DNA of 64,000 nt from NCBI GenBank assembly GCA_024710705.1, contig JANJUF010000113.1, forward strand, positions 1-64,000, in the 5' to 3' direction. The translations under genes and the position numbers were made by a program. Positions 1 to 64,000 of this stretch are shown piece by piece. Numbering within the stretch: position 1 is the stretch's first letter; the number at the start of each line of letters is the position of its first letter. The stretch is from Gemmatimonadaceae bacterium (GTDB lineage Bacteria; Gemmatimonadota; Gemmatimonadetes; Gemmatimonadales; Gemmatimonadaceae). The notes beneath the pieces were generated by a model. That model did no database searches, was not told the origin of the DNA, and saw nothing but the letters and a program-made list of their open reading frames with translations.

Positions 1-2
1 CG

Positions 3-107
3 GCGAAGCAGGCCCTCGTCGCCGCCATGCGCAAGCTCGTCGTCCTGCTCAACAGCATCCTGAAGACGAAGCAGCCGTGGCGCGCCCCGATGGCGGCCAC
101 GGCCTGA
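3..107 (+). CDS. IS110-family transposase, C-terminal end only (cut by window edge)
   Basis: The reading frame is open from the window edge to a TGA at 105-107 and gives 34 residues ending in PWRAPMAATA. The segment ALVAAMRKLVVLLNSILK followed by a K-x-x-PW motif is typical of the extreme C-terminus of IS110/IS116/IS902 transposases, DEDD-type recombinases that work without terminal inverted repeats. The rest of the gene lies outside the window, so I cannot say whether the element is intact. It points away from and ends 47 bp before the 3' end of leuS, which suggests insertion downstream of leuS. The assignment rests on a short stretch. Confidence 0.6.
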   Translation, partial: AKQALVAAMRKLVVLLNSILKTKQPWRAPMAATA

Positions 108-154
108 CCTACACTCCACACACACGGTTGCTTCGTGGTGAAAGCAGTTCCGCC

Positions 155-2662
155 CTACACCACGACGTTCAGCAACCGCCCCGGCACAAGGATGACCTTC
201 TTTGGCTCTCCGGTGATGAACTTGCCGATCGCCGAATCCGCCTTGGCCGCCGCCAGCGCGGCGTCCTGCGACACGTCCTTGGCCACGCGCACCTTGCCGC
301 GCGTCTTGCCGCCCACCTGCACCACCAGCTCGATGGTGTCGCTCTCGAGCAGCGCCGGGTCGTAGGCCGGCCAGCGCGAGGCGAACACGCTCGTGCCGTG
401 CCCCATCATCTCCCACAGCTCCTCGGCGATGTGCGGCGCGAACGGGGCAACCAACTGCACCAGCGGCTCCACCTCGGCGCGCGCTGGCTGGCGCTCGCCC
501 TTCCGGAGCACGTTCATGTACTCCATCATCGCCGCGATCGCCGTGTTGTAGCTCAGCGACGGAACGTCCTCGCCGACCTTCTTGATCGTCGCGTGCAGCT
601 TGCGTTGCACCTCGGGGTCGGCGGACGCAGCCGGATCGGCATCGCGCACCGTCGCCCACAGCCGGTCGAGGAAGCGCTTCACGCCGCTGATGCCGCCATC
701 GCGGAAGTCGCCGCCCTCCTCGAAGGGTCCGAGGAACATCAAGTAGGTGCGGAAGGCATCGGCGCCCCACTGCTCGATGTACTCGTCGGGGTTCACCACG
801 TTGCCCTTCGACTTCGACATCTTCGCGCCGTCGCGGATGATCAGGCCGTGGGCGCGGAAACGCGTGAACGGCTCCTCGAAGTCGAGCATCCCGGCGTCGT
901 GCAGTACCATCGTGATGAAGCGCGAGTAGAGCAGGTGCAGCACGGCGTGCTCGTTGCCGCCGATGTAGGTCGTCACCGGCAGCCACTTCTTCGTGACCGC
1001 AGGATCGAACGCCACGTCGTCGCGCCCCACACTCGGGTAGCGCAGGAAGTACCAGGCGCTGTCGAGGAAGGTGTCGCTCACGTCCGTCTCGCGACGCGCC
1101 TTCTGCCCGCACTGCGGGCACGGCACGCGGTACCACTCCTCGTGGCGCGCCAGCGGCGACACGCCCGAGTCGTCGGGACGGAAATCCGGGATGTTCGGCA
1201 GCACCACCGGCAGCTGGTCCTCGGGCACCGGCACCGTCCCGCACGCATCGCAATAGATGATCGGAATCGGCGGGCCCCAGTAGCGCTGACGCGAGATGCA
1301 CCAGTCGTGCAGCCGATAATTGGTGACTGCTTCACCGGCCTGCTTCGACGCCAGCCAGGCCGTGATCTTCGCGATCCCCTCGCCGACGCTCACGCCATCG
1401 AACGCACCCGAGTTCACCAACACGCCGTCCCCGGTGTACGCCGCGCCATCGAAGGGCGTGCGTGCACCCTGCCCCTCGCCTGCCACCACGCGGATGATCG
1501 GCAGCTCGAACACCGTCGCGAACTCGAAGTCGCGCTCGTCGTGCCCCGGCACGGCCATGATCGCGCCCGTGCCGTACTCCATCAGCACGTAGTCGGCGAT
1601 CCAAATCGGGATCATCTCGCCGGTGGCCGGATTGACGGCGTAGGAGCCGGTGAACTCGCCCGTCTTCTCCTTGTTCGTCTTGCGGGTCACCAAGTCCTGC
1701 TTGGCCGCCCGCGCGCGATACTCGGCCACGACACCCGATTGCATCGGGGTCGTGAGCGTGTCCACCAGCGGATGCTCGGGCGCGAGCACCAGGTAGGTGG
1801 CGCCGAAAATCGTGTCGGGACGGGTCGTGAAGACCTCGATCTCCGGCCCGGCGGTGCGCATCTCGGTGGTCACCGCGACGGCCGAGCTCCCGGCGTCGGT
1901 GAGCGGATCGAGCACGCGGAAGCGCAGCTTGGCGCCTTCGGAGCGCCCGATCCAATTCCGCTGCGCCTGGATCGTGGTGGCCGACCAGTCGAGCGTGTCG
2001 AGATTCGTCAGCAGGCGCGGTGCGTAGTCCGAGATCTTGAAGAACCACTGCTCCAGGAAGCGCTGTTCCACCATCGTGCCGCAGCGCTCGCAGGCACCGG
2101 CGATGACCTGCTCATTGGCAAGCACCGTCTTGCAGGACGGGCACCAGTTCACGGCCCCGGCCTTCTTGTAGGCCAGCCCCTGCTTGTACAGTTGCAGGAA
2201 CACCCACTGTGTCCATTTGTAGTACGACGCATCGGTCGTATCCACCGACCGGCCCCAGTCCACCATCAGGCCGGCGCGATCGAGCTGCCGCCGGAAGTTC
2301 CGGATATTGCTCGGGATCAGCTCCATCGGGTGCTTGCCGACCTTCAGCGCGAAGTTCTCCGAGTGGATGCCGAACGCGTCGTAGCCCAGCGGCTCGAAGA
2401 CCGTGTGGCCTTGCAGGCGCTGGAATCGGGCATAGATATCACATCCGGTGAACGCGAACAGGTTCCCCACGTGCAGCCCTTCGGCCGACGGGTAGGGGAA
2501 CATCATCAACGCATAGAAGGGGCGCGCGCCATTCGTGAGGTCCACGGAATGGGTGCCGCGATCGACCCACCGCTGGCGCCAACGCGCTTCGACCGCCGAA
2601 GGGTCGTAGCCGAGCGGCTCCTCGGGAGACCCGGGATGGAATGGCGGAACGGATGCAGTCAT
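155..2662 (-). CDS. leuS: Leucyl-tRNA synthetase
   Basis: Class I aminoacyl-tRNA synthetase that charges tRNA-Leu in the cytoplasm. The 835-residue protein has the HIGH-equivalent motif HVGN at residues 64-67, inside [12 protein letters not shown], and KMSKS at 614-618. A CP1 editing domain lies between them, with a zinc-binding-like CxxC region near NWCPSC, and the C-terminal end is [13 protein letters not shown]. The length is normal for bacterial LeuRS. I chose the ATG at 2660-2662 ([11 protein letters not shown]) because homology begins shortly after it; an upstream in-frame ATG at 2734 would add 24 unlikely residues. Its 5' end overlaps the divergent chemotaxis gene if that gene starts at 2641. 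Confidence 0.97.
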
Positions 2663-4032
2663 CGTCTTTGGAAGGGAATCTGAGCAATTTAGCCCCCCGG
2701 GAAGCCCGGACCAACACGACGGCCGAGTCGGCACCGGTGCGGACGCACATCATCGACCGCGTTTCGACCTGGGCGGCCCTGCTCGGCTCGCTCGGTGTGC
2801 TCGCCGCCGCGGTGCTCGGCTGGCCCACCCTCAGCGGACTCGTCGCCGACGGACAGCTGATGTGGCTCGCGGCCTTGCTGGTCTCGGTGGCAATCGCCAG
2901 CTCGGCGTTGGTCTTCCGCCTGATCATCTCGCCCGTCGTCGGCAACCAGCTGCGCGGCCTCGCCGATGTCGCCGAGGCCATCGCCGCGGGTGACCTTACC
3001 CGGACCCCTGACGCCGCGTCCGCCGGCGGCCAGCTCGGCCGCCTCGGCCGCGCGATGGTCGAGATGACGACCGCCCTGCGCAATCTCGCCGCGATGATCC
3101 GCGAAAACGCGTCGGCCACGGCCACCCGCGCCACCGAGATCACCGCCAGCACCGAGCACATGGCGCAAGCCGCGTCGGGCATCGCCGAGACGGCGAGTTC
3201 GCTAAGCGAGGACGCGGTGACGATGGCCGACACGATCCGGGCGCTCTCGGCCGATGCCACACGGCTCTCGACCCTTGCGTCGAACGTGTCGCAGGGCGCC
3301 GCCGACGGCATCGCCCGCAACCAACGCCTCAAGGCGCTGGCCACCGAGAATGCCGAGATCCTCGACGAAAGCGCGCGCCGGCTCGACGAGCTCGCCCTCG
3401 GCGTGCAGGAAGGGGCCCGGGCCACCGAAGCGCTCGAGACGGCGTCGGACGAGATCCGGTCCTTCGTGGCGCTGGTGCAGAAGATCGCGCGGCAGTCCAA
3501 GCTCCTGGCGCTGAACGCGGCCATGGAGGCTGCGCGTGCCGGCGAACACGGCGAGGGCTTCACGGTGGTCGCCAACGAGGTGCGCCGGCTTGCGGCCAGC
3601 ACCTCCGAGGCCGCCGAGCGCACCGATCAGTTGATGAAGGAACTGATTGCGCAGATGGAGACGGCGAATGCGTCGGGCCTGCGCTCCAAGGCGGCCGTGG
3701 AAGCCGTGCGCGGCGCGACCGCCCGCGGCCGTCAGGCCTTCACGCAGGTGGAGCGCGCCGTGGGCGAAGGCGACCAATGGGTCTCGGCGATGGCGACCTC
3801 GGCGGCTGCCGGCCACACGCTCGCCAGCGAGATCACGACCAAGCTCGACTCGCTCTCCGAGGGCACGCAGGGCTTCGTGAACTCGATGCAGGACGTGGCC
3901 GCCGCCAGCGAGGAGCAGAGCGCCAGCACGGAGGAGATCGCCGCTGCCGCGAACGCGCTCGTCGCCGCGGCTGATCGGGTGAGCGGAACGGCAAAGAGGT
4001 TCAAGACGGAAGACGAAAGACGGAAGGCGTAA
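2641..4032 (+). CDS. Methyl-accepting chemotaxis protein without a large sensor domain
   Basis: Membrane signal transducer of the MCP family. Two hydrophobic helices at about residues 44-60 and 73-93 are separated by only a dozen residues, so there is no periplasmic ligand-binding domain. A HAMP-like segment follows (about 95-145), then a long coiled coil with the conserved tip at 281-320 ([20 protein letters not shown]). No C-terminal CheR/CheB tethering pentapeptide is seen. The last residues (KTEDERRKA) are encoded by a heptamer-repeat palindrome that crosses the stop codon. The ATG at 2641 makes the gene overlap divergent leuS by 22 bp; an ATG at 2653 or GTG at 2737 would reduce or remove the overlap and both are plausible. 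No che genes lie in the window. Confidence 0.88.
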
Positions 4033-4066
4033 GTCGCAGTCCCTTCCGTCTTCCGTCTTCCGTCTT
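4003..4066. terminator. 25-bp heptamer-repeat palindrome between convergent genes
   Basis: The arms 4003-4027 and 4042-4066 are reverse complements over 25 bp with one mismatch, around a 14-nt loop. Each arm is a run of the heptamer CTTCCGT or its complement. The mcp stop codon (4030-4032) is in the loop and the stop codon of the leftward hydrolase (4065-4067) overlaps the right arm, so the hairpin can end both transcripts. No long T-run follows, so intrinsic termination is likely but not certain. Confidence 0.6.
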
Positions 4067-5087
4067 ACGTCTCGTACAAAAACGCGCTCTTCTCGATTCG
4101 CGGCCCGCGCGCGTCGCACACCGCGAACTCCGATCCCGAGTAGAGCGCCGCCGCGCCATAGCGGCCGTCCTTGTGCACCGCGTAGAACTCGAGATTGAAC
4201 GTCGGGCGTCCCCGCTCGTCGAGGAGCCGCGACTCGGTCATCGCCACCACGCGCTCGAGGGTCTTGAGGCAGGCCGCCTGCGGCGCGAGTCCCTGCCGCA
4301 TGAACTCCACGGTGAGGAAGCCGCCGCAGACCTTGATGTTCGCCTCGCCGCGCCCGGTGGAGCCGGCCGCGCCCACGGAGTTGTCGCAGTACTGCCCGGC
4401 ACCGATGATGGGCGAATCGCCCACGCGCCCCGGCACCTTCCACCCCATGCCGCTGGTCGTGGTCACCGAACTGAGGTCCCCAGCGGAATTCACGGCGTTC
4501 ATGTTGATGGTGCCGGTCGTGAACTTGATGTCCACGTCGCCATCGTAGTCGAGGTAGGCGTCCCCGGCATTGAGCCGCGCGCGCCAGCGCAGCCAATCCT
4601 GCCGCGTCTTCTCGGTGAGCAGGTTCTGCGGCGTAAAGCCCATCTCGATGGCGAAGCGCCGCGCGTCGTCGCCGACCAGCATGATGTGGTCGGTGTAGTC
4701 CATGATCGCCTTCGCCACGAGGCTGGGCGTGGCGATGTCCTCGAGGCAGCCGACGGCGCCGGCGCGCTTGGTGGGGCCGTGCATGCAGCTGGCGTCGAGC
4801 TGCACGACACCGTCCTTGTTCGGCAGGCCGCCGAGCCCGACCGATTGATCGTCGGGATCGAGTTCCTGGATGTTCACCCCGGCGATGATGGCGTCGAGGG
4901 TGTCGGCGCCGGCGATGATCTGGTCGTACGCGAGTGTGACACCGCGCAGGCCGTTGCTGCTGGCAATCACCGTCGGCCGCGCGCGCCGGCTGGCGGCTCG
5001 CTGGACTGCGGGTTGGGGATGCGGGGGGATCGAGGCGGCGGCGAGGGCGGCCGTGGAGCTGGCGAGGAAGTCGCGGCGGGTCGGCAT
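4065..5087 (-). CDS. Exported N4-(beta-N-acetylglucosaminyl)-L-asparaginase / isoaspartyl peptidase family
   Basis: Ntn-hydrolase of the asparaginase 2 family, 340 residues. The N-terminus MPTRRDFLASS followed by an Ala-rich stretch is a twin-arginine export signal, so the enzyme should act in the periplasm. The predicted nucleophile is Thr193 in TGTINMNAV, where autocleavage would create the beta chain; the following SVTTTSGMGWKVPGRVGDSP block is the family's substrate-binding signature and GAGQYCDN follows. This arrangement is closer to glycosylasparaginase than to plant-type isoaspartyl peptidases. The substrate (glycosylated Asn or isoaspartyl peptides) cannot be told from sequence. The gene is convergent with mcp and divergent from the IR-flanked element upstream. 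Confidence 0.85.
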   Translation of the reverse strand: MPTRRDFLASSTAALAAASIPPHPQPAVQRAASRRARPTVIASSNGLRGVTLAYDQIIAGADTLDAIIAGVNIQELDPDDQSVGLGGLPNKDGVVQLDASCMHGPTKRAGAVGCLEDIATPSLVAKAIMDYTDHIMLVGDDARRFAIEMGFTPQNLLTEKTRQDWLRWRARLNAGDAYLDYDGDVDIKFTTGTINMNAVNSAGDLSSVTTTSGMGWKVPGRVGDSPIIGAGQYCDNSVGAAGSTGRGEANIKVCGGFLTVEFMRQGLAPQAACLKTLERVVAMTESRLLDERGRPTFNLEFYAVHKDGRYGAAALYSGSEFAVCDARGPRIEKSAFLYET

Positions 5088-5155
5088 GTGATGCGGGATG
5101 GGGGGTCTGCGCGAATCCTAGCCCTTTTGACGGCGATGCGGAACAACGTCAACTG

Positions 5156-5232
5156 CGATGCGGGGTGCCCTGCGGAACGGGGAGCGGGACCCGGATGCGG
5201 GACGATGCGGGATGCGGGGGAATGGTGCGGGG
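5156..5232 (+). repeat. Left arm of 77-bp inverted repeat
   Basis: Begins CGATGCGGGGTGCCCTGCGG and is the reverse complement of 5713-5789 except at one base. Its 3' half is a set of GATGCGGGA variants. It lies 68 bp upstream of the start codon of the hydrolase at 4065-5087. Confidence 0.85.
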
Positions 5233-5268
5233 GGCGGGGTGCGGGGGGCGGGGGGCGGGGGGCGGGGC
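5228..5268 (+). other. G-tract block with G-quadruplex potential
   Basis: The plus strand carries at least five runs of four to six G separated by one to three bases (pattern GGGGGGCGGGGTGCGGGG and onward), directly after the left repeat arm and abutting the stop codon of the leftward gene. This meets the usual sequence criterion for a G-quadruplex; folding is not shown here. The right arm has no matching block, so this part of the element is asymmetric. Confidence 0.6.
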
Positions 5269-5688
5269 TCAACGGCCGAAACTGCGACGGTCCTTCGCGG
5301 CCGACGCTCGGGCGGTGCGGATCATCGTGAGCAGCAGTCTTCGGATCGAGGTGAGCCGGGCGAGGCGCTCCTCGAGCTCCGCGGGGCGCACGGCCTCGTA
5401 CCACACCATGCTTTCACGTGCGGAGCCGAGCGCGTACTCGAAGAATCGGCGGCGATCGGCCGTGCCGCCGCGCGAAAAGCCCTCAGCGATATTCGCTGCA
5501 ATCGACCCGGCGGCGCGCACAAGCTGCCCCGCCGACTCCACGAGCAACGCATCCCCTCGCGCGGCCGCCGCATCCTCCTGCGCCAGCCGCATCGCCTCCA
5601 CCGCGAGCCGATACACCGCGAGGCGATGTACCGGATCCAGTTCGTTCGGATCCAAAGGAGGCACGGGAAAGGACCACGTCATGGCCAC
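5269..5688 (-). CDS. Four-helix-bundle protein (23S rRNA IVS / Avd-like family)
   Basis: A 139-residue basic helical protein. The segments HRLAVYRLAVEAMRLAQE, ESAGQLVRAAGSIAANIAEG and RRRFFEYALGSARESMVW match the S23/IVS family of pentameric four-helix bundles, best known from intervening sequences in 23S rRNA and as the Avd accessory of diversity-generating retroelements. The SIAANIAEGF block is the family hallmark. No reverse transcriptase or template/variable repeat is present, so a retroelement role is not supported. The ATG at 5688 is used; an ATG two codons later is equally possible. The gene is wholly enclosed by the 77-bp inverted repeats. Nucleic-acid binding is known for relatives; the job of solitary copies is unknown. 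Confidence 0.85.
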   Translation of the reverse strand: MAMTWSFPVPPLDPNELDPVHRLAVYRLAVEAMRLAQEDAAAARGDALLVESAGQLVRAAGSIAANIAEGFSRGGTADRRRFFEYALGSARESMVWYEAVRPAELEERLARLTSIRRLLLTMIRTARASAAKDRRSFGR

Positions 5689-5712
5689 AGCCTAGCCCCG
5701 ACACTCCCCGCA

Positions 5713-5789
5713 CCCCGCACCATTCCCCCGCATCCGGCATCGTCCCGCATCCGGGTCCCGCTCCCCGTTCCGCAGGGCACCCCGCATCG
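5713..5789 (-). repeat. Right arm of 77-bp inverted repeat
   Basis: Reverse complement of 5156-5232 with one mismatch. It lies between the start codon of the enclosed four-helix-bundle gene and aspA, ending 48 bp before the aspA start codon, so it sits in the aspA promoter region. Confidence 0.85.
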
Positions 5790-5837
5790 AAGTGCAGTGC
5801 AGCCCGCACCGCAGTTCACGGAGATAGATTCGAGCGT

Positions 5838-7682
5838 ATGACCTCCCCGCAACTCTCCAGCATCCCCTTCTTCTCCGACCTCCCCGACCAACTCATCTGG
5901 CATCTCACACGAGCCGCTGAGTCCGCGGAGTACCCGATCGACGACCGCCTCTTCCGCGCCGGCCAGCCCCGCCGCGCGCTATGGGTCATCCTCGAAGGCC
6001 AACTCGCCATCGAAGCCCCCTTCGGCGCCGTCCCCACCCGCTTCGCTACCCTCGGCGCCGGTGACATCGTCGGCGAAAGCATCCTCCTCCAAGACGACGT
6101 CCACCACACCGAAGGCCGCGTTGTCGCCCCGCTCAAGACCCTCTGCTTCACCAAAGAGGTCCTCGAGCCGCTCCTGAAAGACCAGCCGCGCCTCTACGCC
6201 GCCCTCGTCGCCCGCGTCGGCAAGGTCATTGCCTCGCGCCTCAAACAGGCCGACCTCTCCCTCTCCGGCCGCGACCGCATCATCGGCGCAAGCAGCGCCG
6301 TGCGCACCGAGAAGGATCTCCTCGGCGCTCGCGAAGTCCCCGAGGGCGCGCTCTACGGCATCCAGACCCTCCGCGCCATCGAAAACTTCCCCATCACCGG
6401 GGTCACGCTCCGCAACTTTCCCGAGCTCATCATCGCCCTCGCGCAGGTGAAGGAAGCGGCCGCCCGCGCCAACATGGAACTCGGCACGCTGCCCGCCGAC
6501 ATCGGCGACGCCATCTGCGCCGCCTGCAACGAGATCGAAGGCGGCGCACACCACGAGCATTTCCGCGTGGACATGATCCAAGGCGGCGCCGGCACGTCCA
6601 CGAACATGAACGCCAACGAAGTCATCGCGAACCGCGCCCTCGAGCTCCTCGGCGAGCCGCGCGGCACCTACGCGCGCGTGCATCCCAACGAGCATGTGAA
6701 CCTCGCGCAGAGCACCAATGACGTGTACCCGACGGCCGTGCGCCTCGCCCTGCACTACGCCATCGGCGACCTGCAGCAGGCCATGCGCGCGCTGGTGGCC
6801 GCCTTCCGCGCCAAGGGCCAAGCGTTCGCGCCGCACGTGAAGATGGGACGCACGCAGTTGCAGGATGCCGTCCCCATGACGCTCGGCCAGGAGTTCACCG
6901 CCTTCGCCAACACCATCGCCGAGGACGTGGACCGGCTCGAGGAGGCCAAGGCGCTGATCCGCGAGATCAACATGGGTGCCACCGCCATCGGCACCGGCAT
7001 CACCGCGCCGGGAGGCTACGCCGAGAAGGTCCGCGCCCATCTCTCGAAGGTGACGGGGCTGCATCTCATCACCGCCCCCGACCTGGTGGAGGCCACCAGC
7101 GACACCGGCGCCTTCGTGCAGCTCTCGGGCGTCCTCAAGCGCTGCGCGGTGAAGCTCTCGAAGGTGTGCAACGACCTGCGCCTGCTCTCCAGCGGCCCGC
7201 GCGCCGGGTTCGGCGAGATCCGCCTCCCCGCCGTGCAGCCGGGCTCGAGCATCATGCCGGGCAAGGTGAACCCGGTGATCCCGGAAGTCGTGAACCAAGT
7301 CTGCTTCGACGTGATCGGTGGGGACGTGACGGTGACTATGGCCGCCGAGGCCGGCCAGCTGCAGCTCAACGTGTTCGAGCCGATCATCACGTTCCGCCTG
7401 CTCCGCCACATCAGCGCGATGTCCAACGCCTGCCGCGTGCTCCGCGAGCGCTGCGTGGAGGGCATCGAGGCCAATCCGAGCGTCATGCGTGAGTACGTCG
7501 AGCGCTCCATCGGCCTGGTGACGGCCTTGCTCCCGGAGCTGGGGTACGAGAAGTGCACCGCCCTCGCCAAGACGGCGCTCGAAACCGGAAGGGGCGTCGC
7601 CGAGCTCGCCCTCGAGCAGAAGCTGATGACCCGCGCCGAACTCGACGCGGTACTCGACCCCAAGCGCATGACCGGCCACTGA
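5838..7682 (+). CDS. aspA: Aspartate ammonia-lyase with N-terminal cyclic-nucleotide-binding-like domain
   Basis: A fusion of 614 residues. Residues 1-138 form a CRP-type cNMP-binding-like domain (FFSDLPDQLIWHL, then GDIVGESILLQDD), without a DNA-binding helix-turn-helix. Residues about 155-614 are a complete aspartase/fumarase-superfamily lyase starting RTEKDLLGAREVPEGALYG, with the signature GSSIMPGKVN at 469-478. It should convert aspartate to fumarate and ammonia in the cytoplasm. Ordinary aspartases are about 470 residues and lack the N-terminal domain, so allosteric control by a small ligand is likely but unproven. No Shine-Dalgarno is seen; a -10-like TAGATT (5825-5830) lies 7 nt before the ATG, so the mRNA may be leaderless. 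Specificity for aspartate over fumarate is inferred from overall similarity. Confidence 0.88.
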   Translation: MTSPQLSSIPFFSDLPDQLIWHLTRAAESAEYPIDDRLFRAGQPRRALWVILEGQLAIEAPFGAVPTRFATLGAGDIVGESILLQDDVHHTEGRVVAPLKTLCFTKEVLEPLLKDQPRLYAALVARVGKVIASRLKQADLSLSGRDRIIGASSAVRTEKDLLGAREVPEGALYGIQTLRAIENFPITGVTLRNFPELIIALAQVKEAAARANMELGTLPADIGDAICAACNEIEGGAHHEHFRVDMIQGGAGTSTNMNANEVIANRALELLGEPRGTYARVHPNEHVNLAQSTNDVYPTAVRLALHYAIGDLQQAMRALVAAFRAKGQAFAPHVKMGRTQLQDAVPMTLGQEFTAFANTIAEDVDRLEEAKALIREINMGATAIGTGITAPGGYAEKVRAHLSKVTGLHLITAPDLVEATSDTGAFVQLSGVLKRCAVKLSKVCNDLRLLSSGPRAGFGEIRLPAVQPGSSIMPGKVNPVIPEVVNQVCFDVIGGDVTVTMAAEAGQLQLNVFEPIITFRLLRHISAMSNACRVLRERCVEGIEANPSVMREYVERSIGLVTALLPELGYEKCTALAKTALETGRGVAELALEQKLMTRAELDAVLDPKRMTGH

Positions 7683-7693
7683 TGCATCGTCGT

Positions 7694-7724
7694 CCTTCCG
7701 TCTTCCGTCTTCCGTCTTACGTCT
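7694..7724 (+). repeat. Solo heptamer-repeat arm
   Basis: The 31 bp here are identical to 4042-4072: three CTTCCGT units followed by CTTACGTCT. The copy lies 11 bp after the aspA stop and 13 bp before the next start codon. No complementary arm is seen nearby, so it cannot form the hairpin found at 4003-4066. Confidence 0.75.
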
Positions 7725-7737
7725 GGAGTGCAATACC

Positions 7738-8112
7738 ATGGCTGGAGTGAAGCTCGACGGCGCCGGCGCGCAGAAGATGAAGACCATCGAAGAGGCCCTC
7801 TCCACGGTCCAGACCATCCACGGACACGTGGAGCGGATGGCCATCGACGTGAAGAACCAGCGCGGTGTGGGCGTGATCCCCGGGCAGATCAAGCGCATCG
7901 CGACCCCGCTCCAGGGGCAGCTCAAGGGGCAGTTCGGGCTGATCGCCGATCAGGTCTCGAACATGATCATCGCGATGGGGCGCGGCGGTGGAGAGCAGAT
8001 GAAGGTCCGCGTGCTCCGCGAGAGCGTTGCCCTCCTCCGCACCGCCCTCGAGATTGCGGCCGCCAAGGTGAAGGAGCAGCACTCGGTGAAGATCGAGACG
8101 TCGGACGACTGA
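7738..8112 (+). CDS. Small conserved-looking helical protein of unknown function
   Basis: A 124-residue cytoplasmic protein with no signal peptide, cysteine or membrane segment. It is predominantly helical, with amphipathic stretches such as TIEEALSTVQTIHGHVERM and VALLRTALEIAAAKVKE, and a Gly-rich turn MGRGGGEQMK. The ATG at 7738 has a GGAG ribosome site 9 nt upstream, next to a solo heptamer repeat. It follows aspA on the same strand with a 55-bp gap and could be cotranscribed. I do not recognise the family. Codon use looks like its neighbours, so it is likely a real gene. Confidence 0.7.
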   Translation: MAGVKLDGAGAQKMKTIEEALSTVQTIHGHVERMAIDVKNQRGVGVIPGQIKRIATPLQGQLKGQFGLIADQVSNMIIAMGRGGGEQMKVRVLRESVALLRTALEIAAAKVKEQHSVKIETSDD

Positions 8113-8177
8113 GCCGGCCGGTCGCGGGGCGCCGTCCGGACCAGTCCCAGGACAGCGCTCGGTGCGGGAAAATCGCC

Positions 8178-8206
8178 TTGTCCCACCCATTCGGGCAGGG
8201 TACTTT
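8178..8206 (+). promoter_or_regulatory. Candidate promoter of the cox operon
   Basis: TTGTCC (8178-8183) and TACTTT (8201-8206) are separated by 17 bp, in the only sizeable gap upstream of coxB, leaving a leader of roughly 75-80 nt. The match to the sigma-70 consensus is partial (4/6 and 3/6), so this is a suggestion. Confidence 0.35.
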
Positions 8207-8289
8207 ACGGGGCGTTTCTCCCATCATTGATGCGGCGGTCGCGATCCTGGGTTCGGATCGCGGCGCGATCCCCCCAGCCACGAGACCCG

Positions 8290-9537
8290 ATGTCGATGCT
8301 GCGCCTGCGTCCGGCAGCACCAGCCCTGCTCATCGCAGTGGCCCTCCTGACGCTCTCCGCGTGCGGTGGAACGGAGTATCCGAACTCCACCTTCAACCAC
8401 ACCACTGACCTCAACACCGCGATCGACGACCTCTGGGGTCGCCTGCTCTTCTGGGGCACGATCGTCTTCGTCGTCGTCGAGGCCGCGCTGGTGTACACGA
8501 TCTTCCGCTTCCGGAAGCGTCCGGGCGGCCCCGCGGCCAAGCAGATCCATGGCAACGTGGCGCTCGAGATCACCTGGACCGCGGTCCCGGCCCTCATCCT
8601 CGTCCTCATCGCGATCCCCACGGTCAAGACCATCTTTGAGACGCAGGCACCGGCACCGGCCGGTGCGCTCGTCGTCGAGGTCACCGGCAACCAGTGGTGG
8701 TGGGAGTTCAAGTACCCTGAGTACGGCATCACCACCGCCAACGAGGTGTACATCCCGGTCGGCCGCACGGCGAACTTCGTGCTCCGCACCAAGGACGTGC
8801 TCCACTCGTTCTGGATCCCGCAGATGGGCGGCAAGCGCGACCTCATCACGAACAAGACCAACAACCTCTGGTTCACGCCGAACGTGGACCTGGGCACGAA
8901 TGCCTGGAACGGCTTCTGCGTGGAGTACTGCGGCGCCAGCCACGCCAACATGAAGTTCCGGCTCTTCACGGTGCAGCCCGACGAGTTCGAATCGTGGGCG
9001 CAGCACCAGGCGAGCGTCGCCGTCCCGCACCGCACGCCGGCGGCGCCGGCCACGGTGACCACAGCGTCGAACCGCCAGCCGCCGGCGCCGACGGCCCCGG
9101 CCGAGCCGACGCTCGGCTACGTGTTCCCGGCGGCGGACCTTCCGGACCACGTGATCCCCAAGACGCCCGTCCCGGCCCGCCTCACCTATGACGACGCGCT
9201 CCTGGCGAACGGCGACCCAGTCGCTGGCCAGCAGTCCTTCATGATGGGCGGCTGCATCGGTTGCCACGCCATCAACGGCAATCCGATGGCGATGTCGCCA
9301 ATCGGCCCGAACCTCACGCACTTCGCGTCGCGCCACACCTTGGGCGGCGGCCTGTTCCCGAACGACGACCACCACCTCGCCCGCTGGATCAAGAACGCCA
9401 AGGCGATGAAGCCCGGCGCACTCATGAACACGATCGGCATCGGCGAGTACGACCCCATCCTCAAGGGCCCCGTGACCGCGGGCCTCACCGACGCGCAGAT
9501 CGCCGATGTCGTGGCGTACCTGCGCTCGCTCAAGTGA
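8290..9537 (+). CDS. coxB: Cytochrome c oxidase subunit II with fused cytochrome c (caa3 type)
   Basis: Electron-entry subunit of an aa3/caa3 haem-copper oxidase, 415 residues. It has a lipoprotein signal (LSAC, Cys25), two membrane helices at about 50-72 and 93-115, and the cupredoxin domain with GNQWWWEF. The CuA ligands are all present: His172, Cys210, Glu212, Cys214, His218, Met221. A Pro/Ala-rich linker (about 245-275) leads to a C-terminal cytochrome c domain with haem motif CIGCH at 322-326 and distal Met candidates downstream. The fusion means electrons can enter by way of the attached haem c. The start ATG at 8290 opens just before the signal peptide; an ATG two codons later is also possible. 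First gene of coxBACD. Confidence 0.97.
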   Translation: MSMLRLRPAAPALLIAVALLTLSACGGTEYPNSTFNHTTDLNTAIDDLWGRLLFWGTIVFVVVEAALVYTIFRFRKRPGGPAAKQIHGNVALEITWTAVPALILVLIAIPTVKTIFETQAPAPAGALVVEVTGNQWWWEFKYPEYGITTANEVYIPVGRTANFVLRTKDVLHSFWIPQMGGKRDLITNKTNNLWFTPNVDLGTNAWNGFCVEYCGASHANMKFRLFTVQPDEFESWAQHQASVAVPHRTPAAPATVTTASNRQPPAPTAPAEPTLGYVFPAADLPDHVIPKTPVPARLTYDDALLANGDPVAGQQSFMMGGCIGCHAINGNPMAMSPIGPNLTHFASRHTLGGGLFPNDDHHLARWIKNAKAMKPGALMNTIGIGEYDPILKGPVTAGLTDAQIADVVAYLRSLK

Positions 9538-9554
9538 TCCGGAGCAACTGACCC

Positions 9555-11471
9555 ATGGCATCCATCGCTGCTCCCACGACCGCGGCCTACGCGTCGGGCG
9601 AGAACGAGAACACCGGCATCTGGAGCTGGATCACGACGGTCGACCACAAGCGGATCGGCACGTTGTACCTCTGGACCGCCCTCTTCTTCTTCCTCGTCGG
9701 CGGCTTCGAGGCCGTCCTCATCCGCACCCAGCTCATGAGGCCGAACATGGGCTTCGTGAGCGCCGAGACGTACAACCAGCTGTTCACGATGCACGGCACG
9801 ACGATGGTGTTCCTCGCCATCATGCCGCTCTCGGCGGCGTTCTTCAATTACCTGATCCCGCTGCAGATCGGCGCCCGCGACGTGGCCTTCCCGCGCCTCA
9901 ACGCCTTCTCGTACTGGGTGTACCTGCTCGGCGGCATCTTCATCACGCTGCCCATCCTGTTCAAGCTGGCACCGAACGGCGGCTGGTTCGGCTACGCCCC
10001 GCTGACCACCAATCGCTTCTCCCCCGGTCCGAACATCGACTTCTGGGTGCTCGGCCTGCAGATCCTCGGCATCTCATCGCTGGCCGCGGCCTTCAACTTC
10101 ATCACCACGATCATCAACATGCGCGCGCCGGGGATGAGCCTGATGCGCATGCCGATGTTCACGTGGATGTCGTTCGTGGTGCAGTTCCTCGTGGTCCTGG
10201 CCTTCCCGCCGATCACCATCGCGCTGTTCTTCCTGCTGATGGACCGCTTCTTCGGCACGACGTTCTACGCCATCGCCGCCGGCGCCGACCCGCTGCTCTG
10301 GCAGCACCTCTTCTGGGTGTTCGGCCATCCCGAGGTGTACATCCTCATCCTCCCGGCCTTCGGCCTCGTGTCGGAGGTGCTCCCCACCTTCTCGAAGAAG
10401 CCGCTGTTCGGCTACAACGTGATGGTGTACTCGGGGATCATGATCGGCTTCCTCGGCTTCGGCGTGTGGGCCCACCACATGTTCGCCGTCGGCATGGGCG
10501 CCGTGGCCGATTCGATCTTCTCGCTGATGACGATGCTCATCGGCATCCCCACCGGCGTGAAGATCTTCAACTGGATCGCCACCATGTGGAGCGGCGAGAT
10601 CCGCTTCACCGTGCCGATGAAGTTCGCCATCGCCTTGATCGCGCTGTTCACGATCGGCGGCATCTCGGGCGTGATGCACTCCTCGCCGCCGGCCGACCTC
10701 CAGCAGACCGACACCTACTTCGTGGTGGCGCACTTCCACTACGTGCTGTTCGGCGGCTCGATCAGGGGCATCTTCGCCGGCATCTCTTTCTACTATCCCA
10801 AGATGACCGGGCGGCACCTCGACGAGTCGCTCGGCAACTGGCACTTCTGGCTGAACTTCATCGGCATGAACCTCACGTTCTTCCCGATGCATTTCAGCGG
10901 GCTCCTCGGCATGTCGCGCCGCATCTATACGTACGATGCGGGCCAGGGCTGGGACCTGTTCAACATGATGGCCACCTGGGGCACGTACCTGCTCGTCGTG
11001 GCCACCGCGATCTTCGTCTGGAACTTCGTCCGCAGCCGCACCCGCGGGGCGATTGCCGGCAACGATCCCTGGGGTGGCGCCACCCTCGAGTGGTCCATCC
11101 CCTCGCCGCCGCCCGAGTACAACTTCGCGCAGATCCCCGAAGTGACCTCGCGCTACCCGCTCTGGGACCTCAAGGCCCCGGAGAAGACCGCCGGCATCGA
11201 CCACTCGCACGCCGATGCCATGACCATCACCGACGCGCACGCCGTGCCGGTGCACGAGGAGACCGAGCGCCACACTGCCAAGGAGCTCGGCATCCCGATG
11301 CCCTACCCGACGGTCAAGCCGCTGGTCGTCGCCTTCTCGATGGTCGTCATGTTCTGCGGCCTCCTCTTCCTGCGCAACGGCATGTTCGCCGTCGCGATGA
11401 CCATCACCATCGGCGGCGGCGCCGCGATGGTGGCGGGCCTCTACAGCTGGCTCACCGCACCGCTCGAGTAA
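9555..11471 (+). CDS. coxA: Cytochrome c oxidase subunit I
   Basis: Catalytic subunit of the haem-copper oxidase, 638 residues, with at least 12 membrane helices. The active-site motif WVFGHPEVYILILPAFG includes the cross-linked His-Tyr pair and the D-channel glutamate, indicating an A1-type enzyme. WAHHMFAVGM supplies two CuB histidines and VAHFHYVLFGG supplies the haem ligands. A C-terminal extension adds two more hydrophobic helices (PLVVAFSMVVMFCGLLF and the final 25 residues), as in caa3 oxidases with 14 helices. It follows coxB by 17 bp with GGAG upstream. It reduces O2 to water with proton pumping in the inner membrane. Confidence 0.97.
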   Translation: MASIAAPTTAAYASGENENTGIWSWITTVDHKRIGTLYLWTALFFFLVGGFEAVLIRTQLMRPNMGFVSAETYNQLFTMHGTTMVFLAIMPLSAAFFNYLIPLQIGARDVAFPRLNAFSYWVYLLGGIFITLPILFKLAPNGGWFGYAPLTTNRFSPGPNIDFWVLGLQILGISSLAAAFNFITTIINMRAPGMSLMRMPMFTWMSFVVQFLVVLAFPPITIALFFLLMDRFFGTTFYAIAAGADPLLWQHLFWVFGHPEVYILILPAFGLVSEVLPTFSKKPLFGYNVMVYSGIMIGFLGFGVWAHHMFAVGMGAVADSIFSLMTMLIGIPTGVKIFNWIATMWSGEIRFTVPMKFAIALIALFTIGGISGVMHSSPPADLQQTDTYFVVAHFHYVLFGGSIRGIFAGISFYYPKMTGRHLDESLGNWHFWLNFIGMNLTFFPMHFSGLLGMSRRIYTYDAGQGWDLFNMMATWGTYLLVVATAIFVWNFVRSRTRGAIAGNDPWGGATLEWSIPSPPPEYNFAQIPEVTSRYPLWDLKAPEKTAGIDHSHADAMTITDAHAVPVHEETERHTAKELGIPMPYPTVKPLVVAFSMVVMFCGLLFLRNGMFAVAMTITIGGGAAMVAGLYSWLTAPLE

Positions 11472-11487
11472 TCGGAGCCCACTGCCC

Positions 11488-12177
11488 ATGTCCGCCCATA
11501 CCACCGCTGCCGGTCACGACGACGGCCACGTGCACCACCACTACACGACCACCGGGCTCGACAACCGGAAGATCGCCATCTGGGCGTTCATCGGGTCGGA
11601 GTGCATGCTCTTCGCGTCGCTCATCGCGACCTACCTGATCTACAAGGGACGCTCGATCGTCGGGCCCTTCCCGCACACCGAGTACGTCAACGAGGCCGGG
11701 CAGATCTTCAAGCCCATCCTCGACATCCCGGTCACGTCGGCCTCCACCTTCGTGCTGCTGATGTCCTCGCTGTTCATGGTGCTGGCGCTCCAGGCCGTGC
11801 AGATCAAGCACCTGCCGCTGCCGGACGGCGCCGGCTGGTGGACCCGCGCCCAGCGCTCGTCGCAGCTCTGGCTGTTCATGACCGCCTCCTTCGGCGCCAT
11901 CTTCCTCATGTTCCAGGCCTACGAGTTCACGGCCTTCGTGCACGAGGGACTCACGGTCAAGACCAACCTCTTCGGCTCCACCTTCTTCACGCTCACCGGC
12001 TTCCACGGCGCCCACGTGACCGCCGGCGTCCTCTGGCTGACCTCGCTGCTCTGGATCGATCGCACCCGCGGCCTCGGGCCCCAGGACGAACTCATCGTCG
12101 ACATCGCCGCGCTGTACTGGCACTTCGTCGACGTGATCTGGATCGTGATCTTCACGCTCGTCTACCTCATCCAGTGA
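11488..12177 (+). CDS. coxC: Cytochrome c oxidase subunit III
   Basis: Integral membrane subunit of 229 residues with about five clear hydrophobic helices (KIAIWAFIGSECMLFASLIA, ASTFVLLMSSLFMVLALQAV, LWLFMTASFGAIFLMFQAYEF, FYLTGFHGAHVTAG-type segment, YWHFVDVIWIVIFTLVYLI). The FHGAHV and YWHFVD motifs are standard for subunit III. It is shorter than the mitochondrial form, as is usual for caa3-type bacterial subunits. A GGAG ribosome site precedes the ATG and the gap to coxA is 16 bp. It supports oxidase stability and proton uptake. Confidence 0.95.
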   Translation: MSAHTTAAGHDDGHVHHHYTTTGLDNRKIAIWAFIGSECMLFASLIATYLIYKGRSIVGPFPHTEYVNEAGQIFKPILDIPVTSASTFVLLMSSLFMVLALQAVQIKHLPLPDGAGWWTRAQRSSQLWLFMTASFGAIFLMFQAYEFTAFVHEGLTVKTNLFGSTFFTLTGFHGAHVTAGVLWLTSLLWIDRTRGLGPQDELIVDIAALYWHFVDVIWIVIFTLVYLIQ

Positions 12178-12191
12178 CCGGGGACCCATCC

Positions 12192-12506
12192 GTGGCTCAC
12201 GACACCAAGCACGCCCACGCCCACCCGAGCGGCGCCACCTACCTCAAGGTGGCGGCCATCCTCACGATCATCACCGTCGTCGAGGTCTGGGCCTACTACA
12301 TCCCGGCCCTGGTCGCCTCGCCGCTGTTCAATCCGTCGCTGATCATCCTCTCGGCGGCCAAGTTCCTGATCGTGGTGTTGTTCTACATGCACCTGAAGTA
12401 CGACCACAAGCTCTTCAAGGTGCTGTTCACCGGCCCGCTGATCATCGCCGGAGCCACGATCGTCGCGCTCCTCTTCCTCTTCCACCAGCTGAAGATTTCG
12501 TTCTGA
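12192..12506 (+). CDS. coxD: Cytochrome c oxidase subunit IV (prokaryotic COX4-like)
   Basis: A 104-residue membrane protein with three hydrophobic helices: LKVAAILTIITVVEVWAYY, LIILSAAKFLIVVLFYMHL and FTGPLIIAGATIVALLFLF. The FLIVVLFYMHLKYD segment is the hallmark of the bacterial COX4/CtaF family. The His-rich start (HDTKHAHAHP) is common in this group. The start is a GTG at 12192, 14 bp after the coxC stop; no ATG is available before the first helix. It completes the four structural oxidase genes and is followed by a strong terminator. Confidence 0.9.
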   Translation: MAHDTKHAHAHPSGATYLKVAAILTIITVVEVWAYYIPALVASPLFNPSLIILSAAKFLIVVLFYMHLKYDHKLFKVLFTGPLIIAGATIVALLFLFHQLKISF

Positions 12507-12544
12507 CCCGGCGGCTGCTCCCGGAAGGACGGACACTGGAACAC

Positions 12545-12595
12545 CGATGCGGGAGCGGCGTTGAAGTCCCAACGCCCTCCCGCATCGCCATTTTT
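12545..12595 (+). terminator. Intrinsic terminator after coxBACD
   Basis: CGATGCGGGAGCGGCGTTG pairs with CAACGCCCTCCCGCATCG (18 paired bases, one bulged C), loop AAGTCC, then CCA and five T residues at 12591-12595. This is a textbook rho-independent terminator and separates the structural cox genes from ctaG. Confidence 0.85.
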
Positions 12596-12612
12596 CCCGC
12601 GCCACACGCCCC

Positions 12613-13437
12613 ATGCCGCTGACGCTGTTCCTGCACCCGAACGTGGACCTGAGCCAGGGTGGCTTCACGCTGCACTGGTCCACGGTGATTGGCCTGGCGG
12701 CCCTGGGCGCCCTCTGGCTCCTGCGGGCCCGTGCCCACGCACCCGCGCAGCGCCCGGCGCCGTGGCAGGGCGTCAGCTTCTTCGCTGGCCTGCTCGCCAT
12801 GTTCCTGAGCCTGAACGGCCCCGTCCACGACATCAGCGACTACTACCTGTTCACCGGCCACATGGTGCAGCATCTCGTGCTCACCATCGTCGTGCCCCCG
12901 CTGCTACTGCTCGGCACGCCGGGCTGGATGCTCCGCCCGGCCCTGCGCGTTCCGATCGTGCGCCGCATCGCCGAGGCCGTCACCCCCGCCGGCGCCGCCT
13001 TCACGATCTTCAACATCATCCTCGCCGGCTGGCATCTCCCGCCCCTCTACAACGCGGCGATGTACCACCACGAGGTGCACATCATCCAGCACCTGATGTT
13101 CCTCGTCGGGGCCGTGATCATGTGGTGGCCGATGCTGAGTCCGCTCCCCGAGCTGCCGCGCCTCAGCTACCCCGGCCAGATGCTGTACAGCTTCCTGATG
13201 ACCCTCCCGATGACGATCGTCTCGATCTTCATCGTCTACGCAGACCACGTGCTCTACCCGGCCTACGCCAGCGCCCCGCGCCTCTGGGGCCTCTCACCAC
13301 TCGAGGATCAGCGCCTTGGCGGCCTCATCATGTGGATTCCCGGCGGGCTGTTCTTCTACCTGCTCACCTCGGTGATCTTCCTGCGCTGGACCTCCTCGCA
13401 GCGCGATGACCAGGCGGGCGCACAGGTCAGCGCGTAG
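12613..13437 (+). CDS. ctaG: Cytochrome c oxidase assembly factor, caa3 CtaG family
   Basis: A 274-residue polytopic membrane protein with about seven hydrophobic helices. The motifs GPVHDISDYYLFTGHMVQHL, WHLPPLYNAA and HIIQHLMFLVGAVIMWWP are characteristic of the caa3-type CtaG family, implicated in copper delivery to the oxidase; this family is unrelated to the Cox11-type CtaG. Conserved His residues in the helices are candidate copper ligands. It starts just after the cox terminator (T-run ends 12595), so it probably relies on read-through or its own promoter. Confidence 0.9.
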   Translation: MPLTLFLHPNVDLSQGGFTLHWSTVIGLAALGALWLLRARAHAPAQRPAPWQGVSFFAGLLAMFLSLNGPVHDISDYYLFTGHMVQHLVLTIVVPPLLLLGTPGWMLRPALRVPIVRRIAEAVTPAGAAFTIFNIILAGWHLPPLYNAAMYHHEVHIIQHLMFLVGAVIMWWPMLSPLPELPRLSYPGQMLYSFLMTLPMTIVSIFIVYADHVLYPAYASAPRLWGLSPLEDQRLGGLIMWIPGGLFFYLLTSVIFLRWTSSQRDDQAGAQVSA

Positions 13438-13468
13438 GACGCACGGGGGCGCAATGTGACGGCCGCCC

Positions 13469-13497
13469 TTGGGCAGGGCGGGGTTCCGGGGTAACGT
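13469..13497 (+). promoter_or_regulatory. Candidate promoter of dacB, leaderless type
   Basis: TTGGGC (13469-13474), 17-bp spacer, TAACGT (13492-13497), then only 5 nt to the dacB ATG at 13503. Transcription would begin at or next to the start codon. No Shine-Dalgarno is visible. Confidence 0.45.
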
Positions 13498-13502
13498 ATG
13501 GG

Positions 13503-15029
13503 ATGTCCCCGCGCCTCCTCACCCTCGCCAGCCTCCTCAGCGTTGCCCTCTGGGGCGCTGCGCTGCGCGCACAGGCCACCACGGCTCGCCCGTCGGTGGC
13601 CGCGGCGGCGAGGGCACCGGCGCCAAATCGCGGGCCGCTCACGCCCACGGAGCCGCGCGGGATCCCGGCCCTGCGACGCGACCTCGCCACGCTCATCGCC
13701 AACGCGACGCGCGGCGGCGCCTGGGGCGTGGCCGTCGTCTCCCTCACGCACGGGGACACGCTCTTCCTCCGCAACGCCGATTCGCTGTTGTTGCCGGCGT
13801 CCACGATGAAGCTGTACACCGCAGCCATGGCCTTCGAGCGCTTCGGACCCGCCCACCAGTTCCGCACCGAGGTCCTGCGCAACGGCGAGGTCCTCGCCGA
13901 TGGCACCGTCAGCGGCGATCTCATTCTCAAGGGCGCGGGCGATCCCTCCTTCGCGCCACGCTACGCGAGCTGGCACGGCGGCATCGCGCCGATGGATGCC
14001 ATGGCCGATCTCGTCTGGCTCTCGGGCGTGCGTCGCGTCGCGGGTGACGTGGTCGGCGATGCCTCGGCCTTCGATGACCGCCGCGTGCCCGAGGGTTGGC
14101 GGCGGCGTTATCTGCAGGCCGGCTACGCCGCTCGGGTCTCGGCGCTCTCCGTCAACGAGAACATCGCCCACATCGTCGTGCGATCCACTGCGGCCGGCGC
14201 CACCGTGCAGTTTGAGGAATCGCTGTACGGGATTCCCATCCACTCCACCGTCACCGTGCGCGACGGCAGCCGCGGCGCCTACATCCGCGTGTGGCAGGAC
14301 ACCACCGCCGACCGGTTCCGCGTGCATGGATGGATCGGGGCGCTCAGCCCCGCGCGCACCTATCGCGTGGTGGTCGAGCAACCCGAGCGATTCGCCGCTG
14401 CCTCGTTCCGCGCGGCCCTCGAGCGTCGCGGCATCGTGATCGACGGCGGCGTGCGCGCCGACGTCGCGCCGCGCACCGCCGCGCGCGTCACCGCCTGGGC
14501 CTCGCCGCCGCTGGCCCAGCTCGTGGTCACGATGAACGGCGAGAGCAACAATCACTTCGCCGAGCTGTTGTTCCGGAACGCCGCGCGCTCGGTGGACGGC
14601 GTGGGCTCCGCCGATGGCGCTAACGAAGCCCTGCGCGCGTTTCTCGCGAATCGGGTCGGGGCGGCACCCGACGCCGTCTTCGCCGCCGACGGCAGCGGGC
14701 TCTCCACGCTCGATCGCGTGACCGCGCGCTCGATGGTGCAGCTCCTCGGGTACGCGCAGGAGGCGCCGTGGGGGCAGGTGTTCCAGGCCACGCTGCCGGT
14801 CGCCGGACGCAGCGAGACGCTGCGCACCCGGATGCGCCGCACGCCGGCCGCCGACAATCTCCGCGGGAAGACCGGCACCACCAATGACGCGAGCTCCCTG
14901 GGCGGGTACGTGACGACCCGCGACGGGGAGCTCCTTGCCTTCTCCTTCCTGTACAACGGTCGGGACCACTGGCGCGCGAGGGCCGCAATTGATGCGATGG
15001 GCGTGACGCTCGCGGGCTTCTCGCGCTGA
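13503..15029 (+). CDS. dacB: D-alanyl-D-alanine carboxypeptidase/endopeptidase, PBP4 (S13)
   Basis: Periplasmic penicillin-binding protein of 508 residues that trims and cleaves peptidoglycan cross-links. It has a signal peptide (LLTLASLLSVALWGAALRAQ). The three active-site motifs are intact: SxxK as STMK at 100-103, SxN as SNN at 348-350, and KTG at 456-458 (GKTGTTND). The large insertion between the first two motifs, typical of class C PBPs, is present. The ATG at 13503 lies directly before the signal peptide. It is monocistronic in appearance, with a candidate leaderless promoter and a convergent small gene downstream. Confidence 0.94.
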   Translation: MSPRLLTLASLLSVALWGAALRAQATTARPSVAAAARAPAPNRGPLTPTEPRGIPALRRDLATLIANATRGGAWGVAVVSLTHGDTLFLRNADSLLLPASTMKLYTAAMAFERFGPAHQFRTEVLRNGEVLADGTVSGDLILKGAGDPSFAPRYASWHGGIAPMDAMADLVWLSGVRRVAGDVVGDASAFDDRRVPEGWRRRYLQAGYAARVSALSVNENIAHIVVRSTAAGATVQFEESLYGIPIHSTVTVRDGSRGAYIRVWQDTTADRFRVHGWIGALSPARTYRVVVEQPERFAAASFRAALERRGIVIDGGVRADVAPRTAARVTAWASPPLAQLVVTMNGESNNHFAELLFRNAARSVDGVGSADGANEALRAFLANRVGAAPDAVFAADGSGLSTLDRVTARSMVQLLGYAQEAPWGQVFQATLPVAGRSETLRTRMRRTPAADNLRGKTGTTNDASSLGGYVTTRDGELLAFSFLYNGRDHWRARAAIDAMGVTLAGFSR

Positions 15030-15047
15030 GCGCGCTGAGCGCGCCGA

Positions 15048-15302
15048 CTAACTGAGCAGCGGCGGCTCGCCCTTGTTCGGATCCGACGCCGCCGTGGCGT
15101 CGAGCAACCGCACCGCCGTATCCACATCCCCCTGGCGCACGACCAAGCGCACCGGATGCAGGATGTCGAGGAAGGGCAGCATGCCCCCGGCGTTGTCCTT
15201 CAACAGCATGCTGGCGATGCCGTTGGCATCGAGCACCGACTGCGCGAATTCGGCTTCCACGCTGTTCGGGAAGGTACGGACGACGAACGCATTCTCTGGC
15301 AT
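15048..15302 (-). CDS. DUF2007-family small protein
   Basis: An 84-residue cytoplasmic protein. The pattern AFVVRTFPNSVEAEFAQSVLDANGI, then PVRLVVRQGDVDTAVRLLDA, matches the putative signal-transducing DUF2007 domain, a small ferredoxin-like alpha/beta fold of unknown function. The start ATG at 15302 is preceded by an AGGAGG ribosome site, which decides it over an upstream in-frame codon at 15353. It is convergent with dacB (18 bp apart). Confidence 0.78.
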   Translation of the reverse strand: MPENAFVVRTFPNSVEAEFAQSVLDANGIASMLLKDNAGGMLPFLDILHPVRLVVRQGDVDTAVRLLDATAASDPNKGEPPLLS

Positions 15303-15405
15303 CGCTTCCTCCTTCCTGTTGAGGGGTGGAACCAATCCTACCTCCGGGACCACAGTGCGGCTACCTCTTTCCTACCCCTACAGGACCGCATGGTGTCACG
15401 GTGCG

Positions 15406-16557
15406 CTAGCTGATCGTCTGCCGAATGAGGATGCCGCGCTTGCCGAGCTCCGTCACGTAGCGGTCACCCGGCATGCACTCGTCCGGGGTGTGCACGCCGG
15501 CCGGCTTCACGTCGCCCTGCGCCTGCAGCTGGCCGGTGATCGAGAGGCTGAATCCCGTCGTGCGCATCATCGCGCTGATGCCGTGCGCGGCGTCGAAGCG
15601 ATCCACCAGTTCGAAGGTGTGCGTCTGTGACTTCCCGGCCTTCGTGCCCTTCACCACCACCCGCAGCGCCACGAGATCCGGACTCCCCTGCTTGAACAGG
15701 CGCGGATGCATCTGGGCGATGGCCACGTCACGGGGCGACACCTTCGTGCCCTTCACGTCCACCGGTTCGGACTCGAGCAGGCCCAGTTCGCGGATCGCTT
15801 CCATGATCTGCGCGTGCCCGGGATAGCGGAGCGTCTTGTACTCCATCTCCGGGATCTTCCCCTCGTAACGATGGCCCATGGTGGAGAGTCCACCCGCCGT
15901 GTGGAAGGCCTCGAGCTCGCCAACGGGCGCGTCGAACTGCACCGGTTCGATCTCGCTCAGCGCCTTCACTTGCACGCGCTTGCCGTCGCGGACAATCCAA
16001 CTGAGCGTCGTGTAGTAGTCGAGCACCCCTTCGATGGAATACACGATCTGGTACTTGAGCGGCCCCACCGGCTCCTGCGGCAATCCCCCGACATAGATCC
16101 GCACCGAGCGCGTGGCATCGAGGCGATCGATACCGAGCTGCGCCAGAATGTTCACCATGCCCGGCGCCAGTCCGCAGTCGGGTACCACCGTGACGCCCGC
16201 CGCAACGGCCTTGGCCCCGATGGCCTTCTGCTGCTGCACGATCTCCGTGTTCCCACCGAGGTCGCAGAAATGCGCCCCGGCCGCGATGGCCGCTTCGGTC
16301 ATCGGGAGATTGAAGTAGTACGGCAGCGCGCACATCACCGCCTTCACACCCTGCATCGCCGCGGCCACGGCCGCCGCGTCCTGCACGTCCAGCGTGAGGA
16401 GCTTCAGTCGCGCGCCGCCCACATAGGGCTGGAGGAACTTCGGGAGGTGGTCCACCGCGCGGTCGGCAAGCCGAACCTCGGTGATGGCGTCGTTCTGGAG
16501 CAAATCATAGGCACAAGCGGCACCCTGCAAACCGGCGCCGAGGACGAGCATCCGCAT
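15406..16557 (-). CDS. Saccharopine dehydrogenase-family oxidoreductase
   Basis: A 383-residue NAD(P)-dependent enzyme. The N-terminal Rossmann motif is LVLGAGLQGAACAYDLL, followed by the NADP-binding-domain pattern VRLADRAVDHL and GVKAVMCALPYYFNLPM. The middle carries DLGGNTEIV and VVPDCGLAPGMVN, blocks conserved in saccharopine dehydrogenase C-domain homologues, with a strand-rich remainder. The likely reaction is reversible oxidation of an amino-acid adduct, but the true substrate is uncertain because this family includes several specificities. The ATG at 16557 with GGAG upstream is used. It is divergent from a CoA-binding protein gene across 78 bp. Confidence 0.85.
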   Translation of the reverse strand: MRMLVLGAGLQGAACAYDLLQNDAITEVRLADRAVDHLPKFLQPYVGGARLKLLTLDVQDAAAVAAAMQGVKAVMCALPYYFNLPMTEAAIAAGAHFCDLGGNTEIVQQQKAIGAKAVAAGVTVVPDCGLAPGMVNILAQLGIDRLDATRSVRIYVGGLPQEPVGPLKYQIVYSIEGVLDYYTTLSWIVRDGKRVQVKALSEIEPVQFDAPVGELEAFHTAGGLSTMGHRYEGKIPEMEYKTLRYPGHAQIMEAIRELGLLESEPVDVKGTKVSPRDVAIAQMHPRLFKQGSPDLVALRVVVKGTKAGKSQTHTFELVDRFDAAHGISAMMRTTGFSLSITGQLQAQGDVKPAGVHTPDECMPGDRYVTELGKRGILIRQTIS

Positions 16558-16635
16558 GGGAACTCCATTCGGGGGGTACTTTTCTGGATAGCCCCGCAAT
16601 CTACCGAAATTCCACTCTTTTTTCACCCCTCGCAC

Positions 16636-17076
16636 GTGTCAGATTGGCGCTCCCATCTCCTCGAGTCCGACGACGACATCACCGCCCTCCTCGAGCGCGT
16701 GCTGTCGGTCGCGGTCCTCGGCATCAAACCGGCGGAGTCCCAGGCACCGGCCCACTACGTGCCCGAGTACGCGCAGCGCGCGGGACTCAGCATCATTCCG
16801 GTGCCGGTCTACTATCCCGAACTCGAGACCATGCTGGGCGAGCCGGTGCACCGGTCCTTGCGCGCCATCGGCAGTCGCGTGGACCTCGTGGACGTGTTCC
16901 GTCGCCCGCAGGACATTCCGGCGCACCTCGAGGACCTACTCGCCGCCCGCCCGCGCGCGGTGTGGTTCCAGACGGGCATCCGCCACGACGCGGTGGCGGA
17001 GCAGCTCGCCAAGGCCGGCATCGACGTCGTGCAGGACCGTTGCCTGATGGTGGAGCTGCAGGCCCGCGGCCGCTGA
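16636..17076 (+). CDS. CoA-binding domain protein (YccU-like)
   Basis: A 146-residue single-domain Rossmann-like protein. The features VAVLGIKPAESQAPAHYVPEYAQRAG, IIPVPVYYPELETMLGEPVHRSL and VDLVDVFRRPQDIPAHL match the stand-alone CoA_binding_2 family, including the late VWFQTGIRHDAVAEQ block and the conserved Cys near DRCLMVE. Family members bind CoA and may act by CoA modification, but the physiological role is not settled. The start is a GTG at 16636; no ATG is available upstream in frame without entering the neighbour. Confidence 0.85.
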   Translation: MSDWRSHLLESDDDITALLERVLSVAVLGIKPAESQAPAHYVPEYAQRAGLSIIPVPVYYPELETMLGEPVHRSLRAIGSRVDLVDVFRRPQDIPAHLEDLLAARPRAVWFQTGIRHDAVAEQLAKAGIDVVQDRCLMVELQARGR

Positions 17077-17094
17077 GTCGACGCGCCGCGGACC

Positions 17095-17757
17095 TCAGAC
17101 CTGTGCCGCGATCCCTCCTCGGCGTCGAACTCCACTGCCACGCCGGCCGCGCGCGCGCGCTCAACAAGTCGCCGCGCATCGTCCCACAGCGCTTCGGCAC
17201 GGCTCGCCTGCACGAGCATGGGCGGCAGTCCGCCCAACTCGGCGAACAGCGGGGACAGCAACGGCTCATCGAGGGCCGTCTCGCCCGCGAAACACCGCAT
17301 CGCGTACTCCCGATGCCGCAAGCCGAGCAAGGACTCGCGCTCGGCGTTCGCCACGAGCGAGGCACCGGTTCCGGTGAGATCGGTGAGCGGGCACACCAAG
17401 GCCGCTCCTGCGGGCAGTGGCCCACCCTCGGCCCGCAGCCGCCGCATGAGCGCGAGAGCCAAGCCCGTACCGGCGGAATCGCCGGCGAGCACGATGCGTT
17501 CGGGACGCGTGCCGGCCGCGACAATGGCGCGGAACGCGTGCACGCCGTCATCAAGGCCCGCCGGAAAGGGATGCGCGGGGGCGAGGCGGTAGTCGAGGGA
17601 GAAGAGCCGCATCCCGGCGTGATGCGCCAGCCAGTCCGCGCAGGAGCGATGGGTATGGGGCGATCCTGCCAGGTGTCCGCCTCCGTGCATGAGGAGGATC
17701 ACGCCGTCCCGCTGCAGCGCGCGCGGCGCGGAGGTCGAACGGTTCGGCGTTCAGCAC
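17095..17757 (-). pseudogene. Decayed alpha/beta hydrolase (HSL-type esterase)
   Basis: The frame opening at a GTG (17702) gives VILLMHGGGHLAGSP, GDSAG and LDYRLAP, the oxyanion-hole and nucleophile motifs of hormone-sensitive-lipase-type esterases. About 70 N-terminal residues expected before HGGG are missing; a possible remnant (VLNAEPFDLRAAR) lies in another frame from 17757. At the 3' end the frame runs on antisense through the CoA-binding gene without the D-x-x-H block expected for the catalytic acid and histidine; a frameshift near 17110 would end at TGA 17095-17097. At least two lesions are needed to explain this. An assembly error is the alternative to true decay. Confidence 0.5.
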
Positions 17758-17814
17758 CCGCTTAAGAGCAGTCGCGATGTGAGGCGCATCAACCGCGCCG
17801 GAAGCGACGGCGCC

Positions 17815-18699
17815 TCAGCGCTCGACGATCAGCGTGGCCGTGGCCGCATCCACCTGCCAGCGCGTGCCCCGCAGCAGGGCGCGGGCAGCGCGCGTCTCGA
17901 GGCCGATCGGCGGGCGGCCGGCCGTCGGCACGAGGAGCATGCCCGGGAACGTGAGCACGAAGGGCACCTGCTGCACCGCGCCGGTGATGCGCGACGCATT
18001 GGGCCGGCGACCCAGCGTCAGCGTGCCCGCACGCTCGTCCACGAGCGGATGCAGGGCCCAGAGTGCGTCGAGGCCGAGGCGGATCTCATCGGGCGTGGCC
18101 AGCGAATCCACCGTCACCTCCACGCGCCCCAGGCGGCGCTCACCAATCCACACGTTCGCCAGCGACGGCGCCGTGCGTCCACGAACGCCCAGTGCGGCCG
18201 CGGCACCCCGCCCGATGCGCGCACCGGCCACGGACGGGTCGAACAGGGCCGCGTACGACGCGTCGCCGATCCGCACGGGTACGCTCCAGAGCGCCCGCGC
18301 GTCGAGCACCGTCGTGATGGGCACGGTGGTCTCGGGGCCCGGTGGGGCGTCCACGCGATACGGTGCGAAGCTCGCCAGCGCACGACGCACCTGCGACCCG
18401 CTCGCTCCAAATCGCTGCGCCTCCTCCAGGAGAATCTCGGCGATGCGGAATCGCGCGCGCGACGCCAGGTACATCGCGAGCGCACCGCGCGGCTCCGGCG
18501 CGCGCGGGCGGATGTCCGCCGCGGAATACAGCGCCTCTTCAGCGGCGGCCAGCCGCCCGGCGGCCAACAGCCGCTCGGCCAGCGGGGGCTGCGGAGGCTG
18601 CACCGAGAGCGTTCGCACGCTGTCGGGCGTCGGTCGTTGGGCACCGGCGGCTCCAGCCCCCCACGCGCACAGCGCGCCGAGCAGCGCGGCGCGGAGCAT
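17815..18699 (-). CDS. Secreted retropepsin-like protein with degenerate active site
   Basis: A 294-residue exported protein with signal peptide MLRAALLGALCAWGAGAAGAQ, a helical TPR-like first half (AERLLAAGRLAAAEEALYSA) and a C-terminal half resembling clan AA aspartic proteases: LGLDALWALHPLVDERAGTLTLGR is typical of the retropepsin flap-to-C-term strand. The expected D-T/S-G triad appears as FDPSVAG, so Asp is kept but the triad is altered and proteolysis is doubtful. ATG at 18699 is used; a GTG directly before it (18702) is an alternative. It sits 5 bp after the kinase gene on the same strand, so the two are likely cotranscribed. Confidence 0.6.
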   Translation of the reverse strand: MLRAALLGALCAWGAGAAGAQRPTPDSVRTLSVQPPQPPLAERLLAAGRLAAAEEALYSAADIRPRAPEPRGALAMYLASRARFRIAEILLEEAQRFGASGSQVRRALASFAPYRVDAPPGPETTVPITTVLDARALWSVPVRIGDASYAALFDPSVAGARIGRGAAAALGVRGRTAPSLANVWIGERRLGRVEVTVDSLATPDEIRLGLDALWALHPLVDERAGTLTLGRRPNASRITGAVQQVPFVLTFPGMLLVPTAGRPPIGLETRAARALLRGTRWQVDAATATLIVER

Positions 18700-18704
18700 C
18701 ACGC

Positions 18705-19721
18705 TCAGCCGATCGCAGCGCGGAACGCGGCCGCGAACTCGGGGGCAGTGGAGTAGCGGTCGGCGGCGTCGCGGGCCATGCCCTTGGCCAGCACCTTGTC
18801 CACCGCCTCCGGCACGTCGGGCCGGCGCGTGCGCGCCGGGATGGGCTCATTGCGCAACCGGGCGATCATCATGGCCTGTTGGTTGTTCCCTTCGAACGGC
18901 AGTTTGCCCGTGAGCATCTCGTACGTCATCAGCGTCAGCGAGTAGATATCGGTCCGCGGATCAAGCGGCTTGCCGCGCAACTGCTCGGGGCTCATGAACT
19001 CAGGCGTACCGAGGATGATGCCCGTGGCCGTGAGCTTCTGCAGCTCGCCGCCGGCCTTGCGCTCCTTCGCCAGCCCGAAGTCCATCACCACTGCGTACTC
19101 CGTGCCGTCGGGCTTCTTGCAGATCATGATGTTCTCGGGCTTGAGATCGCGATGCACGATCCCCAGCTGGTGCGCCACGTGCAGCCCGTCGGCGATCTCG
19201 GTGATGAACTTCGCCGTGTCGGCCAGCGTGGTCTGCCCCACGCGATAGTTGCGATCCGAGAGGATCTCGCCCTCCACGTATGGCATCACCACGTACACCA
19301 ACCCCTCTTCCGTCTCGCCCATCCGCACGATGTGGCAGACGTTGGGATGCGCCAGGCGGATGCCAAGCGCCGCCTCGCGGCGGAGGCGCGCCATCGCATT
19401 CTCTTCCTTCGAGAGCGCCGGCGAGAGGATCTTGATCGCGTAGCGTGTCTGCGTGGAGACGTCGTGTGCGAGGTACACGTAGGACATGCCGCCCTCGCCG
19501 ACCTTCTTCACGATGTGGTAGCGGCGATCGAGGACCTGCCCCGTCATGTTGGCGTGGCTCGTCACGATCGGCGCACCTGGCGTTGGCGTCCCACCATCGT
19601 GGATCCGCACGGCGGTCACGCGGTTCCCCGGTTCGGCCGCCTGCAGCTTCGAACCATCCTTCGTGCAGAAGCGGGCGTCATCGGGATACTGCAGCCCGCA
19701 GGTGGGGCATCGCATTGGCAT
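18705..19721 (-). CDS. Cytosolic Ser/Thr protein kinase with N-terminal zinc ribbon
   Basis: A Hanks-type kinase of 338 residues. A short CPTCG...FC ribbon-like segment (Cys5, Cys8, Cys19) precedes the kinase domain: glycine loop GEGGMSYVYLAHD near 76-88, ATP-binding Lys in AIKIL (about 97), catalytic HRDLKPEN at 190-197, DFG at 214-216, and the APE-equivalent PEFMSPEQL. No membrane helix or PASTA domain is present, unlike PknB, so it is probably soluble. Its ATG (19719-19721) overlaps the stop codon of the threonine dehydratase by one base, indicating translational coupling. The substrate is unknown. Confidence 0.92.
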   Translation of the reverse strand: MPMRCPTCGLQYPDDARFCTKDGSKLQAAEPGNRVTAVRIHDGGTPTPGAPIVTSHANMTGQVLDRRYHIVKKVGEGGMSYVYLAHDVSTQTRYAIKILSPALSKEENAMARLRREAALGIRLAHPNVCHIVRMGETEEGLVYVVMPYVEGEILSDRNYRVGQTTLADTAKFITEIADGLHVAHQLGIVHRDLKPENIMICKKPDGTEYAVVMDFGLAKERKAGGELQKLTATGIILGTPEFMSPEQLRGKPLDPRTDIYSLTLMTYEMLTGKLPFEGNNQQAMMIARLRNEPIPARTRRPDVPEAVDKVLAKGMARDAADRYSTAPEFAAAFRAAIG

Positions 19722-20716
19722 CAGGCTGCTCCCTCGGCGGCGCCCAGCACGGCGCGCAGTCCGTCGTATTCCATGTTCCCGCCGCTCAAGATGGCCACCG
19801 TGGGGCCGGACGGCTTCACCAGACCCTCGAGTAGCGCCGCGAGGGTGATCGCTCCGCTCGGTTCGCAGACCAGCTTAAGTCGGTCGATTGCGAAGCGCAT
19901 GGCCGACGGCAGCACGCGGTCGGGGACGGTGACCACGTCGTCCAGATGCGCCTGCAGATGATGGAAATTGCGCGTGCCGATGCGCACCGCCAACAACCCG
20001 TCGGCGAGACCTTCGGGGTTCGCCGGGACCGTCACCGGTTCACCGGCGGCGCGTGCCGTGGTGTACTTGGGCGATCCCGCCGGCTCCACGCCCACGACCC
20101 GCACATTCGGCAGCAGGAGCTTGAGCGCCGTCGCGGTGCCCGCGCTCATCCCGCCACCGCCGATCGGCACCACCACCGTGCCGACGATGGGCAGGTCCTC
20201 CGCAATCTCCAGTCCGATCGTCCCTTGGCCGGCGATGATCGTGAGGTCGTCGTACGGCGGCACGAGCACCAGCCCCTCGGCGCGCTGGAGTTCCTGCGCG
20301 CGCTCCATGCGCTCGGCGGTGGTGATGCCGTGGTAGAAGCAGCGCGCGCCGAGCCGCTCGCAGCCGTCGCGCTTGGCCCGCGGCACGGTCGTCGGCATCA
20401 CGATCGTCGCTGGCACGCCAAAGATCTTGGCCGCGAGCGCGACGGCCTGGCCGTGGTTTCCCGAGCTGGCCGTCACCACGCCGCGGGCGCGTTGGGCCGG
20501 ATCGAGCTTCGAGAGAAACGTGTAGGCGCCGCGGAACTTGAAGGCCCCTCCGCGCTGCAGCATCTCCGGCTTCACGAAGCTCGGCACACCCAGGCGTGCC
20601 CCGAGCGCGTCCGACGGGAGCAGCGGCGTGCGCACGGCCACGCCGCGGAGCACGGCAGCCGCCGCGCGGAACTCCTCGAGGGTGACGAGGGTCTCGGTCG
20701 CCACGGCGGTCGTCAT
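19721..20716 (-). CDS. Threonine/serine dehydratase, PLP-dependent
   Basis: Fold-type II PLP enzyme of 331 residues that deaminates threonine (or serine) to the 2-oxo acid. The Schiff-base lysine is Lys60 in GGAFKFRGA, the substrate loop is SSGNHGQ at 84-90, and the phosphate-binding loop is PIGGGGMSAG. There is no C-terminal ACT regulatory domain, so it resembles catabolic TdcB or serine racemase rather than biosynthetic IlvA. The ATG at 20716 begins MTTAVATETLVT, in register with the family; upstream in-frame codons would add unlikely residues. It is coupled to the downstream kinase by an ATGA-type overlap. Confidence 0.9.
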   Translation of the reverse strand: MTTAVATETLVTLEEFRAAAAVLRGVAVRTPLLPSDALGARLGVPSFVKPEMLQRGGAFKFRGAYTFLSKLDPAQRARGVVTASSGNHGQAVALAAKIFGVPATIVMPTTVPRAKRDGCERLGARCFYHGITTAERMERAQELQRAEGLVLVPPYDDLTIIAGQGTIGLEIAEDLPIVGTVVVPIGGGGMSAGTATALKLLLPNVRVVGVEPAGSPKYTTARAAGEPVTVPANPEGLADGLLAVRIGTRNFHHLQAHLDDVVTVPDRVLPSAMRFAIDRLKLVCEPSGAITLAALLEGLVKPSGPTVAILSGGNMEYDGLRAVLGAAEGAA

Positions 20717-20726
20717 GGGCGGCGCG

Positions 20727-22091
20727 TCAGCGCGACGCGCCGTCCCAACGCTGCACGGACTGCCCGCGGGCCTGCAGATCCATCGAGAGCAACGAGATGG
20801 CCAGCGAGCGGGAGTCGTCACGGCGCCCGACGGTAAAGCGCGCGTGGAGCGTGAGTGGCGTGCGGAGCACGTCGTGCTGCCGCGCGACGGAGCGCGGCAC
20901 GCGCCAGAGATCGCCGGCTTCGTACGTCATGCCCGTATCCGAGGCGCACCAGAACACGGGGCGCGTGTAGCACGCGAACGTGGGCGTGGGCTCCGCGCCC
21001 TCGAGGCGCGTCATCGGCAGGCCGATTCCGTCCACGGTGAACTCCAGCACCTCGCGGTCGGCATCGTAACGGACTTCCTTCACCGGCAATGCCACGTTGT
21101 AGGTCTTGGTGTTCTGGGCGAGGAACTCGCGCTCGCGGCGTTCGGCAGCGGCGATGGCGGCGGCGCGGCGGGCCTCGAACTCGGCCGTGCTTTCGTACGG
21201 ATCCTTGGTGATGCGGGCAATCTCGGCCGGGAGTGCGACGAAGATGGCCGGCACGCCTTGGGCAAAGTCGTTCAGGCGCTGGGAGAACTGCGCCGCAGTC
21301 ACGTTCTCGACCTGCTGCGCCGCAGGCGCACCGGCGGGGTTCGTCTCGCGAGTATCGGCCCGCGCATTGCGCGGCGCATCGGGGATCAGGGCGCCCGGTG
21401 CCGGGGCGGCGGTGGTGGGACCCGAGGGCGCAGGAGCGACCCCGGGAGCCGGAAGCGGCGCGGCCGGCGTGGCGGGGGTCATGGCGATATCACCACGCCC
21501 GGGCGCCGCGGCCGGAGCGGCGGCCTGCGTGCGAGCCGGCGTCGAGCGGGCCGGTGTCGCGGGAGTGGTCACGGTGCTCGCGGCCACCGTCGGGGCGGCG
21601 GGCGCGGCAGTCGGCTCTGCAGCCACGGCGGCGGAGGGTGCCGCAGCGCGTGGGGCGGTCGTGGGTGCGGCCGTCGGCGCCGCCGGCTGCGCCGAGGCGA
21701 CAGTCGTGCCCGTGCCCGGGCGCCCTTCCTGACAGAACGGCGCGGCGGCCGGCCCCGTAGGCTCGGCCGACGAGATGATGACGAAGCAGGCCACCGGCGA
21801 AAGCACCGGATGCGTGGCGTTGGCTGCCCAGGCGTTCATGGACGCGTAGGCGATGCTCACCTGCGCCCCGCTCGTGGGGGAGAAATTGAGGTCGCGGGCG
21901 TCTGCCGCGTAGACGCGAGTACGCTCATGATGCCGATTCTGCAGCTCGGCCAAACGCGCAAGATCGGCCTTCACCGCCTCGGCGACCGTGGCCTTCTCCC
22001 CGGTGAGCGTCGGGCGCTGCGCCAGCGCTGGGCTCGTCACGAGCACCAAGGCGGCAGCCAGGATCAAGAATCGGATCAGAAACAGGGCCAT
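20727..22091 (-). CDS. Secreted protein with long Ala/Pro/Thr-rich linker, unknown function
   Basis: A 454-residue exported protein with signal peptide FLIRFLILAAALVLVTSPALAQ. Residues about 24-105 resemble a pilin-like or small periplasmic domain (TVAEAVKADLARLAELQNRHHERT, then NFSPTSGAQVSIAYAS), which in other secreted proteins binds or senses cell-wall material. Residues about 115-250 are almost entirely Ala, Pro, Thr and Val. The C-terminal part (about 270-454) has a coiled-coil segment EFEARRAAAIAAAERREREFLA and a strand-rich domain with FACYTRPVFWCAS, two Cys that could form a disulfide. I do not recognise the family. ATG 22091 is chosen because the signal peptide starts there. Confidence 0.65.
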   Translation of the reverse strand: MALFLIRFLILAAALVLVTSPALAQRPTLTGEKATVAEAVKADLARLAELQNRHHERTRVYAADARDLNFSPTSGAQVSIAYASMNAWAANATHPVLSPVACFVIISSAEPTGPAAAPFCQEGRPGTGTTVASAQPAAPTAAPTTAPRAAAPSAAVAAEPTAAPAAPTVAASTVTTPATPARSTPARTQAAAPAAAPGRGDIAMTPATPAAPLPAPGVAPAPSGPTTAAPAPGALIPDAPRNARADTRETNPAGAPAAQQVENVTAAQFSQRLNDFAQGVPAIFVALPAEIARITKDPYESTAEFEARRAAAIAAAERREREFLAQNTKTYNVALPVKEVRYDADREVLEFTVDGIGLPMTRLEGAEPTPTFACYTRPVFWCASDTGMTYEAGDLWRVPRSVARQHDVLRTPLTLHARFTVGRRDDSRSLAISLLSMDLQARGQSVQRWDGASR

Positions 22092-22163
22092 CTCGGAGGG
22101 TCTCCCAGGGGGGCACGAACCGGGGGTAATCTGCGCCCGTACCGACACTTCCGCAACGCGGGA

Positions 22164-22193
22164 GACCCTGATTCTCGCAGGAGAATCAGGGTC
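22164..22193. repeat. Perfect 13-bp inverted repeat in intergenic region
   Basis: GACCCTGATTCTC, loop GCAG, GAGAATCAGGGTC. A third copy, GAGAATCAGGG, lies at 22217-22227 next to the end of the histidine-phosphatase gene. The 130-bp gap has no other feature. The hairpin could terminate the leftward phosphatase transcript, but no T-run follows; an operator is also possible. Confidence 0.5.
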
Positions 22194-22221
22194 CCGGCCC
22201 AATCGTCGCAATCGCCGAGAA

Positions 22222-22830
22222 TCAGGGACGCATGGAGGGCACCATGGCATGGCCGCAGGGCTGTGTGGGTGCCGGATTGGGCGGACCATAGCGCCCCTCG
22301 ACCAGCCGTACCTCGCCATGCGCAATGACCAGCGTGTAGATGCCGTCGTACTGATGGTCGCAGAGGTCGTCGCGGCGGGGGCCTCCGAGCGCGGCGATGT
22401 AGCCCATTACGGTGTTTGAGTGCCCGACGACCACCACGGTCTTGCCGGCGTGTTTGCGTACTGCCTCGGCCATGGCCTCGAGGTGCGACGCCCCTGCCGA
22501 CAGCGGCACCACCTCGGGGGTCAATCCGAACTGCTCAGCCACGGGACGCGCGGTGTCGCGCGTGCGGATGCGCGGCGTGTGCAGCACCGCGCCCACCTTC
22601 GAGTCGCGCAGAAGCGCGGCGAGGGCACGCGCGCGCTCCTCCCCGACGGCCGTGAGGGGCGGATCACCCGAAGGATCACCCGCCCGCTCAGCGTGGCGGA
22701 CGAGGATCACCACGGTGACCGGGTGCTCCATCTTGGCGTGGGCATCGCCGCCGTGTTGGTGTTCCTGGGCGAGGGCAGCCGAGGGCAGCAGCACGACGGC
22801 CAACAGCGCGAGGAGGGGACGAAGGCGCAT
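22222..22830 (-). CDS. Exported histidine phosphatase superfamily protein
   Basis: A 202-residue protein with signal peptide MRLRPLLALLAVVLLPSAALAQ and a His-rich mature N-terminus (EHQHGGDAHAKMEH). Branch 1 histidine-phosphatase motifs are present: the phospho-acceptor LVRHAE (Arg45, His46) and the second catalytic His in VVVVGHSNT. The TPRIRTRDTARPVAEQFGL block matches the SixA/phosphoglycerate-mutase-like group. A periplasmic or surface phosphatase is likely; the substrate is unknown. ATG 22830 coincides with the signal peptide start. It is followed by the 13-bp palindrome. Confidence 0.86.
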   Translation of the reverse strand: MRLRPLLALLAVVLLPSAALAQEHQHGGDAHAKMEHPVTVVILVRHAERAGDPSGDPPLTAVGEERARALAALLRDSKVGAVLHTPRIRTRDTARPVAEQFGLTPEVVPLSAGASHLEAMAEAVRKHAGKTVVVVGHSNTVMGYIAALGGPRRDDLCDHQYDGIYTLVIAHGEVRLVEGRYGPPNPAPTQPCGHAMVPSMRP

Positions 22831-22855
22831 CAGGAGGTCCGGACGAAAGGAAGGT

Positions 22856-23212
22856 TCAAACGGGCGTGAGGTTGCCCCGGAACACGAAATACACCGCACC
22901 AAGCAGGCACAAGCTGGCCCAAAGAAAGTCGAGCTTCAGCGGCTGCTTCATGTACAGCACGGCGAACGGAATGAACACGGCCAGCGTGATCACCTCTTGG
23001 AGCATCTTGAGCTGGCCCAACGACATCACGGTGAACCCGATCCGGTTGGCCGGGACCTGCAGGAGATACTCGAACAGGGCGATGCCCCAACTGATCAAGG
23101 CAGCGATGTACCAGGCGCGGTGCTGGTGGTGCTTGAGATGGCCGTACCACGCGAAGGTCATGAACGCGTTGGAGGCAATCAACAGGAGCGTCGTGCGGAG
23201 CACGATCGACAT
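22856..23212 (-). CDS. DMT-family membrane protein (DUF486)
   Basis: A 118-residue integral membrane protein with four hydrophobic helices: VLRTTLLLIASNAFMTFAWYG, YIAALISWGIALFEYLLQVPA, VITLAVFIPFAVLYM and LWASLCLLGAVYFVF. The motifs NAFMTFAWYGHLK and QVPANRIG are diagnostic of the DUF486 family, small relatives of the drug/metabolite transporter superfamily with unknown substrate. The ATG at 23212 is used. It lies 45 bp downstream of the RND permease operon on the same strand and might be cotranscribed with it. Confidence 0.88.
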   Translation of the reverse strand: MSIVLRTTLLLIASNAFMTFAWYGHLKHHQHRAWYIAALISWGIALFEYLLQVPANRIGFTVMSLGQLKMLQEVITLAVFIPFAVLYMKQPLKLDFLWASLCLLGAVYFVFRGNLTPV

Positions 23213-23256
23213 AAGTTCGCGACGGGGTGAGGGTGGCGGATGACCGACCCTGAACG

Positions 23257-26200
23257 CTAGACGCGCTGCTTGCGCCCCGCCAACAGTGCCGGCAGGATCA
23301 GCATCGCGCCGATGGTCCCGGCGAGCGTCCCCCCCGCGGTGGCCAAGGCGATGGCGCCGAACAGGGTGGTCGCACTCGTGCCAACCGCCAGCGGGATCAG
23401 CGAAGCCAGCGTGGTGAGCGTCACCATCACGATCATCCCCGAGCGGTCGAGCGCGGCGCGCAGCACGCGCCCCGGGGTGAGCCGGCCGCCCTCGGATTTC
23501 CGACGGCGCTCCAGTGCCGCGTCCACCAGCAGGATGGCCTGGTTCACCGCCAGACCCACCACGAGGATCACCCCTACCGCCGCTTCGCGGGTGAAGGCGG
23601 CATCGGCCCACCAGAACGCGGCCACCACCCCCGCCAGCGCCAGCGGCAGTGCCGCGAACACCATCCCCGCGCCCCAGGCCGAATCGAACACCATCGCCAC
23701 CGCGAGGATCACCAGCGTCACCCCGATGCCGAACACCAACCACAGCCCTTTCTGGCTCGTGTCCTGCTGTTGCTGGAAGAACTGGGCGTCCTCCACCGTG
23801 AAGCCGGGCGGCACGCTGATGCTCTCCATGAACGCCGTGTGCGTCCGCTGCGCCAGGCGGTTGGGGCCGCGGAACTCGTAGGCCACCACCCGCAGGTACT
23901 GCTGGTCCTCGCGCGTGATGGTCGCCAACTGCTCCTGTTCATCCACACGTGAGAGATCGGCGATGCGCGCCGGCGTGCCACGGGCCGTGGGCACGAGGGC
24001 GTCGCGCAGTTCGTCGAGCGAACGCTCGCGTGCGCCTTGCGCCTTCACGCTGATGGGAATCTCGTCGCCACCGATCTCCAATCGCTGCCCACCCACCGGC
24101 CCACGCACCTCGCGCGCCACGGCCTGCGTGAACTGCGCCGCCGTCACGCCATAGCGCGCCAAGGCGTCGCGATCCGGATCGAGCGTCACGGCAAAGGCAC
24201 GATCGCCCCCGAAGAAACTGCCGCTGGTGACCACGGCATTGCGCACGCGCGTGATGCGTTCGAGCCGTCCGCGGATGTCCTCCGCCAACTCGGCCACCGC
24301 AGCGTACGAGTACCCCAGCACGCGAATGCGGAAATTGCTCGACGAGCCCATGCCGCCACCGGAGCTGAACGCCGGACCCTGCCCCGCCACGTAGATGCTC
24401 GCCCCGCCCACGTACACGGCGCGGGCGGTGAGCTCCTCCTGGATCTGCAACGGCAGCGCCGTCACCTCGGCGGCTGGCGTGAAGGAGACGCGCATGCCGG
24501 CGCCGAACACGCCCGAGCTCTGCGCCACCACTTCCTCGACGCCGTCGCGCCCCACCACCACATTCTCCATCTCGCGCATGGCGGCATCGAGACTGGCCGG
24601 ATCCGACCCGCGCGGAAAGTTGATGCTCACCTGCACGTAGTTGCGCTGCGTGCCGAACCCGCTGAACGAGAAGCGCGGGATCTTCTTCACGAACACCCAG
24701 CTGAGCCCCACGATCATCCCGAGCGCGAGGGTGAGCGTCACCCAGCGCCAGCGCAGCGTCTTGACCACCATCCACCCGTAGATCCGCTGGGCCTTGGGCC
24801 AGTGGGTTTCCTTGAGCCCATGCCCCTTCGCCAGCGCCGGGACCATCACCAGCGCCGAGATCACCGAACAGAAGAGCGCCAAACTGAACGCCGCCGCAAA
24901 CGGAAAGAACGCCGCGCGGGCGTTTCCCTGCAGGTAGAGGAACGGGAAGAGCACCACGGCCGTGGTGAGTGTGGACCCCACCACGGCCGGCATCATCCGC
25001 TGCGCCACCTCGGCGCGGCCGAGTGGTGTGTCCGGCGATCCGCGCAGGCGCTCCACGATCACGAGCCCGTTCTGCACCAGCACGCCGATGCCCATGCCGA
25101 GTCCGGCCAACGTGAGCATGTTGGCTGGAATCTTCAGCAGGAAGAGCCCGAGCGCGGTACCGGCGATCGCGATGGCGGCGCTGCCCATGACCAGCGCCAC
25201 GGCTCGTGCATTGCGTAGCGCGATCGCCAGCACGAGCGCCACGGCCAGGAAGGCGATGGCGCCACGCCGCAGCAGATCGGTCAGCTGCTTGTCGAGCTCC
25301 ACGGATTCATCGGACGTGATCCGCCACCGCACACCCTGCGGCAGCTCGTCGGACAGTTCCCCGAGCGCGCGCCGCACCGCGGCGGCCGTCTTGATCGCGT
25401 CCGAGCCGGCCTCGCGCGAGATCGTGAGCGAGAGTGCAGTGTTCCCGTTCACGCGGTAGAACCGCCCGCGCGAGTCTTCTTCGGGGCGTACGCGGGCCAG
25501 GTCGCCGAGCCGGAACACCCGGCCCCCACGTCCAGCGATCGGCAAATCCTCGAGTTCCTCGAGCGCGCCCGGCTGGTCGCGCAACACCACTTCGCGCTTG
25601 CTTGCCCCCATCCGCTCCACGCCCAGCGACTGCACCACGCGTGCATCGCGCACGGCGTTGCTCAACGCCTGCGGGTCCACGCCAACTTGCCGCAGCAGCA
25701 CGGGATCGTAGGAGACGCTCGCCCCGAACTCGGTGCCACCACCGACCGAGACGCCGGAGACGCCACTCACCGCGCTGAGCCGCGGCGTGAGGACCTCGTC
25801 AGCCACTCGCTGCAGCGCGCCCGGGGTGTACGGCCCGTTGAGCAGCACACGCAGCAGCGGCGGCTCCTCGAGTTCCTGCGGCACCAGATTCTGCACCACG
25901 GGCGGCGTTGCGCCAAGCGGAAAATCCCCGCGCAACAGCTCGAGCCGTTCCAGGATGGCCAGGCGCGTGAGTTGCACATTGGCCTTGGCATCGAGTTCCA
26001 CGCTGAGCCGCGCCGTCCCGTCGCGCGATTCGGAACTCGTGCGCTTCACCCCGCGCACGCCCTGCACCGCCGATTCCACCGGCGACGAGATGTACATCTC
26101 CACCAACTCGGCCGACGCCCCCTGCCAGGACGCCGTGATCTGCAATCGCGGGAGTTCCACCGTGGTGCGGGTGGCCAGCGCCAGCCGCGTGAACGAGACC

Positions 26201-26271
26201 GCACCGCCGAGGCAGATCGCCACGGTCACGGCCCACACCACGGCCGGGCGGCTCACCGCGAACTTGATCAC
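23257..26271 (-). CDS. RND permease lacking the TM4 acidic proton-relay pair
   Basis: Inner-membrane efflux subunit of the HAE1-like RND superfamily, 1004 residues, with the 12-helix, two-porter-loop layout. It starts with GTG, overlapping the stop of the other permease as GTGA. In TM4 the position of AcrB Asp407-Asp408 reads Gln400-Asn401 (GIGVLVQNGLVIVER), so neither acidic residue is present, and the TM10 segment GLAVNQAILLVD has Val where AcrB has Lys940. Proton coupling by this subunit is therefore doubtful; it may work only as a partner of the adjacent permease. Sequence and length are otherwise intact. The substrate is unknown. Confidence 0.92.
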   Translation of the reverse strand: MIKFAVSRPAVVWAVTVAICLGGAVSFTRLALATRTTVELPRLQITASWQGASAELVEMYISSPVESAVQGVRGVKRTSSESRDGTARLSVELDAKANVQLTRLAILERLELLRGDFPLGATPPVVQNLVPQELEEPPLLRVLLNGPYTPGALQRVADEVLTPRLSAVSGVSGVSVGGGTEFGASVSYDPVLLRQVGVDPQALSNAVRDARVVQSLGVERMGASKREVVLRDQPGALEELEDLPIAGRGGRVFRLGDLARVRPEEDSRGRFYRVNGNTALSLTISREAGSDAIKTAAAVRRALGELSDELPQGVRWRITSDESVELDKQLTDLLRRGAIAFLAVALVLAIALRNARAVALVMGSAAIAIAGTALGLFLLKIPANMLTLAGLGMGIGVLVQNGLVIVERLRGSPDTPLGRAEVAQRMMPAVVGSTLTTAVVLFPFLYLQGNARAAFFPFAAAFSLALFCSVISALVMVPALAKGHGLKETHWPKAQRIYGWMVVKTLRWRWVTLTLALGMIVGLSWVFVKKIPRFSFSGFGTQRNYVQVSINFPRGSDPASLDAAMREMENVVVGRDGVEEVVAQSSGVFGAGMRVSFTPAAEVTALPLQIQEELTARAVYVGGASIYVAGQGPAFSSGGGMGSSSNFRIRVLGYSYAAVAELAEDIRGRLERITRVRNAVVTSGSFFGGDRAFAVTLDPDRDALARYGVTAAQFTQAVAREVRGPVGGQRLEIGGDEIPISVKAQGARERSLDELRDALVPTARGTPARIADLSRVDEQEQLATITREDQQYLRVVAYEFRGPNRLAQRTHTAFMESISVPPGFTVEDAQFFQQQQDTSQKGLWLVFGIGVTLVILAVAMVFDSAWGAGMVFAALPLALAGVVAAFWWADAAFTREAAVGVILVVGLAVNQAILLVDAALERRRKSEGGRLTPGRVLRAALDRSGMIVMVTLTTLASLIPLAVGTSATTLFGAIALATAGGTLAGTIGAMLILPALLAGRKQRV

Positions 26272-29200
26272 GTCGACGCCTCACGCCGCAACACCCGCGC
26301 TTCCTTCCAATGCTCCATCACTGAGTACGCCACTGGAAGCAGGAAGAAGGTCACGATCTGCGCGCCGATCGCACCGCCGATCACGGCCGCGGAGAGCGGC
26401 TGGTACAGCGCCCCGCCGCTGCCGAACCCGAAGATCATCGGCAGCACGCCGAAGATCGTCGTCAGCGACGTCATCGTGATGGCCCGCAGGCGCTGGCGTC
26501 CGCCGAGCAGGATGGCGTCGTGGATCGAGTTGCCCTCCTCACGGAATCGTCGGATGGCATCGAGCTTCACCACCGCTTCGTTATCGGCCATACCGATCAT
26601 CACCACGATGCCGATCATCGACACCGCGTTGATGCTCTGCCCGGTGAGCCAGAGCAGCAGGAATCCGCCGGCGGCGGTAAGCGGCACGGTGATCATCACC
26701 ACCAGCGGAATGGTGAACGACGCGAACTCGCCGGCCAGCACGAGGAACACCAGTGCCACCGAGAGGATCGCTACCAGCGCCAACTGCTCCGTGGTACGCC
26801 GCTGTTCGAGGTCCGCACCGGTAATCTCCCAGGTGAGGCCGGCCGGCGGGGTGAGTTGGGCGAGCTGCTCCTGCACGTCGCGCGACGCCCGTGCGGTGCC
26901 GCCTTCCTCGATGAGGCCTTCGACGATGCTCACCGGTCGTTGGTTCACGCGCACGACTTCGATCGGCGCGCGCACCTCGCGGTAGGTCACCAGCTGGCTC
27001 AGCGGCACGCCGTTCACCGGCGTGGCCAACGCCACCTGCAGGTCCTCATTGGCGTTCCCGGCGAAGCGCACGCGGATGGGCGTGCGGCGATCCGTCTCGC
27101 GCAGTTCGCTGGCGTCCACCCCACCCAGCCCGCCCTGCAACGCGCGCAACACGGCCTGCACGGCGATCCCGCGCTCGGCGAGCCGCGTGCGTTCCAAGGC
27201 CACCTCGATCTGCGGCTGCGTGGTGCTGTAGGCGTCGCGCACGTCCGTGAGCGTCGTCAACGCCGCCATGCGGCGACGCACCGAGTCGGCCCACACGAGG
27301 CTTTCCTCGAGTGTGCGCGCACTCACCTCGACGCGCACCAAGCGCCCTTCGCGCCCGATCAGCGAGCCGAACTCGCTCTGGCCGGCGAGGTCCAGGGCCA
27401 GCATCCCGCCGGCCGCCAGATCCGGCACCGCGTCCCGCAACCGCTGCGCGAAGGCGGCGGCGTCCATCCCATCCGGCACGGGCACGAGCAGCTGCGCGGT
27501 GGCCGAGGTGCCGGGCTGGGCACCGGAGAGCACCTCCTCATCCGTGGCGATGCCGATGCGCGAGTACACGCCGCCGGAGCCGAGGGCCTTGGCCGCCGCT
27601 TCCACGCGACCCGTCTGGCGCATCGTCTCCTCGATGGACGTGCCTTCCGGGAGCTGCATCGCTGCCACCACGATGCCTTCGTCCACCTGCGGCAGGATCT
27701 CCTTCGGCATCTTCCACAAGGCCAGGACCATCACGCCGGTCATCGCCAGCCCGGCCGCCAGCATCGTGCGCGGATGCCCGAGCGACCACTCCATGCCGCG
27801 TTCGTAGACGTCGGCGCAGCGGTTGCCCACGTCAATGAGCTTCTGCTCCGCCGGGCCCGGCACGCGCGCGGCTCGCTCGCGCGCCTGCGCCGCGAACTTC
27901 CGCCGGCCCACGATCATCACCGGCATCAGCGTCAGCGCGAGCAGCAGCGAGCCGGCCACGGAGAGCACCACCGCCAGCGAGAGGTCGCGGAACAGCGCCG
28001 CCGCCAACCCCTTCACGAAGATGATGGGACCGAATACCAACAGCGTGGTGAGCGTGCCGGCGAAGAGCGGCCCGGCGACCTCATCGGTGGCCTGGATGGC
28101 CGCCTCGTCGAGCGGCAGGTCGGTCTCGGCGAACTTGCGACCGGTGGCATCGGCCACCACGATCGCGTTGTCCACGAGGAGGCCGACACCCAGCGCGAGC
28201 CCGCCCAGCGAGAGCACGTTCACCGTCACGTCGAAGAGCTGCAGGAACACCAACGCCATCATCACCGACAGCGGCAGCACCACCGCGATGGCGATCGAGA
28301 AGCGCCAGTGCCGCAGGAACACCAGGATCATCAGGAGGGCAAGGAGCCCGCCGACAAGAATCTCCTGCCCAAGATTCGAGAGGGCGTCCACCACGAAGTC
28401 GGCCTGGGCCGCCACCACGTGCATGCGGATGTTCGGGAACTCCTCCTGCAGGAGTTCGATCACCTCGGTCATGCGCTGCGTGACGGCCACCGTGTTGGAA
28501 CCGGCATCCTTGTAGACCACCAGCCCCACCGCGGCGCCGCCGTCGAGGCGTGTGAGCGTCCGCGGCTCGGCCAGCGTGGAGGTGATCGTCGCCACGTCAC
28601 GCAGGCGCAGGTTCTGCGACGCCTGCCCCACCGGGGTCTCGGCGATCTCGTCCAGCGCGCGGAACTCGGTCAGCGCGCGCACCGAGAAGCGGAACTGGCC
28701 GCGACGAATGGTGCCGCCGGCGCCGTTGGCGTTGGCCGCCTGCACCGCGTTGGCGATGTCGTTGGTGGAGAGTCCGAGCGCGCGCATGCGCTCAGGATCC
28801 ACTTCGATGCGGATCTCGTCCTCGGGCGCGCCTACAACGGCCACGCTGGCCACGCCGCTGATCTGCTCAAGCCGGCGCGCGTGCACGTCGTTGGCAGTGC
28901 GCCCGAGCAGCCGAAGGTCGTTGAGCCCCGTGAGGCCGATGACGGCGATCGGGCGTTCGCCTGGATCGCTGGTGAGCAGCGTGGGACGGTCGGCGCCTTC
29001 GGGCAGGCGCGCGCGCGCTTGGTCGAGCCGCTCGCGCACGGTGAGGATCGTCGTGGGCATGTCGGTGCCCCAGGCGAAGCGCATCGTGGTGACGGCTTCG
29101 CCATTGCGACTGACGGAGCGGAGTTCGACGAGCCCCGGCGTGGCGGCCACCGCCGCTTCAATCGGCTCGGCGACAAACCGTGAGACCTCCTCGGCGGCGG

Positions 29201-29360
29201 CGCCATCATAGGACGTGCGCACCGTGAGCACGGGCAGCGTGACATCGGGGAGCAGCGTGACCGGCAGCCGCGTGAGCGACACGCTGCCGAGGAGGACGAT
29301 GGCCAAGGTCGCGGCCACCGTCGTCACCGGACGACGGACGGCGAAGGCGGAGAGCGACAT
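26268..29360 (-). CDS. RND permease (HAE1-like), proton-relay Asp present
   Basis: A 1030-residue RND efflux permease, likely the energised member of a two-permease pump. It begins with a membrane helix (VTTVAATLAIVLLGSVSLT), then the porter loop with YDGAAAEEVSRFVAEPIE. TM4 reads GVGLLVDNAIVVADAT: Asp397 corresponds to AcrB Asp407, and Asn398 replaces Asp408, as in many RND proteins. The adaptor gene ends 12 bp upstream of this start and the second permease follows with a 4-bp GTGA overlap, so all three form one operon. No outer-membrane factor is present in the window, so a TolC-like protein must come from elsewhere. Confidence 0.94.
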   Translation of the reverse strand: MSLSAFAVRRPVTTVAATLAIVLLGSVSLTRLPVTLLPDVTLPVLTVRTSYDGAAAEEVSRFVAEPIEAAVAATPGLVELRSVSRNGEAVTTMRFAWGTDMPTTILTVRERLDQARARLPEGADRPTLLTSDPGERPIAVIGLTGLNDLRLLGRTANDVHARRLEQISGVASVAVVGAPEDEIRIEVDPERMRALGLSTNDIANAVQAANANGAGGTIRRGQFRFSVRALTEFRALDEIAETPVGQASQNLRLRDVATITSTLAEPRTLTRLDGGAAVGLVVYKDAGSNTVAVTQRMTEVIELLQEEFPNIRMHVVAAQADFVVDALSNLGQEILVGGLLALLMILVFLRHWRFSIAIAVVLPLSVMMALVFLQLFDVTVNVLSLGGLALGVGLLVDNAIVVADATGRKFAETDLPLDEAAIQATDEVAGPLFAGTLTTLLVFGPIIFVKGLAAALFRDLSLAVVLSVAGSLLLALTLMPVMIVGRRKFAAQARERAARVPGPAEQKLIDVGNRCADVYERGMEWSLGHPRTMLAAGLAMTGVMVLALWKMPKEILPQVDEGIVVAAMQLPEGTSIEETMRQTGRVEAAAKALGSGGVYSRIGIATDEEVLSGAQPGTSATAQLLVPVPDGMDAAAFAQRLRDAVPDLAAGGMLALDLAGQSEFGSLIGREGRLVRVEVSARTLEESLVWADSVRRRMAALTTLTDVRDAYSTTQPQIEVALERTRLAERGIAVQAVLRALQGGLGGVDASELRETDRRTPIRVRFAGNANEDLQVALATPVNGVPLSQLVTYREVRAPIEVVRVNQRPVSIVEGLIEEGGTARASRDVQEQLAQLTPPAGLTWEITGADLEQRRTTEQLALVAILSVALVFLVLAGEFASFTIPLVVMITVPLTAAGGFLLLWLTGQSINAVSMIGIVVMIGMADNEAVVKLDAIRRFREEGNSIHDAILLGGRQRLRAITMTSLTTIFGVLPMIFGFGSGGALYQPLSAAVIGGAIGAQIVTFFLLPVAYSVMEHWKEARVLRREAST

Positions 29361-29371
29361 GGGGCGGCCGG

Positions 29372-30520
29372 TTAGTCTTGGCCGCCGGCCGTGCGCTCGC
29401 GCGCCGCGACCACGCGCACCGGCGCGTCATGCGTGAGGGTCAGGTGCCCCTCGATGATCACCCGGTCGCCCGCGTTCACGGGGATGATCCCACTCACCGA
29501 ATCGGGAAGGATCTCCGTGACCGCGCCGTTGCTGCGGCCGGGCAACACGTAAGTCCACTGGGCGCGGCCATCCTTCACCACGAACACCAGGGGACGTCCG
29601 TCGCGCTCGATGATGGCCCGGGCCGGCACGAGGCGGCGGCCGGTGAGCCGCTGGGCCTCGAGGCGCACATCCGCATACATGCCGGGGCGCAACGCGCCAC
29701 CGCCCTGCGCACTCACGAAGGCGCGGCCGGCGCGCGTGGTGCTGTCCACCATCGGGAGGATCGCCTGCACGCGACCGGCGATGCTCTGCCCCGGGATCGC
29801 CGCGCTCGTGATGACGGCATCGCCACCGACGCGGATGAGCGGCAGGTCGTGCTCGAGCACCGCAGCCTCGATGCGCAGGTTCTGCAGGTCCACCAACGCG
29901 CCGATGTCCTGCCCCGCGTTGAGGCGATCGCCGACCACGGTGGTGATGCGGTCCACCGTACCGCTGAAAGGCGCGACGATCGCCGAGCGCTCGCGCGCCA
30001 GCCTGGCCCGGTCGAGACGCACGCGGGCCGCGGCGAGGCCGGAGCGGATGACGAAGGCGTCGAGGCGCGTCTGCGAGGGCATCACGCCGGTGGCCGCCGA
30101 ATCGGGACGATAGAGATCCTCGTATCGCTGCTGGGACTCGTTGAGCGCGACCTGCGCCTCGGCGAGGTCGATGTCGAAGGGGCGCGGATCGAGTTCCACA
30201 AGCGTCTGCCCGCGCCGCACGCGGTCGCCCGGACGGATGAGCACCCGCGCCACCGTGCCGGCGACTTCGCTGCGAATGCGTCCCTCGGAGTCCGAGCGCA
30301 CCTGGCCGGTGGTGTTGATCGAGAGGATGAGGTCGCCGTCGGTGACCTCGCCTGCGACCACCGGCAGACTCACCGACGAACTCGTGGCGCCTCCGGAGTC
30401 GGCGGCGGCGGTGGAGTCGGCAGCGGCGGCGTCGGTGCTTCCGCCGGACTTGAGTTTGTCGCAGGCCGCGAGGCTGAGGACGGCGGCGAGAAGGGCCAGC
30501 GGGCGTCGGATGGGCGCCAT
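29372..30520 (-). CDS. RND efflux adaptor lipoprotein (membrane fusion protein)
   Basis: A 382-residue HlyD/AcrA-type periplasmic adaptor. The signal ends in LAAC, with Cys20 as the lipidation site. The barrel-sandwich half-motifs flank a hairpin: VRRGQTLVELDPRPFDIDLA before and APFSGTVDRITTVVGDRLNAG after, with the helices LAEAQVALNESQQRYEDLYR between. The C-terminal membrane-proximal strands end at VIIEGHLTLTHDAPVRV. The Asp/Ala/Ser-rich segment after the lipid Cys (DAAAADSTAAADSGG) is a flexible tether. The ATG at 30520 opens the lipoprotein signal; an upstream in-frame codon at 30610 adds an implausible extension. First gene of the pump operon. Confidence 0.93.
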   Translation of the reverse strand: MAPIRRPLALLAAVLSLAACDKLKSGGSTDAAAADSTAAADSGGATSSSVSLPVVAGEVTDGDLILSINTTGQVRSDSEGRIRSEVAGTVARVLIRPGDRVRRGQTLVELDPRPFDIDLAEAQVALNESQQRYEDLYRPDSAATGVMPSQTRLDAFVIRSGLAAARVRLDRARLARERSAIVAPFSGTVDRITTVVGDRLNAGQDIGALVDLQNLRIEAAVLEHDLPLIRVGGDAVITSAAIPGQSIAGRVQAILPMVDSTTRAGRAFVSAQGGGALRPGMYADVRLEAQRLTGRRLVPARAIIERDGRPLVFVVKDGRAQWTYVLPGRSNGAVTEILPDSVSGIIPVNAGDRVIIEGHLTLTHDAPVRVVAARERTAGGQD

Positions 30521-30625
30521 CGGAATCGGGACGGGAGGAGCGTGGAAAGGTGTGCCCTCTTGGACCCTTGCCGCCATCACAAGGTTGCCCGAAGGCGCGC
30601 GACGACTCACTGCCTGATCTGCCTA

Positions 30626-30645
30626 CGGGGGCCAGGGCGCCCCCG
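30626..30645. terminator. Short GC hairpin after propeller gene 1
   Basis: CGGGGGC and GCCCCCG (7 bp each) surround a six-base loop, 2 bp after the stop codon of the leftward gene at 30648. No T-run follows, so termination is only possible. Confidence 0.4.
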
Positions 30646-30647
30646 AT

Positions 30648-31802
30648 TCACTTCACCACCCTCATGCGGGTGATCACCAGCCCGCCCGACTCCTCGTCGT
30701 CCCGAGGGACGAGCAGCTCACCGTTGGGGAGGAGCCCCACCGGGAGGTAGAAGCCGCTCACCGTACCGGAGTAGGCGCCATCGGAGCCGAACACGTCGAG
30801 GACAGGGGGTTTGGCCAGGCGGACCGAGCGTTGGACCCACATCGTGCCGTCGGAAAGCAGGGCCAATCCGTGGACGAACGGCATCACCGGCGCGAGACCA
30901 ACGTTCTGCATCAGGTCGTCCAGCGGAATCGCGCAGCCGCCGAGCTTGAGGCCCTCGGGATACATGCTCGTGAAATCGGCGATGACGGGTGCGCGCGAGG
31001 GGATGTCGCGGCGCACACTCGCGAGGAGTCGCTGGCCCTCGTAGAGCCTGAGCTCGTAGCCCGGCCCGAGATTGGCCAGCATCCGTGGGCCGGCGGTGGC
31101 CCAATGGAGTTCGGGCGCGAACCACGTGGGCATCGCGAAGCCGACCCGGCCGCCGCAGGCCTGCAGCATCTTCGGGCGACTGCTGTCGGCCAGCACGAAG
31201 AGCGCGTCGGTAGCGCTGGTATCGGCGAAGAGCTCCGTGCGGCGGGATAGCGAGTCGTAGGAGTAGCGTTGGACCCACACGCCCCCGGACCGAAAGGCCG
31301 CACGCCTCACGTCCTGGAAGGCGCCGCGCAGTGGGATGTCGTTGATGGGCTCGAGGTCGGATCCCCAGCGCACGAACACGTCGCGACCACCATCGAAGAC
31401 GGCCAGGGAATCGCCCTGCTGCACCAGCGTCAGCGGGAACTCCATCTCTCCCGGCGCACCGCCCTTGCGCCCGATGCTCCGCTCATAGACGCCGTCGCGC
31501 CCGAATCGCCGGACGGCCGGCTCGCGTTCGAGCACGTAGGTGCGCCCGGCCCGGTCGGTGAGCGCCATCTCCGGCGAGACCATCGTGAAGAGCCAGGGCT
31601 CGCCCAGCGAGTCCTTCAGCACGTCGATGGGCTCAAACCGCCACGGCAGCGTGGTCTCGGGGCCGGTGGAGGTGACGATGCGCACACCGGCCGAGTCGCT
31701 GCGCAACACGCGGTCGGACTGTGGCTGCGGCTCGCCGCAGGCGCCGAGCGCCATCGCACCAAGGGCGACACAGGTCGCCGCTGCCCGCCGCACGCGCGTC
31801 AT
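30648..31802 (-). CDS. 6-bladed beta-propeller lipoprotein, paralogue 1
   Basis: A 384-residue exported lipoprotein (lipobox ALGAC, Cys22). The body consists of repeated strand motifs with conserved spacing, for example TDRAGRTYVLEREPAVRRFGRDG, FDGGRDVFVRWGSD and VFGSDGAYSGTVSGFYLPVG, the pattern of NHL-like 6-bladed propellers. It is a tandem paralogue of the next gene upstream: FEPIDVLKDSLGEPWLFT and RKGGAPGEME recur almost verbatim there. Its ATG overlaps the upstream stop as ATGA, so the two are translationally coupled. It presumably acts on the periplasmic face of a membrane. The ligand is unknown. Confidence 0.78.
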   Translation of the reverse strand: MTRVRRAAATCVALGAMALGACGEPQPQSDRVLRSDSAGVRIVTSTGPETTLPWRFEPIDVLKDSLGEPWLFTMVSPEMALTDRAGRTYVLEREPAVRRFGRDGVYERSIGRKGGAPGEMEFPLTLVQQGDSLAVFDGGRDVFVRWGSDLEPINDIPLRGAFQDVRRAAFRSGGVWVQRYSYDSLSRRTELFADTSATDALFVLADSSRPKMLQACGGRVGFAMPTWFAPELHWATAGPRMLANLGPGYELRLYEGQRLLASVRRDIPSRAPVIADFTSMYPEGLKLGGCAIPLDDLMQNVGLAPVMPFVHGLALLSDGTMWVQRSVRLAKPPVLDVFGSDGAYSGTVSGFYLPVGLLPNGELLVPRDDEESGGLVITRMRVVK

Positions 31803-32959
31803 CGCGTCACCCGCATGCGCGTGATCACCATGCCACCGGAGTCCTCATCATCGGCGGGCAGCAGGAGCTCGCCAGTCGGCAGGAGCCCCACCGGAAGGTA
31901 GTAGCCTCGCAGCGTGCCGACGTACGCGCCGTCGGAGCCGAACACATCCAACGCCGGCGGCTTCTCGCCTCGCAGGGAGCGTTGCACCCAGATCGTGCCG
32001 TCGGAGAGGAGCGTCAACCCGTGCACCTGCGGCATCACCGGCGCCATCTGCGCCCCCTCCATCAAGTCCTCGAGCGGAACCGTGCACGTGATGCCCGGTC
32101 CCTGCATCTGCATGCCATCGGGGTAGAGGCGCCTCAGGTCGTCAATGGTGGGCGCACGCTCCGGAATGGCGCGGCGGACGCGGGCGAGCAGGCGATTGCC
32201 CTCGTACAGATGGAGGTCGTACGACGGCCCGAGGTTGGCAAGCATGCGGGGCCCGTTCGAGATCCACCGCATCGCCGGTGAGAAGAACACGGGCTGCTGC
32301 ACCCGCATCCGATCGCCGCACTGCAGCATCCGGCCGCCACGGAATGACTCGTCCTCTTGCGAGAGCAGTGGTTCGGCGGCGGCGGTGTCGCCGAAGAGCA
32401 GCGTGCGCGACCCCGTGGAATCGAACGCGAAGCGCTGGATCCAGAGCCCGCCGCTCCGGAAGGCAATCTGCGACACGCGCTCGAGGCCGCCGCGCAACGG
32501 GAGGTCGGAGATGGGTTCGAGTTCCGGTCCCCAGCGCACGATTGCCCCGCGCATGAAATCCAACACCGCCAGCGAATCTCCCTGCTGCACCAGCGAGAAG
32601 GCCGACTGCATCTCCCCCGGCGCCCCGCCCTTTCGCCCGATGCTGCGCTCGTACACGCCGTCGCGCCCAAATCGCCTGATGGCCGGCTCGCGCTCCAGTA
32701 CATAGGTGCGCCCCGCCCGATCCGTGAGCACGTGCTGTGGCGAGAGCCCAGTGAAGAGCCAGGGCTCGCCAAGCGAGTCCCGGAACACGTCGATCGGCGC
32801 CAGCCGCCAGGGCAACACGGTGTCGGGCCCCGAAGAGGTTACGATCCGCACGCCCGACGAGTCGCTACGCACCACTGTGGAGTCGGCGGCCGCCGAGTCG
32901 CCGCAGCCTACGCCGAGGAGAGCCGCCGTCACGATCAGCGGGAGGACGAGGGTTCGCAT
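31799..32959 (-). CDS. 6-bladed beta-propeller lipoprotein, paralogue 2
   Basis: A 386-residue lipoprotein (signal VTAALLGVGC, Cys19) closely similar to paralogue 1 along its whole length: RSDSSGVRIVTSSGPDTVLPWR, IDVFRDSLGEPWLFTG and SIGRKGGAPGEMQ all have counterparts. Differences cluster in the loops between blades, as expected if ligand-binding surfaces diverged after duplication. It is the first gene of the coupled pair. The 130-bp region upstream of its start includes a heptamer-repeat array and the stop of paralogue 3. Function as for paralogue 1: probably binding or sensing, not catalysis, though no ligand can be named. Confidence 0.78.
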   Translation of the reverse strand: MRTLVLPLIVTAALLGVGCGDSAAADSTVVRSDSSGVRIVTSSGPDTVLPWRLAPIDVFRDSLGEPWLFTGLSPQHVLTDRAGRTYVLEREPAIRRFGRDGVYERSIGRKGGAPGEMQSAFSLVQQGDSLAVLDFMRGAIVRWGPELEPISDLPLRGGLERVSQIAFRSGGLWIQRFAFDSTGSRTLLFGDTAAAEPLLSQEDESFRGGRMLQCGDRMRVQQPVFFSPAMRWISNGPRMLANLGPSYDLHLYEGNRLLARVRRAIPERAPTIDDLRRLYPDGMQMQGPGITCTVPLEDLMEGAQMAPVMPQVHGLTLLSDGTIWVQRSLRGEKPPALDVFGSDGAYVGTLRGYYLPVGLLPTGELLLPADDEDSGGMVITRMRVTR

Positions 32960-33024
32960 GCCGCCCTATTTGCGCCCGGGGGCAAAGCCCGTCAACAGCA
33001 TTCACCGAACCCTAATGAACGGCC

Positions 33025-33054
33025 GAGGGGAGCCAGCCCAGGCCGGCCCCCCTC
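33025..33054. terminator. Weak hairpin between propeller genes 2 and 3
   Basis: GAGGGGAGCC (33025-33034) pairs with GGCCCCCCTC (33045-33054) with one mismatch and a 10-nt loop. It lies downstream of the leftward gene at 33090, just past the heptamer repeats. No T-run is seen. Confidence 0.3.
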
Positions 33055-33084
33055 TTCCGTCTTCCGTCTTCCGTCTTCCGTCTC
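33054..33084 (+). repeat. Solo heptamer-repeat array (four units)
   Basis: Four tandem CTTCCGT units followed by CTC, the same heptamer as at 4042-4066 and 7694-7714 but with one more unit. It ends about 6 bp before the stop codon of the leftward propeller gene 3. No complementary arm is seen within the gap. Confidence 0.75.
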
Positions 33085-33089
33085 GTCAC

Positions 33090-34340
33090 TCAGTTCCCTT
33101 CGACCCTGCGCTCCGGGGCCGGATGCCGCTGCAGATACACGAGATCATCCGCGTCCTTCCTCGTCGTATAGATGGTGCCGTTCCCGAAGCCCACCAGCGT
33201 GACCCCGTCGGGAATCCGCACCTGGAACGCCACCGCGCCCTGGGCATTGATCACATCGTACAGCGTGCCGCGCGCCTGGGCATTCTCGGTGCGGCGCACC
33301 CAGAGTTCGCCATTCGGCCGCGCCAGCACGCTCGCCGGTCCCGAGCGGAACGGCGGCTTCACCTCGGGCCAATTCGTGAGCGGCTCCAGCGGCGGCGCAC
33401 CCGGCGGCGGGCCCATCTGCGCGCTACGCTGCGTCCCCTGCGGGCCCGTCGTCATCGAAATGGACATCTGCTGCGAGCGGGCCGCGTTGCGCAGTTCCTC
33501 CTCATGCCGGATCTCGGCGGCGGTCATTCGAACCGGCGTGTAGCGGATGGGCGCGGACGAGCGCTTCGCGCCGTCCGGCATCACCCAGTCCACGTGATAG
33601 TCCGCCGCGCGCACGATGGCGACGCGCCCATCGGGGAACACGGTCCACTCGTCGCGCGGTGCCAGCGGATTCGCGCCGCCGACCATCACCCGCATGTTGT
33701 CCCGGCTGCCCGACACCTGCGTGTTCGACGGCGGCAGCTTCACGTAGGCCAGCGTGTCGAGCCGCTTCGTCCCGCGGTCATAGCGCACGATGGCGGTCGA
33801 ATCGGCCTGTTGCGGACGCCCGTCCGGTCCCATCGAAATGGGTGACGCTTCCCCATAGAGGCGTCCACGCGCGTCGCTCACGCGCCCGAACAGTCCCATC
33901 CCCACCATCACCGGCCCCGCGCCCGGACGCGGCGCACTCGGCTCGGCGTCCGTGCGGAAGGTCGAGACCGGCTTGCCGTCGGGCCCGATGATCAGGTAGC
34001 GCGTGTTGAGCGGATCGAACAGGAGCGTCGTGTCGCCGGGCGCGATGAACAACCGCATCGGCATCCCGAACTCCTGCGGCCCACTGCCCTCGCGGCCGAT
34101 CGCCGTGGTGGTTCCCGCGTCGAGGTCCACGAGGTGGAGGATCTTGTCGCGCGGGTCGGCCACGATCAACCGCCCGTTGCTCAGTTCGCGGATCGCCCCG
34201 ACACCCACCGAGCTGAAGGGTTCCTCGAACGTGAGGTCGGGCGCCGGCAACGGACGCGGCCCCTGCTGCGCCACCAGCGGCGCGCCAACCACCAAGCCCA
34301 GCGCCAGCGCGGGCAACCGACGGATCATCATCGCGTACAT
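33090..34340 (-). CDS. Exported 6-bladed beta-propeller protein, paralogue 3
   Basis: A 416-residue protein with signal peptide IRRLPALALGLVVGAPLVAQQ and no lipobox Cys, so it should be soluble in the periplasm or secreted. Propeller strands recur as IRELSNGRLIVADPRDKILHLVD, REGSGPQEFGMP, TVFPDGRVAIVRAADY and WVRRTENAQARGTLYDVI. A Met/Gln/Pro-rich insertion (MSISMTTGPQGTQRSAQMGPPPG) interrupts the late blades. It is more distant from paralogues 1 and 2 than from paralogue 4, with which it shares the REGSGP-EF block and the C-terminal DDLVYLQRHPAP type ending. ATG 34340 is used; ATGs at 34331 and 34328 are alternatives. Confidence 0.72.
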   Translation of the reverse strand: MYAMMIRRLPALALGLVVGAPLVAQQGPRPLPAPDLTFEEPFSSVGVGAIRELSNGRLIVADPRDKILHLVDLDAGTTTAIGREGSGPQEFGMPMRLFIAPGDTTLLFDPLNTRYLIIGPDGKPVSTFRTDAEPSAPRPGAGPVMVGMGLFGRVSDARGRLYGEASPISMGPDGRPQQADSTAIVRYDRGTKRLDTLAYVKLPPSNTQVSGSRDNMRVMVGGANPLAPRDEWTVFPDGRVAIVRAADYHVDWVMPDGAKRSSAPIRYTPVRMTAAEIRHEEELRNAARSQQMSISMTTGPQGTQRSAQMGPPPGAPPLEPLTNWPEVKPPFRSGPASVLARPNGELWVRRTENAQARGTLYDVINAQGAVAFQVRIPDGVTLVGFGNGTIYTTRKDADDLVYLQRHPAPERRVEGN

Positions 34341-34380
34341 AGTGCACTCAAGTGTGGGATGGATCGCCCCCGACACACCA

Positions 34381-34416
34381 CGGCCGGCGGGACATGCAAT
34401 CTGTCACCGCCGGCCG
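34381..34416. terminator. Hairpin between propeller genes 3 and 4
   Basis: CGGCCGGCGG and CCGCCGGCCG (10 bp, perfect) around a 16-nt loop in the 106-bp gap. Likely ends or attenuates the leftward transcript of gene 4; no clear T-run. Confidence 0.45.
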
Positions 34417-34446
34417 CTGGATGGTTCCCTTAGGTCAGAATCGGTC

Positions 34447-35601
34447 CTACGGCAGCGGATGCCGGCGGATGTACATCAGGTCGTCCTCATCCACCCGCGC
34501 CGTGTACACGCTGGTCGCGCCGAAGCCGAGCAGATTCACCCGCTCCGGCAGCTTGATGGCGTCCACCACCCGCCCCTCGGCGTCGAGCAGGTCGTAACGC
34601 TGGCCCGGGGTGCGGTCCAGAACCGGCACCCACGCGCGCCCTCTCGGATCAATGCGGATCTGGTCCCCCGTGATGGCCGGACGCTGCGTCTGCCATGTCT
34701 CCGGCTCCAGCAGCTCCACGCGCGGCATCTGCCCCGCGCCAGCTCCCATTCCAGCGGCCTGACGCATGCCCTCCTCCATGGTGCGCTGCACGGAGTCCAT
34801 CATCATGCGTCTGTCCGCCGCCGTCACCGGCAACTGCGCGTAAGGCAACGCCGCCCCCCGCCGCGAGGCGCCACCCACCGGGAAGAACTCCGGCACGTAG
34901 TTGCGGCCGCGCACCACGATCACCCGTCCGTCGGGATACACACCCCACGCGTCCTGCGGCGGGAAGCCCGGCACGCGGATGCGAATCAGCGCCTGCGAGA
35001 ACTCGGGTGCGGCCGTGAACGTCGGGATCCTCGTGAGCGTGTCCGCCCGCATGGTCTTTGGATCGGTGCGCACGAGCACGGCGGAGTCGGACATGGTCAT
35101 CCGCCCGCCTTCGAAGGAGACCGCGATGGCCTGTCCGTACCAGCGCCCGGCCGCGTCGAGATGGCGCGTCATGGGACGGTTCATCATCGCCATCGGATCG
35201 CCGGCGCCCGGCAGGAGTGCCGTGCGGCGAGCCGTGCCCGTCGGGTCGAGGACCAGCATCCGCGACTGCAACAGGTCAAGCAGCTGCACCGAGTCCCCTG
35301 GCGTGCGCCACATCCCGATCACACTGCGGAACTCGGTCGGGCCGCTGCCTTCGCGCGACACCTCACGCTGTTCCTGCGTGCGGAAGTCGGCCACGGCGAG
35401 GCGCTTTTCCTTGCTGTCGTGCACCACGATGCTGCCGTCGCGCAACTCGACCAGTTGCAGCGGCCCGGACCACGGCTCCTCGAGCTCGGCGTTCGGCGCG
35501 GCGAGGGCGCGTGCGGCGCGGGGCTGCTGCGCCGCAAGCGGGGCAACGATGCCGCCGAGCAGTGCAAGCGCGGCGATGAAACGATGGACCGTGTGGCGCA
35601 T
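34447..35601 (-). CDS. Exported 6-bladed beta-propeller protein, paralogue 4
   Basis: A 384-residue secreted protein with signal peptide FIAALALLGGIVAPLAAQQ, without lipobox. Blade strands include LVELRDGSIVVHDSKEKRLAVAD, SREGSGPTEF, LLDLLQSRMLVLDPTGT and GVYPDGRVIVVRGRNY, and the end DEDDLMYIRRHPLP parallels paralogue 3. A helical Met-rich insertion (RRMMMDSVQRTMEEGMRQAAG) falls at the same place as the insertion of paralogue 3, supporting common descent of those two. ATG 35601 is preceded by the gyrA terminator region; the gene may have its own promoter there. The ligand is unknown. Confidence 0.72.
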   Translation of the reverse strand: MRHTVHRFIAALALLGGIVAPLAAQQPRAARALAAPNAELEEPWSGPLQLVELRDGSIVVHDSKEKRLAVADFRTQEQREVSREGSGPTEFRSVIGMWRTPGDSVQLLDLLQSRMLVLDPTGTARRTALLPGAGDPMAMMNRPMTRHLDAAGRWYGQAIAVSFEGGRMTMSDSAVLVRTDPKTMRADTLTRIPTFTAAPEFSQALIRIRVPGFPPQDAWGVYPDGRVIVVRGRNYVPEFFPVGGASRRGAALPYAQLPVTAADRRMMMDSVQRTMEEGMRQAAGMGAGAGQMPRVELLEPETWQTQRPAITGDQIRIDPRGRAWVPVLDRTPGQRYDLLDAEGRVVDAIKLPERVNLLGFGATSVYTARVDEDDLMYIRRHPLP

Positions 35602-35628
35602 CCGAGTTGACCTGGCGTTAGAGACGAA

Positions 35629-35677
35629 GAACCGACGGCATCCGCGCACTCCCTACGCCCGCGGACACCGTCGGTTC
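35629..35677 (-). terminator. Terminator after gyrA
   Basis: 35629-35646 and 35660-35677 form an 18-bp stem with two central mismatches, starting GAACCGACGG on the plus strand. On the gyrA strand the stem is followed by TTCTTCGTCTC. It lies 28 bp beyond the gyrA stop. Confidence 0.65.
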
Positions 35678-35705
35678 CACCTGCTATCTACCACCCGACG
35701 CCTGA

Positions 35706-38225
<2,520 letters not shown>

Positions 38226-38271
38226 AGCAGCTCGTTTTGGGGGCGAATTTCAGGGGCTCGTGCGACCCCGA

Positions 38272-38300
38272 AAATTACGCGTTCGGCGCGCGGCAAACAA
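38272..38300 (-). promoter_or_regulatory. Candidate gyrA promoter
   Basis: On the minus strand TTGTTT (38300-38295), 17-bp spacer, TAATTT (38277-38272), about 47 bp before the gyrA ATG. Spacing is ideal and hexamer matches are moderate. Confidence 0.45.
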
Positions 38301-38327
38301 CCTCTGTTTTCACTCTGAAAACGGGCG

Positions 38328-39041
38328 TCAGCGCGGATCCGCCGAGGGCCCTTCCGCGTCCGCCTGCGCGCGCCGCACCGCGTCACGCTCCGAGCGCCAT
38401 TCCTCGTACCAACGCCGCGTCACCTCGCCCGCCAGCTCGCGATTGCCGAGCCCGAACGAGAGCGCCAGCGCCAACGCGATCGCCCCGAAGATGATCGCGA
38501 ACGCCGTGGTCACGATGCCGGTGGCCACCCCGAGCTCCTGCAGCGACATGAAGATCGCGAGCAGCACCACGCCGCCCTTCCCCACCCGCGCCAGGATCGT
38601 CGCCCCCGAGAGCGCCCCCGCCGACGCCCCGATCAGCGCCGCCACGAGGTCGCCCAACACCAGACCGAGAATGACGATCACCACCGCCGCAATCACGCTC
38701 GGCACGTAGCTCACCAGCTCGGCGAAGGCCTGGCCGAGGTAGTCGATGCCCAGCGTGTCGGCGGCCAAGAGCATGGCCGTGAAGAGCAGGAACCAGAACA
38801 CCACGTTCGACAGCACCCGCGTCGGCGTGAGCGGCACGCCGTAGGGGTCGAGCGGCGCCGACACGCCGCCGCGCTGCAAGGCCTCGTTGAGGTGCACCCG
38901 CCGCAGCAGGCGCAGCACCGTCCGCTGCGCCAGTCGCGCCACCAGGTAACCCGCGGTCAGCACCACGGCCGCGCCGAACAGCGCCGGCACGTATTCCCAC
39001 AACCGCATCAGGCTCTCACGCAACCGCTCGAGGAACGTCAT
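38328..39041 (-). CDS. Small mechanosensitive-channel-like membrane protein (conserved TM helix)
   Basis: A 237-residue membrane protein with four to five hydrophobic helices (VPALFGAAVVLTAGYLVARL, VLSNVVFWFLLFTAMLLAAD, VPSVIAAVVIVILGLVLGDL, VVLLAIFMSLQELGVATGI, IIFGAIALALALSFGLG). The repeated pattern of a helix ending in Gly-rich turns, and ALALSFGLGNRELAGEV, match the conserved-TM-helix family related to MscS, but the beta-rich MscS domain is absent. It may be an ion channel or regulator of one. The C-terminal tail is charged. It precedes gyrA on the same strand by 103 bp, a gap that contains the gyrA promoter. Confidence 0.75.
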   Translation of the reverse strand: MTFLERLRESLMRLWEYVPALFGAAVVLTAGYLVARLAQRTVLRLLRRVHLNEALQRGGVSAPLDPYGVPLTPTRVLSNVVFWFLLFTAMLLAADTLGIDYLGQAFAELVSYVPSVIAAVVIVILGLVLGDLVAALIGASAGALSGATILARVGKGGVVLLAIFMSLQELGVATGIVTTAFAIIFGAIALALALSFGLGNRELAGEVTRRWYEEWRSERDAVRRAQADAEGPSADPR

Positions 39042-39071
39042 GGCTGTGCTCGGTGTCTCGGGGGAACGGCG

Positions 39072-40232
39072 TCAGAACGTAATCTGCAGGATCGGATGCA
39101 CACCGGCCGCGCCGCTCGCCGCGGCCAGCGCGCCCATCGGACGGAACTGCACGCGCGAGGAGAGGTCGAAGCGGCGCCCCTCGTCCGGCACCGGTTGGGC
39201 ATAGCGCTCGGTGAGCCAAATACCGGCGATGCCTCCCAGCGCCGCGAAGGCCAGCGTCGGGGCCGCGCCGCGTTCGGCCTCGCCCGAGACCAACACGCCG
39301 AGCCCGATACCCATCAGCGCCCCCGCCCCGCTGCCGAGCGCGACCAGCGCGCCCTCGGAGCGGGTGTGGTCGAAGCGGCGCACGAGCCAACGGTCCGCGC
39401 CCCACACCCCCGCCAGCCCGCCGATCAACACTGTGGTCGCGATGGCCTGCGTGCCTGGCGAACTCTCGGCGATCACCGTGCCAGCCGCCAGCGCACCGAT
39501 GCCGGCGCCGAGCCACAGCAAGGACGCGTCGCCGGCCGTCACCTCGTACGACGCACGACCCGCGTACAGCCGCCCCAAGGCATAGCCTCCCCAACCCAGC
39601 ACCATCGGTATCGCCAATCGCGTATTCCGGCTCAGGCCTTCCCCATCGGCATCGTCGGGATCGAACACGTACGTGAGCCCGAGTGCGGTGAGAAAGGTGA
39701 GGTCGTGACCCACCACCGTCGCCACCGCTTCCCCCTCGGTGAGCCCGCTGCCCAGCATCACGCCAGCCGCCGATCCGCCGAGTCCGCCAAGGAGCGTCAG
39801 CGCCGCCGCCTCGCCATCACGCATGCGCGCCGCGTCGGCCAACAACAAGCCGTTGATGCTCCCGCGCCAGCCCATGCGCGAACTCAGGATCTGTCGCGCC
39901 GGCGTGATCTCCACCTGGCGCGTGATCTCAGTGGCGGCGAAGAACGTGCCACCCGCCATCACCAGGTAGCCGGCCAGCCGCGTTGCCGGCTCGGTGCCCA
40001 CCATCACCGCGAATGCTGGCGCGTACGACGCAAGCCCGAGGATCGCCTGGTTGCGCACGAAAGCGATGCGCATCTCGCGCGTGGTTTGGCCGCCCTGCCC
40101 CTCGTCATCCAGTCTCACCGTGTCGGCCAGCGGCTCGCGCGAGAAGTCGAGGCGTGGCGGGGGCTCCTGCTGGGCGACGGCGCGGGACGCGCCGAGAGAC
40201 AGCGCGAGCAGCGCGCGGAGGAGTGGGTGCAT
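39072..40232 (-). CDS. Exported Gly-rich multi-helix protein of unknown function
   Basis: A 386-residue protein with signal peptide MHPLLRALLALSLGASRAVAQ. The mature part alternates Gly/Ala-rich hydrophobic segments (LTLLGGLGGSAAGVMLGSGL, LLWLGAGIGALAAGTVIAES, LVALGSGAGALMGIGLGVLV, LAFAALGGIAGIWLTERYAQ) resembling glycine-zipper repeats, and ends in alternating residues VHPILQITF with a terminal Phe, as in outer-membrane proteins. The family is not recognised. An envelope location is likely; a role in membrane assembly or as a channel is speculation. The ATG at 40232 opens the signal peptide. Confidence 0.6.
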   Translation of the reverse strand: MHPLLRALLALSLGASRAVAQQEPPPRLDFSREPLADTVRLDDEGQGGQTTREMRIAFVRNQAILGLASYAPAFAVMVGTEPATRLAGYLVMAGGTFFAATEITRQVEITPARQILSSRMGWRGSINGLLLADAARMRDGEAAALTLLGGLGGSAAGVMLGSGLTEGEAVATVVGHDLTFLTALGLTYVFDPDDADGEGLSRNTRLAIPMVLGWGGYALGRLYAGRASYEVTAGDASLLWLGAGIGALAAGTVIAESSPGTQAIATTVLIGGLAGVWGADRWLVRRFDHTRSEGALVALGSGAGALMGIGLGVLVSGEAERGAAPTLAFAALGGIAGIWLTERYAQPVPDEGRRFDLSSRVQFRPMGALAAASGAAGVHPILQITF

Positions 40233-40252
40233 GCCGAGCAATCTATGCCGCG

Positions 40253-40477
40253 TCAATTCCGTGTGCCGCGTTTGAGGTCGAACAGCACACTGCGTTTGCA
40301 CTGCGGGCACAGCAGCCACTCGCGCTGCCGCGCGTAGCCGAGCCCGAAGCTCCCGCCGCCGATCGCCCGCTCCTTCATCCGCACATGGCAGCGCGGACAG
40401 TCGGCGTGCCCATCGCGACCATAGGCCTCGCGCACGGCCCGCTCCTCGTCGGCGGTGAACTGCGCCTTCTCAACCAT
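40253..40477 (-). CDS. Small zinc-ribbon protein
   Basis: A 74-residue cytoplasmic protein with two CxxC pairs, Cys27/Cys30 (DCPRCHVRM) and Cys57/Cys60 ([10 protein letters not shown]), spaced as in a classical zinc ribbon. No other domain is present. The gene overlaps the end of the upstream oxidoreductase gene by 8 bp. The ATG at 40477 ([13 protein letters not shown]) is chosen because the protein starts cleanly there. Function is unknown; small zinc ribbons often bind nucleic acid or proteins. Confidence 0.65.
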
Positions 40478-41513
40478 CCGATACCCGCAACACCAGCTTG
40501 CCGAATTGCGCCCCATCGCGCATCCGCTCGAAGGCGACGCGCCCTTCGGCGAGTGGATACACGGCGTCCACCGTGGGCCACAGGCGGCCCGCCGCGAGTT
40601 CGGCGGTCACCGCGTCGAACTCGGCGTCGTTCCCCATCGTCGAGCCCATCAACGACCACTGGTACCAGAAGAGCCTTCGCACGTCCGTCGTGGCGTTCGC
40701 ACCCGAGGTCGCGCCGCAGGTCACGAGGCGCCCGCCGCGCGTGAGCGCCATCAGCGACGCGTTCCAGGTCCGCTCGCCCACCGATTCGATCACCACGTCC
40801 ACGCCGCGCTTCTTCGTGCGCTCACGCACGACCTTGCCCACATCCTCGGTGGCGTGGTTGAGCAGCACGTCGGCGCCGAGCGCCTCGGCCTGGGCGAGCT
40901 TCTCGGCGCTCGACGAGGTGACCCACACCCGCGCCCCACGCGCCTTGCAGATGCGCAGCGCCGCCTGGGCCACGCCCCCGCCGATGCCCCAGATCAGCAC
41001 GTCCTCGCCCGCCTGGACCTGGGCCCTTGTCACGCACATGCGCCACGCCGTGAGCGTCGCGAGCGTGAACGCCGCGGCGATGTCGTCGGGCACGCTTGCT
41101 GGGATGCGCCGCAGGTTCGACGCCGGCAACACGAGGTATTCGGCGAAGCTCCCGGGATGGTGTTCGCCGAGGAGCCCGAAGCGCACGCAGAGCGAATGCT
41201 CCCCCTTGTGGCACCATTCGCAGGCGCGGCAGGAGATGCCTGGGTTGATCACCACACGGTCGCCGACGCCGAGCCTGCCCACGGCGCCCTGCGTGGACTC
41301 GACCACGCCCATCCCGTCCGCTCCGAGAATCCACGGCGGAGTGATCGTGACGCCGGGTAGGCCGCCGATCGTCCAGAGGTCAAGCCGATTGAGCGCGACG
41401 GCGCGGATCCGCACCCGGACCTCCCCGTCGGCGCGGAGGGCCGGCACGGCCAGGTCGTCGCGATGCTGGATGCGCTCGGTCCCTCCATGCGCATCGATTG
41501 TCAATGCTCGCAC
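40470..41513 (-). CDS. Zinc-dependent alcohol dehydrogenase-like (MDR) oxidoreductase
   Basis: Medium-chain dehydrogenase/reductase of 347 residues. The structural-zinc lobe has Cys95, Cys98, Cys101 and Cys109 ([15 protein letters not shown]), absent from quinone oxidoreductases of the same superfamily. The catalytic-zinc region [14 protein letters not shown] has Asp where classical enzymes have His-Glu, so the catalytic metal site differs from standard ADH. Cofactor binding is through [21 protein letters not shown]. Substrate is unknown. The start is GTG at 41513; only 28 bp separate it from the divergent sucB start, so the two promoters must overlap. Confidence 0.85.
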
Positions 41514-41529
41514 CGCTCCCCCTCTCCGC

Positions 41530-41535
41530 TATATT
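41530..41535 (+). promoter_or_regulatory. -10-like hexamer directly before sucB
   Basis: TATATT ends 6 nt before the sucB ATG and no Shine-Dalgarno is present, so transcription would start at about the A of the ATG. No convincing -35 was found at 16-19 bp. The site lies in the 28-bp gap between divergent start codons. Confidence 0.45.
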
Positions 41536-41541
41536 TGTGTC

Positions 41542-42846
41542 ATGATCGAGATCAAGGTGCCTCCCCTCGGCGAATCGATCACCGAGGCGACCGTCTCCCG
41601 ATGGCTCAAGCAGGAAGGCGATGCCGTCGCCGTCGGCGATACGCTCGTCGAGCTGGAAACCGATAAGATCACCGTGGAGGTCCCCGCGCTCAATGCCGGC
41701 GTGCTCCGCACGCGCTTGAAGGGCGAAGGTGATGTGGTGCAGTTGGCCGAAGTGCTCGGCCAGCTTGAAGAGGGGGCAAGCGCCGCCGCGGCGCCAGCCC
41801 CGAGCGCTTCGGTGGCTCCGGCGGCTGCGCCGACGTCCGCGCCCGCCCCTGCGGCGCCGGCTCCCGCTGCACCGGCTCCCGCTGCACCGGCTCCCGCGCC
41901 GGCCGCGCCGAGCGAAGTGCGGGCGGCCCCCTCGGCCGTGAAGCTCGCGGCCGCGACCGGCGTTGACCTCGCCAGCGTCCCGGGCACCGGACGTGGCGGC
42001 GTGGTGAGCAAGCCCGACGTGATCGATGCGCTGAACGCACCGAAGGCCGTCCCGGCGACTGCCGTCGCTCCCGCGCCGACCCCTGCGGCGGCACCGGCCG
42101 CCGCCGCGAAACCCGCCGCCCCGCTGCGTCCCGCCCCCGCCGATGGCGTGCGCGAGACCCGCGAGAAGATGACGACGCGCCGCAAGCGCATCGCCGAGAA
42201 CCTGCTCCAGGCCCAGCACAGCACCGCGCATCTCACGACGTTCAATGAGATTGACATGTCGGCCGTCTCGGCCGTTCGCGAGCGGATGAAGGAGCGTGTG
42301 GAGAAAGAGCACGGCGTGAAGCTCAGTTTCATGCCCTTCTTCGCCAAGGCCGCTGCCCTGGCCCTCAAGGCGTATCCGGTGGTCAATTCGCAGATCGACG
42401 GCGACTCCGTCATCTACAAGCACTACGTGAACCTCGGCATCGCCGTGGCCAGCGAGCAGGGGCTTGTCGTGCCGAACGTGAAGGACGCCGACCGCATGAG
42501 CATGGTGGGCTTCAGCCGGGCGATGGGTGCCGTGGCCAAGCGCGCCCGCGACGGCAAGCTCAGCATGGACGACCTCACCGGCGGGACCTTCACCATCACC
42601 AATGGTGGCGTGTTCGGTTCGCTGGTCTCCACGCCGATCATCAACTATCCGCAGGTCGCCATCCTGGGGCTGCACAAGATCCAGGACCGCCCCGTCGCGA
42701 TTGACGGCAAGGTCGAGATTCGGCCCATGATGTACGTGGCGCTCAGCTACGACCACCGCATCATCGACGGCCAGCAGGCGGTGCTCTTCCTCGTTCGCGT
42801 GAAGGAACTGATGGAAGACCCGGCCTCGATGCTCATTGACGACTGA
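41542..42846 (+). CDS. sucB: Dihydrolipoyl succinyltransferase (2-oxoglutarate dehydrogenase E2)
   Basis: E2 core of a 2-oxoacid dehydrogenase complex, 434 residues. It has one N-terminal lipoyl domain with the lipoylated Lys42 in [11 protein letters not shown], an Ala/Pro-rich mobile linker (about 82-125), a peripheral-subunit-binding segment near 128-165 ([21 protein letters not shown]), a second Ala/Pro linker, and the catalytic domain with DHRIIDG at 404-410. [13 protein letters not shown] and [13 protein letters not shown] favour SucB (TCA cycle) over the pyruvate E2. E1 is not in the window. The ATG at 41542 has no ribosome site and follows TATATT by 6 nt, suggesting a leaderless transcript. 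lpdA follows at once. Confidence 0.93.
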
Positions 42847-42847
42847 C

Positions 42848-44257
42848 GTGACCGAACCCACCCTCACTCCCGACGTCGTCGTCATCGGCGGCGGTCCCGG
42901 CGGCTATGTCGCCTCCATCCGCGCCGCCCAGCTTGGCCTCTCCACCGTCTGCGTGGAGTTCGACAAGACGCTCGGCGGCACCTGCGTCAACGTCGGCTGC
43001 ATCCCCTCCAAGGCGCTGCTCGGCTCCAGCGAACACTACGAGTTCGCCCTCAAGCACGCGCAGGAGCACGGCATCCGCCTGAGCGGCGTCACCCTCGACC
43101 TCGCGCAGATGATGAAGCGCAAGGACGATGTCGTCGCCCAGAACACCAAGGGCGTCGAGTTCCTCTTCAAGAAGAACAAGGTCACCTGGGCCAAGGGCGT
43201 CGGCACGCTCAAGGCCGGCAACGTGGTCGAAGTGCGGGCCATGGACGGCAGCCTCACCACGTATCGCCCCAAGCACGTGATCCTCGCCACCGGCTCGGTG
43301 CCGATGACGCTGCCGTTCCTGCCCTTCGACGAAGAGCGCATTCTCAGCAACGTCGGCGCGCTACGGATTCCCGAGGTACCCAAGCACCTCATCGTGATCG
43401 GCGGCGGGGTGATCGGGCTCGAGCTGGGTTCCGTGTGGCGGCGCCTCGGCGCGATGGTGACGGTGATCGAGTACGCCCCGACCATCCTGCCGGGCATGGA
43501 CGCCGACGTCGTGAAGGAAGCGACGAAGATCTTCACGAAGCAGGGCCTCGAGATCCACACCGGCACCCAGGTGACCGGCGGGCATCGCGAAGGCCAGCGC
43601 ATCGTGATCACCACCGGCACCAACGGCTCGGCGCGCACCTTCGGCGCTGACTACGTGCTGGTCTCCATCGGCCGTCGCCCAGCCCTCACCGGCGTGGACG
43701 CCGAGGCACTCGGCCTCGCGCTCGGCCAGCGTGGCGAGATCCTCGTGGACGCGCAGATGCGCACCAACCTCCCCAACGGGTTCGCCATCGGTGACGCGGT
43801 GGGAGGGAAGCTCCTCGCCCACAAGGCCGAGGAAGAAGGCGTGATCGCCGCCGAGGTGATCGCCGGGAAGCAGGCCAAGATGCACTACCACAACATGCCG
43901 GGCGTGGTCTACACCTGGCCGGAGATCGCCACGGCAGGCCTCACCGAAGCCGAGGCCCGCGCCAGCGGCCGCGCCATCAAGGTGGGCAAGTTCCCCTTCA
44001 GTGCGAACGGCCGCGCCCGCACGATGGCCAGCACCGAAGGCTTCGTGAAGTTCGTCACCGACGCCGCCACCGACGAGATCCTCGGTTGCCACATGATCGG
44101 CCCGAACGTGAGCGACCTGCTCAGTGAGATCGTGCTGGCGATGGAGTACCGCGGCACCGCCGACGACGTGGGCGAGACGGTGCACTCGCACCCGACGCTC
44201 AGCGAGACGGTGAAGGAAGCGGCCCTCGCGGCGCTCGGACGCGCCGTTCACATCTAG
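42848..44257 (+). CDS. lpdA: Dihydrolipoamide dehydrogenase (E3)
   Basis: FAD- and NAD-dependent disulfide oxidoreductase of 469 residues that reoxidises the lipoyl groups of E2. The FAD motif VVIGGGPGGYVAS is followed by the redox-active pair Cys46/Cys51 in GGTCVNVGCIPSK; the NAD-binding motif is VIGGGVIGLELGSVW, and the C-terminal His-Glu proton pair is His448/Glu453 in HPTLSE. The GTG at 42848 starts one base after the sucB stop; a TTG at 42836 inside sucB is less likely. Gene order sucB-lpdA indicates that both serve the 2-oxoglutarate dehydrogenase complex. Confidence 0.95.
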   Translation: MTEPTLTPDVVVIGGGPGGYVASIRAAQLGLSTVCVEFDKTLGGTCVNVGCIPSKALLGSSEHYEFALKHAQEHGIRLSGVTLDLAQMMKRKDDVVAQNTKGVEFLFKKNKVTWAKGVGTLKAGNVVEVRAMDGSLTTYRPKHVILATGSVPMTLPFLPFDEERILSNVGALRIPEVPKHLIVIGGGVIGLELGSVWRRLGAMVTVIEYAPTILPGMDADVVKEATKIFTKQGLEIHTGTQVTGGHREGQRIVITTGTNGSARTFGADYVLVSIGRRPALTGVDAEALGLALGQRGEILVDAQMRTNLPNGFAIGDAVGGKLLAHKAEEEGVIAAEVIAGKQAKMHYHNMPGVVYTWPEIATAGLTEAEARASGRAIKVGKFPFSANGRARTMASTEGFVKFVTDAATDEILGCHMIGPNVSDLLSEIVLAMEYRGTADDVGETVHSHPTLSETVKEAALAALGRAVHI

Positions 44258-44269
44258 CGCGCCGGGCCC

Positions 44270-44794
44270 CTAGAGGTAGCGGTCCTGCACGACGCCAAGG
44301 TGATGGAGCAGGTGGCCGGCGGTGATCCACGCGAGGCCGCGCGTCGTGACGGCGAAGCCGTTGGCTGAGCCGCGGCGCGTCCACGCGTCGGACGGCAGGC
44401 CCGAAAACAGCGTCACGGTGGCCTCGCGCACGGACTGCAGCTCGTCGAGGATCGAATCCATGGAGCGCACGGCCGCCCCGCTCATCGGCGCGTAGGCCTG
44501 CTCGTCCCAGCCGGGGAGCGGCGTGGCATCGCCGCGGGCGATGCGGAGGGCGCGATACGCAAAGATTCGCTCGGCGTCGGCGCAGTGCAGCGCCACTTCC
44601 TTGAGCGTCCACTTCCCGGGCGCATAGGCGTGCGACGCCACGTGCTCCGGCAGGTCGCCTAGGAGCGCCGACGCGATCTCGGCCCCGCCGATCAGGGCCT
44701 CGACGATGTCTCCATCCGGGACCTGTGCGATGTAGCCGGCATAGAACGGGGCGTACTCGTCGGCGGCGGGCCGGATGCGGCGATGGGCGCTCAT
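44270..44794 (-). CDS. DinB-family metalloprotein
   Basis: A 174-residue four-helix protein of the DinB/YfiT superfamily. The metal-site histidines are recognisable: His in KWTLKEVALHCADAERIF and the pair in ITAGHLLHHLGVVQDRYL, with an upstream helix at DIVEALIGGAEIASALLG. Members are damage-inducible or thiol-S-transferase-like enzymes; which applies here is unknown. The ATG at 44794 is clear. It is convergent with lpdA (12 bp) and divergent from the IR-flanked GxxExxY gene. Confidence 0.85.
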   Translation of the reverse strand: MSAHRRIRPAADEYAPFYAGYIAQVPDGDIVEALIGGAEIASALLGDLPEHVASHAYAPGKWTLKEVALHCADAERIFAYRALRIARGDATPLPGWDEQAYAPMSGAAVRSMDSILDELQSVREATVTLFSGLPSDAWTRRGSANGFAVTTRGLAWITAGHLLHHLGVVQDRYL

Positions 44795-44897
44795 AGCGGG
44801 TGCTCGATTCCGTGGTGTTTGCAGAATCTACACCGCGGGCGGGGGATTGGTGGCTGGCTTGCTCGGCTCTCGGGCTAGGCTCGGCGGTCTGGACTTC

Positions 44898-44926
44898 TTT
44901 GCCACAGAGGCACAGGGACACGGAGG
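44898..44926 (+). repeat. Left arm of 29-bp inverted repeat
   Basis: Starts TTTGCCACAGAGGCACAGGG and is the reverse complement of 45317-45345 except at one position. Its right end is 3 bp before the GxxExxY ATG, so it must lie in the 5' leader of the mRNA. Confidence 0.85.
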
Positions 44927-44928
44927 GC

Positions 44929-45303
44929 ATGGTGGAGCGGGACTCCTTGAGCGCGCGCGTGATCGGCGCCGCCATCGAAGTGCATCGCGTGCTCGGACCT
45001 GGTCTTCTGGAGTCCGTCTACTCCAAGTGCCTGCGGATCGAGCTGGACGCGCTAGGCCTGCGGACTCAACGCGAAGTGTCCGTGCCGATCCGTTACCGCG
45101 GGACACGCGTGGACGCTGCGTATCGCATCGACTTGCTCATCGAGAAGACACTGATCGTCGAAGTAAAGAGCACCGCCCGTGACGACCCCGTCTTCCGCGC
45201 GCAGCTCCTGACCTATCTCAAGCTCACCGGGCTACGAACCGGACTCCTCCTCAACTTCGGCCGCCCCACCCTCCGGGAAGGAATCATCCGCATGGTGCGC
45301 TAG
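44929..45303 (+). CDS. GxxExxY protein, PD-(D/E)XK nuclease-like fold
   Basis: A 124-residue protein. The family signature is GLLESVY at residues 25-31, inside AIEVHRVLGPGLLESVYSKCL. A PD-(D/E)XK-like metal site follows: Asp68 in YRIDLLIEKTLIVEVKS with Glu78-x-Lys80. The Gln/Tyr helix QLLTYLKLTGLRTGLLLNFG closes the fold. Nuclease activity has not been established for the family as far as I know. I use the ATG at 44929; translation from upstream in-frame codons would read through the repeat arm (LPQRHRDTE), probably non-genic. The gene is wholly inside an inverted-repeat element. Confidence 0.85.
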   Translation: MVERDSLSARVIGAAIEVHRVLGPGLLESVYSKCLRIELDALGLRTQREVSVPIRYRGTRVDAAYRIDLLIEKTLIVEVKSTARDDPVFRAQLLTYLKLTGLRTGLLLNFGRPTLREGIIRMVR

Positions 45304-45316
45304 CACCGCACCAATA

Positions 45317-45345
45317 CCTCTGTGTCCCTGTGCCTCTGTGGCAAA
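45317..45345 (-). repeat. Right arm of 29-bp inverted repeat
   Basis: Plus-strand sequence CCTCTGTGTCCCTGTGCCTC followed by TGTGGCAAA; complementary to 44898-44926 with one mismatch. It starts 13 bp after the stop codon of the GxxExxY gene. Confidence 0.85.
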
Positions 45346-45400
45346 AGGAAGAGCCGGCCCCACGAGGAGGCCGGCTCAGTACCACGGGCCGCACCGGCGA

Positions 45401-45694
45401 TCAGTCGTCCGAGAGCTTGGCCAGGATCTGCTGCGGCACGTGCGCCGGCGTCACCATCCGGCGGCGGCGCCCCGTCTCGGCACTGATCCGCTTCCAGAGC
45501 TCGAGCTCGCGCTCGGCCCCGGCCAGCGACGACTCGGCGACGGGCTCCCCGTCCAGGAACGCGTGCACCGGCGTCGACAGCTTGCGCGACTCTATCGGCA
45601 CCTCGCGATCGGTCGCCTCCGCCTCGGCAGGCACGCGCGGCTCCGCGGACGGGGTCCGCGTCTCGTTCCGGGGATCCAGCGGATCATGCATCAC
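45401..45694 (-). CDS. Small partner of the ECF sigma factor (anti-sigma-like, no zinc ligands)
   Basis: A 97-residue soluble protein encoded directly after the sigma factor with a 4-bp ATGA overlap. Residues about 40-70 (STPVHAFLDGEPVAESSLAGAERELELWKRI) resemble the helical anti-sigma domain, in which HAFLDGE corresponds to the usual YLDGEL turn. The zinc-binding HxxxCxxC of ZAS domains is missing, as is any membrane helix. Position and coupling suggest it controls the sigma factor in the cytoplasm, but this is inference. The N-terminal 30 residues are charged and probably disordered. Confidence 0.6.
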   Translation of the reverse strand: MMHDPLDPRNETRTPSAEPRVPAEAEATDREVPIESRKLSTPVHAFLDGEPVAESSLAGAERELELWKRISAETGRRRRMVTPAHVPQQILAKLSDD

Positions 45695-46284
45695 GAGTAT
45701 CGCTCCTCAAGCAGCTTTTGCAGCGCCTCGCGGGCGCGGTGGACACGCATCTTCAGGGCTCCGACGGTCGCCTCGAGCAGGACTGCCATCTCCTCGTACG
45801 ACCGGCCTTCCACGTGCTTCATCACGAATGCTTCCCGCAGCGAGTCGGGCAGCGCCCCCAAGGCTCCATCCAGGTCGCGCCGTAACTCCCCGCGGTCCAG
45901 CTCCTGCTCGGGCGTCTCAAAGGAAGACGGTTGATCGTCCTCTTCGTAACTGAGATGGCTCCGTCGGATGTTCTTGAGCCAGTCCTTGCACCCGTTGGCC
46001 ACGATCCGGAACACCCAGGCGTCGAACCGGCCGCGCACCTCGGCGAGATGGTGATACGCCTTGATGAACGACACCTGCAGGATGTCTTCGGCGACGTCCG
46101 CACTCCCCGTCATTCCGTAAGCGTGGCGGTACAGCGGGTCGCTGTAGCGCTCGATCAGGATGCCGAAGGCGTTACGGTCCCCGGCGAGCACGCGGTCAAT
46201 GACCGCCTGATCGGCATCGAGAAGGTCGTCCGGGGGAGCTGGCTCGGTCGAGTTCACTGGCACGACGCTAGTGTAATCCAACAC
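45691..46284 (-). CDS. ECF RNA polymerase sigma factor
   Basis: A 197-residue group 4 sigma factor. Region 2 runs from GDRNAFGILIERYSDPLYRHAYG through AEDILQVSFIKAYHHLAEVRGRFDAWVFRIV; region 4 has LPDSLREAFVMKHVEGRSYEEMAVLLEATVGALKMRVHRAREAL with the HTH. Region 3 is absent, as expected. The linker contains an acidic stretch (YEEDDQPSSFETPEQE). The start is GTG at 46284; GTGs at 46263 and 46257 could also serve. The 90-bp gap upstream separates it from the CoA-transferase. Target promoters are unknown. Confidence 0.93.
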   Translation of the reverse strand: MLDYTSVVPVNSTEPAPPDDLLDADQAVIDRVLAGDRNAFGILIERYSDPLYRHAYGMTGSADVAEDILQVSFIKAYHHLAEVRGRFDAWVFRIVANGCKDWLKNIRRSHLSYEEDDQPSSFETPEQELDRGELRRDLDGALGALPDSLREAFVMKHVEGRSYEEMAVLLEATVGALKMRVHRAREALQKLLEERYS

Positions 46285-46374
46285 TCGCGTCGCGGACAGG
46301 GCCGCGCAACACCGAACGGCCCCCGCGAATCCGGGGACTGTCGCATAGCAGGGACGAGGGGCACTCGACCCGGG

Positions 46375-47496
46375 TCACAACTCGACGGCGTCGCTCACGA
46401 CGGAAGCGGAGGCGAATGCCGCCCACCCGGCGGCGCGCACCACCGCACCGTGCTCATCGAGTGTCGGCGGCGGACGCCGTACCGTCGCGGGACGGGCCGG
46501 CGCCACGCCCGTGAGCGCCGACGACGACACCTCGGCCAGCGCCTCGAGCACAGGCTTCACCACGCCGCAGGGCACGCCCGCGGATGCGAGGCGCGCGAGC
46601 CACTGGGCCGCCGCGCGTGTGCGCACCTGGGCCGCGATGGCATCCACCACGCGCGCGCGCTGCGCCAGTCGGCCGGCGTTCGTCGCCAGGGCCGGATCCG
46701 CCGCCAGCGCCGGCAACTCCAGTGCGCGAGCGCAGGCCGCGAACTGCCGATCGCTTCCCACCGCGATCACAATCGGTCGGTCGGACGCCTCGAAGAGTTG
46801 GTACGGCACGAGGTTCGCGTGCGCGTTCCCCCAGCGCTGGGCCTCGCGCCCCGTCACCAACGCGTTCTGCGCGACGTTGATCAACGCCGACGTGGCGGCG
46901 TGCAGCAGTGAGACCACGAGGTGCCGGTCACCACGCCGACCGCCGGCGAGGGCCGCGAGAATCTGGATCGCTGCGTCCTTTCCCGCGAGCACGTCGGCGA
47001 GGGCCACGCCCACCTTCATCGGCGCGCCATCGGGCTCGCCCGTGATGGACATCCACCCGCTCTCGGCCTGGACCACGAAGTCGTAGCCCGGTCGGGAACT
47101 TTCCAGTCCGAATCCGGTGATCGTGCACCAGACGAGGCGCGGGTGCGCCACCAACCGCGTCGCCGCGCCGAGGCCGAATCGCTCAAGTGTGCCTGGTTTG
47201 AAGTTCTCCAGCACCACGTCGGCCTCGGCCATCAGGTCGCGCAGCAGGGCTTGGTCCTCGGCGCGCGCGAGATCGGCCGCGACGCTCAGCTTGTTGCGAT
47301 TTGCAGAGAGGAAATACGCACTTTGCCCGCGCCCGTCGAAGGGCGGGCCCCATCCGCGCGTCTCGTCACCGCTCCCCGGACGCTCCACCTTGAGGACATC
47401 TGCCCCCAAATCACCGAGAATCATCCCGGCGAGCGGCCCAGCGAGAACGCGGGACATATCGAGGATTCGGACACCAGCAAGCGGAAGTGTGCTCAT
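46375..47496 (-). CDS. CaiB/BaiF-family CoA-transferase (class III)
   Basis: A 373-residue class III CoA-transferase that moves CoA between carboxylic acids through an aspartyl intermediate. The N-terminal VRILDMSRVLAGPLAGMILGDLGADVLKVE and NKLSVAADL blocks are diagnostic; the candidate catalytic Asp is Asp139 in RPGYDFVVQAESG. The middle insertion and the C-terminal TVRRPPPTLDEHG complete the fold. The substrate could be formyl-, succinyl- or another acyl-CoA and cannot be decided. The ATG at 47496 (MSTLPLAG) is used over an upstream codon at 47526. It is divergent from the phasin-like gene. Confidence 0.9.
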   Translation of the reverse strand: MSTLPLAGVRILDMSRVLAGPLAGMILGDLGADVLKVERPGSGDETRGWGPPFDGRGQSAYFLSANRNKLSVAADLARAEDQALLRDLMAEADVVLENFKPGTLERFGLGAATRLVAHPRLVWCTITGFGLESSRPGYDFVVQAESGWMSITGEPDGAPMKVGVALADVLAGKDAAIQILAALAGGRRGDRHLVVSLLHAATSALINVAQNALVTGREAQRWGNAHANLVPYQLFEASDRPIVIAVGSDRQFAACARALELPALAADPALATNAGRLAQRARVVDAIAAQVRTRAAAQWLARLASAGVPCGVVKPVLEALAEVSSSALTGVAPARPATVRRPPPTLDEHGAVVRAAGWAAFASASVVSDAVEL

Positions 47497-47503
47497 AGTG
47501 TCC

Positions 47504-47609
47504 TTGTGCTGTTGTGATATTGGCACATATACTGCGATGCGGTAGGGTCGGAAATGGCGTAAAATCAGTCCAGTCAGTCACTTGCGTAGAGCGCAGAAAA
47601 TCATATACT
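47504..47609 (+). promoter_or_regulatory. Two candidate promoters for the phasin-like gene
   Basis: Site 1: TTGTGC (47504-47509), 18-bp spacer, TATACT (47528-47533). Site 2: TTGCGT (47582-47587), 16-bp spacer, TATACT (47604-47609), 48 nt before the ATG. The two -10 hexamers match 5/6 of consensus. The 160-bp region holds no gene. Confidence 0.5.
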
Positions 47610-47656
47610 TGCGGCCGTTCATCTCACGCAGTACCTCGCAACAGGACCACCAGACC

Positions 47657-48157
47657 ATGCCAGACACCGCGAAGCCGGCCGAAGCGGCCGCCGCTGACAA
47701 GCCCGTTCCCCCGAAGCGTAGCCCCGGACACCGCGGCGCGGATGTCCGCGACACCGTCGCCGAGATGGCGGCCAAGGCCCACGAGATCTCGCTCGAGGCT
47801 GGAAGCAAGATGGCCGCCGCGATGAAGGAAGTCATCGGCGCCGCCGCCGGACTCTCCGCGTTCGCCATCGAGAGTGCGCGTGACCTCGTGCAGTTCATGG
47901 TCCGTCGCGGCCAGATGACGCAGGAAGAGGCCGACAAGCTCATCGCCGAAGCTGAGGCGGCTTGGCTCAAGAAGAACAAGGGCAAGTTGCCGCCGGCCAA
48001 GCCGGATCCGTTGAAGCCCGCGGCGGCGAAGGCCGCGCCACCCGCCAAGAAGGCGGCCCCGGCGAAGAAGGCCCCTGCCGCCAAGAAAGCCCCGGCGAAG
48101 AAGGCGCCCGCCGCCAAGAAGCCGGCCGCGAAGAAGGCGCCCGCCGCCAAGAAGTGA
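47657..48157 (+). CDS. Phasin-like protein with histone H1-like Lys/Ala tail
   Basis: A 166-residue protein in two parts. Residues about 30-108 are amphipathic helices (DTVAEMAAKAHEISLEAGSKMAAAMKEV, then LVQFMVRRGQMTQEEADKLIAEAEAAWLKK) like the granule-associated phasin/PhaI or PhaF fold. Residues about 120-166 are a repetitive AKKAPAAKK tail, as in histone H1-like and PhaF proteins that bind DNA. The combination suggests a link between hydrophobic granules and the nucleoid, but no PHA synthase is visible here and a purely DNA-binding role is possible. The ATG at 47657 is used because upstream in-frame residues are not conserved-like. Promoters lie just upstream. Confidence 0.7.
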   Translation: MPDTAKPAEAAAADKPVPPKRSPGHRGADVRDTVAEMAAKAHEISLEAGSKMAAAMKEVIGAAAGLSAFAIESARDLVQFMVRRGQMTQEEADKLIAEAEAAWLKKNKGKLPPAKPDPLKPAAAKAAPPAKKAAPAKKAPAAKKAPAKKAPAAKKPAAKKAPAAKK

Positions 48158-48172
48158 CCTGCGGGGGCTCGC

Positions 48173-49360
48173 GTGCAGCCTGACGTGAGCGTTCCCCCCG
48201 GCGATGCCGTCGCGCTCGCGCGCGCGCTAATCGCCTGCGATTCCCGCAACCCGGCCTTCGCCCCGGACGCCCCGGGCGAAGGCGCCGCCGCCGCGCTCCT
48301 CGCCGCGACGCTCCGCGCCTGGGGCTTCACGGTGGATCTCATCGAAGTCGCGCCGGGCCGCCCCAACGTGCTCGCCCGCATCGGCGGCGGACACGGCGGC
48401 CGCTCGCTGATCCTCAACGGACACCTCGACACCGTCGGCGTGGACGGCATGACGCACCCGCCCTTCGGCGCCGAGCTAGGCGACGGCCGACTCTACGGCC
48501 GCGGCAGCTGCGACATGAAGGCCGGCGTCGCCGCGATGTGTGCTGCAGCGCTCCGCGCCGCCGCCACGGGCCTTGGCGGCGAAGTGATCATCACCGCCGT
48601 GATCGACGAAGAATGGGAGAGCGCCGGCACGCGGGCCCTGCTCGAGCTCGGTGTGACGGCCCACGCCGCGATCGTCACCGAGCCCACACGGCTCGCCATC
48701 TGCCCGGCACACCGAGGCTTCGCCTGGGCCGACGTGCTCGTGCATGGGCGCGCCGCCCACGGCTCCCGCTACGAACTCGGCATTGACGCCATCACGCACG
48801 CTGGCATGCTGCTCGCCGAGCTCGACGCCCACCAGCGCGACGTGCTGCCGTCGCGGGCGCATCCGTTATTGGGCCGCGCCTCGCTGCACGCCGGCACCAT
48901 CACCAGCGTCGGGAGCCTGAGCGCGTATCCCTCGTCCTGCCGCGTGGGCATCGAGCGACGCACGCTGCCGGGTGAGTCGGGCGAGGACTTGATCCGCGAG
49001 ATCGCCGCCGCCGGGGCCCGTGTTCAGGCCCTGCACCCGAACTTCCGCGCCGAGACCACGCTCGGACTCGTGCAGCAGCCAAACGAGGTCGCCAGCGACC
49101 ATCCGCTGGTCACCACCCTGGCAGCGGCCGCCGCCACACAGCACGCGCCCGCGCCCATCGAAGGGCTGTCCTGCTGGACCGATGCGGCATTGCTCACGGC
49201 CGCTGGCATCCCGGCCATCTGCTACGGGCCTGGTGATATCGCCCTCGCCCACGCCGCCGAGGAGTACGTTCCGGTAGACGAGATCACGCGCGCAACGGCG
49301 GTGCTCTCGGCGTTCATCATCGCGTGGTGCGGACCGAAGGGGGTCGCGTGGGGCAGTTGA
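48173..49360 (+). CDS. M20-family metallopeptidase (ArgE/DapE-like deacylase)
   Basis: Binuclear-zinc hydrolase of 395 residues. The metal ligands are recognisable: His84 in NGHLDTVG, Asp114 in GRGSCDMKAG, the catalytic base and bridging Glu in IDEEWES (146-147), Glu170 in VTEPTRL, and a late His in DIALAHAAEEYV. A lid domain follows AHRGFAWADVLVHGRAAHGS. It should cleave an N-acyl amino acid such as acetylornithine or succinyl-diaminopimelate, but no arg or dap genes are adjacent, so the substrate is open. It starts with a GTG at 48173, 15 bp after the phasin-like gene, and overlaps the next gene. Confidence 0.88.
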   Translation: MQPDVSVPPGDAVALARALIACDSRNPAFAPDAPGEGAAAALLAATLRAWGFTVDLIEVAPGRPNVLARIGGGHGGRSLILNGHLDTVGVDGMTHPPFGAELGDGRLYGRGSCDMKAGVAAMCAAALRAAATGLGGEVIITAVIDEEWESAGTRALLELGVTAHAAIVTEPTRLAICPAHRGFAWADVLVHGRAAHGSRYELGIDAITHAGMLLAELDAHQRDVLPSRAHPLLGRASLHAGTITSVGSLSAYPSSCRVGIERRTLPGESGEDLIREIAAAGARVQALHPNFRAETTLGLVQQPNEVASDHPLVTTLAAAAATQHAPAPIEGLSCWTDAALLTAAGIPAICYGPGDIALAHAAEEYVPVDEITRATAVLSAFIIAWCGPKGVAWGS

Positions 49361-49566
49361 GCGTGACGCAGTACGATGCACTCGAGCGCGCCATCGTGGA
49401 CCAGCGGCGGGTGCGGGTGATGCGACGCGGCACCGAGTTCCTCGTGATTCCCCAGAAGCTCTCGCTCATCCAGGGGCGTGAGGCCATCAGCGCGCGGCAC
49501 CCCTCCACCGGGGCGGCCCTCACGATCTACCTCGACGAGGCCGATGCGATCGAGGTGGTGCGATGA
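49348..49566 (+). CDS. Small hypothetical protein coupled to the RNase H-like gene
   Basis: A 72-residue protein with strand-rich sequence (RVRVMRRGTEFLVIPQKL, ALTIYLDEADAIEVV). I chose the GTG at 49348 because GAAGGGGG precedes it by 6 nt; other GTG codons at 49324 and 49363 are possible. It overlaps the M20 gene by 13 bp and the next gene by 4 bp, so it is within a coupled operon. No family is recognised; the compact strand pattern would suit a small nucleic-acid-binding barrel, which is a guess. Confidence 0.5.
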   Translation: MGQLSVTQYDALERAIVDQRRVRVMRRGTEFLVIPQKLSLIQGREAISARHPSTGAALTIYLDEADAIEVVR

Positions 49567-50180
49567 GCGCGCCGCTGCCGCTGGTCGCGGTGTACGCCGA
49601 CGAATCCTGCCTCGGCAATGGGAAGGAAGGGGCGAACCCCGGCGGTGCCGGCGCGCTGATCGAGTTCCGCCGCCCCGATGGGCGCATCTCGCGCCGCGAC
49701 CTGTGGATCAGCGAGCCGGCGACCACGAACAACCGCATGGCCCTGCGCTCGGTGATCGAGACCTTCCGGGCCCTCGGCGCCAAGGACGGGCACTTCCGCG
49801 CGGTCTTCACCACCGACTCGCGCTACATCGTGGACGGCATGAAGGAGTGGGTCTTCGGCTGGGCGCGCGCCGGATGGAAGCGCAAGACCGGACCGATCGA
49901 GAATCTCGCCCTGTGGAAGGAGGCCATCCGCGAGGCTGGTCGGCACCAGGTCTCTTGGCATTGGGTGCGCGGGCACAACGGCCATCCGCAGAACGAGTAC
50001 GCCAATCACCTCGCGACGCGGGCCGCCGCCGACCAGTCGTCCAGCGGGGGCGCCGTACCTTCCGAGTTCGAGCCCTGGCTCGCGGCGTATCGGGCCAAGG
50101 GCGGACGCACGCACGACGTGGCAGCCTTCCCCGATAGCGACAGCTTCAGGGCCTCGGCATCTTTGCCTCGCGTGGACTGA
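49563..50180 (+). CDS. RNase HI-like protein with degenerate active site
   Basis: A 205-residue protein aligned to E. coli RNase HI through YADESCLGN, NPGGAGALIEF, TTNNRMALRSVIETF, FTTDSRYIVDGM, RAGWKRKTGPIENLALW and WVRGHNGHPQNEYANHL. The first catalytic Asp (Asp13) and the third (Asp85) are present. E. coli Glu48 corresponds to Ala60 and Asp134 to Asn148, so two of the four catalytic residues are changed. Glu65 could substitute only if the helix shifts. A C-terminal Ser/Arg-rich tail (about 155-205) is not part of the fold. The gene starts with ATGA overlap to the previous one. It may be a low-activity nuclease or an RNA/DNA-hybrid binder. Confidence 0.85.
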   Translation: MSAPLPLVAVYADESCLGNGKEGANPGGAGALIEFRRPDGRISRRDLWISEPATTNNRMALRSVIETFRALGAKDGHFRAVFTTDSRYIVDGMKEWVFGWARAGWKRKTGPIENLALWKEAIREAGRHQVSWHWVRGHNGHPQNEYANHLATRAAADQSSSGGAVPSEFEPWLAAYRAKGGRTHDVAAFPDSDSFRASASLPRVD

Positions 50181-50185
50181 TTCCT

Positions 50186-50815
50186 GTGGATACCATCGAC
50201 CTCCTCTTCCGACGTCTCGTGCTCGCGGCCCAAGCGGCCGACGCGCTGGCGCGTCCGCTCGAAGTCGGGGAGATCCTCGACACGCTGGTCACCTATCGCG
50301 CCGCGCGGCGCGACGGCACCATCGACACCCACGACGACTACCTGCACGCGATGCTGCAGATCCTCGCCGGCGAGCGCGAACTCGTCTTCGCCGACGACCT
50401 GATGCAGGACGACCTCCGCAACGAGGTCGCGTCGTCGAACCCCGACCTCGGCGTGCTCCGCACCTACGCCAGCGCCAAGGTGCGGCTCTCCACCAGCGCC
50501 GTGCAGCGGGTCCTGGCGGGCGACACGGCGATTGACCTGCGCCCGACGACGCCGGACGGGGTATCAGCAGTGGAGCCCGTCGGGGGAATGACCCCCGCCA
50601 GCACCCCTGCCACCGCCCCGGCCACCGTGGTTCGGAGCGTCGAACCCCAAGGCGCCGAATGCCCGTACTGCACCCATGCGCTCCCCACGGATCGCCCGGT
50701 GAAGTACTGCCCCGGATGTGGCATCAACCTGCGCGTGCGCCGCTGTCCTGGGTGCAGCACGGAGATCGAATCCGAATGGAAGTTCTGCGTCACCTGCGGC
50801 CGCTCGGCCGCCTGA
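50186..50815 (+). CDS. Protein with C-terminal double zinc ribbon
   Basis: A 209-residue cytoplasmic protein. Residues 1-105 are helical (DLLFRRLVLAAQAADALARP and on), 110-150 are a Pro/Thr/Ala linker, and 158-209 carry two zinc-ribbon halves: CPYC with YCPGCG and CPGC with FCVTCG, the double zinc-ribbon arrangement. The start is GTG at 50186, 5 bp after the RNase H-like gene stop. Function is not recognisable; adapter or regulatory roles are common for this ribbon. It is cotranscribed with its neighbours on spacing grounds. Confidence 0.7.
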   Translation: MDTIDLLFRRLVLAAQAADALARPLEVGEILDTLVTYRAARRDGTIDTHDDYLHAMLQILAGERELVFADDLMQDDLRNEVASSNPDLGVLRTYASAKVRLSTSAVQRVLAGDTAIDLRPTTPDGVSAVEPVGGMTPASTPATAPATVVRSVEPQGAECPYCTHALPTDRPVKYCPGCGINLRVRRCPGCSTEIESEWKFCVTCGRSAA

Positions 50816-51879
50816 GCCTCGTCGTCGCCGCCGCGACCCTCCTCGCATCGCCCCTCGAGGCGCAGCGGCGTGGGCGTGGCGACGCGCTGCCGGCGACACC
50901 CACGGCGACCTGGCCCGTGAAGACGCGAGAGCATGTGGACCTCTGGCTCCACGGCTTCGCGCTGCTGCAGGACGACACCGCCGCCGTGCCGATCTTCGAT
51001 CGCGGGTATCGCGAACGCATCACGGTGATCAAGAACGGGCGCGGCCTCTACACGGCCTTCGATGCCGCCCGCGACGAGCTCGCGCGCACCGGCGCCACGC
51101 ACCTGCTGAACGCCCAGTTCCTGGCGCTGTATTTCGGCACCTGGGAGGAGATGCAGCAGGCCTTCACCTACTTCCTGCGCGCCGAGGGCAATCCGCGCAG
51201 CTCCTCCAATCGCGAAGTGCAGGGCATCATCGCCTTCCTCGCCGCGCAGTTCCCGCGCCCCGCCGACCGGGAGTGGGCAGGGAAGTTCATCGCCGCCCTC
51301 GCCGACGAGCGCGAGCAGTTCCATCGCGCCTGGTGGCTGGATCAGTTCCGCACGCGCGAGCCGGCGTTGGCCGCGGCCGATTCGCTCTGGCAGGAGGCGT
51401 GGCGGCCGAAGCTGCAAGGATTCCTGAATTACACGCGGCAGACTGGCGGCGACCTGATCCTCAGCCTGGTGCTCGGGGGAGAGGGGCGCGCCGTGCCGGC
51501 GGGCGCGCGCACCAACCAGTACGCCGTCGCCTTCCCGAGCACGCCCGACTCGGCGGCGGTGCTGCTCTACGTGTTCGTGCACGAGGCCGCGGGAGCCATC
51601 GCCAAGGTCGCGGTTGACGACAATCTCACGCCGGCCCAGCAGCGCGCCGGACTTGGTGATCAGTACGGCAGCGCCGGCCTGGTCCGCGGTGGGGCGCTAC
51701 TCCTCGAGCAGTTCCTGCCGGAGGTGGCCGAGGGTTACGCGCGCTGGTATCTCGCCCAGGCGGGCCGCCCCGCTCCCGAGGGCAGCGCGCTCGCGGCGCT
51801 CGCCGAGGCGTTCCCGATGCCGGACGTGATGATCGAGTCCATGAAGCGCCAGATCGCGCTGGCCGCGCAGGGCATCTGA
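50776..51879 (+). CDS. Secreted protein of unknown function, HExxG-like motif
   Basis: A 367-residue exported protein with signal peptide LGRLSLVVAAATLLASPLEAQ. Helical mature sequence with Trp/Phe-rich segments (REHVDLWLHGFALLQDD, AQFLALYFGTWEEMQQAFTYF). VFVHEAAGAIAKVAVDD holds His-Glu-Ala-Ala-Gly, one residue away from a zincin HExxH, so metallopeptidase activity is not supported. The start ATG at 50776 overlaps the previous gene by 40 bp; it was chosen because it opens the signal peptide. I do not recognise the family. Confidence 0.6.
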   Translation: MEVLRHLRPLGRLSLVVAAATLLASPLEAQRRGRGDALPATPTATWPVKTREHVDLWLHGFALLQDDTAAVPIFDRGYRERITVIKNGRGLYTAFDAARDELARTGATHLLNAQFLALYFGTWEEMQQAFTYFLRAEGNPRSSSNREVQGIIAFLAAQFPRPADREWAGKFIAALADEREQFHRAWWLDQFRTREPALAAADSLWQEAWRPKLQGFLNYTRQTGGDLILSLVLGGEGRAVPAGARTNQYAVAFPSTPDSAAVLLYVFVHEAAGAIAKVAVDDNLTPAQQRAGLGDQYGSAGLVRGGALLLEQFLPEVAEGYARWYLAQAGRPAPEGSALAALAEAFPMPDVMIESMKRQIALAAQGI

Positions 51880-51881
51880 CG

Positions 51882-52655
51882 GTGCCCGAGGGCAACAAGC
51901 CCGTCCTGCACCGCGCGGCCCTGGAGCGCGTGCTCCAGCGTGCGGCCGAGCTGCACACGGCCGCCACCGAAGTGCCGGAGACGCTCACGGAAGACGAATT
52001 GGTGGCACTGGGTGCTGAGGTGGGACTCAGCGCCACCGCGCTCAGGCAGGCGCTGCTCGAGGAACGGATGCGCGTGGTCTTGCCGGAGGAGCGCGGACTC
52101 CTGGCGGCGCTCGTGGGGCCGGCCACCTTCGTCGCCACGCGCGTGGTGAGCGGAAGCCCGAAGGACTTGCTCGCGCGGCTCAACGACGACTTCCAGCGCG
52201 AGGAGAACCTGCGCGAGCTGCGGCGATTTCCCGACCGGATGGTATGGGGCGCGCGCGGCGGCTTCGCCGGTGCCATCCGCGTGCTCACCCGACTCGACGG
52301 CCGCGGCTTCCCGCTGGCACGCGCCGACGAGGTGAGCGCCAGTGCAGTCCCAGCCGATCCGGGGCGGTCGCACATCCGGCTTGAGGCCACGCTGGTGGAT
52401 CGGCGCTCGGGCGCGGCCCAAGCGGGGGCCATCGGCATTGTCGGCGGCAGTGGCGCCACCGCAGTGGGGCTGGCCCTCGGCGCGTTGCTCCCGCTGGCCG
52501 TCGCCGTCGGTGCGCTGATTGCCGCGAGTGCCCTGTGGGCCTCGCGTAGCAACTATCGCCGCGATGCCCGCTTCACCCAGCTGGCCCTCGAGCAGACCCT
52601 CGACCGTCTGGAGTTCGGCGAACCGAAACGGCGGACGCTATTTTCCGGACTATGA
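51882..52655 (+). CDS. Membrane-associated hypothetical protein
   Basis: A 257-residue protein. The N-terminal part has helices with an Asp/Glu-rich motif TLTEDELVALGAEVGLSATALRQALLEER, reminiscent of SHOCT-like or small helical domains in membrane proteins, followed by a strand-rich middle and two adjacent hydrophobic segments (AGAIGIVGGSGATAVGLALGALLP and LAVAVGALIAASALWA), then a basic tail. The start GTG at 51882 follows the previous stop by 2 bp. It overlaps the next gene's ATG as ATGA. No function can be named. Confidence 0.6.
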   Translation: MPEGNKPVLHRAALERVLQRAAELHTAATEVPETLTEDELVALGAEVGLSATALRQALLEERMRVVLPEERGLLAALVGPATFVATRVVSGSPKDLLARLNDDFQREENLRELRRFPDRMVWGARGGFAGAIRVLTRLDGRGFPLARADEVSASAVPADPGRSHIRLEATLVDRRSGAAQAGAIGIVGGSGATAVGLALGALLPLAVAVGALIAASALWASRSNYRRDARFTQLALEQTLDRLEFGEPKRRTLFSGL

Positions 52656-53728
52656 CTTCGCCCAAGGCCTTCATCCCGCCGGCGGATCCCGCGCCGCGGA
52701 TCCGTGAGGCCGAACGGTTCGGACAGGCGATCCTCCCGGACGTGTCGCGGACCTTCGCGATCAGCATCCGGTTCCTGCCGGGAACGCTGGGGCGAGCGGT
52801 GCTCACGGCCTATCTCCTCTGCCGCATCGCCGACACGATCGAGGACGACAACAGCACGGCGCCGGCCACGCGGGCCGAACTGCTCGAGGAGTTCCTGCGC
52901 ACGCTCACCGACCGCGACGCCGCCGATGCCTTCCCGGCGCGCGCCGCCGGCCTCAAGGGCGATGCCGCGCACCTCGCGCTCGTCGCGCGCGCCGATCTCG
53001 TGCTCGTGCTCTTCCGCACGCTGCCGCAGCGCACGCAGGATCGCGTGGCCCACTGGGTGCGGGAGATGGGCGTGGGCATGGCGAAGTTCGTGCGAACCTA
53101 TCCGCAGGGCATCCGCATCCAGACGCTGGCCGAGTACAAGGAGTACTGCTACTACGTGGCGGGGACGGTCGGCTGCCTGCTCACCGAACTCTGGCACCTG
53201 CATGCGCCTTCGGTGGGCAAGCGCGAGTTCGATCGGCTCTGGGTGAAATGCCAGGCCTTCGGTGAGGCGCTGCAGACGGTGAACATCCTCAAGGACATCG
53301 CCTGGGACGCCCAGCACGAGAACTCCATCTACATCCCGGCGCACGACCTCAAGGCCGCCGGGAGTTCGCACGAGACCCTCCTTTCTCCGCAGCACCTCGA
53401 GCACAACCACAAGGCCGTCGCGCACTTCATCGAGCTCGCGCGCACCGACCTCGATGACGCGCTCGAGTACATCCTGATGATCCCGCGCCGCGCCTTCGCC
53501 ATCCGGGCGTTCTGCATCCTGCCGCTGCTCTTCGCCTACGCCACGCTGCGCGACCTCTCCGGCTCGCGCGCCATGCTCACGGTGGGCGGCACCGTGAAGA
53601 TCTCGCGGCGCGAGGTGAAGGCGCTGATGGTCGCTGGCATCCTCGCCCTCGTGAGCAACGTGGCCCTCCGCCGCCTCGTGCGACGCGTCAAGGCCCGTCC
53701 CTTCACGCTCGTCCCGGTCGGGGGCTGA
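52652..53728 (+). CDS. Squalene/phytoene synthase-family enzyme with C-terminal membrane helix
   Basis: Head-to-head prenyl synthase of 358 residues. The two aspartate-rich motifs are DTIED (61-65) in CRIADTIEDD and DIAWD in NILKDIAWDA. YCYYVAGTVGCLLTELW and AFGEALQTVNILKD are typical of squalene synthases, closer to the eukaryotic-type enzyme than to HpnC/HpnD. Near the end VKALMVAGILALVSNVALRRL is a hydrophobic anchor. The product could be squalene (hopanoids, sterols) or phytoene; no cyclase or desaturase is in the window. It overlaps the previous gene by 4 bp and is followed 8 bp later by a FAD oxidase that might act in the same pathway. Confidence 0.85.
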   Translation: MTSPKAFIPPADPAPRIREAERFGQAILPDVSRTFAISIRFLPGTLGRAVLTAYLLCRIADTIEDDNSTAPATRAELLEEFLRTLTDRDAADAFPARAAGLKGDAAHLALVARADLVLVLFRTLPQRTQDRVAHWVREMGVGMAKFVRTYPQGIRIQTLAEYKEYCYYVAGTVGCLLTELWHLHAPSVGKREFDRLWVKCQAFGEALQTVNILKDIAWDAQHENSIYIPAHDLKAAGSSHETLLSPQHLEHNHKAVAHFIELARTDLDDALEYILMIPRRAFAIRAFCILPLLFAYATLRDLSGSRAMLTVGGTVKISRREVKALMVAGILALVSNVALRRLVRRVKARPFTLVPVGG

Positions 53729-53736
53729 GCCCGGCG

Positions 53737-55398
53737 GTGTCCGCACCGCTCTCCGCGCCGCTCGTGGGACCGAGCGCCTTCCGCGGAACGTTCCGCACCG
53801 ACGACGCGGCCCGCGCGGTGTACAGCGAGGCGGCCGGCGTCGGACGGATCCTCCCGGCAGCCGTCGCGGTGCCGGCCGACGCCGATGACGTCGTCACGCT
53901 GGTCCGATGGGCCGCGGCCACGGGGATGTCGCTCACCGCGCGCGGCGCCGGCAGCTCCATGGCCAACGGCGCCATCGGCCCCGGCGTGATCGTGGATCTC
54001 GCGCGCCTCGACCGCTGCGGCGCGGTGGACGTCGCCACCCGGCGCATCATCGTCGGCCCCGCCGTCACCCGCGACCGCGTGGAGCGCGAAGCCCTCGCCG
54101 ACGGGCTCGTCTTCCCGGTGGACCCCTCGAGCGGCTCCTTCGCCACCATCGGCGGGATGTGCGCCACCAACGCGGCCGGCGCCCGCAGCGTGAAGTACGG
54201 CGCCACGCGACGCTGGGTCGAGGCCGTCGAGTGCGTCTTCGCCAATGGCGAGCGCGCGTGGATCCGCCGCGGCGACGATCCGCGCGACGACCTCACCTGC
54301 GTGGCACGCTTCCTCTTTGAAGCCGGCCCCGCCATTCGCGCCAGCGATCCCGCGCTGTTCAAGCACGCCACGCGCAAGGAATCCAGCGGCTACGGCCTCG
54401 CCGACTGGCTCGCCAGCGGCGATGTGGTGGATGTCATCATCGGCTCCGAGGGCACGTTGGCGATCATCGTGGGGGTCGAGTTGCGCCTCGCGCCCCTGCC
54501 CGGCGGGACGGCCGGTCTCCTCGCCGGATTTCCCGACCTCGAAGGGGCCGCCGCCGCCGCCGGGCGGCTCGCCGAGGCCGGAGCGAGCGCGGTCGAACTG
54601 CTCGATCGCAGCTTCCTCGAGATCGCGGCGAGCGGCGGCGATGCCCTGCCGATTGCGCTGCCGCCCGGCCTCGATGCCGTGCTCATCGTCGAGGTCGAAG
54701 CCGACACCGAGATCGCCGCCATCGCCCGCCTGCGCGGTCTCGCCGGCTGGTGCGACGCCGGCGGGGCGACGCACATCGAGCAGGCCCGTGACCCCAGCGA
54801 CGAGACCCGGCTCTGGCAGCTGCGCCACGCGGCGAGTCCCATCCTCAACCGCCTCGCGCCCCGCTTGCAGAGCATGCAGCTGGTGGAGGATGGCTGCGTG
54901 CCCCCGTCGCGATTCGCCGAGTATGTCCGTGGCGTGCGGCGCGCGCTCGACGCCGCCCGTGTCCGCGGCGTCATCTTCGGACACGCCGGCGACGGGCACG
55001 CCCACGTCAACGTCCTCGTGGACGTGCGCGAGCGCGACTGGCGCGCCCGCATGGACCAGTTGGTCATTGACGTGACCGACCTCGTCGCGAGCCTCGGCGG
55101 CACCCTCGCCGGCGAACACGGCGACGGCCGGCTCCGCGCACCGCTCCTCGCGCGCACGTGGAGCGCCGAGGCCCGTGCGCACTTCGGCGCCACCAAGAAG
55201 GCCTTCGATCCGCAGGGCATCCTGAATCCCGGCGTGATCGTCCCGGCGCCGGGTGCGGCGCCGCTCGAGTCGGTGAAGTACGATCCGGCCCTCCCCGCCC
55301 TGCCCAAGGCCGCCCGCGCCGCGCTCGACAAGGTGGTGCAGGAGAAGGCCTGGGGACGCTTCCGGCTGGACCTCATCGGCACCGCACCAACCGAGTAG
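53737..55398 (+). CDS. FAD-binding oxidase (GlcD/D-lactate dehydrogenase family)
   Basis: A 553-residue flavoenzyme. The PCMH-type FAD domain has GMSLTARGAGSSMANGA, DPSSGSFATIGGMCATNAAGARSVKYG and GSEGTLAIIVGVELRLAPLP; the C-terminal FAD-oxidase domain has HIEQARDPSDETRLWQLRHA, FGHAGDGHAHVNVL and GEHGDGRLRAP. The HAGDGxxHxN and EHGDG motifs bind metal and substrate in the D-2-hydroxyacid dehydrogenase group. No 4Fe-4S domain is fused. The substrate could be glycolate, D-lactate or another 2-hydroxy acid. It starts with a GTG at 53737. Last gene of the long rightward run; thyX follows 41 bp later. Confidence 0.9.
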   Translation: MSAPLSAPLVGPSAFRGTFRTDDAARAVYSEAAGVGRILPAAVAVPADADDVVTLVRWAAATGMSLTARGAGSSMANGAIGPGVIVDLARLDRCGAVDVATRRIIVGPAVTRDRVEREALADGLVFPVDPSSGSFATIGGMCATNAAGARSVKYGATRRWVEAVECVFANGERAWIRRGDDPRDDLTCVARFLFEAGPAIRASDPALFKHATRKESSGYGLADWLASGDVVDVIIGSEGTLAIIVGVELRLAPLPGGTAGLLAGFPDLEGAAAAAGRLAEAGASAVELLDRSFLEIAASGGDALPIALPPGLDAVLIVEVEADTEIAAIARLRGLAGWCDAGGATHIEQARDPSDETRLWQLRHAASPILNRLAPRLQSMQLVEDGCVPPSRFAEYVRGVRRALDAARVRGVIFGHAGDGHAHVNVLVDVRERDWRARMDQLVIDVTDLVASLGGTLAGEHGDGRLRAPLLARTWSAEARAHFGATKKAFDPQGILNPGVIVPAPGAAPLESVKYDPALPALPKAARAALDKVVQEKAWGRFRLDLIGTAPTE

Positions 55399-55439
55399 TT
55401 TTCCCTCTCCTCCTCGACTCCCGCTTCCCTCTCGTCGCC

Positions 55440-56195
55440 ATGCCCCAGTTCTTCACCGAGCCCAAGGTCACCGTCCTCGCCCGCCCCGTCTTCGCGGAGC
55501 CCGCGCATCTCCCGGTGAAGTGGATGGGCGAGAGCACCGACGGCGAGCGCCTCGCCGAGTTCGCCGGCCGGCTCTGCTACATGAGCCAGAAGAACCCGGC
55601 CAGCCGCGCCACCCGTGAGTACCTCGAGAACATCAAGAAGCAGGGGCACGGCTCGGTGCTCGAGCACGCCAACTACTCGCTGCTGCTCGAAGGAGTCTCG
55701 CGCTCCCTCACCCACGAGTTGGTGCGGCACCGTGCGGGCTTCGCGTATTCGCAGCTCTCGCAGCGCTACGTGGATGAGTCGGACGCGGCGTTCGTGGTGC
55801 CGCCCGCCATCCTCGGCGACGAGGCGCTCGTGGACGCGTGGAAGGCGCAGGTCGAGTCGGCGCAGGCCACGTACATCGCGCTGGTGGACAAGCTGATGAC
55901 GCGCTACCAGTGGGTGGACGACAAGGTCCACCGCCGGAAGATGGCCCGCGAGGCGGCGCGCGGCGTGCTCCCGAACTCCACCGAAACGAAGATCGTCGTG
56001 ACGGGCAACGCCCGCGCGTGGCGCACCATGCTCGAACTCCGGTCCAGCGAAGGAGCCGAGTTCGAGATCCGGCGCATGGCCCTCGCCGTGCTGCGGGTGC
56101 TGCAGCAGGAGGCGCCGGGATTCTTCGCCGACTTCGAGGTGTACGTGGCGGCCGACCGCGCCGAGTCGGCGCGGATCGCGGACCACAAGGTCTAG
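55440..56195 (+). CDS. thyX: FAD-dependent thymidylate synthase
   Basis: Makes dTMP from dUMP using methylene-tetrahydrofolate and FAD; 251 residues. The diagnostic region is LTHELVRHRAGFAYSQLSQRYVD, with Arg96, His97, Arg98 and Ser107. The usual pattern is RHR-x7-S; here there are eight residues between RHR and the Ser, one more than usual. EHANYSLLLEGVSRSL and LPNSTETKIVVTGNARAW are standard ThyX blocks. The ATG at 55440 opens MPQFFTEPKVTV. Presence of ThyX suggests that thyA is absent, which cannot be checked here. It is convergent with the EF-G-like gene, 4 bp apart. Confidence 0.95.
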   Translation: MPQFFTEPKVTVLARPVFAEPAHLPVKWMGESTDGERLAEFAGRLCYMSQKNPASRATREYLENIKKQGHGSVLEHANYSLLLEGVSRSLTHELVRHRAGFAYSQLSQRYVDESDAAFVVPPAILGDEALVDAWKAQVESAQATYIALVDKLMTRYQWVDDKVHRRKMAREAARGVLPNSTETKIVVTGNARAWRTMLELRSSEGAEFEIRRMALAVLRVLQQEAPGFFADFEVYVAADRAESARIADHKV

Positions 56196-56199
56196 GCGC

Positions 56200-58287
56200 T
56201 CACTCCGGCGCCTGCGCCTTCGCCACCTTCGCCACCACCTCGGCCGGCGCCTGCTCGAAGCCGTGCATCCGGTACCGCACCGAGCCGTACCCGTGCGTGA
56301 TGCTCTGCAACCGCGTGGCGTAGAGGTGCAGCTCCGACATCGGCACCACCGCCTTCACCACGGACCCGTTCCCATCAGGCGCGGGCTCCGTGCCGAGGAT
56401 CTGGCCGCGACGCCCCGAAAGATCGCCCAGCACGTCGCCCAAGGTTGAATCGGGCGTGGTGACGTCCACCTGCATCAGCGGCTCGAGCAGCACCGGCTTC
56501 GCCTTCGGCGCGATCGTCTTGAAGGCCAGGATGCCCGCCATCTTGAAGGACGCTTCGTTGGAATCCACCGAGTGGTACGAACCGTCGAACACCTCGACCT
56601 CGAAATCCACCACCGGGAATCCGGCCAGCACGCCGCGTTCGGCCGCTTCCTGCACGCCCTTCTCCACCGCCGGGATGTACTGCCGGGGGATCACGCCGCC
56701 GGAGATCTTGTCCACGAAGCGGTAGCCCGTGCCGCGCGGTGCCGGCTTGATGCGGATCCAGCAGTCGCCGAACTGTCCCTTGCCGCCCGTCTGCTTCTTG
56801 TGGCGGCCTTGGCCTTCGGCCGCACCCAGCAGGGTCTCGCGATACGGCACGCGCGGCGGGCGCAAGGTGGCCTTCACGCCGTACTGCCGCTCGAGTCGCG
56901 CCAGCGCCACCTCGAGGTGCCGCTCGCCGAGGCCCTCGATGATCGTCTCGTGCGTCTCGGACTCGAAGTGGGTCTGGATGGTCGGGTCTTCGTCGTGCAG
57001 CCGGTGCAAGCCCATCTGCAGCTTCTCTTCGTCGGCGCGCGCCGCGGCATCGATGGCGAACGAGACCAGCGCATCCGGGAAGGGAATGGCCGGCATGCGC
57101 ACCGGGTGCTCCTTGGTGGACAGCGTGTCGTTGGTGTGCGTGGAGCGCAGCTTGGCCACGCAACCAATGTCGCCGGGGTAGAGGCGCGGGACCTCGACCC
57201 GCTCCTTCCCCTGCGGGATGGCCAGGTGCGAGAGCTTCTCCGGCACGGCACGGGTGGCGTTGTACACCTCGGCGCCGTTGGCCACCGTGCCGCTGAATGT
57301 GCGGAAGTAGCTCACCTCGCCGACGTGCGTCTCGGTGGTGGTCTTGAAGACCAGCGCGGTGAAGGGCGCGTCTTCGCGCGGGTGCACTTCGACCATCCGG
57401 TCGCCTTCGGCCCCATGCAGCCCGTGTAGCTCTTCCATCTCGTAGGCATTGGGCATCAGTTGGACCAGCAGGTCGAGCACCGCCCGCACACCGTAGGTGA
57501 GGCCGGCCGAGCAACAGAGCAGTGGGAAGAGCTCGGCGCGCTTCATCGCCTCCTTCATGGCGTGCATCTCCTCGTCCCCTGGAAGCTCCTCGCCGGCGAA
57601 GAAGCGCTCGAGCAGGGCGTCGTCGGTGGCGGCGATGGCTTCCACCATTTCGGCGTGGTAGCGCTCGAAGCGGGCCTGCTCGCTCGCCGGGATGGGGCCT
57701 TCCTCGTACTCGCCGGCCTTGGTCCCTGGCTTGAAGAGGTGTGCCTTCTTGGTGAAGAGGTTGATGATGCCGCTGAAGCCGGCGCCCGCGCCGATGGGGA
57801 TCTCCACCGGCACGACCTTGGCCGTGAGCTTGTCCTTGATGGCCTGGTAGGCGGCGTCGAAGTCGGCGTGCTCCTTGTCCATCATCGTGACGACGAACAG
57901 GACGGGGTCCTTCCGGCGGATGGCTTCGCGGAACATCCGCTCGGTGCCCACCTCGACGCCGGCCGACGCGCCGACGGCCACGAGGGCACCGTCGGCGGCC
58001 ACCAGTCCAGAGATGGCGTCACCGGCGAAATCGGCGTAGCCGGGCGTGTCGAGCAGGTTGATCTTCGAGTCGCGCCACTCGGCGAAGGCGCAGCCGAGGG
58101 AGATCGAGTAGCCGCGGGCGGTCTCTTCGGGAGAGGTATCCGTGAGCGCGGTGCCGTCCTTCACCGAGCCATGTCGTCGGGTGGTCCCAGAAACAAAAGC
58201 GAGCGCGTCGACCAGAGTGGTCTTCCCGCTCGCACCATGTCCGACAACCGCCACGTTCCGGATTTCCGCGCTCTTGTACTCCCGCAT
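56200..58287 (-). CDS. EF-G-like translational GTPase with altered G4 motif
   Basis: A 695-residue relative of elongation factor G (the FusA2/EF-G-like group). Domain I has G1 GHGASGKTT (16-24), G2 region ETARGYSI, G3 DTPG (80-83). The G4 motif, normally NKxD, reads TMMD (134-137), so the Asn and Lys that contact guanine are Thr and Met. Domains II to V follow (FTALVFKTTTETHVGEVSYFRTFSG, HFESETHETIIEGLGERHLEVAL, GQFGDCWIRIKP, GYGSVRYRMHGFEQ). The ATG 58287 has an excellent GGAGGAGGG ribosome site. It may help ribosomes in a specialised way or bind a different nucleotide. A canonical fusA is not in the window. Confidence 0.85.
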   Translation of the reverse strand: MREYKSAEIRNVAVVGHGASGKTTLVDALAFVSGTTRRHGSVKDGTALTDTSPEETARGYSISLGCAFAEWRDSKINLLDTPGYADFAGDAISGLVAADGALVAVGASAGVEVGTERMFREAIRRKDPVLFVVTMMDKEHADFDAAYQAIKDKLTAKVVPVEIPIGAGAGFSGIINLFTKKAHLFKPGTKAGEYEEGPIPASEQARFERYHAEMVEAIAATDDALLERFFAGEELPGDEEMHAMKEAMKRAELFPLLCCSAGLTYGVRAVLDLLVQLMPNAYEMEELHGLHGAEGDRMVEVHPREDAPFTALVFKTTTETHVGEVSYFRTFSGTVANGAEVYNATRAVPEKLSHLAIPQGKERVEVPRLYPGDIGCVAKLRSTHTNDTLSTKEHPVRMPAIPFPDALVSFAIDAAARADEEKLQMGLHRLHDEDPTIQTHFESETHETIIEGLGERHLEVALARLERQYGVKATLRPPRVPYRETLLGAAEGQGRHKKQTGGKGQFGDCWIRIKPAPRGTGYRFVDKISGGVIPRQYIPAVEKGVQEAAERGVLAGFPVVDFEVEVFDGSYHSVDSNEASFKMAGILAFKTIAPKAKPVLLEPLMQVDVTTPDSTLGDVLGDLSGRRGQILGTEPAPDGNGSVVKAVVPMSELHLYATRLQSITHGYGSVRYRMHGFEQAPAEVVAKVAKAQAPE

Positions 58288-58412
58288 GGGACATCCCTCC
58301 TCCCGCCAGCAGGCGGGCGCATCATTGGGAAGTCACGTTGCATCCCGAGGCGCGAAGGGTCAAGCAGGCGTGTTCCCATCCACGTGTAAGGGAACCACCG
58401 GGCAGCGGGGAG

Positions 58413-58946
58413 TCAGTCCTCGTCGACGAAGTTCTCGGCGTCCGCTTCCCGCTGCGCGGCGAGTGTGTCCGCCGCGCTGGCGCCACCGGCGACGGCGAGC
58501 TGGAGCGTGAGCGTGCGGCGCGTGCCTTCGGGCCAGTCGGGCATCAGCAGGCCGGCCAGCAGCCGACGGATGCTCTGGCCGCCCTCGGCCAGCAGCTCGG
58601 CCGCGGTCTCGCGGAGCACCGTGAGCGGAATGGCGAGCTCGCGACGGATGATCTCTCCGGTGTGGCGATCGTGCCACGCCGCGTCGCCCACGGCACCATC
58701 CGTTTCGGTCAGGTGGAGGTCGCCGCCGGCCAGCAGCGTGCCCTCTCCGGCACGGCGCGCTTCGACGGCGGCCGCCAGCGCCAGCGCGAGGGACTCTGGC
58801 GTGGGGGCGCCGTAGAGCGTCACAAGCTCGCGCGTCGGCGCCTCAAGCGTCTGCGGAGACGCCACCGAACTCACGCGCGCGAAGGACCGCGCATCCGTCG
58901 CCGACTCATCCCACTCCACCATCACGTCCATCATCGCCTCGTGCAT
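58413..58946 (-). CDS. Hypothetical protein with repeated Ala/Leu helices
   Basis: A 177-residue acidic, probably cytoplasmic protein. It has a mixed first half (SVASPQTLEAPTRELVTLYGAP), then a segment with possible strands (GEGTLLAGGDLHLTETDGAVGDAAWHDRHTGEIIRREL), and a C-terminal helical region ending ADAENFVDED. No membrane segment or Cys pattern is seen. ATG 58946 is used; ATGs at 58934 and 58931 are alternatives. It precedes the EF-G-like gene on the same strand by 125 bp. I do not recognise it. Confidence 0.55.
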   Translation of the reverse strand: MHEAMMDVMVEWDESATDARSFARVSSVASPQTLEAPTRELVTLYGAPTPESLALALAAAVEARRAGEGTLLAGGDLHLTETDGAVGDAAWHDRHTGEIIRRELAIPLTVLRETAAELLAEGGQSIRRLLAGLLMPDWPEGTRRTLTLQLAVAGGASAADTLAAQREADAENFVDED

Positions 58947-59051
58947 CCGGTTCACCACGCCTGCCGTTAGCCTACATACCCCAGAGGAACACCGAGGTGT
59001 CACATTGCGTTCCGACGAACGGCGTTCCGACGAACGCGTTCGTGCGTGTGA

Positions 59052-59057
59052 TAGCTT
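59052..59057 (+). promoter_or_regulatory. -10-like hexamer directly before the deacetylase gene
   Basis: TAGCTT ends 5 nt before the ATG at 59063 and there is no Shine-Dalgarno. A direct repeat of GTTCCGACGAAC lies just upstream (59009-59036 region), replacing a recognisable -35. Confidence 0.35.
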
Positions 59058-59062
59058 TGTGC

Positions 59063-59983
59063 ATGCTCCGTGCCATGCTCGCGCTGTCGCTCGTCGCGAC
59101 ACTTCCGCCTTCGCTGCTGGCCCAGGTCACACGCGCGCCGAACGAGATGGGGCGCATCCCGGTGCTCGAGTACCACCTCATCGGCGAACGGGAGAGCCGC
59201 TGGTCGCGGAATTGGCAGCGCTTCGCGCGCGACCTCGAGTTACTGCACGAGCGGGGGTACCGGCCGATCACCGTCCGCCAGCTCGTCCGCGGAGAGATTG
59301 ACCTGCCGGCTGGCCTCTCGCCCGTCGTCATCACCTTCGACGACGCATCGCCGGGACAGTTCCGCTACCTCGAGGAGCACGGACGCCTGCGGGTGGATCC
59401 CACGTCGGCCGTTGGCATCTGGGACGCCTTCGCCGCGCGCCACCCCGAGTGGAAGGGCCGCGCCGTGTTCTGCGTGCTGACCGCCGCCGACGAAGGGCAC
59501 GCGCTGTTCGGCGAGAGGGGGATCCAAGGCCAGCGCAGCGCGTGGCGCCTGCCCAAGGTGCGCTATCTCATCGAACAGGGGCACGAGGTCTGCAACCACA
59601 CGCTGTGGCACGCCAATCTCGCGCAGATGAGCAGTGCCGTGGTGCGCGAGCAGATTGCCCGGGCGCAGCTCGCGGTGGACTCGGCGGTGCCGGGATACGC
59701 GCCACGCACGTTCGCGTTGCCGCTCGGCCAGTGGCCCGCCGACCGCGACCTGCTCAAGTCGGGAAGTTGGACAGACCCTCGTTCCGGCCGGGTGGTCCAG
59801 TATGAGATCGACGCCATCCTGATGGTCGCCGGGGGACCCGCCCGTTCGCCGAAGGACCCCGCCTTCGACCCCCTCCGGATCCCGCGAGTGCAGGTCTTCG
59901 GCGACGAACTCGAACGGTTGCTGGACCGCCTCGACCGCGAGGGCGTCCGATACGTGAGTGCCGGCACCAGAATTGGGCGCTAA
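59063..59983 (+). CDS. Exported polysaccharide deacetylase (NodB fold)
   Basis: A 306-residue carbohydrate esterase family 4-type protein with signal peptide MLRAMLALSLVATLPPSLLAQ. The metal-binding Asp-Asp pair is in VVITFDDASPGQFRYL and the second histidine motif is in EVCNHTLWHANLAQ (His-x4-His). Between the first Asp motif and the His motif sits an insertion (ARHPEWKGRAVFCVLTAADEG). The C-terminal strands end at VRYVSAGTRIGR. Substrate could be peptidoglycan or an exopolysaccharide. The ATG at 59063 opens the signal peptide; a -10-like hexamer lies 5 nt upstream. Confidence 0.87.
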   Translation: MLRAMLALSLVATLPPSLLAQVTRAPNEMGRIPVLEYHLIGERESRWSRNWQRFARDLELLHERGYRPITVRQLVRGEIDLPAGLSPVVITFDDASPGQFRYLEEHGRLRVDPTSAVGIWDAFAARHPEWKGRAVFCVLTAADEGHALFGERGIQGQRSAWRLPKVRYLIEQGHEVCNHTLWHANLAQMSSAVVREQIARAQLAVDSAVPGYAPRTFALPLGQWPADRDLLKSGSWTDPRSGRVVQYEIDAILMVAGGPARSPKDPAFDPLRIPRVQVFGDELERLLDRLDREGVRYVSAGTRIGR

Positions 59984-60071
59984 ACGTAGGCGCTTGTCAC
60001 GTGGTGATGCCCCTGACTTGCCCGTGGTGGCACGGAAGGGCATGTTCTGCGTACCCTAATCACCGTCACCG

Positions 60072-61319
60072 ATGCCCATCAGACGCCCGCGTGGCCCAAA
60101 GCCAGCCCTCCGACATGTCGCCTTCCTTGAAGCGGTCGCGCTTCAAGATGAGGCTTCGCCGGGACGCATCTCATTCCAGGCCGGATTCCTGACGCTTCGC
60201 CTGCTCGATGAGTGGGTGTCGCTAGGCGGCATGATCGCCGATTCGGAATCTCAGGCGCACGTCGCCACCAAGGCGGCGGTGGAGGCCGTGCGCGACGATA
60301 CCGAGACGCGCACCGCGCTGCTCCGGATCCTCGAAGCCATCACAATGCTGCATGATCCCGACGCGCAGCCAGTGCTGCCGCGGGTCTTCGCCTACGGCAG
60401 CATGCTCGAACATCGCGGCCACCTGATGCTGGCGGCCGACGTCTACGCCACCGTCTCGCGCTACGTGGATGTGCGCGCCCATCTGGACCTCGCGTTCGAC
60501 GCACTCATGAAGCAGGGCTTCTGCACGCGTGTCGGGGGCGATCTCGAGGCCGCGCAGCGGGCGTACGAGAACGCCGGCATGCTGGCCGGGCGGGCGCGCG
60601 ACCGGTCGCGGGTGCTCTACGCCCGCATCGGCGAGGCCAAGGTGGCGTGGAGCCGGGGCAACCTGCCGGCGGCCGACGCCGCCCTCACCAAGATCGCGGC
60701 CGAGGCGGAGACGCTGGGCGATGCCCGGCTGCACGCCATCGCGTTGCACGACTGCGCGGCGGTGGCGCGGTTACGGGAGGATCTTCCTCGCGCCATCCGT
60801 CTAGCCTTCGAGTCGTTCGCCCGCACCACCGATGCCGGCGAGAAGGAGCGCGTGCTCGGCGACCTAGGGAACTTTCTGGGGCACGTGGGCGCGTACGACA
60901 CCGCCCGCACGGCACTCACGCTGCTCGAGCGTAGCGCGCGGACACAGGAAACGCGATGGAACTCGCGCGTGAACTTGATGGATCTGGCCGCTCGCGAGGG
61001 CAGCGAGACGCTGTTCGAGCAGCACCGGCGTGCGCTGGAGCAGGCCACGCTCCCAGGGCGTCTGGGCGTGACCTACCATCGTGATGCCGCCAAGGGGCTG
61101 GCGCGCTTCGGCCGTCTCGACGAGGCGCGCACCTCCCTCGAGCGCGCCCGCGGACTCGCGAGCGCGCAGGGGATGCATCAGCTCAGCTTCGAGATCGAAG
61201 CCCTGGCGGCCACACTCGATGAGCAGGCCAAGAAGGTGAAGCAGGTGGTTCCAACGTCCGCTCCGGCCGACATCGCCGAGGCGCTCGAAGGACTGCTGCG
61301 GGAGACGGCGACGGTCTGA
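60072..61319 (+). CDS. TPR-repeat protein, possible peptide sensor
   Basis: A 415-residue all-helical cytoplasmic protein with TPR-like repeats from about residue 100 to 400, for example AADVYATVSRYVDVRAHLDLAF, EAAQRAYENAGMLAGRARDRSRVLYARIGEAKVAW, ADAALTKIAAEAETLGDARLHAIALHDCAAVARL and EARTSLERARGLASAQGMHQL. The N-terminal 60 residues are different (RHVAFLEAVALQDEASPGRISFQAGFLTLRLLDEW) and could form a regulatory or HTH-like helical domain. Length and repeat layout recall Rap/Rgg-type sensors. A tiny secreted-peptide-like ORF ends 25 bp after its stop on the other strand. A link between the two is a hypothesis. Confidence 0.7.
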   Translation: MPIRRPRGPKPALRHVAFLEAVALQDEASPGRISFQAGFLTLRLLDEWVSLGGMIADSESQAHVATKAAVEAVRDDTETRTALLRILEAITMLHDPDAQPVLPRVFAYGSMLEHRGHLMLAADVYATVSRYVDVRAHLDLAFDALMKQGFCTRVGGDLEAAQRAYENAGMLAGRARDRSRVLYARIGEAKVAWSRGNLPAADAALTKIAAEAETLGDARLHAIALHDCAAVARLREDLPRAIRLAFESFARTTDAGEKERVLGDLGNFLGHVGAYDTARTALTLLERSARTQETRWNSRVNLMDLAAREGSETLFEQHRRALEQATLPGRLGVTYHRDAAKGLARFGRLDEARTSLERARGLASAQGMHQLSFEIEALAATLDEQAKKVKQVVPTSAPADIAEALEGLLRETATV

Positions 61320-61343
61320 CCGTCGCCGGTCCCCGCGACCGGA

Positions 61344-61463
61344 TTAGATCCCCGAGCTGTAGACGTCGCTGGTCGGCTTCGGACCAACCGGGTTGGTGCA
61401 GGCGGTGGCCGAGAGGGCGAGGGCGGCGAAGAGGACGACGAAGACGAGGCGAGCGCTGCGCAT
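61344..61463 (-). CDS. 39-residue lipopeptide-like small protein
   Basis: A complete ORF too short for usual gene finders. The N-terminus MRSARLVFVVLFAALALSATAC is a hydrophobic signal ending in Cys22, a weak lipobox (-3 Ala, -2 Thr, -1 Ala). The mature part is only 18 residues, CTNPVGPKPTSDVYSSGI. An AGGAGC ribosome site lies 8 nt before the ATG (61461-61463). The stop codon TAA is at 61344-61346. It lies between the TPR gene (convergent) and the AraC-type regulator (divergent). Short hydrophobic-signal peptides next to TPR proteins are sometimes precursors of secreted signals; nothing here proves that. Confidence 0.6.
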   Translation of the reverse strand: MRSARLVFVVLFAALALSATACTNPVGPKPTSDVYSSGI

Positions 61464-61606
61464 GTTCGAGCTCCTGGTAAGGGGGAATCATCCCCGAGGT
61501 GTCTCGAAGTTAGGCAGGTTTTTCTGATGTCTATATAGTGTTTTGTGTCTGTAAATACGACTTTTGTGCCATGTTCGCGCCACTGGCGCCCTTTGGAGGC
61601 AGTGAG

Positions 61607-62419
61607 ATGATTGTCGCAGCTTGTGTCGAACCACCCAAACTCGCTCGCCTCCGCGGGGCGGTCGGCGACACGCACCGTCTGCACGTCGCGCTCGACTGGG
61701 ATCACGCCAACAGCATCGTGCGGCGGCAACCGGTGGATGTGCTCGTCGTGGATCCCGCGTTCGGGTCGTCGAACGGGCCTCGCACCGACGCCATTCGCTC
61801 GCTGCGCGCCGAGTTCCGCTCGGTCCCGTTCGTGGTCTACTCCGTCCTCGCGGCACAGACCCTGCAGCCGATCATCGAGCTCGGCCGCGAGGGGATGGAG
61901 CAGCTGGTGCTCTTCGGCGTGGACGACGATCCGCGGCACCTGCGGCGGATCCTTGAGCGCCAGCCGGGTGTCGCACTGGCCGAACAGCTGATGACGCGGC
62001 TGCAACCACGGCTCCGGTCGTTGCCCGCCGACGTGGCGCGGGCCATCGAGCGGGTGGTCCACACGCCCGCCGCGTTCAAGGGCGTGCCTGACCTCGCCGC
62101 TGCCGCCAACGTCTCACGGCGCACCATCTACCGGGAGTGCGAGCGCGCCCAGCTGGCCTCGCCGCGCGAAGTGATTGCTGGCGCCCGCGTGTTGCGGGCC
62201 TATGCTTTCCTGCGCGAGTCCGATTACGCCATCGAGGACGTGGCCGAACACCTGCGCTTCTCGAGCCCACACCATCTCACGAAGACCATGCGATGGGCCT
62301 GTGGCATGACGACGGCGCGGGCCCGCGACCGGGTGGCACCAGACGATTTCGTGAACATGCTTTCCGCCCGGTTGATGCCGGCCGCGCCCGCGACGGCCAC
62401 CACCGATGCCGCGCCCTGA
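61607..62419 (+). CDS. AraC-type transcriptional regulator with receiver-like N-terminal domain
   Basis: A 270-residue regulator. The C-terminal ~95 residues have the two AraC helix-turn-helix units: VPDLAAAANVSRRTIYRECERAQL and IEDVAEHLRFSSPHHLTKTMRWACGMT. The N-terminal part (about 1-150) has the alternating strand/helix pattern of a receiver fold (VDVLVVDPAFGSSNG, RSVPFVVYSVLAAQ, MEQLVLFGVDDDP) but lacks the acidic pocket of a true receiver. I chose the ATG at 61607 because GGAGG lies 7 nt upstream; ATGs at 61538 and 61571 have none. The 5' region is unusually A/T-rich (61520-61560) and probably holds its promoter. It overlaps the receiver gene by 14 bp. Confidence 0.8.
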   Translation: MIVAACVEPPKLARLRGAVGDTHRLHVALDWDHANSIVRRQPVDVLVVDPAFGSSNGPRTDAIRSLRAEFRSVPFVVYSVLAAQTLQPIIELGREGMEQLVLFGVDDDPRHLRRILERQPGVALAEQLMTRLQPRLRSLPADVARAIERVVHTPAAFKGVPDLAAAANVSRRTIYRECERAQLASPREVIAGARVLRAYAFLRESDYAIEDVAEHLRFSSPHHLTKTMRWACGMTTARARDRVAPDDFVNMLSARLMPAAPATATTDAAP

Positions 62420-62810
62420 AGCCCCCGCGCCCCGCGTCCTGATGGTGGACGACGACCCAGCGGTCGCGCATGTCCTGGCGACCCTGGCGCGTCGCGCGGG
62501 GTTCGAGGTGGTGACGTCGGGAAGCGGGCAGGACGCGATGCACCTGCTTGACGAGCGCTTCGATCTCCTCGTGCTCGACCTCCGGCTCCCTGGCATGCGC
62601 GGCGACGCGTTCTACTATGCAGCCGCCGCCCGCCAGCCCTGGCTGCGCGGACACACGATCATCCTCTCGGCCGACATCTCCGAGCAGGCCGACGACATCG
62701 TGCGGAGCACCGGCTGCCTGCACCTGCGCAAGCCCTACGACGTCCCGCGGCTCGTGGAGACGCTGCGGACGCTGGCGCCCGTCACACGCGCCAATTCCGC
62801 AGCGTCGTAA
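62406..62810 (+). CDS. Single-domain response regulator
   Basis: A 134-residue stand-alone receiver domain. The acidic pair is in VLMVDDDPAV (Asp15-Asp16-Asp17), the phosphoacceptor is Asp58 in LLVLDLRLPGM, the Ser/Thr switch is in IILSADI and the conserved Lys is in HLRKPYDVPRL. No output domain is present, so it must act by protein contact. It overlaps the regulator gene upstream by 14 bp (coupled) and is convergent with a TPR gene at its 3' end (29-bp overlap). A tiny HisKA-only protein lies 610 bp downstream. Confidence 0.9.
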   Translation: MPRPEAPAPRVLMVDDDPAVAHVLATLARRAGFEVVTSGSGQDAMHLLDERFDLLVLDLRLPGMRGDAFYYAAAARQPWLRGHTIILSADISEQADDIVRSTGCLHLRKPYDVPRLVETLRTLAPVTRANSAAS

Positions 62811-63378
62811 GGGCCGACGACAGCGCCTCCTTCTCGCGCGTCTCGATCGCCGTCGCCATCAGCATTTCGTAGGTGCCGATTGCCAGCTTCAGGGCCACCG
62901 GATCGTTCTCGGCGCTGGCCACGCTGGCGGCGTTATCGGCCAGCGCGGCGTGGGCCAGCTTGTCCGAGGGAAAGCGCGTCGCCACCTGATGCCAGCGCGT
63001 CATGCGCCCGCGGGGCGACTGCTCGGTGAGCGCCCAGAGGTGCCAGGCGGCGCGGTTCTCGGGATCGGCCGCGAGGGCACGCCCGGCGATGTCACCGACC
63101 ACATCCGGACCGCGTCCGGTCAGCCAGTAGGCGTTGGCCAGCGCCACCAGCGCCTCGGCGTTGTTCGGCTCGCGCTCCACCACGCGCTCGTACACCGGGC
63201 CCGCGACCTCGTGCAGCTCACGGAACGGTTCCACGGCGGCAATGAGTTCGGCCGCGCTCGAGGTCTCCTGGCACACGGCGTCCAGCGTGGCCAGGAGCTT
63301 GGCGATATCGCCGTCGTGCCGGTATGCTTTGACCGTGGCCGCAACCGCGGCGCGCGCGTCCTGCGCGAATTTCACCAT
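62782..63378 (-). CDS. TPR-like helical protein
   Basis: A 198-residue cytoplasmic protein with TPR-type helices: VAGPVYERVVEREPNNAEALVALANAYWLTGRGPDVVGDIAGRALAADPENRAAWHLWAL is two to three repeats in register, flanked by less regular helices. The start ATG at 63378 (MVKFAQDARAAV) is used; a TTG two codons upstream is possible. The 3' end overlaps the convergent response-regulator gene by 29 bp. It is divergent from the HisKA-only gene (45 bp apart). Probably a scaffold or adapter; partners unknown. Confidence 0.75.
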   Translation of the reverse strand: MVKFAQDARAAVAATVKAYRHDGDIAKLLATLDAVCQETSSAAELIAAVEPFRELHEVAGPVYERVVEREPNNAEALVALANAYWLTGRGPDVVGDIAGRALAADPENRAAWHLWALTEQSPRGRMTRWHQVATRFPSDKLAHAALADNAASVASAENDPVALKLAIGTYEMLMATAIETREKEALSSALTTLRNWRV

Positions 63379-63423
63379 ATCCAAAGCTATCGGGCCCGGC
63401 GGGCCCGTGGCACCGGAGTCGGC

Positions 63424-63612
63424 GTGGACTCATCAGCCCCGAAGAAGAGCCTCCAGCACACACTGAACAACCCGCTGGCCGGCCTCCTCGCGGAACTCCA
63501 GCTCCTCGAAATGGAGGACCTGACGCCGAGCCAGCGTGAGGGCGTGGAACGGGCCATCGCCCTGTGCCGGCGCGTGGTGCAGATCGTGCGGGAACAGGTT
63601 CCGCACGAGTGA
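63424..63612 (+). CDS. HisKA-like dimerisation/phosphoacceptor domain-only protein
   Basis: A 62-residue protein that is nearly all one motif: SLQHTLNNPLAGLLAELQLLEM followed by SQREGVERAIALCRRVVQIVREQ. The H-box (His in LQHTLNNPL, like HELRNPL) and second helix reproduce a histidine-kinase DHp hairpin; no ATPase domain follows before the stop codon. Start GTG at 63424 has GGAG upstream. It may act as a phosphotransfer protein for the lone receiver nearby. A degraded kinase is the alternative, but no catalytic-domain remnant is seen in the 240 bp after it. Confidence 0.65.
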   Translation: MDSSAPKKSLQHTLNNPLAGLLAELQLLEMEDLTPSQREGVERAIALCRRVVQIVREQVPHE

Positions 63613-63851
63613 AGGGTTGCGCTTCGGACCGGTACACGGCATACTGATACAACCGCCCGTCGCGGTGAGGCCGTTTGCCCACCCGGACGGCCGCGCACCC
63701 AGACGCTCCCCCCTCGCGCCCATTCGCGCGATGCTCCCCGGCCCGAGTGCCGGGATCCGGACGGATTACGTCAGGACGCTCAGATCTCACATCGCTGTTC
63801 CGCGGGACGCGTGTTTCCGCAACGACCCTCTGTGGTCCCACACCCCTTAGC
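63613..63851. other. Intergenic region
   Basis: About 240 bp with no gene, repeat or convincing terminator. The composition becomes less GC-rich near 63780-63830. A promoter for the partial gene that follows is expected here, but I see no strong hexamer pair. Confidence 0.5.
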
Positions 63852-64000
63852 ATGACCGATCGTCCCCGTTCTCCCCGCCGTGGGCGCGGCCGTCCGCGCC
63901 GCGGTGCCGCGCCGGATGTTCCGTCCGACGCCGATCCCTATCTCGAGTCGGGGAACGCTCCCGACGCCGATTCCTCTCCGCCCGCGCCGTCCGCGGCCTC
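63852..64000 (+). CDS. N-terminal fragment of an Arg/Pro-rich protein (cut by window edge)
   Basis: An ATG at 63852 opens a frame that runs off the window. The first 49 residues are basic and disordered (PRSPRRGRGRPRRGAAPD), then acidic/Pro-rich (DADPYLESGNAPDADSSPP). Such tails precede the folded part of several nucleic-acid-binding proteins, for example Rho or RNase E/G in high-GC genomes, but nothing visible decides among them. Confidence 0.55.
   Translation, partial: MTDRPRSPRRGRGRPRRGAAPDVPSDADPYLESGNAPDADSSPPAPSAA

Follow-up and report, generated by a model that had tools for sequence, protein, structure and literature searches.

What relation holds between a small gene and the inverted repeats that enclose it almost without spare sequence? 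This question is raised by a 448-bp unit at positions 44898-45345 of the window, the stretch of 64,000 nt of Gemmatimonadaceae DNA analysed here, in which one 124-codon GxxExxY gene lies within 37-nt inverted arms. No statement about the function of GxxExxY was found within the open-licence PMC papers. Three of them mention the family: a pipeline called a GxxExxY domain where another program saw cas4 (PMC8934634), an algal virus genome is listed with a GxxExxY protein (PMC12085832), and in Arctic microalgae PF13366 is described as expanded (PMC9756366). In the present study the unit, its protein, the arms of homologous genes and the dispersed copies of the arms were therefore compared across genomes.

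Organization of the unit

The left arm (44898..44934, plus strand, 37 nt) has TTTGCC at its outer edge, followed by three CACAGAG-like units, CACAGAG (44903-44909), CACAGGG (44911-44917) and CACGGAG (44919-44925). The gene is located on the plus strand at 44929..45303 and encodes 124 aa from ATG, with a GTG at 44932 as other possible start. The right arm (45309..45345, minus strand, core 45317-45345) is an inverted copy of the left arm; the two are 89% complementary over 37 nt at a spacing of 374 nt. As the original prediction had it, the unit is gene plus arms with hardly any spare sequence: the left-arm core stops 2-3 nt upstream of the ATG, the full 37-nt alignment reaching a few nt into the gene, and the stop ends at 45303, leaving a gap of 13 nt to the right-arm core. 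The GGAGG preceding the start codon is itself part of the left-arm end. The unit is intergenic, both neighbours being protein-coding genes with no rRNA gene at the site, and its right arm abuts a terminator-like hairpin (45346..45380, minus strand), read from the sequence, that belongs to the neighbouring minus-strand genes; this neighbour recurs in other species. A single copy of the GxxExxY gene was found in the 3.0-Mb assembly (completeness 87.6%).

The GxxExxY protein

By profile search the gene product was assigned to TIGR04256 (E 1.9e-39, 134.6 bits against a curated cut-off of 35) and to PF13366 (PDDEXK_3; E 1.4e-38, 132.3 bits against a curated cut-off of 22). The key residues in the window protein are E28, D68, E78-x-K80 and Q92-xxx-Y96; among 88 boxed proteins, E28, D68, K80 and Q92 are present in all 88, E78 in 87 and Y96 in 86, so that the metal-site residues proposed earlier (Asp68, Glu78, Lys80) are all present and conserved among boxed homologues. 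The structure model of the window protein (mean pLDDT 92.8) has its best solved match in 4ic1, SSO0001 (Z 9.4, 100 aligned residues, 4.4 Å), a Cas4 protein, and the same entry was reached by Foldseek (E 7.2e-3) and by sequence profile (E 0.28). The structure matches also include lambda exonuclease and archaeal Holliday-junction resolvases, and since most rows have Z below 8, only the common arrangement is safe for those rows. The fold and the D...ExK...QxxxY residues are common to GxxExxY and the Cas4/lambda-exonuclease PD-(D/E)XK group; unlike that group, GxxExxY has only 124 aa and is boxed by repeats. Judged from the model, GxxExxY is a small PD-(D/E)XK protein with an intact Cas4/lambda-exonuclease-type QxxxY site, and hence a predicted nuclease.

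Inverted arms at GxxExxY genes of many phyla

Inverted arms, defined by an upstream/downstream inverted match score of at least 16, were found at 74/102 GxxExxY loci from many phyla vs 4/335 neighbouring genes, and 28 of the 102 loci were without arms at this threshold. The 102 loci remained from 109 after 5 with less than 200 nt on one side and 2 near-duplicates had been left out. Since 80 loci are the best 80 among 543 sequences confirmed to match the window protein, the sample leans to its subfamily, of which 58/73 loci are armed, and 16/29 among the relatives. In the order to which G079 (Thiobacillus denitrificans) belongs, taken as a separate sample, 20 loci were fetched, of which 18 scored at least 16; one of the two misses was truncated. 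Most of these homologues are thus boxed, so that the outcome named as refuting the original prediction, a majority of homologues without flanking repeats, did not occur. In a motif test, three-unit arrays were present on both sides at 39/104 loci and on one side at 29/104, and on both sides at 0/195 shifted positions. Chance arms were rejected on these control counts, together with the 20-nt arm core, which, with up to 3 mismatches allowed, is found only twice in the window, as against a mean of 0.01 in shuffled sequence.

Three, or sometimes four, 7-nt units make up each arm; they follow roughly the pattern C-R-C-N-R-A-K and are spaced at a pitch of 8-10 nt. The units observed include CACAGAG, CGCAGAG, CGCAAAG, CACGGAG, CACGAAG, CACGAAT and CGCAGAT, and the arm sequence varies from locus to locus. 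A Sphingomonas GxxExxY gene in the fabD-fabG interval (L372 2501-2929) scores as unboxed; its left array abuts the start, and a right arm was not found.

A phage or plasmid gene was rejected as a general account, given near-absence from phage records (0/50,697), plasmids (7/72,556) and viral contigs (one confirmed locus), the viral scan, with its two peptide patterns, being a weak test of viral occurrence. The single viral locus and a Bacteroides plasmid copy are also boxed.

A sister design was seen at genes of the S23 four-helix-bundle family (TIGR02436), which was searched as a control. After 6 truncated loci out of 30 had been left out, 20/24 testable S23 loci of relatives were boxed by arrays of other units (L131-L160), namely inverted tandem units such as AGGTGTC, GAGTCAG and GATGTGA. 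The window itself contains an S23 gene (5311-5538, minus strand) in a boxed unit at 5152-5793, with 97-nt inverted arms that are 93% complementary and built of GATGCGGG-like units; its protein is unrelated to GxxExxY. The 23S rRNA intervening sequences have complementary borders and take the place of hairpin tetraloops, and S23 is the ORF that some of them carry (PMC4990558).

Arm type and protein lineage

The two arms of a locus agree with each other. The pitch was the same in both arms at 37/39 loci (0.34 for swapped arms), and the variable unit positions of left and right arm agreed at 0.869 vs 0.680 when permuted within pitch classes, a value reached by 0/2000 permutations. The linkers between the units agreed at 0.515 vs a permuted 0.439 (p 0.064). 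Units and pitch thus match well and linkers barely above chance, so that pairing as such is kept much less than the units, and perfect base pairing is not what is conserved.

Where one genome has several paralogues, every one of them is flanked by an arm pair of its own. In a swap test with 15 paralogues from 4 genomes (G125, G136 and G204 left out), the mean score was 23.5 for own arms vs 10.9 for arms swapped within the genome, the lowest own-arm score being 8. A tree of the 88 boxed proteins (120 columns; only stop-free proteins with an array found alongside), in which many forks are unresolved, required 17 changes for unit letter two, 10 for letter five, 1 for the last letter and 18 for pitch, each below the lowest of 300 shuffles (20, 11, 6 and 23, respectively). 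Across phyla, the nearest protein of another phylum has the same unit type in 48/88 cases; 500 shuffles of the labels within phyla gave 34.3 (sd 6.6, maximum 52), and the effect is modest.

The same correspondence extends to copies away from the genes in G113, a genome with five GxxExxY genes. Among its 26 dispersed places listed (of 59 matches), 25 belong to two arm types, CGCAAAG-like with pitch 8 and CACGGAG-like with pitch 9, which are the types boxing two of the G113 genes; three of the 26 are those two genes' own arms. On these sequence comparisons, the arm type follows the protein lineage, also among paralogues of one genome. The original prediction that the protein may act on its own arms gains support from both the paralogue swap and the tree.

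Dispersed palindromes without a gene

In the genome of the window, a search with nt 1-29 of the left arm, allowing up to 3 mismatches, gave 20 copies, and none for the reversed pattern. These are the 2 arms of the gene unit and 18 others, which make up 12 non-coding palindromes and 1 lone arm. The copies are thus mostly inverted pairs matching the repeats at the gene, and the 12 non-coding palindromes have an arm-start spacing of 110-113 nt in 7 cases and of 32-94 nt in 5.

A larger set was available from G015, a genome of the same genus with 132 matches to a related arm pattern (reversed control: 7). Of 38 palindromes read, 8 fall in the 52-92 bp class (68-70 bp), 18 have 183-193 bp, 11 have other lengths, and the remaining one, of 430 bp, contains the GxxExxY gene. 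Many of the longer ones have a partial inverse arm about 20 nt inside each end, so that either end would be able to fold its own hairpin, as in REPINs. The 38 elements showed no target-site duplication, no direct repeat rising above the level of shuffled partners. Directly outside the arms TTG and CAA are conserved and, farther out, AACTG occurs on the left in 21 of the 38 and CAGTT on the right in 17 (wrong orientation 1 and 0, respectively).

The G015 palindromes also show nesting of repeat families: AACTGC/GCAGTT stand outside the arms (L161-L200), and GGATGCGGG and AACTGCAACGG arrays together with strong inner hairpins are found within loops (L164, L175, L176 and others in L161-L200). The GGATGCGGG motifs inside some of these palindromes are as in the window S23 arms. 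In G152 conservation extends beyond the arms (seen in 13 entries, of which some overlap as readings of a single element), and the arms are therefore not always the element ends. No element movement was seen in these comparisons and no junction of nucleotide precision was found. Four spellings of the arm gave no match in open-licence PMC papers, and no account of these repeats was found there.

Co-occurrence of gene and arms across genomes

GxxExxY was found in 23 of 150 genomes of the G079 order, with the family cut-off passed in 21. The general arm pattern was present in 32 of the 150, that is in 19/23 genomes with the gene and 13/127 without it (reversed pattern: 2 matches in all), and the narrower CACAGAG pattern in 10/23 and 13/127, respectively; Fisher values for such counts treat as independent genomes that are non-independent. 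In the genus of the window, the arm pattern was present in 4/7 genomes with the gene and 0/10 without; two of the other three gene-bearing genomes have arms of another kind, and in G003 none were detected. Among 30 gene-bearing genomes, chosen by eye for CACAGAG-like arms, the exact CACAGAG-like pattern was found in 29, with up to 127 matches (reversed: 1 in all); Thiobacillus denitrificans, a cultured host, has 109 exact matches.

Arm-rich genomes in which the gene was not detected exist as well, such as G152 (33 matches to the general pattern) and G129 (28 to the narrower CACAGAG pattern). Another boxed gene was sought in GxxExxY-less arm-rich genomes, and none was found in 40 stretches of G174, G129, G152 and G104. 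In the longest loop (L281 815-1208, 346 nt, CACAGAG arms) neither an ORF of 55 aa nor a match to GxxExxY was found; it contains a different palindromic repeat.

One chromosomal site in the genus

The element is located at the same chromosomal place in G000, G002, G011 and G015, the gene being present in 7/17 genomes of the genus. Its copies there have 55-61% protein identity, with changes at the third codon position dominating, and each has a species-specific arm version in which left and right are matched. Having kept this place in four species, the gene copy itself is hardly mobile. No element was found at the orthologous site in G003, G005, G006, G009 and G010, and the orthologous intergenic site of G016 (L209) carries a lone arm with four CACAGAG units. 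By coordinates only, the gene of G003, G005 and G016 lies near the opposite end of lpdA. Two units of the G011 left arm remain intact, and a gene for an IS110-family transposase (PF01548, E 7e-25; L102 2052-3002) is located at this arm.

Predicted RNA fold of the unit

When the whole unit is folded as RNA in silico, the arms are predicted to pair with each other, placing the ribosome site within the stem (z -6.48). With GGAGG in the left arm, occlusion of the ribosome site is possible, and this part of the original prediction stands as a possibility for the window copy, where leader pairing may add autoregulation. As the purpose of the arms in general it fares worse: many copies are non-coding, the linkers match at 0.515 vs 0.439, and at the 30 of 35 loci tried where the start codon could be placed, it lies within 15 nt of the arm in 16 and more than 15 nt beyond it in 14. 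A leader hairpin leaves the dispersal unexplained, since many palindromes per genome have similar arms around a short non-coding loop.

Discussion

We favour, as rather probable, a REPIN/RAYT-like explanation, in which recognition of its own arm type lets the PD-(D/E)XK protein process arm DNA and thereby keep or spread the palindromes. The 448-bp unit would belong to a family of dispersed palindromic elements as the member that carries the gene. GxxExxY would recognise the arm type boxing its own gene, cut or trim such arms, probably in a folded-out or single-stranded state, and in this way spread or maintain the non-coding palindromes with the same arms. Recognition, that is binding, is suggested by the co-variation of arm and protein, while cleavage and mobility are proposed by analogy with RAYT/REPIN. 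RAYTs are proposed to keep or spread REPINs (PMC3116915, PMC8266576). The likeness lies in dispersed palindromes that each consist of two repeat units in inverted orientation, in a separate gene of a distinctive kind beside which matching repeats stand, and in several such genes per genome, each with its own repeat type. In contrast, the RAYT partner is an HUH (Y1) tyrosine transposase and the partner here a PF13366 protein of PD-(D/E)XK fold, and REPINs are GTAG-tagged hairpins whereas the arms here are tandem 7-nt units. There is a real chance that the system is a class of its own rather than a REPIN/RAYT variant.

Other known elements resemble the unit in part. The 23S rRNA intervening sequences have about 430-450 nt, complementary ends and one small ORF (PMC4990558), but the GxxExxY unit is intergenic and encodes a protein unrelated to S23. 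Inverted ends and the occurrence of gene-bearing and gene-less copies are also features of MITEs and insertion sequences, but no target-site duplication was found here and the unit holds no known transposase.

Three further explanations were weighed against the favoured one. An element acting at the RNA level, whose arms pair in transcripts so that RNase III or GxxExxY processes the stem and regulates the gene or its neighbours, the dispersed copies being RNA-processing sites, would account for the predicted fold, for the short distance from arm to start at 16/30 placed loci and for the boxed design shared with S23 genes, the ORF of some intervening sequences (PMC4990558); we regard it as improbable, as linkers barely above chance beside matching units and pitch suit tandem recognition sites better than a stem, and the window element abuts an opposite-strand terminator. 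Also quite improbable is that GxxExxY is a passenger, captured between the arms of palindromes that spread by replication slippage, a transposase or the S23 system. Arm-rich genomes without the detected gene, S23 genes boxed by other arrays and repeats nested in loops speak for such a history, but an arm type that follows the protein even between paralogues of one genome, and the association of gene and arms across the 150 genomes, speak against it. Least probable in our judgement is adoption by the host, with protein and many arms serving DNA repair, recombination or genome organisation and no transposition today: the constant site with matched arms in four species and the near-absence from phages, viral contigs and plasmids agree with it, but the gene is present in only 7/17 genomes of the genus and the arms are specific to each paralogue.

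A bolder form of the favoured protein-and-arm explanation is suggested by the nesting and the outer AACTG/CAGTT pairs. The elements could be mobile palindromes that enter hairpin tips and are spread by PD-(D/E)XK proteins via a code of 7-nt unit and pitch, with the S23-type nesting among them and the 23S intervening sequences as a ribosomal branch; this we consider doubtful.

GxxExxY and its arms look like a new kind of partnership between enzyme and repeat, the activity of GxxExxY being predicted. If GxxExxY is the partner of the arms, a widespread family gains a substrate, and common dispersed repeats (CCACAGAG..., CGCAAAG..., CACGAAT...) gain an owner. Dozens of natural pairs show co-variation of unit and pitch with protein lineage, so that the recognition code would be readable from sequence. 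HUH transposases would then not be the sole kind of enzyme tied to dispersed bacterial palindromes.
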